Positions 1 through 21,813 of a stretch of DNA of 21,813 bases are shown in pieces. The notes beneath the pieces are model-generated. The model was not told the origin of the DNA. It made no database searches and saw only the letters and a list, made by a program, of their open reading frames with translations. The translations under genes and the position numbers were made by a program. The stretch covers positions 1 to 21,813 of the IMG/VR virus record IMGVR_UViG_3300029893_000076. The stretch is one strand, 5' to 3'. How positions within the stretch are numbered: position 1 is the first letter of the stretch; every line of letters begins with the position of its first letter. The stretch comes from a virus.

Positions 1-1809
1 CGCTCCATCATGGGACTCGCCGAGTACGTCGGCGGCGCGTTCAACGGATTGAGCGATTCCGAGATCGTCTGCTTCCACACCGGGCCGGCTCAGAACCCGG
101 ACACGACCGTCGTGGCCGGCGCGGCGTCCGGCGCGCGCATCGGCAGCGCGATCGTCGGCGGGGCCAACACCAACTACTGCTGGTACTCCAAGGGTTCGGG
201 CGTGACCGGCTCGGGCCAGATCGACTACGCGCGGCCCAACACCGTCACCGGCACAATGACCTTCGGCGGGAACAACTCCACCGTCGCCGACTTCTTCACC
301 GTCAAGGTTCCGGGCCTCACGACGGACGGCACGGTCGGTAACAGTCCGACTCTCAAGCGGCTCGCAGACTCCGCTCCGGTCGGCACGATCAAGGTGCTGT
401 GCGCGTCGAACTCGCGCGCCACTCGCCGCACGTCGCACACGAAGGTTTCGGGCGAGCCGGACTGGCACGAGTACCCGGCGAACCACGCGCACGGGTTGAT
501 CGCGGCCCGCCTGTCGGTCGTAAAGGGCATCCTGAACTGTCCGCCGTTCACCTCTACCGACACCGGGTTCGGCTTCAACTGCCCGGCCGCGCCGCGTGGC
601 TCGGGCACCCGCACACAGTTCGCGGGCGACGCCACATACGGAGACTTCGCCCGATTCTGGACCAACTCGACCGCCGACAGCGCGCTCGGGCCGGGCCGCG
701 GCCTCCGCCTCACCGGCGGGTCGGTCCATAGCCAGAAGGTACGCGATACGCCCGGATCGTTGCTGACAAAGGACCGCGCGACCAGCATCCGAGTTTACTA
801 CCTCAAGGCGCCGGGGCTGCGCGGGTTCGCGTGGGCAAACGAAGAATCGGCCTCGCAGAACGGTGCGGGCACGCTGACGGGACCGAGCGGAACGGTCGGA
901 GACCTCGGCGACGCCGACACCCGCACCAACATGCACATCATCGACACCGGCGCGGGTGACTCATACACAGCCGGAACCCGCACGCTCGTGCTGCAAGGCG
1001 ACTACACGGGCGACGCCTCCGTCGGCGACTGCGTTTCGGTGGTGGCGGGGACCGGGTTCGGCAGCATCGCGGAAATCGAGTCGATCAGCCACGCAGGTGG
1101 CGCAACCACCATCGTGCTGCGGTGGGCGTTCAAGATCGCGCCGATCAGCGGGTCAACGCTCGCCCTCGGCCCGTGGTCGATCGGCTACGTCCAATACACC
1201 GCTCCGGCCAGGTCGGCCGAGTACGCCGGTCCCGAAATCACCGCCAACGCGCAACCGGCCGGATCAATCGGCACGGTGATTCTCGGGTACGACGCATGGG
1301 CCGAGAGCGTCGATGGGTTCGTCATTGGAACGCACGGGTGGGCCGGCAACGGCTACAACCCGCAGATGACCGCCGCCGCCACCGGACTCAACGGCAAGAT
1401 CATCGCATCCATCGGGCCGAACGCAACGCTCATGTTCGGGGCGTACCAGTCCACCACCACGGCGCAGCGCAAGACGTTCGCTGACGAACTCAAGGCGTAC
1501 CACCCCTCCGGCGAGGTGGTGTGGGTCAACGACATGCAGCACGGCGTCAACGATTCGACGATGGCTCAGTGGGCCGAGGCGGCGCAGGCGCAGAGCGTCT
1601 ACCCCGCGATCGTGCCTTCCAACGACGTGCTGGTCGGGACTCCGCTCGAACAGGTCGGCCGGTCGCTCAAGCAGAACACGAGCCACCCGTCGATCGAGGG
1701 GTACTATCAACACACGATGGCCTACCTCGGGCAGGCGGCAGACGACTTCACCACGCCGCCGCCGGGCGGCATCCGCTCCCGAAACTTCCGATCCCGGAAC
1801 TTCCGGTGA
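1..1809 (+). CDS. Tail-fibre-like structural protein with SGNH-hydrolase-like C-terminus (5' probably cut by window)
   Basis: The frame is open to the first base. An ATG at position 10 gives 599 residues, but it has no visible ribosome site, so the true start may lie outside the window. The first ~400 residues are Gly/Thr/Ser-rich and low in charge, as in beta-rich phage fibre or tail surface proteins. Residues ~430-580 change character: a GTHGWAGNGYN stretch, an acidic/aromatic VWVNDMQHGVND segment and a late NTSHPSIEGYY motif recall blocks III and V of SGNH/GDSL esterases, where a late His is catalytic. No convincing GDS nucleophile motif was found, so catalysis is uncertain. If active, it would deacetylate or cleave esters on host surface glycans. 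The C-terminus ends in a Pro/Gly linker and a short duplicated RSRNF peptide. The stop overlaps the next gene's GTG. The structural assignment is moderately secure; the enzyme assignment is weak. Confidence 0.55.
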   Translation, partial: RSIMGLAEYVGGAFNGLSDSEIVCFHTGPAQNPDTTVVAGAASGARIGSAIVGGANTNYCWYSKGSGVTGSGQIDYARPNTVTGTMTFGGNNSTVADFFTVKVPGLTTDGTVGNSPTLKRLADSAPVGTIKVLCASNSRATRRTSHTKVSGEPDWHEYPANHAHGLIAARLSVVKGILNCPPFTSTDTGFGFNCPAAPRGSGTRTQFAGDATYGDFARFWTNSTADSALGPGRGLRLTGGSVHSQKVRDTPGSLLTKDRATSIRVYYLKAPGLRGFAWANEESASQNGAGTLTGPSGTVGDLGDADTRTNMHIIDTGAGDSYTAGTRTLVLQGDYTGDASVGDCVSVVAGTGFGSIAEIESISHAGGATTIVLRWAFKIAPISGSTLALGPWSIGYVQYTAPARSAEYAGPEITANAQPAGSIGTVILGYDAWAESVDGFVIGTHGWAGNGYNPQMTAAATGLNGKIIASIGPNATLMFGAYQSTTTAQRKTFADELKAYHPSGEVVWVNDMQHGVNDSTMAQWAEAAQAQSVYPAIVPSNDVLVGTPLEQVGRSLKQNTSHPSIEGYYQHTMAYLGQAADDFTTPPPGGIRSRNFRSRNFR

Positions 1810-2435
1810 ACTGGCTCGTCGTCGGCTCCTCGCCAAACGCGCCCGCAGCACTCAAACTCGCGCTCGCACTCCATCCCAACGCCAGCACCATCACCACCAA
1901 CGCCGGGTTCCAACTGTTCACCGAGCAACCGCCCGCCGTCTACTTCCTCGCCGACTACGTCGCCTGCAAACTGTGGGCGCAAACAGCCGCCGACCTACAG
2001 GCCAGAGGAACACGGTTCGTCGTGCCCGCGCGCGAACCGCTCGCACTCGTCGATCGCGGCATCACACACGCCGACGAATACATCGACGTCAACCGTACAC
2101 TCGACGCCGGACGACACCACCCGGGCCAGTACGCCGGGCACGCCCTCTCAGGACTCTACTGCCTCGACTACGCGGTCAACAACGGCGCAACCGCCGTCAC
2201 GCTCGCAGGATTCGACGGGTACGGCTCCAACCTCGAAACCCAGGTGCCCGACTACTTCGACGGCCGAGACGGACACCGAAACTCCGAGCGGCACAACCAG
2301 CGCACCGCCGGGTACCTCGAATCCCTGCTGCGGGAGACGGACGTCGAGGTCGTCAACATCGGCGAGCCGCGGTACACCGTTGCCGCGCACGCGAGATACC
2401 GCGTATTGTCAATAGGTCGGGGTTCCGACCGATGA
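1806..2435 (+). CDS. Rossmann-like DUF115/MptE-like protein of phage type
   Basis: The 209-residue product starts at a GTG that overlaps the upstream stop (GTGA), so the two genes are translationally coupled. It opens with a beta strand and turn (WLVVGSSPNAP), followed by TTNAGFQLF and a YFLADYVACKLW segment. Near residues ~115-140 it has SGLYCLDYAVNNGATAVTLAGFDGYG. That pattern, Ser-Gly then a helix then a hydrophobic strand ending in Gly-x-Asp, is typical of Rossmann-like proteins related to DUF115 or MptE-like enzymes and of some phage-encoded glycosyltransferase-like proteins. Substrate and reaction cannot be deduced. Its position after a fibre gene suggests a role with surface glycans or fibre modification, but this is inference. 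The family call rests on remembered motif shape, not on a search. Confidence 0.55.
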   Translation: MNWLVVGSSPNAPAALKLALALHPNASTITTNAGFQLFTEQPPAVYFLADYVACKLWAQTAADLQARGTRFVVPAREPLALVDRGITHADEYIDVNRTLDAGRHHPGQYAGHALSGLYCLDYAVNNGATAVTLAGFDGYGSNLETQVPDYFDGRDGHRNSERHNQRTAGYLESLLRETDVEVVNIGEPRYTVAAHARYRVLSIGRGSDR

Positions 2436-2597
2436 GCCGATGGGGGGTACGGGGGCCCGGTCTACGCAGTACCGGACTGCGAACGCTACATCGTGATCCC
2501 GCTCGACGGCCAGCCAGCCGCCAGAACCGTTCCGACCGCCATCCCGACCCCAGTCCAGAGCAAACAAGCCGGAGCGGTCATCGGGCACCGCCGGTAA
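2436..2597 (+). pseudogene. Coding-like mini-ORF lacking a start; one G short of an ATG-initiated frame
   Basis: Directly after the preceding TGA, and in the same frame, lies an open stretch with GC-rich third positions and protein-like composition, including GGPVYAVPDCERYIVIPLDG and ending AVIGHRR before TAA. It has no usable in-frame start codon. An ATG at 2440 is followed by a run of six Gs (2442-2447, counting the G of the ATG) and reads only 18 codons in its own frame. With one more G the ATG would enter the good frame and give about 52 residues. The competing frame from the ATG at 2432 is arginine-rich and looks like a shadow. Possible explanations are a real frameshift, a homopolymer sequencing error, slippage, or readthrough of the TGA. 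Function is unknown. Confidence 0.35.
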
Positions 2598-2630
2598 GCG
2601 CACCCCCCCTACCCCCCATAGTGGAAATCC

Positions 2631-2653
2631 GGCGAGCGGGGTAGCGGCTCGCC
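2631..2653 (+). terminator. GC-rich hairpin between fibre region and ParB gene
   Basis: GGCGAGC (2631-2637) and GCTCGCC (2647-2653) form a perfect 7-bp stem around a 9-base loop. No T-tract follows, so it is either an imperfect intrinsic terminator or an RNA structure. It follows the last coding-like sequence and precedes the candidate promoter of the next operon. Confidence 0.35.
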
Positions 2654-2698
2654 CGCGCGCCTGACGCGGCCCTCGTGGAGTACCGCGCCGGTTCGCGC

Positions 2699-2727
2699 TT
2701 GCCCTCTGGCCCGTTGTGCGTTAGCCT
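2699..2727 (+). promoter_or_regulatory. Candidate sigma70-type promoter for the ParB / ABC-GNAT operon
   Basis: TTGCCC (2699-2704) and TAGCCT (2722-2727) are separated by 17 bases. The match is moderate: four of six and three of six to consensus, with the key TA and final T kept. It lies about 60 bases before the chosen GTG at 2786, within the gene-poor stretch 2598-2785, where nothing else but the 2631-2653 hairpin was seen. Confidence 0.35.
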
Positions 2728-2785
2728 TTCCGGGAATCGGGCTGTGGCCGGTCGGTCCCGGCCGAGTTGTCTGTGGGAGCGTACC

Positions 2786-3397
2786 GTGCCGGACACGAGC
2801 GGGCAACCCGGGGGGGACTTGGGGGCGGTGGGAATGGACTACATCGCCGCGCCGCTCCGCGTGCTGGCCGTGCCGCTCGATTCGGTGGTGCTGGACCCGG
2901 CGAACGTTCGGCGGCACCCCGAGCGGAACCTTGAGGCGATCCGCGGGAGTCTGGCCCGGTTCGGGCAGCGTGCCCCGATCGTTGTGCAGCGGCAGGGGAT
3001 GGTGGTTCGGGCGGGGAATGGCCGGGTTGAGGCCGCGCGAACACTGGGGTGGACGCACATCGCGGCGGTGGTGGTGGACGAGGGTGACGTTGAGGCGACG
3101 GCGTTTGCGCTGGCGGACAATCGTTCGGCCGAGTTGGCTGCGTGGGACGAGGCGGCGTTGCATGAGTTGGTTGCGGGTATGGACGCGGACCTTCGTGCGG
3201 TTGCGGGCTGGAACGATGAGGAGTTGCGGGCGTTAGCGTCTGCGGCGAGTGCGGGCGATACAAAGGGCGATGCGTCACCACAACTCGGCGGGTCGGTGTT
3301 TCAGGTTGTCGTCGAATGCCCGGACGAAGAAACCCAGGCGGACTTGATCGGCCGTCTTGAAGAGGAGGGCTATAAGTGCCGCGCGTTGATGTTGTGA
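2786..3397 (+). CDS. ParB-like (ParB/sulfiredoxin-fold) protein
   Basis: The 203-residue product has an N-terminal ParB-like domain: LDPANVRRHPERNLEAI, LARFGQRAPIVV, then GNGRVEAARTLGW, the equivalent of the GxxR box of ParB-type nucleotide-binding domains. These are followed by FALADNRSAELAAWD. After a flexible linker, the C-terminus (VVVECPDEETQADLIGRLEEEGYKCRAL) forms a small alpha/beta unit that I associate with phage ParB-like proteins. No helix-turn-helix needed for parS binding is evident, so this is not a canonical segregation ParB. Known activities in the superfamily include CTP or ATP hydrolysis, nuclease and phosphoryl transfer. Start: GTG 2786 has GGGAG six bases upstream; ATG 2834 is the alternative. 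The 3' end overlaps the ABC-GNAT gene by 22 bases, so the two are co-expressed. Confidence 0.85.
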   Translation: MPDTSGQPGGDLGAVGMDYIAAPLRVLAVPLDSVVLDPANVRRHPERNLEAIRGSLARFGQRAPIVVQRQGMVVRAGNGRVEAARTLGWTHIAAVVVDEGDVEATAFALADNRSAELAAWDEAALHELVAGMDADLRAVAGWNDEELRALASAASAGDTKGDASPQLGGSVFQVVVECPDEETQADLIGRLEEEGYKCRALML

Positions 3398-4509
3398 GGG
3401 AATCGAAGGTCTCCGGCTCGCCCCGATGCCGCCAGTTGGAGGGGATGTTCGACGTGCCCCGGCAGGAGTTGTCGCGCGTCGCGTGGTCGCTCGACGTGCC
3501 GATCGACGAGAAGCCGTGGAAGGTTGGATTGATCGTTGGGCCGTCCGGCTCAGGAAAGAGCACGATCGCGCGTGAACTCTTCGGTTCATCCGTTGATCGA
3601 CCGTTGACGTGGGTCGGCGCTTCGGTCGTGGACGACTTCCCGGCATCGCTGTCGATGAAAGATGTGGCCGGCGTGTGTCAGGCCGTCGGCTTCAACACGA
3701 TCCCGAACTGGCTGAGGCCGTTCGACGTGCTCAGCAACGGCGAGCGGTTCCGTGTCGAGTTGGCGCGGCGGCTCGTCGAGTCTGACGGGCTTGTCGTGAT
3801 GGACGAGTTCACGTCCGTCGTGGACCGACAGGTGGCGAAGATCGGCGCGCACGCGGTCCAGAAGTACGTTCGTCGTCGAGAGGACTTGCGGTTCGTCGGC
3901 GTGACGTGCCACTACGACGTGGAGGAGTGGCTGCAACCCGATTGGACGCTCGACATGGCCACGGTCACGTTCGCCTGGAGGTCGGTTCAACGAAGACCAC
4001 CGATCGAATGCACGATCAGCCCGGTTCCCTACTCCGTGTGGCAAATGTTCGCTCCGTTCCACTATCTGACTCGCACGCTCCATCGCGCTGCACGGTGCTT
4101 CGCGTTGTTCGTGGGCGATCGGCCGGCGGCGTTCGCGGGGATGCTGCACCGGACGGCCAAGCGGCCGATCATGGGCTGCTCGCGTCTGGTGACGCTTCCT
4201 GACTACCAGGGGCTGGGCCTGGCCTTCGTGCTCATCGACGCCGTGGCGTCCGTGTATGGAGCGAAAGGCATCTCGGTCAATACCTACCCGGCGCACCCCG
4301 CATTGATCACCTGCTTCGACCGATCTGAGCGGTGGCGTCTTGTGAAGCGGCCGGGGATCGCAGCCCGTTCACAGTTCGCGGGCCGAGACCGCGGCCGATC
4401 CGACAGAGCCGCGCCGTTCAGGCCGAACGCGACGTTTGAGTACGCAGGCCCGTCGGCTTCGGTCGATGAGGCCGATCGGGTGCTGGCGTACTGGTCAGGA
4501 CGAAACTGA
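3376..4509 (+). CDS. ABC-type ATPase fused to a GNAT acetyltransferase domain
   Basis: This is a 377-residue two-domain protein. Residues ~25-205 are a soluble ABC-type ATPase: Walker A GPSGSGKST (55-63), degenerate signature LSNGE (119-123, normally LSGGQ), Walker B VVMDEF with D143 and E144, and H-loop His179. No membrane segment exists, so it is not a transporter. Residues ~215-340 resemble a GNAT fold: FVGDRPAAFAGM, then RLVTLPDYQGLGLA (269-283), matching the acetyl-CoA pyrophosphate loop QxxGxG/A. The GTG start is preceded by GAGGAGGG at ideal spacing and lies inside the end of the ParB gene. ABC ATPases fused to GNAT domains occur in phages and are suspected in nucleic-acid modification; phage Mu Mom, a GNAT relative, modifies adenine. 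The substrate here is unknown. The 3' end overlaps the opposing ASCH gene by 92 bases. Confidence 0.85.
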   Translation: MPRVDVVRESKVSGSPRCRQLEGMFDVPRQELSRVAWSLDVPIDEKPWKVGLIVGPSGSGKSTIARELFGSSVDRPLTWVGASVVDDFPASLSMKDVAGVCQAVGFNTIPNWLRPFDVLSNGERFRVELARRLVESDGLVVMDEFTSVVDRQVAKIGAHAVQKYVRRREDLRFVGVTCHYDVEEWLQPDWTLDMATVTFAWRSVQRRPPIECTISPVPYSVWQMFAPFHYLTRTLHRAARCFALFVGDRPAAFAGMLHRTAKRPIMGCSRLVTLPDYQGLGLAFVLIDAVASVYGAKGISVNTYPAHPALITCFDRSERWRLVKRPGIAARSQFAGRDRGRSDRAAPFRPNATFEYAGPSASVDEADRVLAYWSGRN

Positions 4510-4747
4510 TGCGCACCATATCGCCAGAGGTGGAGCACATGCTCAACACCAGGCCGTTGCGGTCGGCGTCAAGGGACGGCTCAACAGCCGTGACGCGAGC
4601 GAAGGCGAACGGCGGGCGCGGGCCGACCGAGAAGGCCACCTCGTCACCGACTCGTGGGAGGCGGTTGCTCCGCGGCCGCACCGTGTCCCACTTCTCCCCG
4701 CGCAGGATGGGATTGACGAACTCGCCCTTGAACCATAGGGTTTTCAC
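4418..4747 (-). CDS. ASCH-domain protein (PUA-like fold), only - strand gene of the window
   Basis: The 109-residue product begins MKTLWFKGEFVNPILRGEKWDTVRPRS. This carries the ASCH signature of Gly-x-Lys followed by a charged stretch and Arg (G17, K19, R24), then a GDEVAFSVGPRPP beta turn and FARVTAVEP, the usual strand order of the PUA-like ASCH barrel. ASCH domains bind RNA or modified nucleotides; some members hydrolyse N4-acetylcytidine. The start is GTG, with GGGAGAAG just upstream and a near-consensus promoter at 4794-4821. The first ~57 residues fit the family. The last ~45 are Pro/Arg-rich, do not resemble the usual ASCH C-terminal helix, and overlap the 3' end of the opposing ABC-GNAT gene. 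The domain may therefore be shortened. The domain call is good; function is unknown. Confidence 0.75.
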   Translation of the reverse strand: MKTLWFKGEFVNPILRGEKWDTVRPRSNRLPRVGDEVAFSVGPRPPFAFARVTAVEPSLDADRNGLVLSMCSTSGDMVRISFVLTSTPAPDRPHRPKPTGLRTQTSRSA

Positions 4748-4760
4748 GCTACTTCTCCCG

Positions 4761-4787
4761 GTCCGGTCGCGTTCCAGCGCGCCGGAC
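4761..4787 (-). repeat. Inverted repeat at the start of the ASCH transcript
   Basis: GTCCGG (4761-4766) and CCGGAC (4782-4787) are perfect inverted copies separated by 15 bases, with a smaller CGC/GCG pairing inside. The right arm coincides with the expected transcription start of the - strand promoter. It could be an operator or a 5' leader hairpin ahead of the ASCH ribosome site. Only the symmetry is observed; regulation is inferred. Confidence 0.45.
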
Positions 4788-4793
4788 CACTTG

Positions 4794-4821
4794 ATTTTAG
4801 GGCCGGGGCGGGGGGCGTCAA
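4794..4821 (-). promoter_or_regulatory. Near-consensus sigma70-type promoter for the ASCH gene
   Basis: On the - strand TTGACG (4821-4816) and TAAAAT (4799-4794) are separated by 16 bases. Both hexamers match the bacterial consensus at five of six positions. This is an AT-rich island in extremely GC-rich sequence. The expected start near 4787 gives a leader of about 40 bases to the GTG. The 147-base gap 4748-4894 holds this promoter and the inverted repeat. No equally good + strand promoter for the terminase operon was seen in it. Confidence 0.65.
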
Positions 4822-4894
4822 GCGGGCTAGACCCCCATGGCTGCTGGACTTACGGCCGCACCTTCGCGTCCGTTGCCGCCGAGAGGAGCGAAGC

Positions 4895-5275
4895 ATGAGC
4901 GGCGAGAACGGCAGACTCAACGGGCACGCGAGTCTCAATGGGGCCGATCCCGTGGCCGCCGCGAAGGCCATCGAGGACATGACCGCATCGGGCTGGGGCG
5001 GCATGGCACGACGCCTGATCTTCGACACGATGAAGGCCGTGGAGGACGTGCCGGACGAGGTATGGCGCGCCCTTGTCGCGTCCTGTGTGCGCGACCTGAC
5101 GAGCGATCGTGTCGGGGCGCGTCGCTCTTCGCGCGACCACCTACTCAGGCTGCGAGCGATGGGAGTAGACGCCGCGGTCGCCCTCGACAAGATCGAACGG
5201 CTCGACAGCGGGGACGCGACCGAGAACAACGACGTGCGCGTGCTTGTCCACCGTGTCAAGCGACCCGAGGAATGA
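4895..5275 (+). CDS. Putative small terminase subunit or terminase-associated protein
   Basis: The 126-residue, mainly helical, soluble protein lies directly upstream of the large terminase and overlaps it by four bases (ATGA). A strong GAGAGGAG lies four bases before the ATG. The middle (MARRLIFDTMKAVEDVPDEVWRAL) and SSRDHLLRLRAMGVDAAVALDKIERL look like amphipathic helices, and the C-terminus is basic (HRVKRPEE). Small terminases are helical, DNA-binding and typically 100-200 residues long, and they usually sit here, so position and size support the call. No clear helix-turn-helix can be named from sequence alone. It is alternatively an orphan co-transcribed with the packaging genes. Confidence 0.5.
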   Translation: MSGENGRLNGHASLNGADPVAAAKAIEDMTASGWGGMARRLIFDTMKAVEDVPDEVWRALVASCVRDLTSDRVGARRSSRDHLLRLRAMGVDAAVALDKIERLDSGDATENNDVRVLVHRVKRPEE

Positions 5276-6525
5276 GGGACGTAGCCGTACATCTTCCTGA
5301 GTTGCACCCGGGCCAGGTCGCGGTTCGGCGCGGGGCCAAGCGGTTCAATGTGATGATGTGCGGGCGGCGGTGGGGCAAGACGACGCTGGGCATCGACCTT
5401 GTAACCGAGACGGCGATCGACGAGGGGATGCCCGCCGCGTGGCTTGCGCCGACGTACAAGTTTCAGGTGGATGCCTACCGCACGCTCACGCGGATGCTCG
5501 CCCCCATCATCACGAAGCAGAACGCTCAGGAGATGCGGATCGAGTTGTTGACCGGCGGCCTGATCGACTTCTGGACGATGGAATCTGGCGACCCCGGTCG
5601 TGGCCGCGCGTACCGCCGGGTGGTGTTCGATGAGGCCGGGCTGTCCCGCAACCTGATCGAATGCTGGGAAGAAGCCGTGAGGCCGACGCTGGTGGACCAT
5701 CGCGGCGACGCATGGTTTCTCGGCACGCCGAAGGGCCGCGGGCAGTTTCACCGGCTGTTCCTGCGGGGCCGCAACGGCGACGACGGGTGGGCGGCGTTCT
5801 CGGGGTCGATGGACGACAACCCGTACATCCCGAGGGCCGAGATTGCGGAGGCGAGGGCGAGCCTGCCGCCCGAGGTTGCGGCTCAGGAGTTGGACGGCAT
5901 CCCGGCCGAGAACGCGGGCAACCCGTTCGGGCTGGGCAACATCGCCCGCTGCATCGCCGATGGCCTGTCGCACCTGCCCCCGTTCGTGTGGGGCGTGGAC
6001 CTTGCCCGGTCGGTGGACTGGACGGTCGCCATCGCACTCGACGAACACGGGCGGGTCTGCCGATTCGAGCGGTGGCAGGGCGTCCCGTGGGCGGAGACTC
6101 GGCGGCGTCTGGTCGAGTTGATCGGAACCCGGCCCGCGTTGATTGACGCTACGGGCGTCGGCGACCCGATTGTTGAGGACGTGGCCGCGAAGTGCCCCCG
6201 TGTCGATCCGCTCGTGTTCACCGCCAGCAGCAAGCAGACGCTTATGGCCGGGCTGGTTGGCGCGGTGCAGTCGGTCGAGGTCAGGTTCCCCGAGGGTCCG
6301 ATCCGGGACGAGATGGAAGTGTTCGAGTACGATCAGCGCGGTGGGCGGTGGTACTATTCCGCGCCGGACGGGTACCACGACGATTGCGTTGTGGCCCTTG
6401 CGTTGGCAGTTCAGAAGCGGCGCGATCTTGCGTCCGGCTTCGCGGGCGTGTCGGTGGCGAGTTACGCGGGCGTGTCTGAGTCGGGCGGGGACGACGACGA
6501 TAGGGGCTGGACGCGATGGCACTGA
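5272..6525 (+). CDS. terL: Terminase large subunit (packaging ATPase and nuclease)
   Basis: The 417-residue product is the DNA-packaging motor and headful or cos nuclease. The N-terminal ATPase has Walker A GRRWGKTT at residues 31-38, an adenine-motif-like RRG/RFN lead-in, Walker B VVFDEAG near 117-123 and a coupling motif GTPKGRG near 153. The C-terminal RNase H-like nuclease has the first Asp in WGVDLARSVDW (~240), a second in LIDATGVGD (~290) and a terminal acidic pair in YHDDCVVALALA (~368). All main catalytic elements are present, so it looks functional. The ATG overlaps the upstream stop (ATGA), and the 3' end overlaps the portal start by ten bases, giving tight translational coupling. 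The length is at the short end of the large-terminase range. Confidence 0.95.
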   Translation: MRDVAVHLPELHPGQVAVRRGAKRFNVMMCGRRWGKTTLGIDLVTETAIDEGMPAAWLAPTYKFQVDAYRTLTRMLAPIITKQNAQEMRIELLTGGLIDFWTMESGDPGRGRAYRRVVFDEAGLSRNLIECWEEAVRPTLVDHRGDAWFLGTPKGRGQFHRLFLRGRNGDDGWAAFSGSMDDNPYIPRAEIAEARASLPPEVAAQELDGIPAENAGNPFGLGNIARCIADGLSHLPPFVWGVDLARSVDWTVAIALDEHGRVCRFERWQGVPWAETRRRLVELIGTRPALIDATGVGDPIVEDVAAKCPRVDPLVFTASSKQTLMAGLVGAVQSVEVRFPEGPIRDEMEVFEYDQRGGRWYYSAPDGYHDDCVVALALAVQKRRDLASGFAGVSVASYAGVSESGGDDDDRGWTRWH

Positions 6526-8690
6526 ACGGCATCATCAAGCGCGTGTTCGGCCGAGGCCCGGTCGTGACGGCAACTCCGGCGTGGGCGACCTACATCGACG
6601 CGGCGGTCCCGGACATCGAGGCGGTGCGCGCGCGGTGGAATGACGTAACCACGGCCCGCGAGATTGCCAAGCGCGCCCACGGCCCTGCGCTGGGCTGCGC
6701 GATCCTGAACGCGAAAACGTGCGCTTCGGTCCCGTTGCGGCTGTACCGCACGGGCGGCTCGTCCAACGGCAAGGCCCGGCGCGTGCGGGACGTGCGCAAG
6801 GCCGCCTATCTGCGCGACTTCAGGCGGGTCGGGCGCAAGGCCGCGATGTACGCCGATCAGGACGATGACATGGTGGAGGTGCTGGAACACGAGGTGTTGC
6901 AGGTGCTTCGTCGTCCGAACCCGCAGCGCACCGGGTCCGAGTACGAGACCGAGCGGTGGTTGCACAAGTGGTTGTTCGGCAACTCGGTCGAGTTGGTGTT
7001 GCGCAACGGCGGCGCGTTCCCGATCGGCATGGTGTCTTTGATGCCGCAGTACGTCCGCGTGCAGCCCGACACGGAGCGGTTCATTTCCGGGTACTGGTTC
7101 GGTCGTGAGGAAATCGACGTTGAGTTGTTCGACGCCGACGACGTGATGCACCGCCGTCTGTCGCCGCACTGGTTCAACCCGTACTGGGGCATGGGGCCGC
7201 TCGATATCGTGTTCCGCGAGTTGGACCTGTACGAGTTCAGTCTCGCGGCCGAGCAGGCGCGGTGGAAGAACGGCGGCTACCCGAGCGGCGTGCTGTCGAT
7301 GAAGAACGTCCGGGACCAGGAGCAACTGGACCAGATCACGCGGGGGATCGAGCGTCGCACCGCGGGCGTGGACAAGACCGGCAAGTTGCTGGTTACGACG
7401 GAATCGACGTACGCGCAACTCGGCAAGACGAACGAGATGGGGTATCTGCCGGGGATGGCGCATATCGAGCGCCGGGTGGAGCAGGAGTTCGGCGTGCCGG
7501 AGTCGATCCGCAGGCTGAACGATTCCAACCTGGCGAGCGCGTCCGAGGGCGTGAATACGTACCTGCGGTTCACGGTGCAACCCGCGTTGTCGATCGACGC
7601 CGAGCAGTTGACGGAGTTGTTGTTGCCGCGATTCGGGATCGAGCCGGGCGAGATGTGGTTCGCCTACGACGACGTGAACCCCGAAGATCACGAGTCGCTC
7701 AGGCAGGACACGGCGGTTCATGTTGCAGGCGGTGTGCTGACGTTCAACGAGCAGCGTGCGCGGCTGGGGTACGATCCGGTCGAGGGCGGGGACATTCCGC
7801 GTGTGAACGGTGTGCCGCTGGATCGCGTCGGCGAGGCGCAGCAGTTCGGGTTCGCGACGCCGGGTTCTGGCGAGCCTGACAGGCCAGACGAACCGGACGA
7901 ACCCGATGCCGAGCCGGATGACGAGGCGGAGGAGGACGACGCCGAGAAGTCGATCGGCACGAAGGTGGTGCCCGGCGACCTGACACAGCGGTTGCTGGAC
8001 GACCCCAGCGACACCGAGTTGATCGAGGAGTTGCGCCGCGACGTTGAGGAGTGGTTGCTGACCGCCCGCGACCGTATCCGCGTGAGCCCCGATGGAACGA
8101 TCGACTTCAATGGCGCGGAGGCCGATTTGGAGCGGGTGCTGTTCCCGAAACTTGAACGGCTGGTGCAGCGCGGGTTCGCGGTCGGCGCGGAGGACCTGCT
8201 CGCGTTCGGTGTGTCGCCCGGCGGCGTGAACGACGACATGGCGGCGGCTGTGGTGCGCCGTCGCGGATCGCTTCTGATCGAGCGGATACGCGGCACGACG
8301 CGGGACGACATCCGCGAGGCGTTGTTGGTCGGCTTTGAGGACGGCAGGCCGCTGAACGAGGTCATGGCCGAGGTTCGCGCGTCGATCGGCGAGACGGCCC
8401 GGAGCCGAGCCGAGACGATCGCACGGACGGAAATCAGCAACGCGGTCCACGAGGGTCGGTTCGAGCGGTGGCGTGCGTCGGGCGTGGCGAGGGTGCGGTG
8501 GGTGCTTGCGCCGGGCGCGTGCGAAATCTGCACGGCGTTGGTGGCGAGGTCCGGCGGCGAGGTCGAGTTGGGGCGGGCGTTCGTGGGAGCGGGCGAGCAG
8601 ATCGGGTCGTACACGCCGGTCATGCCGGTGCTGCACCCGCCTGCGCACCCGAACTGTCGGTGTACGGTGGTGCCCGTGTTTGGAGACTGA
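6516..8690 (+). CDS. Portal protein fused to a Mu gpF-like (MuF) minor head domain
   Basis: The 724-residue fusion has two parts. Residues 1 to ~445 form an HK97/SPP1-type portal: KTCASVPLRLYR near the N-terminus, the clip/stem region with FNPYWGMGPLDIV, and the later VPESIRRLNDSNLASASEGVNTYL helix typical of portals. A Pro/Asp/Glu-rich linker (~450-485) follows. The remaining ~235 residues are a MuF head-morphogenesis domain: ARTEISNAVHEGRFERW, then ACEIC near 667, and the terminal HPPAHPNCRCTVVP. These Cys/His pairs probably bind metal. Portals form the dodecameric DNA gateway at one capsid vertex, while MuF proteins are internal minor head proteins and are normally a separate gene. The ATG lies inside the terminase 3' end, and the protease gene begins three bases downstream of its stop. 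Confidence 0.92.
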   Translation: MALNGIIKRVFGRGPVVTATPAWATYIDAAVPDIEAVRARWNDVTTAREIAKRAHGPALGCAILNAKTCASVPLRLYRTGGSSNGKARRVRDVRKAAYLRDFRRVGRKAAMYADQDDDMVEVLEHEVLQVLRRPNPQRTGSEYETERWLHKWLFGNSVELVLRNGGAFPIGMVSLMPQYVRVQPDTERFISGYWFGREEIDVELFDADDVMHRRLSPHWFNPYWGMGPLDIVFRELDLYEFSLAAEQARWKNGGYPSGVLSMKNVRDQEQLDQITRGIERRTAGVDKTGKLLVTTESTYAQLGKTNEMGYLPGMAHIERRVEQEFGVPESIRRLNDSNLASASEGVNTYLRFTVQPALSIDAEQLTELLLPRFGIEPGEMWFAYDDVNPEDHESLRQDTAVHVAGGVLTFNEQRARLGYDPVEGGDIPRVNGVPLDRVGEAQQFGFATPGSGEPDRPDEPDEPDAEPDDEAEEDDAEKSIGTKVVPGDLTQRLLDDPSDTELIEELRRDVEEWLLTARDRIRVSPDGTIDFNGAEADLERVLFPKLERLVQRGFAVGAEDLLAFGVSPGGVNDDMAAAVVRRRGSLLIERIRGTTRDDIREALLVGFEDGRPLNEVMAEVRASIGETARSRAETIARTEISNAVHEGRFERWRASGVARVRWVLAPGACEICTALVARSGGEVELGRAFVGAGEQIGSYTPVMPVLHPPAHPNCRCTVVPVFGD

Positions 8691-8693
8691 ACC

Positions 8694-9380
8694 ATGAATG
8701 TCATCGAACGCATCCGAAAGCGGCACGGCATGGAGGATGGCGTCGAGGTCGGCGTGCGCAGTTCGTTCGGCGCGGACGCGGTGGTGGACACCGAGAGCGG
8801 CAACCGCGACCTGATCGTGGTGGCGACCACGGACGATGTGGACCTGGACGATGAGGTCGTGGTGCCGAGCGGCGCAGACACGACGTACTTCTTCGGCAAC
8901 AAGCGCATCTTCGTGGACCACGAATACACGGTGGACAAGTACGTCGCGGTGCTTCGCAAGGCGATGGCGTACCCGAGCGTGAACGACCATCGGGCGTGGA
9001 AGGTGCGGATGAGGGTCCGCCCGGGTCCGCTGGGCGACGACGTGCTGACGATCGCCCGCGAGTCCGGCATCGGTTCGTCGATCGGGTTCGAGCCGATCAG
9101 GAGCGGGCCGCCGACGGACGACGAGAAGGCGCAGTACGCCAAGGCTGGGCGGTCGCCACGGTCGGTCGTGCGGCAGTGGAGGTGGCTCGAACTGAGCCTG
9201 ACGGCCATGCCCTGCAACGTGATGTGCCAAGGGGGTATGGCGAGCGTGGACTCGACGCGGGCGGTCGCCCTCGACGAGATGGTGACGAAGGGCCTGATCC
9301 GGCGTGAGACGGCCCGCGCGTTCGGGCTGCCGGACGCCCCCAAGCGGGGCAGGATTGTGGTGGTGAGAAGCCATGCTTGA
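8694..9380 (+). CDS. HK97-type prohead maturation protease
   Basis: The 228-residue serine protease resembles the herpesvirus-assemblin-like S78/HK97 family. It cleaves the scaffold domain from capsid subunits during head maturation. Visible landmarks are the strand DLIVVATTDDVDLDDEVV, the catalytic His region FVDHEYTVDKY (~H74), the Ser region ESGIGSSIGFEP (~S127), and WRWLELSLTAMPCNVMC, equivalent to the family's conserved strand before the third catalytic residue. Residues ~195-228 form a charged tail (GLIRRETARAFGLPD). A GGAG lies eight bases before the ATG. The gene order portal-protease-capsid is canonical, although here a small ParB-like gene is inserted before the capsid gene and overlaps this stop. 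Confidence 0.9.
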   Translation: MNVIERIRKRHGMEDGVEVGVRSSFGADAVVDTESGNRDLIVVATTDDVDLDDEVVVPSGADTTYFFGNKRIFVDHEYTVDKYVAVLRKAMAYPSVNDHRAWKVRMRVRPGPLGDDVLTIARESGIGSSIGFEPIRSGPPTDDEKAQYAKAGRSPRSVVRQWRWLELSLTAMPCNVMCQGGMASVDSTRAVALDEMVTKGLIRRETARAFGLPDAPKRGRIVVVRSHA

Positions 9381-9807
9381 GTGCGGGTGCGAGGGGACGT
9401 GCGTGCTGGCGGAGCAGGTGGCGTGGTCGCACGATCGGGTGGCGGAGCATCTGGCGACGCCGGTTCCGTTCACGCTGGACGAAGCCGAGACGGACGGGCT
9501 GGAACTGGGCCTGAAGGCCCCGCATGTCTGGTGGCAGTGGAAGCCCTATGCCGTGCGGAGTGCGGAGCATCGGGCCGACTTTGACCGCCTGATCGTGTCG
9601 ATCTACCACGAGGGGGTCCGGGCCCCTCTGGTGGTGTGGGACAGGCACGTCCTGATCGGCCAGCGGAGGGCGGAGATTGCCCGGCGGCTGGGGATTCGTC
9701 GAGTGCCGGTCTTGGTGATCGGGGAGGACGTGCGGCGGTGGTGGCAGTACGACCTTGACCGGGTGAGGCGGCATATCACGCCGGAGGTCGGTCAGCACGC
9801 CTATTGA
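9373..9807 (+). CDS. Small ParB-like domain protein inside the head operon
   Basis: The 144-residue product begins within the protease stop (eight-base overlap). It starts with a short Cys-rich segment (CGCEGTC) and then DRLIVSIYHEGVRAPLVVWD, VLIGQRRAEIARRLG and RRVPVLVI. The GxRR box followed by an alpha helix and a VPV strand is the core of ParB/sulfiredoxin-like domains. No DNA-binding helix-turn-helix is visible. ParB-like proteins are not a standard part of HK97-type head operons, and this one sits between protease and capsid. It differs in length and sequence from the ParB-like protein at 2786-3397. The role is unknown; candidate ideas are nucleotide-dependent processing of DNA at packaging, or a moron-like insertion. 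Confidence 0.75.
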   Translation: MLECGCEGTCVLAEQVAWSHDRVAEHLATPVPFTLDEAETDGLELGLKAPHVWWQWKPYAVRSAEHRADFDRLIVSIYHEGVRAPLVVWDRHVLIGQRRAEIARRLGIRRVPVLVIGEDVRRWWQYDLDRVRRHITPEVGQHAY

Positions 9808-9833
9808 CTCGGCCCGTAGGGCCGGTGTATGGT
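9804..9833 (+). promoter_or_regulatory. Candidate capsid-gene promoter with palindrome in the spacer
   Basis: TTGACT (9804-9809) and TATGGT (9828-9833) are separated by 18 bases. The spacer holds a perfect inverted repeat, CGGCCC-gta-GGGCCG (9810-9824). The TGA of the preceding gene lies within the -35 hexamer. The gap 9808-9956 otherwise holds no gene. A palindrome between the promoter elements could be an operator, or a hairpin ending upstream transcripts. Confidence 0.4.
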
Positions 9834-9940
9834 TTGGTGGTCGGCCCGTTGGTCGGCTCGCGTCGGCAGACGCCCGCGGCGGTTCGCCGGTTCTCGGCCT
9901 GCCCGCTCCCCGCTGATGCCCTGTGCGGTGTACGCACCCG

Positions 9941-9946
9941 TACAAT
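9941..9946 (+). promoter_or_regulatory. TACAAT -10-like box just before the capsid start
   Basis: TACAAT matches the -10 consensus at five of six positions and lies ten bases before the ATG at 9957. No clear -35 is found at the usual distance, and the capsid start lacks a good Shine-Dalgarno sequence. Together these would fit a nearly leaderless capsid mRNA, but the evidence is only the motif and its spacing. Confidence 0.25.
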
Positions 9947-9956
9947 GGGCATCGCT

Positions 9957-11498
<1,542 letters not shown>

Positions 11499-11529
11499 CA
11501 CACCCTGACACGAGAAACGGAGACGAATC

Positions 11530-12006
11530 ATGGCAACGGCAGGCGCAGTCGGGAACATCGCCCAGACCATCAAGAAGGTCGGGATGATCTTCCCTCAGGC
11601 CATCAAGAACAACACGGAATGGGTCGGGTCGAAAGGCTCGACCCCCGTGAGCGTGGACACGGCCGCGAGCGGCGTCAAGGCGCACTACGCGACCATCACG
11701 TTCATGGTCGGCGAGACGGACATCGCCGTCGCCACGCTGAAGGTGTGGCACTCGGACGACGACAGCACCTACGCGGAGATGGTGGACTTCGGCACCAACG
11801 GCACCAAGCCATCCGCCACCGACGACAACGGACTCTTCGGCTTCGACATCGACCTCCGCGGCAAGCGGCGATACCTCCAGATCGAGGCGATCGCCGGGAA
11901 CGGCACGAACGGCACATACGCGGCGGCGCTGTGCGATCTGTTCCTGCTCAACGAGGCCCCGTCGTCTGACGCCGAACGCGGCTACGCGCAGACGGTCAAG
12001 GCATGA
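11530..12006 (+). CDS. Capsid-decoration-like or minor structural protein
   Basis: The 158-residue product follows the major capsid gene after a 31-base gap, with GGAG seven bases before the ATG. It is predicted to be beta-rich. A variable N-terminus is followed by VDTAASGVKAHYATITF, VATLKVWHSDDDSTYAEM, a Gly/Asn turn and RRYLQIEAIAGNG, alternating hydrophobic and polar residues as in an immunoglobulin-like or jelly-roll sandwich. A gene in this slot often encodes head decoration or stabilisation protein, made in high copy. I cannot assign it to a named family. The stop overlaps the next start by four bases (ATGA), so it is co-translated with the small connector-region gene. Confidence 0.5.
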   Translation: MATAGAVGNIAQTIKKVGMIFPQAIKNNTEWVGSKGSTPVSVDTAASGVKAHYATITFMVGETDIAVATLKVWHSDDDSTYAEMVDFGTNGTKPSATDDNGLFGFDIDLRGKRRYLQIEAIAGNGTNGTYAAALCDLFLLNEAPSSDAERGYAQTVKA

Positions 12007-12257
12007 CACGACCGGGGTTGGCGCGAAAGCGTCCGCCCCGGCTTATGCGGATCAGGCTCAGGAAACCGTACCGGCAGTGGCAGCGCGGCGATGTGGTCGA
12101 TCTTCCGAGCGGGATCGCCTCGACGCTGATCGAGTACGGCAAGGCCGAGGTTGCGGTGGACACCAAGCGCGTCGCCGCGCCGCCGAGGAACAAGGCGGTT
12201 GCGGGCGCGGGGAGTACGAAGTATGGCGCTGGCATCGACGCTGAGAGCGGCGGTTGA
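12003..12257 (+). CDS. Small basic phage head-region protein
   Basis: The 84-residue basic protein has a core (RIRLRKPYRQWQRGDVVDLPSGIASTLIEYGKAEVA) that matches a recurrent small phage protein shape. It has a strand with KPYR, a GD turn with a hydrophobic strand, then a short helix and a Gly-x-Ala-Glu strand. Genes of this kind lie between the capsid and connector genes of many tailed phages and have no proven function known to me. The ATG at 12003 overlaps the upstream stop; an in-frame ATG at 12045 would begin exactly at the conserved core and is a reasonable alternative. Its end overlaps the next gene by 35 bases. Confidence 0.6.
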   Translation: MTRPGLARKRPPRLMRIRLRKPYRQWQRGDVVDLPSGIASTLIEYGKAEVAVDTKRVAAPPRNKAVAGAGSTKYGAGIDAESGG

Positions 12258-12723
12258 CCTCGACGGGAACAGCACGACGCCCGGCTCGTGCAAGTCGCGC
12301 TGGGAGCAGGTCCACGATAACGCCGAGACGACGACCAGCACGCCGACGACGATCGCCAACCTGACGACATCGGCGACGCGCTGGGTTCGGGTCGGGCCGA
12401 AGGTGACCCGTATCGCCGCGATCCGCCAGAAGTTCCAGGGCACGCTGGGCACGGGCGCGACCATCACGGTCATCGGGTGCGATCGGCTGGGCGATGACGA
12501 CGCCCCGGCTTCGGGCGCGAAGTACCGAACGATCCTGAGTGCGCTGGCGTTGGGCACGACGACGGACATCACGGACGGCAGCAACAAGTTCACGTCGGCG
12601 CAGACGAACTCCGGCGACGGCTGGGACTTGCTGGGCGACGAGGCGTTTCTGGTGGCCGTGACGACGGCGGCTGACGTGTCCGCCGGCGACACGGTGGTCA
12701 TCGAGGCGAAACTGGTGAACTGA
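12223..12723 (+). CDS. Hypothetical structural protein of the head region
   Basis: The 166-residue product starts at an ATG with GGAG eight bases upstream and begins inside the previous gene. It is Thr/Ala/Gly-rich with few charges and strand-like blocks: TRWVRVGPKVTRIAAIRQKF, GATITVIGCDRLGDDD, AFLVAVTTAADVSAGDTVVIEAKLVN. This composition fits a beta-sandwich virion protein such as a second decoration or head-surface protein. It is not recognised as a family member. The location between the capsid gene and the head-tail connector supports a virion role. Confidence 0.5.
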   Translation: MALASTLRAAVDLDGNSTTPGSCKSRWEQVHDNAETTTSTPTTIANLTTSATRWVRVGPKVTRIAAIRQKFQGTLGTGATITVIGCDRLGDDDAPASGAKYRTILSALALGTTTDITDGSNKFTSAQTNSGDGWDLLGDEAFLVAVTTAADVSAGDTVVIEAKLVN

Positions 12724-12737
12724 CATGGGGTGCGTCC

Positions 12738-13367
12738 GTGGCTCTGATTACCGCGACCGAATACAAGACCTGGGCGGGCATCTCGGGCACGGACCTCGAC
12801 ACGTGGCTTACGGCCGTGCTTCCGCAGGCGCAGGACTACGCCGAGGCGTGGTGTGACCGCAACTTCGAGAGCGCGGAGCGCACCGAGTATTACGACGGGC
12901 ACGGGACGGAGACGATCCAACTGCGCTCGCCCCCGGTGACGGCCGTGGGGAGCGTGTCGTACCGCTCCGGCGTGTCGGCGGGAGTTGCGACGTTCACGGC
13001 GTTCGATTCCGGCACGTACTGGTTCGATCAGACGAGCGGGCTGCTGACGCGGTTCAGTTCGTTCGACGTGTTCCCCTCGACGATCGACCGCTACGAGCGC
13101 GCGGTGTGGCCGGAGTCGGTGCGCGGGCTGAAGGTGGTGTATACGGGCGGGTACGGCGCGGGCGGCGGGCCAGCGGTGCCGAGCGGTCTGAAACTGGCGA
13201 TGTTCAGGATGATCGACTTTCTGCGCGGGCAGCGCGGCCGCGACGGGTCGATGCAGTCCGAGACGATGGGGAGTTATTCGTACACGCGGGCCGCGCTGGC
13301 GGCGACGGTTTCGGACGATCGGATGTACGAGTTCGGATTCGGGCAGTACCGGAAGGGCATGGCGTGA
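12738..13367 (+). CDS. Head-tail connector (gp6/gp15-like adaptor)
   Basis: The 209-residue product starts at GTG 12738. It opens with LITATEYKTWAGISGTDLDTWLTAVLPQAQDYAEAWCDR, the helical, DxxL..LIxxA..xIExYc-like beginning of HK97 gp6/SPP1 gp15-type adaptors. These form the ring attached below the portal. The middle carries a beta insertion (YYDGHGTETIQLRSPPVTAVGSVSY) seen in this family, then KVVYTGGYG and PSGLKLAMFRMIDFLRGQ, the closing helix. The overall pattern and the location before a head-closure gene make the call good. It overlaps the next gene by four bases (GTGA). Confidence 0.8.
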   Translation: MALITATEYKTWAGISGTDLDTWLTAVLPQAQDYAEAWCDRNFESAERTEYYDGHGTETIQLRSPPVTAVGSVSYRSGVSAGVATFTAFDSGTYWFDQTSGLLTRFSSFDVFPSTIDRYERAVWPESVRGLKVVYTGGYGAGGGPAVPSGLKLAMFRMIDFLRGQRGRDGSMQSETMGSYSYTRAALAATVSDDRMYEFGFGQYRKGMA

Positions 13368-13717
13368 GTACGGCGTTCCAGACGGCGACGTTCAACGCGA
13401 CGATGACGGCTACGCCGTACACGTGGTCAACGCAGGCCGACGGGTCCGTGAAGTGGACGGCCGGTACGCCGGTGACGGGCATCCCGTGCCGGATCAACGC
13501 GATGAGCGCGCGGGAGGCCATGCGGCTGGGACGCGAGTTCGGCACGACGGTGTTTGAGTGTTTCTATCCGGCCCGGCTGGGCAACGGCACGGCGGTTTCT
13601 CTGACGCTGGACTCGGTGGTGAGTTCGGGCGGCACGACGTACCGCGTGGTCGGCCCGGCGGTGGATCAGGGCGGAGCGTCGCTGCTGAACATGGCGATTC
13701 TGGAGGTTGACCAGTAA
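13364..13717 (+). CDS. Head-closure / head-tail joining protein
   Basis: The 117-residue product starts at a GTG overlapping the connector stop. It is a small beta-barrel-like protein: WTAGTPVTGIPCRINAMSAREAMRLGREFGTTVFECFYPA, then VSLTLDSVVSSGGTTYRVVGPAVDQ and MAILEVDQ. The strand pattern and the GTTYRVVGP-like element resemble head-tail joining proteins such as SPP1 gp16 or the lambda gpFII-like class, which stop DNA leakage and give the tail a docking surface. Position between connector and gp10-like gene supports this. It shares its last base with the next ATG. Confidence 0.7.
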   Translation: MSTAFQTATFNATMTATPYTWSTQADGSVKWTAGTPVTGIPCRINAMSAREAMRLGREFGTTVFECFYPARLGNGTAVSLTLDSVVSSGGTTYRVVGPAVDQGGASLLNMAILEVDQ

Positions 13718-14163
13718 TGGCCGAGTTCCGGTGGACAGACCGGGAGTTTATGGAGCGGGTGGTTGTGCCGAGCGCGCAGGCCGGTCTGGTTGTGGCCGCC
13801 GAGGTGCTGGCTGCGAGGATGATTCTGAACATGGGTTCGGAGGGCGGCGGCGTGGTCGGCAAGACGAGCACGGGCCGCAACATCTACGCGCCGTCCCCGC
13901 CCGGCGCGTTCCCCGGCGTTCGTCGCGGCGGTGGCGGCGGTCTGACGTCGGCGATCGGGTACACGCCGCCGGAGGGCTTGACGATCAGCGTCGGCGCGGA
14001 CTCGCGTGCGCCGCACGGGTACTTTCTCGAAGTCGGCACGAGCACGATGGCGGCGAGGCCGTGGGCCATGCGATCGTTTCGTGAGAGCGCGCCCGCGCTC
14101 AACAAGGCGTTCCGCGCCGGGATGCGCGCCGAGTTCACCCGCAGGGTGGGAGGGCGGCTGTGA
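13717..14163 (+). CDS. HK97 gp10-like neck / tail-completion protein
   Basis: The 148-residue product has an N-terminal helix (EFMERVVVPSAQAGLVVAAEVLAARM), a Gly-rich loop with SPPGAFPGVRRGG, a strand pair (GLTSAIGYTPP, GLTISVGADS), and the diagnostic YFLEVGTSTMAARPWAMRSF. The hydrophobic-Leu-Glu-x-Gly-Thr, then x-x-Ala-Arg-Pro-Trp motif is the hallmark of the HK97 gp10-like family. These proteins sit at the neck between head and tail. A GGAGG lies ten bases before the ATG. The gene ends four bases into the next start (GTGA), continuing the coupled connector cluster. Confidence 0.85.
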   Translation: MAEFRWTDREFMERVVVPSAQAGLVVAAEVLAARMILNMGSEGGGVVGKTSTGRNIYAPSPPGAFPGVRRGGGGGLTSAIGYTPPEGLTISVGADSRAPHGYFLEVGTSTMAARPWAMRSFRESAPALNKAFRAGMRAEFTRRVGGRL

Positions 14164-14585
14164 ACCTCGCAGACCTGACGGCGAAGATTCGGGCGCGGGC
14201 CGTGGCAGACACCGGCGCGGGCGGGCTGTTCAACGTGAGCGACCCGCTGTTGACCGCGTTCAACGCATGGCGAGTCGCGCCGAAGTCCGCGATCCCCTAC
14301 GGCTGGTTCGAGATTATCGCGGCGTCCGAGGACGACACCATCCCGGTCAACGAATACGTGGCGACGGTGCGGTTCCACGTCGTTACGAGCGCGGTGGAGG
14401 GCTTCGCCGATCCCGGCGCGGTGCTGGATCGGTACTACGCGCTGTTCCACCGCTGGGAGCCGACGCTGACCGCCGGATGGACGGCGGGCATCATGGTGCG
14501 CGTCGGGTTCGGGTCCCGGCCAGAGGACGTAAACGAATACCACTTCATCGACGATTACACGCTCCGCGTGAGCAAGGCGGTGTGA
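14160..14585 (+). CDS. Tail terminator-like protein
   Basis: The 141-residue product starts at GTG 14160 with GGGAGGG at ideal spacing. Features are an N-terminal helix (DLTAKIRARAVAD), GWFEIIAASEDDTIPVNEYVATVRFHVVTS with Pro/Tyr strand starts, DPGAVLDRYYALFHRWEP as a helix, and a final strand YHFIDDYTLRVSKAV. Alternating alpha and beta units of this size directly before the major tail protein are typical of tail-terminator (gpU/DUF3168-like) proteins, which cap the tail tube. The family was not confirmed by search. The stop is followed one base later by the major tail gene. Confidence 0.7.
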   Translation: MNLADLTAKIRARAVADTGAGGLFNVSDPLLTAFNAWRVAPKSAIPYGWFEIIAASEDDTIPVNEYVATVRFHVVTSAVEGFADPGAVLDRYYALFHRWEPTLTAGWTAGIMVRVGFGSRPEDVNEYHFIDDYTLRVSKAV

Positions 14586-14586
14586 T

Positions 14587-15381
14587 ATGGCAGTCGTGAT
14601 CGGCATCGAAGGCAGCGCGACCTGGGCGAGCAGCGAGTTTCTGATCGCCAATATCAGGGACTACACGGCGACCCTGACGCAGAGAACCGACGAACACGAC
14701 GTAACCGGCGCGGGCGCAACGGCGACGGCGACAAACATCGTCGGTCTGCGGGGCACGACCGCGAGCATCGCCGGTCGATTCCCCGCCAGTGCGCCTCTGA
14801 CCGGCTACAAGGGCAACGTCGTTCTAGACAACTCGCACTATGGGGACGCGAGCGGCAACGTCGTCAACCTGCTGGGGTGGAGTCTGTCGGTCGCGTGGCC
14901 CGCCGTCGAGACGACCTCGAAGGTCGGCGGAGCGGACGTGCTGTGGCGGACGTTCAAACCGAGCGTCTACACGGCGACGGGCGAGATTCGGGTGAACGCG
15001 GACGACACCGAACCGCTCATCAACGCGATGGGGCCGGGCGACTCGGCCATCGCGGCGACGCTGGACGTGGACGGGACGCACTCGTTCACCGGCGACCTCA
15101 AACTGACCGGGGCGTCGTTCACGCGGCGGGTCGGTCAGGCGTCCACGGTGGCGTTCCCGTTCCTGTTCACGGGCGCGGTGACGGCGGTGGGTGCGAACAA
15201 CGTCTTTGCCGCCGGTGCGCTGCCGCTGGTGACGGCGCAGACGCTGGTGGTGATCGCCAAGACCGGGCGGCAGTATTCGGTGAGTGCGTTCCCGACGCGG
15301 GTGAACGTGAACGTGGACATCGGCTCGCCGATCGAGGTGACGTGCGAGGCGCAGGGGACCGGGGCCGTGACTGCGGCGTGA
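14587..15381 (+). CDS. Major tail (tube) protein
   Basis: The 264-residue product lies between the tail terminator and tape measure genes. The sequence is beta-rich with two similar halves. The first carries TLTQRTDEHDVTG and GLRGTTASIAGRFPA, followed by GYKGNVVLDNSHYG. The second has TGEIRVNADDTEPLI and ATLDVDGTHSFTGDLKLTGASFTRRVGQ. Such strand-turn-strand pairs with a loop are usual for siphovirus tail-tube subunits, which form hexameric rings around the tape measure. A C-terminal domain (VTAQTLVVIAKTGRQYSVSAFP and VNVNVDIGSPIEVTCEAQG) may be a surface extension. Start: ATG after an AAGGCGG stretch. No tail-assembly chaperone pair lies between this gene and the tape measure gene. Confidence 0.75.
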   Translation: MAVVIGIEGSATWASSEFLIANIRDYTATLTQRTDEHDVTGAGATATATNIVGLRGTTASIAGRFPASAPLTGYKGNVVLDNSHYGDASGNVVNLLGWSLSVAWPAVETTSKVGGADVLWRTFKPSVYTATGEIRVNADDTEPLINAMGPGDSAIAATLDVDGTHSFTGDLKLTGASFTRRVGQASTVAFPFLFTGAVTAVGANNVFAAGALPLVTAQTLVVIAKTGRQYSVSAFPTRVNVNVDIGSPIEVTCEAQGTGAVTAA

Positions 15382-15388
15382 GGTGGCG

Positions 15389-16495
15389 ATGGCTGGCGAC
15401 GTAGGAGAAATCGGACGCGGACGGGTTCGGATCGAGGCCGACGTTGGCCCGCTGCGCGCCGGTCTGGAGGGTGCGAAGGCCGACGTAGAGCAGTTTGCAC
15501 GCGAGGCCGAGGCGGGCACGTCCGGCATTTCGGACAGCATGGAGGGGCTTGGCCGGAGGATCAGCGGAACAACTCGCGGCGTGCGGGTACTGGCCGGCGC
15601 GCTGACTTCAACACTCGGCATCGTCACCCGTCTGCTCGGCGTGTTCGGGCTTATCAGTACGGCGATAGGACTCGCGGCGTCCGCAATGCGTTCTGTCAAC
15701 GCGGAGACGGTTCGTGTGTCCGAGGCGTCGCAGAAACACTACAGATCGCTCGAAGATATCGCCGCATTGTCGGAAACACTGTCGGACGAGCAGCGGCGAT
15801 TGAACGCGCTGTATGAGGCGACGAACAAGCACGCCGCCGACCTGATGGAAACGATGCGGGGGAGGCAGCACGAGGGCACACTCGCGAAGGCGCTGGAGGA
15901 ACTGCAACTCGTGGCCGCCGAAACGCGGCAGAAAATCCTGGACCAAGAGGCCGCAAAGAGGCGGGCTGAGCAGGACAGGTACGAGCAGGAACTGAGGCAG
16001 GCCGAGGAGGACCGGCTGGCCAGATTGAAGCAGATCGCCGAACAAACGCTCCGCGCGAACCTTCCCGACCGAGAGCGTGTCATCGCGGAATACACGGAGA
16101 TGTACGCGGAACTCGCGGCCCTTGCCGAACGCATGGGTCCTGGCTTCGCCGGTGCGCTGGAGGACGCCCGGAAGGTGCTGGAAGAAGCGCAGCGCCTTGA
16201 ACTCGAAAACATCGCGGAGCGAGAACGCGCCGAGGCGGAGTTGGAGAGCAAGCGCATCGAGGCGATGCAGGAACGCCAGCGGCGCGAAGAGGAGATGATC
16301 CGCGAGCGCGAACGCCGGGAAACAGAGGCGGAGGAGCGCGCCGCACGCGCACTCGAACGCGCCGTGACCAACGCCCTCGATCGCATCCAGGGCCGCGTCG
16401 AGTCGCTCAATCAGGTGTCCGCCAACTCGCTCGAATCGCTCCGGCGGCAGGTCGAGATTCTCGCCGATAACGTCGGCATCGGAGGGCGGTTCTAG
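15389..16495 (+). CDS. Short tape measure protein
   Basis: The 368-residue product sets tail length and enters the host envelope with the DNA. The N-terminus (VRIEADVGPLRAGLEGAKADVEQFAREAE) is the common opening of tape measure proteins. A hydrophobic segment at residues ~65-100 (LTSTLGIVTRLLGVFGLIST) follows, with an Ala/Glu/Arg-rich coiled coil from ~108 to the end, containing heptads such as AEQDRYEQELRQAEEDRLARL. At roughly 0.15 nm per residue it would fit only a ~55-nm tail, short for a siphovirus. Start: the ATG at 15389 has GAGGTGG five bases before it; GTG 15383 also reads in frame. The stop overlaps the next GTG. Confidence 0.8.
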   Translation: MAGDVGEIGRGRVRIEADVGPLRAGLEGAKADVEQFAREAEAGTSGISDSMEGLGRRISGTTRGVRVLAGALTSTLGIVTRLLGVFGLISTAIGLAASAMRSVNAETVRVSEASQKHYRSLEDIAALSETLSDEQRRLNALYEATNKHAADLMETMRGRQHEGTLAKALEELQLVAAETRQKILDQEAAKRRAEQDRYEQELRQAEEDRLARLKQIAEQTLRANLPDRERVIAEYTEMYAELAALAERMGPGFAGALEDARKVLEEAQRLELENIAERERAEAELESKRIEAMQERQRREEEMIRERERRETEAEERAARALERAVTNALDRIQGRVESLNQVSANSLESLRRQVEILADNVGIGGRF

Positions 16496-17349
16496 TGCCC
16501 ACCGCGTCACGCCAACTCAGGGAGGGCGGGTTCCGGCAGTCGCTGCGCGGCCAGCACACCGACACGTTGCCGTATTACGTGGACGCCTCGCCCGAGGAGT
16601 TGAAGGGCAATCTTGCGTCGGTCGAGGGGCTGCCCGCGCTCGGCACGGCGCACCCCGATTGGCCGATGTCGGGCATGGTGGCGCGCGAGTATTGGGTCGA
16701 GCCGCACGGCGTCGATTCGATGGTGAGCGTCGTCTACTCCACCGCGAACGTTTCGGGCGTGCTGACGGCGGTGCCCGAGGTGAGCGGCGGGCAATGGTTG
16801 TGGGGCACGACGTATGAGTTGGTTGACGTTGCGTTCCCGGTCGTGTACCGGCGCAGGCTCATCATCACGAGCGGCGACACGACGCTGACCAAGGACGTAT
16901 GGGACGTGGACGAGGGGATCAACAAGGAGAAGCGGACGGTGCTGCGCGTCGAGTGGGAAATCTACAACCCCGACCTGAGCGACATCATCGAGTTTGAGAC
17001 GCAGATCAACCACATCCACGAAATCGGCGGGTACAAGTATCTGCTCAGTACGGCGTCGATCCAGCCGAAGGACAACCTGACGTACCGCGTCGTCGTGCAG
17101 TGGACGTACGACGACGGGACGCGCTACCTGCCGAGCCTTGACCCGTCGAAGTATTTGATGCCGGGCGATTCAGGGTTTCCGGTGTCGCCGCCGCCGCCGA
17201 CCGGGTACGTCCGGGATCAGTACCACAAACTCGTCGTGCTGGCGTCCGACGATCCCGAGACGACGCCGCCGACGCTGGTGCAGGTGAAAGACTTTTACGA
17301 CGGCGACCTCGAAGGCTGGAAGCGGTTGCCGGGAGTGCCGAACCTGTGA
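16495..17349 (+). CDS. Putative distal tail / baseplate protein
   Basis: The 284-residue product starts at GTG 16495, whose G is the last base of the tape measure stop. Composition is beta-rich and charged: YWVEPHGVDSMVSVVYSTANVS, YELVDVAFPVVYRRRLIITS, VLRVEWEIYNPDLSDIIEFE, and YRVVVQWTYDDGTRYLP. A Pro-rich linker and DQYHKLVVLASDDPETTPPT follow. No family is recognised. In most siphophages the gene after the tape measure encodes the distal tail protein, so position suggests this role. The absence of other recognised tail-tip genes may mean the tip is highly diverged. Confidence 0.5.
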   Translation: MPTASRQLREGGFRQSLRGQHTDTLPYYVDASPEELKGNLASVEGLPALGTAHPDWPMSGMVAREYWVEPHGVDSMVSVVYSTANVSGVLTAVPEVSGGQWLWGTTYELVDVAFPVVYRRRLIITSGDTTLTKDVWDVDEGINKEKRTVLRVEWEIYNPDLSDIIEFETQINHIHEIGGYKYLLSTASIQPKDNLTYRVVVQWTYDDGTRYLPSLDPSKYLMPGDSGFPVSPPPPTGYVRDQYHKLVVLASDDPETTPPTLVQVKDFYDGDLEGWKRLPGVPNL

Positions 17350-17615
17350 GTGCGCGCGTGGTGAGTGCGGTCATCGAGAGCGTGCATGGCACGAACCCCG
17401 GCCCGGCGTCGGGCATCACCTACACGCTTCGAATCAACACCGAATCCGGCCCGATGCTGCTGGCGGGCGTGCGACCGCACAACGCGAGGCCGGGCGACGG
17501 GGACGCGATCGACATCCGAGCCGCCTCGCCGGGCACCTACGTCATCGGCGTGCAGGAAGGGCAGTATTTCATGTTCACGATCATCGAACACGAGGACTCC
17601 GCGCCATGCCCGTGA
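17346..17615 (+). CDS. Small tail-tip-region protein, OB/SH3-like
   Basis: The 89-residue product has a GTG start overlapping the upstream stop (GTGA) and GGGAG ten bases before it. Short strands alternate: VVSAVIESVHG, GITYTLRINTESGPMLLAGV, GDAIDIRAASPGTYVIGVQEG, QYFMFTIIEH. The size and strand number suggest a five-strand OB- or SH3-like barrel as found in tail-tip and baseplate small proteins. This is inference; no specific family is recognised. It overlaps the next gene by ten bases, so these tail-tip genes are read as one unit. Confidence 0.45.
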   Translation: MSARVVSAVIESVHGTNPGPASGITYTLRINTESGPMLLAGVRPHNARPGDGDAIDIRAASPGTYVIGVQEGQYFMFTIIEHEDSAPCP

Positions 17616-17950
17616 ACTCGTTCGGCATCACGTTCCCTGACCTCGATTTGACCACGGCCGGAACGGTTCTGGCGGTGATTCCGGTCGGCAACATGACGAA
17701 ACTGTCGGTGTCGGCAGAAAAGACCGGCGGCACGAACTGGAACACCGGCGTTGTCGGTGTGCAGTGGCGCAACGGCACGGGCGCGCCGCGAGACTTCGCA
17801 ACGGTTCAAACGCTGCGGTCGAGCGATCCGGCGTTGCTCGACCTCGACGTTTCCAGCGTTCAGGATGTCGTGCTGATCGTCAGCACGGCCGAATCAGCGA
17901 TCAAGATCACGGCGCACGTCTGGGCGACGGACGCGCAGAGCGGAGCATAA
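17606..17950 (+). CDS. Hypothetical small virion protein, beta-sandwich-like
   Basis: The 114-residue product overlaps the previous gene by ten bases and has GAGG ten bases before its ATG. Strands can be seen in TVLAVIPVGNMTKLSVSAEK, VVGVQWRNGTGAPR and VQDVVLIVSTAESAIKITAHVWA, with DLDVSSVQ between. It resembles the beta-sandwich virion protein at 11530-12006 in general style (a variable strand-rich protein that ends in a transverse strand), but no sequence match can be shown by eye. Role unknown; position suggests a tail or fibre accessory. Confidence 0.45.
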   Translation: MPVNSFGITFPDLDLTTAGTVLAVIPVGNMTKLSVSAEKTGGTNWNTGVVGVQWRNGTGAPRDFATVQTLRSSDPALLDLDVSSVQDVVLIVSTAESAIKITAHVWATDAQSGA

Positions 17951-17952
17951 TC

Positions 17953-18777
17953 ATGGCGGTGGCATACCATCTTGGCGGCAACAGCATGGCCGACGCCTAC
18001 TGGTCGGACGGCGCGGGCTTCAACAACAGCGCGGCCGATCCACAGTTGATCGTCGCGGACCACACCGGCTCGATTACCGACGGACTCTCGCAGGGATCGG
18101 CGACGAACCCGACCGATTTCCTGTGGTTCCTGCGCGGCGCGCCGCTCGTGGTCGGCACGGACGGATCGGCTTTGACCTACAAGCCGGACGCGACGTACAC
18201 GACCGACCCCAACTTCATCTGGCAGACGACGGGCGGCACGATTTCGGTCGCGTGGGTGACCAACGCTTGCACGCTCGCGGTCATCGACGGCGGCGGCACG
18301 GTGAACCTGACCAGCGGCACGATTACGACGCTGGTGGTCCACCGTGGCAACGTCGTCATAGGGGCGTCGTGCGTGGTGACGACTCTCATCGTGACCGGCG
18401 GCACGGTGACAATCGCCAGCGGCACGGCCGTGACGACGGGGTACATCTCGGGCGGCCGCGTGGATTCCGATCGTCGCGTGGTGACGGGCAACCTGAGCGG
18501 CACCGGCGTCTACCGCGACAACAACACGAGCGGATCGACTATGACGACGATGAACCACAACGGCGGTTCGTACCTGCCGATCGCTGGCGGCGTGGCGACG
18601 TACAACTGGAATGGCGGTTCGATCGTGCTGACTTCGGCCGAGCGTGAGTTGACGCTTGGCGCGACGGCGTTCGTGAACCGGAGCGGGACGCGCATCCCGA
18701 GCGACACGACGTTGGTGACGTTCTCGAACAAGACCGACTACGCGGTGGTGGTCGGCGGCGGGATCGGCCAGACATGA
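17953..18777 (+). CDS. Beta-helix-like tail fibre or spike protein
   Basis: The 274-residue product has an ATG two bases after the previous stop, with CGGAGC six bases before it. After an N-terminal region with aromatic residues (YWSDGAGFNNSAADPQ) and a WFLRGAPLVVGTDG block, residues ~95-190 are a Gly/Thr/Val-rich series of short strands: GGGTVNLTSGTITTLVV, HRGNVVIGASCVVTTLIV, GGTVTIASGTAV, ISGGRV, then GNLSGTGVYRDNN. Stacked hydrophobic-turn repeats like these are typical of right-handed beta-helices in phage fibres. The C-terminus (RIPSDTTLVTFSNKTDYAVVVGG) may be the trimerising end. Overlaps the next gene by four bases (ATGA). Confidence 0.55.
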   Translation: MAVAYHLGGNSMADAYWSDGAGFNNSAADPQLIVADHTGSITDGLSQGSATNPTDFLWFLRGAPLVVGTDGSALTYKPDATYTTDPNFIWQTTGGTISVAWVTNACTLAVIDGGGTVNLTSGTITTLVVHRGNVVIGASCVVTTLIVTGGTVTIASGTAVTTGYISGGRVDSDRRVVTGNLSGTGVYRDNNTSGSTMTTMNHNGGSYLPIAGGVATYNWNGGSIVLTSAERELTLGATAFVNRSGTRIPSDTTLVTFSNKTDYAVVVGGGIGQT

Positions 18778-19670
18778 CGGTGAAACTGGTCCGGGCGGAC
18801 CGGAAGCGGGTCGTGTTCGGGCGGAAGTTGCTGCGGTTCGACGCGGAGGGCAAGGCCGACTGCTGCTGCGACGGCGGGGGCGGCGGCCCGGGCTGCGAGT
18901 GCTGTGAGTTGCAGGAGCGGTGCGGGTGGTTGTGTGCAGACACACTGCCGGCCGTCAACTTCTCGGCGTCGATCGGCGAGTGCAAGATCGCCATCACGCC
19001 GTTTTGCTCGAACGGCAGCCGGTGCGCGAGCATCAGTCTCGAACGGCTCGCGTGCGACAGGACGGACGCTGTGCCGGATGGGGTGTGCGATTATGCGGTT
19101 GGGTGCAACGCGATCGGCGAGTTGAAGACATACTCTGTCTGTCCCGGAGACGACGACATACTCGCCCGATCCAGCCTTGACGCGAGCGCAAACATCAACT
19201 TTTTCAAGCAGTTCTCCGATCTCCCTTGGGGGCACAATCCTCCCAATCTGGAATACGCCTTTGGCGAGTTGGGTCCGCTCCACGGCCAGATCATGCGGCT
19301 TCGGCTTTACATGGAGGGCGAAACAGACCCGTTTCTGTTCGGACCAGCCTTCAACGCGACTTTCATCATCGACTACGCGATTGACCTGGGGCTGTGGCGA
19401 GGCGGTGTCAAGGTGGGTGGAGGCCCCAGCAACGGCCCCGTCTCTGAATCGTGTACGGTTACTCCGATCGGTCAACTCGGGTTGTGTCTGCGATCATACG
19501 GCGCGAGGTTCAGGGCCGAGGGCACCATTGACTCTGGTTTCGGGTGCCACGTGGATTACGCCTTTGATGGCGGGCTGAGTGTTTCCGTCCCTGTTGGCAC
19601 GTGCCAGAAAGACGGCGACCTCGAACCCCTATTCCCCGGCCAGGCGACGCCGGGACTGCCGGGTGCATGA
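18774..19670 (+). CDS. Cysteine-rich late protein of unknown function
   Basis: The 298-residue product contains 19 cysteines, 15 of them in residues ~30-125. The N-terminus is basic (KLVRADRKRVVFGRKLLRF), followed by a DCCCDGGGGGPGCECC cluster and then paired Cys positions (ERCGWLC, FCSNGSRC, ACDRTDAVPDGVC). The remainder is beta-rich with fewer Cys, ending in a hydrophobic VSVPVGTC strand. No signal peptide is apparent. Cys clusters could bind zinc or iron-sulfur, or form disulfides in a virion or host-envelope protein. It lies after fibre genes and is followed by a second Cys-rich gene. No family is recognised. The start overlaps the upstream stop (ATGA). Confidence 0.6.
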   Translation: MTVKLVRADRKRVVFGRKLLRFDAEGKADCCCDGGGGGPGCECCELQERCGWLCADTLPAVNFSASIGECKIAITPFCSNGSRCASISLERLACDRTDAVPDGVCDYAVGCNAIGELKTYSVCPGDDDILARSSLDASANINFFKQFSDLPWGHNPPNLEYAFGELGPLHGQIMRLRLYMEGETDPFLFGPAFNATFIIDYAIDLGLWRGGVKVGGGPSNGPVSESCTVTPIGQLGLCLRSYGARFRAEGTIDSGFGCHVDYAFDGGLSVSVPVGTCQKDGDLEPLFPGQATPGLPGA

Positions 19671-20053
19671 TGGGATGCTGCGGCAAAGCGGCGCGAACCG
19701 TCGTCAACGCCGCGGTGGGCGCGGCGTACACGGTGGCGTCGCCCGTGCTGGAACACCGGACGGACGAAGAGGCGGCGGCGTGCGCGGCACACTGCCGGGG
19801 GTGCGAACACGCGACCGTGCGGGTCTACGACCGGACGCTGCGCGGCGTGGTATCGTGCGGCGCGCTGGTGGTCGGGGACGACAGCGGCGCGTGCGGGTGC
19901 GTTGTCGGCCGGATCGACCCCGCCGACGTGAAGCGGGTGCGGGCCGAGTACGCGGCTGACACAGAGAAAGGGCGGTTGGAAGCCTTGCGGTCGATGCGGC
20001 CGGCGGGTATGGTGGTGCTGCGGGCGAAGGGCTGCCCGGGCGGGAGGTGGTGA
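19667..20053 (+). CDS. Small Cys-rich zinc-ribbon-like protein
   Basis: The 128-residue product begins ATG-ATG-Gly-Cys-Cys and overlaps the previous stop by four bases (ATGA). It has nine cysteines in an ordered spacing: CC near the N-terminus, CAAHCRGCEH, SCGALVV, ACGC and a terminal KGCPGGRW. The CxxC-H, CGC and final CPxGxW arrangement resembles the small metal-binding phage proteins that end in CPLGKW. A probable zinc-binding or structural metal protein; function unknown. Alpha-helical middle (DPADVKRVRAEYAADTEKGRLEAL) separates the last Cys pair. Not to be confused with a transcription factor; no HTH is visible. Confidence 0.6.
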   Translation: MMGCCGKAARTVVNAAVGAAYTVASPVLEHRTDEEAAACAAHCRGCEHATVRVYDRTLRGVVSCGALVVGDDSGACGCVVGRIDPADVKRVRAEYAADTEKGRLEALRSMRPAGMVVLRAKGCPGGRW

Positions 20054-20322
20054 TGGAGCCGCTTACGGCAGCGATCGCCGGATTTTGCGGCGGCGTCATC
20101 GCCCTCATCGTCTCTGCGCTCTGTCGCGCGGGTCCGCCGCCGATCAGCCAGATGAGGCCGGGCCGGTGTGGCTACCGCGCCGGATCAGGCCCGTCGCCGA
20201 CGCGCAATCCTGCGGCGTACCCGGTCGGGCCGCCGGGTGCGGGCGAGCCACGTTGCCGGTGTGGCGTGGCTAAGCGGTCGCTCGTTGCGCCGATCCTAGA
20301 GGACGGCACGTGGGAGACGTGA
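20053..20322 (+). CDS. Small single-pass membrane protein
   Basis: The 89-residue product has an ATG overlapping the upstream TGA by one base (TGATG), with GGGAGG five bases upstream. Residues ~4-25 (LTAAIAGFCGGVIALIVSAL) form one transmembrane helix close to the N-terminus. The rest is Pro/Gly/Arg-rich and disordered-looking (PPPISQMRPGRCGY) with a CRCG pair. The topology would fit a spanin-, holin- or anchor-type protein, but no lysis enzyme is adjacent, so that is only a guess. Real coding is supported by the clean start/stop chaining. Confidence 0.5.
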   Translation: MEPLTAAIAGFCGGVIALIVSALCRAGPPPISQMRPGRCGYRAGSGPSPTRNPAAYPVGPPGAGEPRCRCGVAKRSLVAPILEDGTWET

Positions 20323-20561
20323 TGGCCGCACCACGCGACCGCTGCCTCTCCGCCGTGCCGACCCGCGTGCTGGACTACGCGCCGCTCTCGGTGGACGAGT
20401 TGCCGGCGTGGTTCGCGGGGCTGAGCGACGATCAACTCCGGCGCGTGTGGGTGTCGGCGATCGTCGAGGCGCACGAGCGTTGCCCGGCTGGTGCGGGCGA
20501 CCTGGCGCGCGCGCTGGTGGCGGTTCGTCGGCGTCTGATTCCTACCGCGCTGGATCGGTGA
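20322..20561 (+). CDS. Small orphan protein at the end of the late operon
   Basis: The 79-residue product starts at an ATG sharing one base with the preceding stop (TGATG), with GGGAG five bases before it. It is helical: YAPLSVDELPAWFAGLSDDQLRRVW, SAIVEAHERC and GDLARALVAVRRRLI. A basic C-terminus and absence of known motifs leave function open. It is the last gene of the packed + strand series that runs from the terminase region; the sequence after it is gene-poor. Confidence 0.5.
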   Translation: MAAPRDRCLSAVPTRVLDYAPLSVDELPAWFAGLSDDQLRRVWVSAIVEAHERCPAGAGDLARALVAVRRRLIPTALDR

Positions 20562-20683
20562 GCGGCGTCGTGTTCATGGTGTCGGGAGCCTCGATTCTGC
20601 GGCCAGGCGCACCCTTGATCCGCTGCCCCGAGCGACGCCGGGAGCGAGGGCGGCCGGTATCGACCACCCCCTCTGTGTCAAGT

Positions 20684-20698
20684 TTGGAATCGTTCCAA
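20684..20698. promoter_or_regulatory. Palindrome TTGGAA-tcg-TTCCAA, operator-like
   Basis: A perfect 6-bp inverted repeat around three bases lies in non-coding sequence. On the - strand a TTGACA hexamer (20681-20676) adjoins it, though no good -10 follows. The symmetry and AT content against the GC-rich surroundings suggest a repressor-binding site. No second copy was found in the rest of the window by eye. Confidence 0.4.
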
Positions 20699-20854
20699 GG
20701 TAGCGACCCGCCACGATCCCGCCTGCCGCGTCCGGTGGGTCCGGGTGGGGTTCCGGCACCCCCGGGCGTCCCGACCCAGCACGGGGCGTCCACGGCCCTC
20801 TGGCGTGACGCTACGGCCCACCGACCCGTAGAGGGGGGCGGCGCGGCGGTCTAC

Positions 20855-20888
20855 CACCCGTGGGGGCGGGTGTGGGGCGACATTTTTT
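20855..20888 (+). terminator. Hairpin with distant T-tract after the late operon
   Basis: CACCCG (20855-20860) pairs perfectly with CGGGTG (20867-20872) around a six-base loop, and a run of six Ts follows at 20883-20888. The ten-base gap makes it a poor intrinsic terminator, but it is placed properly between the late genes and the next promoter. Confidence 0.35.
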
Positions 20889-20920
20889 CGATATTTTTCC
20901 AAAAATCGGCCGAAAGGCTG

Positions 20921-20949
20921 TTGACAACCTGACGGCTGGGCGATAGTCT
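20921..20949 (+). promoter_or_regulatory. Strong sigma70-type promoter with AT-rich upstream element
   Basis: A perfect TTGACA (20921-20926) and TAGTCT (20944-20949) are separated by 17 bases. Upstream lies the most AT-rich block of the window (20881-20907), with an ATTTTT-cc-AAAAAT inverted repeat that could act as an UP element or protein site. The expected start is about 57 bases before the ATG at 21013. Confidence 0.7.
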
Positions 20950-21012
20950 GTGGGTCGATGACCGGGCCGCGTGCGACGGCCCCCAACAGCCCGAGAGGGC
21001 AGGAGTGCGAAG

Positions 21013-21474
21013 ATGGCGAAGTACGCGATTACCGAGGTCGGCCGCACGAAGACCAACGTCTACGGCGTGGGCTTCGTGATCTGCGGAAACGCAGAGGAGT
21101 TGGCCGGAGGAACGGCCGACCCAACCGGCAACGGGTGGTCCGACGAAGCGGCCGAGGCGTTCGGCGAGGCCGCTGGCGTGATCCGGCGTGCGGGCTACGA
21201 CTACGCGGAGGAGAGCGCCTTCCGCGACTGGAACGGCGGACGCTACTACCGCAAGGCTCACGTACACGCAGAATGGTGGCGCGCGCCGGTCGTGGTCGAG
21301 GGCGAGGGCGACGAAGCCGAAGATGTGGTCGGCGACTGGGAGCGGTGCGAGGCGTCGGCCGTTCCGCCCGAGTTCCGCACACACGCGGAGGAGGCCGAGG
21401 GCGCGGCCCTGAACCACCTGGCCGAGGCGATGGAGCGGCTGATCGCCGACACCTACGCGGATTCAGCCGACTGA
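21013..21474 (+). CDS. Acidic orphan protein under its own promoter
   Basis: The 153-residue product starts at an ATG with AGGAG seven bases before it, downstream of the strong promoter at 20921-20949. It begins with a short basic strand (AKYAITEVGRTKTNVYGVGFVI). The rest is heavily acidic, with Glu/Asp/Ala/Tyr/Trp-rich segments such as SDEAAEAFGEAAGV, YRKAHVHAEWWRAP, EGEGDEAEDVVGDWERCE and EEAEGAALNHLAEAMERL. There are about three times as many acidic as basic residues outside the N-terminus. Not recognised. Acidic small phage proteins sometimes mimic DNA to block host restriction or other enzymes, but no specific match can be made, so that is speculation. A hairpin follows the stop. Confidence 0.7.
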   Translation: MAKYAITEVGRTKTNVYGVGFVICGNAEELAGGTADPTGNGWSDEAAEAFGEAAGVIRRAGYDYAEESAFRDWNGGRYYRKAHVHAEWWRAPVVVEGEGDEAEDVVGDWERCEASAVPPEFRTHAEEAEGAALNHLAEAMERLIADTYADSAD

Positions 21475-21486
21475 CCCGAACCCACC

Positions 21487-21516
21487 CCACCCCCCCGCCT
21501 GACCGCGTGGGGGTGG
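21487..21516 (+). terminator. Stable GC hairpin after the acidic orphan gene
   Basis: The arms 21487-21498 and 21505-21516 pair in 11 of 12 positions around a six-base loop (ctgacc), starting 12 bases after the TGA. No T-run follows, so it would act as a weak or factor-assisted terminator, or an mRNA 3' end stabiliser. Confidence 0.45.
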
Positions 21517-21598
21517 ATTCGCGCGGCGGCGGCTGGTACCGCCAACTGGCCCGTCTCTGGCGGGTTACAGGCCCGGTTCGATTCCGGGGCGCGCGATT

Positions 21599-21813
21599 AT
21601 GAGAATGCGGTGCCACAGTTGCGGGCGACGTTTCCCCCGCTCACGGATGGACTGGGGCGTGCACCTCTACCGCGAGGGCGGCGACTGGAAACCACTCTCC
21701 GATCCGGAGCGCCCGCGCCGGTGGTGCGAGCGGTGCCAACGTGATCGGTGCGAGGGCGACCACCACGACGACCGCGACGGCGTTGAGATGATGTTCCGAT
21801 GGGTGCCTGCGCC
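21599..21813 (+). CDS. Zinc-finger-like small protein (3' cut by window end)
   Basis: An ATG opens a frame to the window end, at least 71 residues. It starts MRMRCHSCGRRF, a CxxC pair, and later has RRWCERCQRDRCEG, a second CxxC with an additional Cys and nearby His residues (DHHDD). Together these make a probable treble-clef or zinc-ribbon metal site. Trp/Arg/Asp-rich sequence lies between. No ribosome site is clear; an ATG two codons later is the alternative start. It belongs to the type of small Cys-knuckle proteins common in phages. Function, length and family are unknown because the 3' end is missing. Confidence 0.55.
   Translation, partial: MRMRCHSCGRRFPRSRMDWGVHLYREGGDWKPLSDPERPRRWCERCQRDRCEGDHHDDRDGVEMMFRWVPA

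Follow-up and report, generated by a model that had tools for sequence, protein, structure and literature searches.

A ParB-like protein and an ABC ATPase-GNAT fusion encoded beside phage terminase genes form a candidate DNA-base acyltransferase that exchanges with mom in transposable phages

The locus described here raises the question of what three unusual genes, placed immediately 5' of the terminase genes of a phage, do there. It lies in a virus record of 21,813 nt with 67% G+C (IMGVR_UViG_3300029893_000076), which was analyzed over its whole length and is called the window below. No near relative of the window was found among deposited phages. An earlier note on this DNA had described a ParB/sulfiredoxin-fold protein, an ABC ATPase-GNAT fusion and an ASCH protein lying together at 2786-4747 beside the terminase, and had suggested that the set makes or handles an unusual base in phage DNA. 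The open reading frames were found at these positions, which confirms the observation (Table 1), and the arrangement is far from chance. The first two genes do overlap, by 22 bp, with GAGGAGG ahead of the GTG of the ABC-GNAT gene. We consider it probable, at roughly 70%, that the cassette is an ATP-dependent acyltransferase of phage DNA bases that would protect the DNA from restriction. Other genes of the window include an ORF 5' of the cassette (1818-2435, plus strand) that weakly matches a family of phage sialyltransferase-like proteins (phrog_4603, 0.0045), and a plus-strand gene at 6516-8690 (PF04860 and PF04233) in which a portal protein and a MuF-like head protein are fused.

Table 1. 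Positions of the cassette genes, their signals and the adjoining terminase genes in the window.
Feature	Position	Strand	Description
ParB/Srx-domain protein	2786..3397	+	203 aa; N-terminal ParB domain and conserved C-terminal tail of ~35 aa
ABC-ATPase/GNAT fusion	3376..4509	+	377 aa; phrog_11143, motifs, model
ParB/ABC-GNAT overlap	3360..3397	+	GAGGAGG Shine-Dalgarno and GTG 3376 within the ParB tail codons
ASCH-type protein	4418..4747	-	109 aa, convergent; GGAG Shine-Dalgarno before GTG 4747
Putative sigma-70-like promoter 5' of the ASCH gene	4794..4821	-	TTGACG-16-TAAAAT, consensus match only
Gene in the terminase small subunit position	4895..5275	+	position; no family match of its own
Terminase large subunit	5272..6525	+	phrog_2, 2e-36

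The ABC-GNAT protein of the window matched phrog_11143 over its full length (3.5e-92). Its AlphaFold model (pLDDT 88.8) consists of an ABC domain (residues 1-206) and a GNAT domain (208-364). The Walker A, signature, Walker B and H-loop motifs are all complete, and the GNAT domain carries an acyl-CoA loop at 270-281 and an HYL motif at 229-231 that is invariant across 28 aligned relatives. Both the motifs and the two-domain model bear out the fusion as first described, with its Walker A, Walker B and acyl-CoA loop intact. Of 199 full-length relatives, 198 keep Walker A, all keep the signature and Walker B, and 180 have HYL/F. No membrane permease, the partner that marks an ABC transporter, was found; the neighboring genes encode the ParB, ASCH and terminase proteins, and a GNAT domain is fused instead. 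A role in host defence was considered and rejected, the sole notable PADLOC match being a generic ATPase stretch of mad3 (1e-11, residues 113-156). The fusion is not obligatory, as Streptococcus phages and some metagenomic ones (loci L035-L038, L043 and L049) encode the ABC and GNAT parts in two distinct ORFs.

Proteins of this kind have been considered before. According to Iyer et al. 2021 (PMC7824862), an acyl modification of DNA, as yet uncharacterised, had been predicted in 2013 for a GNAT that is linked with an ABC ATPase; phage pT24 is the carrier named there. Tenacibaculum phage pT24 was also recovered by tblastn as a relative of the window ABC-GNAT (32% identity over 76%, 6e-42). The window protein has the family (phrog_11143) and the architecture of the system predicted by Iyer et al. 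in 2013, with intact ABC motifs joined to a GNAT domain. Judged by its sequence, the window cassette belongs to a kind that is already known as a prediction.

The ParB gene of the window starts with a GTG preceded by GGGAG. Its product matched a ParB-like PHROG at 2e-31 and Pfam ParB_N at 1.5e-4, the latter under the Pfam cut-off. Of the two marks of a partition ParB, no HTH was found in the 203 residues by Pfam, PHROGs or NCBIfam, as the earlier note had said, and no ParA partner among the neighboring genes scanned. The domain type is shared with phage ParB-methyltransferase proteins (phrog_498, 3e-26; PADLOC MTase_II, 5e-13), whereas the window ParB has a gene of its own and a tail, and its effector is the ABC-GNAT protein, not a methyltransferase. 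In phage MenE, ParB is coupled to a Mom-like gene, and this ParB has no such tail. A second ParB-like ORF of 144 aa is present in the window at 9373-9807 on the plus strand (Pfam 0.0018; phrog_6218, 8e-6), between ORF 8694-9380 and ORF 9804-11498, which was taken for the capsid gene; the tail was not seen in its sequence.

The last ~35 residues of the cassette ParB are a conserved element. A profile of this tail matched 124 loci, most of them directly upstream of ABC-GNAT. Transposable phages without ParB have an ORF of 42-49 aa just 5' of ABC-GNAT that consists of the tail alone. The tail was not seen in P12024S, PX29 and pT24, which counts against the two-component acyltransferase proposed below. 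We infer that ABC-GNAT is probably docked through the tail, to which the ParB domain would be an addition. In P. gingivalis phages the stand-alone tail peptide (L134:6302-6430) bears the annotation of an anti-CRISPR candidate; where it lies and its sequence point to a partner of ABC-GNAT instead. At two loci, two or three ParB-like genes precede a single ABC-GNAT gene (L003:5774-7998 and L018:6704-7982).

Relatives of the fusion are numerous. By tblastn it was found in 75 phage records (Gordonia, Leptospira, Streptococcus, Lactococcus, Aeromonas and others). Relatives were also found at no fewer than 598 places in IMG/VR, and 386 in one-per-species genomes, with many Planctomycetes and Nonomuraea among the best matches. 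Gene order was surveyed in 210 loci, reduced to 102 non-redundant ones at <60% identity; this sample is biased, since conserved peptide patterns served to find the loci and no more than the 80 best of each scan entered it. ParB lies directly upstream of ABC-GNAT in 87 of the 99 non-redundant loci with enough upstream sequence. The overlap of the two genes is mostly exactly 22 or 4 bp, 22 bp being the commonest (35 non-redundant loci), and a Shine-Dalgarno-like motif precedes the ABC-GNAT start in 70 of 85 cases, so that the last ParB codons carry both ribosome-binding site and start. ParB followed by ABC-GNAT is an old and widespread pair. A convergent ASCH gene at the 3' end of the cassette was seen in 15 of 99 loci, the window counted. 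The co-occurrence expected for the trio was thus found for ParB and ABC-GNAT, far beyond close relatives, and only in a minority of loci for ASCH, which is not a fixed partner of the cassette. The large terminase gene follows within 4 kb in at least 45 of 82 non-redundant loci, a floor, as TerL was sought with six seeds. Streptococcus phage MismyG has the order of the window (ParB, ABC, GNAT, ASCH, small gene, TerL), but its ASCH gene is on the same strand as the others.

A link to DNA modification is provided by transposable phages. The P. gingivalis phages 011a and 014a have a common left flank of tail genes (6.2 kb, 90% identical) and a common stretch of 91 bp at the right end (81% identical). 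The slot between these flanks is occupied by mom in 014a and by the tail peptide, ABC-GNAT and a formyltransferase gene in 011a. In the Mu-like Pseudomonas phage Komp_PAO1_1, the cassette takes the place of mom behind a conserved gene for a Com protein (PF10122, 9e-21). The com-mom leader of JD024 and the com region of this phage have 70% DNA identity; B3 and others also have related com regions. The four whole records compared each contain Mom or ABC-GNAT, never both. Relatives were found at the locus behind com or at the right end of Mu-like phages in two lineages, at the right end in both and behind com in one; the window itself does not occupy this locus. Aeromonas phage PX29 carries both Mom and ABC-GNAT, which counts against the DNA acyltransferase reading. 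That cassette and mom are swapped in two transposable phage lineages that are unrelated speaks, short of proof, for a shared function. A change of function on exchange is conceivable for genes carried in the mom slot, and this counts against the reading.

Mom of phage Mu (phrog_1384; PDB 8bv8) is likewise a phage-borne GNAT with an HY motif, and in related transposable phages it lies at the same locus after com. In contrast to ABC-GNAT, it has no ATPase and no canonical acyl-CoA loop. The ABC-GNAT protein (P0002) gave no match to phrog_1384 at E 0.1, and a relation to Mom is thus undetectable by ordinary profile search. With hhalign, its HY aligned with the HY that is invariant among 11 Mom proteins at P 3e-4 to 1e-3, with a probability of only 17-42%. 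The ABC domain, used as a control, gave P 0.52 against Mom. The GNAT domain is closer to the generic GNAT RimI (2.5e-6) than to Mom, which counts against a Mom-like reading, and its acyl-CoA loop is like that of RimI (2.5e-6), a likeness that Mom does not share (0.33). The ABC-GNAT model also matched the structure of RimI (2cnm, Z 13.2). Mom was absent among the listed fold matches of this model, which is uninformative as the full-length protein was the query. We propose that ABC-GNAT works like Mom, without assigning it to the Mom family.

Some relatives are accompanied by genes of acyl chemistry, placed directly downstream of ABC-GNAT, overlapping it or a few bases off. An aspartate decarboxylase gene (PanD, 2e-33) lies directly 3' of ABC-GNAT in about nine loci, and a formyltransferase gene (6e-12, 2e-8) is found 3' of it in three lineages. 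On one phage contig, a CoA transferase alpha-type subunit (PF01144, 2e-34; L097:4708-5274) overlaps the ABC-GNAT end; this contig also encodes a terminase-like protein. The G-S processing site is kept in phage PanD encoded right after ABC-GNAT (L040:7107-7532, and L014, L103, L114, L122 and L232). The three would be in keeping with acyl-CoA or aminoacyl chemistry, in which PanD would supply beta-alanine, the formyltransferase would cap an exposed amine and the CoA transferase would make the acyl-CoA. Such genes are rare and none adjoins the window cassette, which counts against the DNA acyltransferase reading.

The reading as a DNA acyltransferase is favored because mom and the cassette are exchanged in two lineages, because in MenE a Mom-like gene, too, is coupled with ParB, which resembles methyltransferase-fused ParB domains, and because the active-site motifs of ABC and GNAT are kept, with HY aligning with Mom. 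The acyl-chemistry neighbors in some phages, the position before the terminase genes and the published prediction for ABC-GNAT speak for it as well. In the mechanism proposed here the activity, its substrate, the acyl group, the target base and the order of steps are all predicted. ParB with its tail and the ABC-GNAT protein would form a two-component enzyme that transfers an acyl group from acyl-CoA to the exocyclic amine of phage DNA bases. The ParB domain would bring or position the complex on DNA, and the tail would dock on the ABC-GNAT protein. On ATP binding, ABC dimers may close on the DNA and expose the target base, which the GNAT domain, with its canonical acyl-CoA loop and Mom-like HY, would acylate. 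In those phages that have a CoA transferase, aspartate decarboxylase or formyltransferase gene next to the cassette, its product would help to make or trim the acyl donor, or the acyl group itself. The product would do the job of Mom in blocking restriction and nucleases, and the placement of the genes beside the terminase would have the DNA modified before packaging. The unusual-base proposal of the earlier note is thus strengthened by the published prediction (PMC7824862) and by the mom exchange, and weakened in that ASCH is not a fixed partner.

The ASCH gene overlaps the end of ABC-GNAT by 92 bp on the opposite strand. Being convergent, it is not co-transcribed with ParB and ABC-GNAT. The protein had no Pfam hit, PF04266 included, and no PHROG hit; in the ASCH set aligned with it, 11 of 17 members match PF04266 at E 0.05. 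The best 16 PDB matches of its model were all ASCH or ASCH-like, at E 0.02 or weaker and with ASCH sequences in the model alignment. Residues K19, T22 and R24 correspond to K21, T24 and R26 of the N4-acetylcytidine amidohydrolase YqfB of E. coli, each of which is essential in that enzyme (PMC6972931). YqfB has the catalytic K-x-x-T-x-R motif, and probably the fold, in common with the window protein (TM 0.55/0.59 against 9kyf) at about 20% identity, and the region corresponding to the catalytic E74 of YqfB does not align. Codon-position GC in the non-overlapping part is 0.65/0.51/0.85, like that of the terminase gene. The gene as an overlap artefact was ruled out by this real-gene pattern and the recurrence of the arrangement. 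Motif, model matches, codon-position GC and recurrent arrangement are the grounds for its identity as ASCH. No close relatives of the window ASCH were found in IMG/VR, and there was one weak phage match. A conserved ASCH promoter was also considered and not retained; a good match was seen in only the window and L128 among 19 loci, which makes it a lead only.

Most likely, the window ASCH protein would be an amidohydrolase or a reader for the same acylated base, and a link of ASCH to the chemistry of the cassette is somewhat more likely than its absence. That it is an independent moron in a favored insertion spot, such as a gene for superinfection exclusion or for an RNase of the ZmASCH kind, seems a little less probable. 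Its opposite strand, its own promoter-like site in the window, its presence as divergent sequences in a minority of loci and the appearance of ZmASCH among the best fold matches would all fit a moron. However, 17 ASCH genes were found near the 3' end when 1.1 were expected from an even spread over the fetched flanks, and the K, T and R of YqfB are kept in the window copy.

Acylation of a host protein or tRNA instead of phage DNA, as in host takeover by the phage GNAT Rac on RNA polymerase or in the manner of TmcA, is unlikely. GNATs mostly modify proteins, TmcA is an ATPase-GNAT fusion working on tRNA, and the GNAT domain studied here is RimI-like. Phage GNATs acting on RNA polymerase are also known, as stated in a passage of Iyer et al. 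(PMC7824862). Against a protein or tRNA target stand the mom exchange, observed twice, the ParB partner that is common to DNA-modifying enzymes and the location by the terminase, not among early takeover genes. A role as packaging accessory is very improbable; in this reading, terminase would be loaded or positioned on concatemeric DNA by ParB together with an ABC clamp, and the GNAT domain would be regulatory. The cassette lies directly 5' of several unrelated terminase families and often close to TerL as counted above, but it is far from the terminase in EastWest, Komp_PAO1_1 and PX29, moves as cargo and keeps its HYL and acyl-CoA motifs.

Nothing closer was found in the literature on ParB, ABC and acetyltransferase together, and the main text of the P. 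gingivalis phage paper mentions neither acetyltransferase nor formyltransferase. As far as the literature could be searched, the mom exchange, the ParB tail peptide, the recurrent convergent ASCH gene and the acyl-chemistry neighbors are unreported. Returning to the DNA acyltransferase, a wider form of this reading is offered tentatively, at somewhat below even odds. The cassettes may be DNA-base acyltransferases of a modular family separate from Mom, built from a docking peptide (ParB-borne or free) and ABC-GNAT, with swappable genes that set the acyl group (CoA transferase, PanD for beta-alanine, formyltransferase for capping) and an ASCH amidohydrolase as reader or remover. They would then be a new hypermodification class exchangeable with momylation at one locus. 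If the DNA acyltransferase reading is true, base-modifying enzymes would be the products of a large family of phage genes that mostly carry the annotation ABC transporter, ATP-binding or hypothetical protein. The mom exchange makes the prediction of 2013 directly testable through related phages that differ at that slot. The finding would bear on the resistance of phages to restriction and may provide enzymes for DNA labelling.
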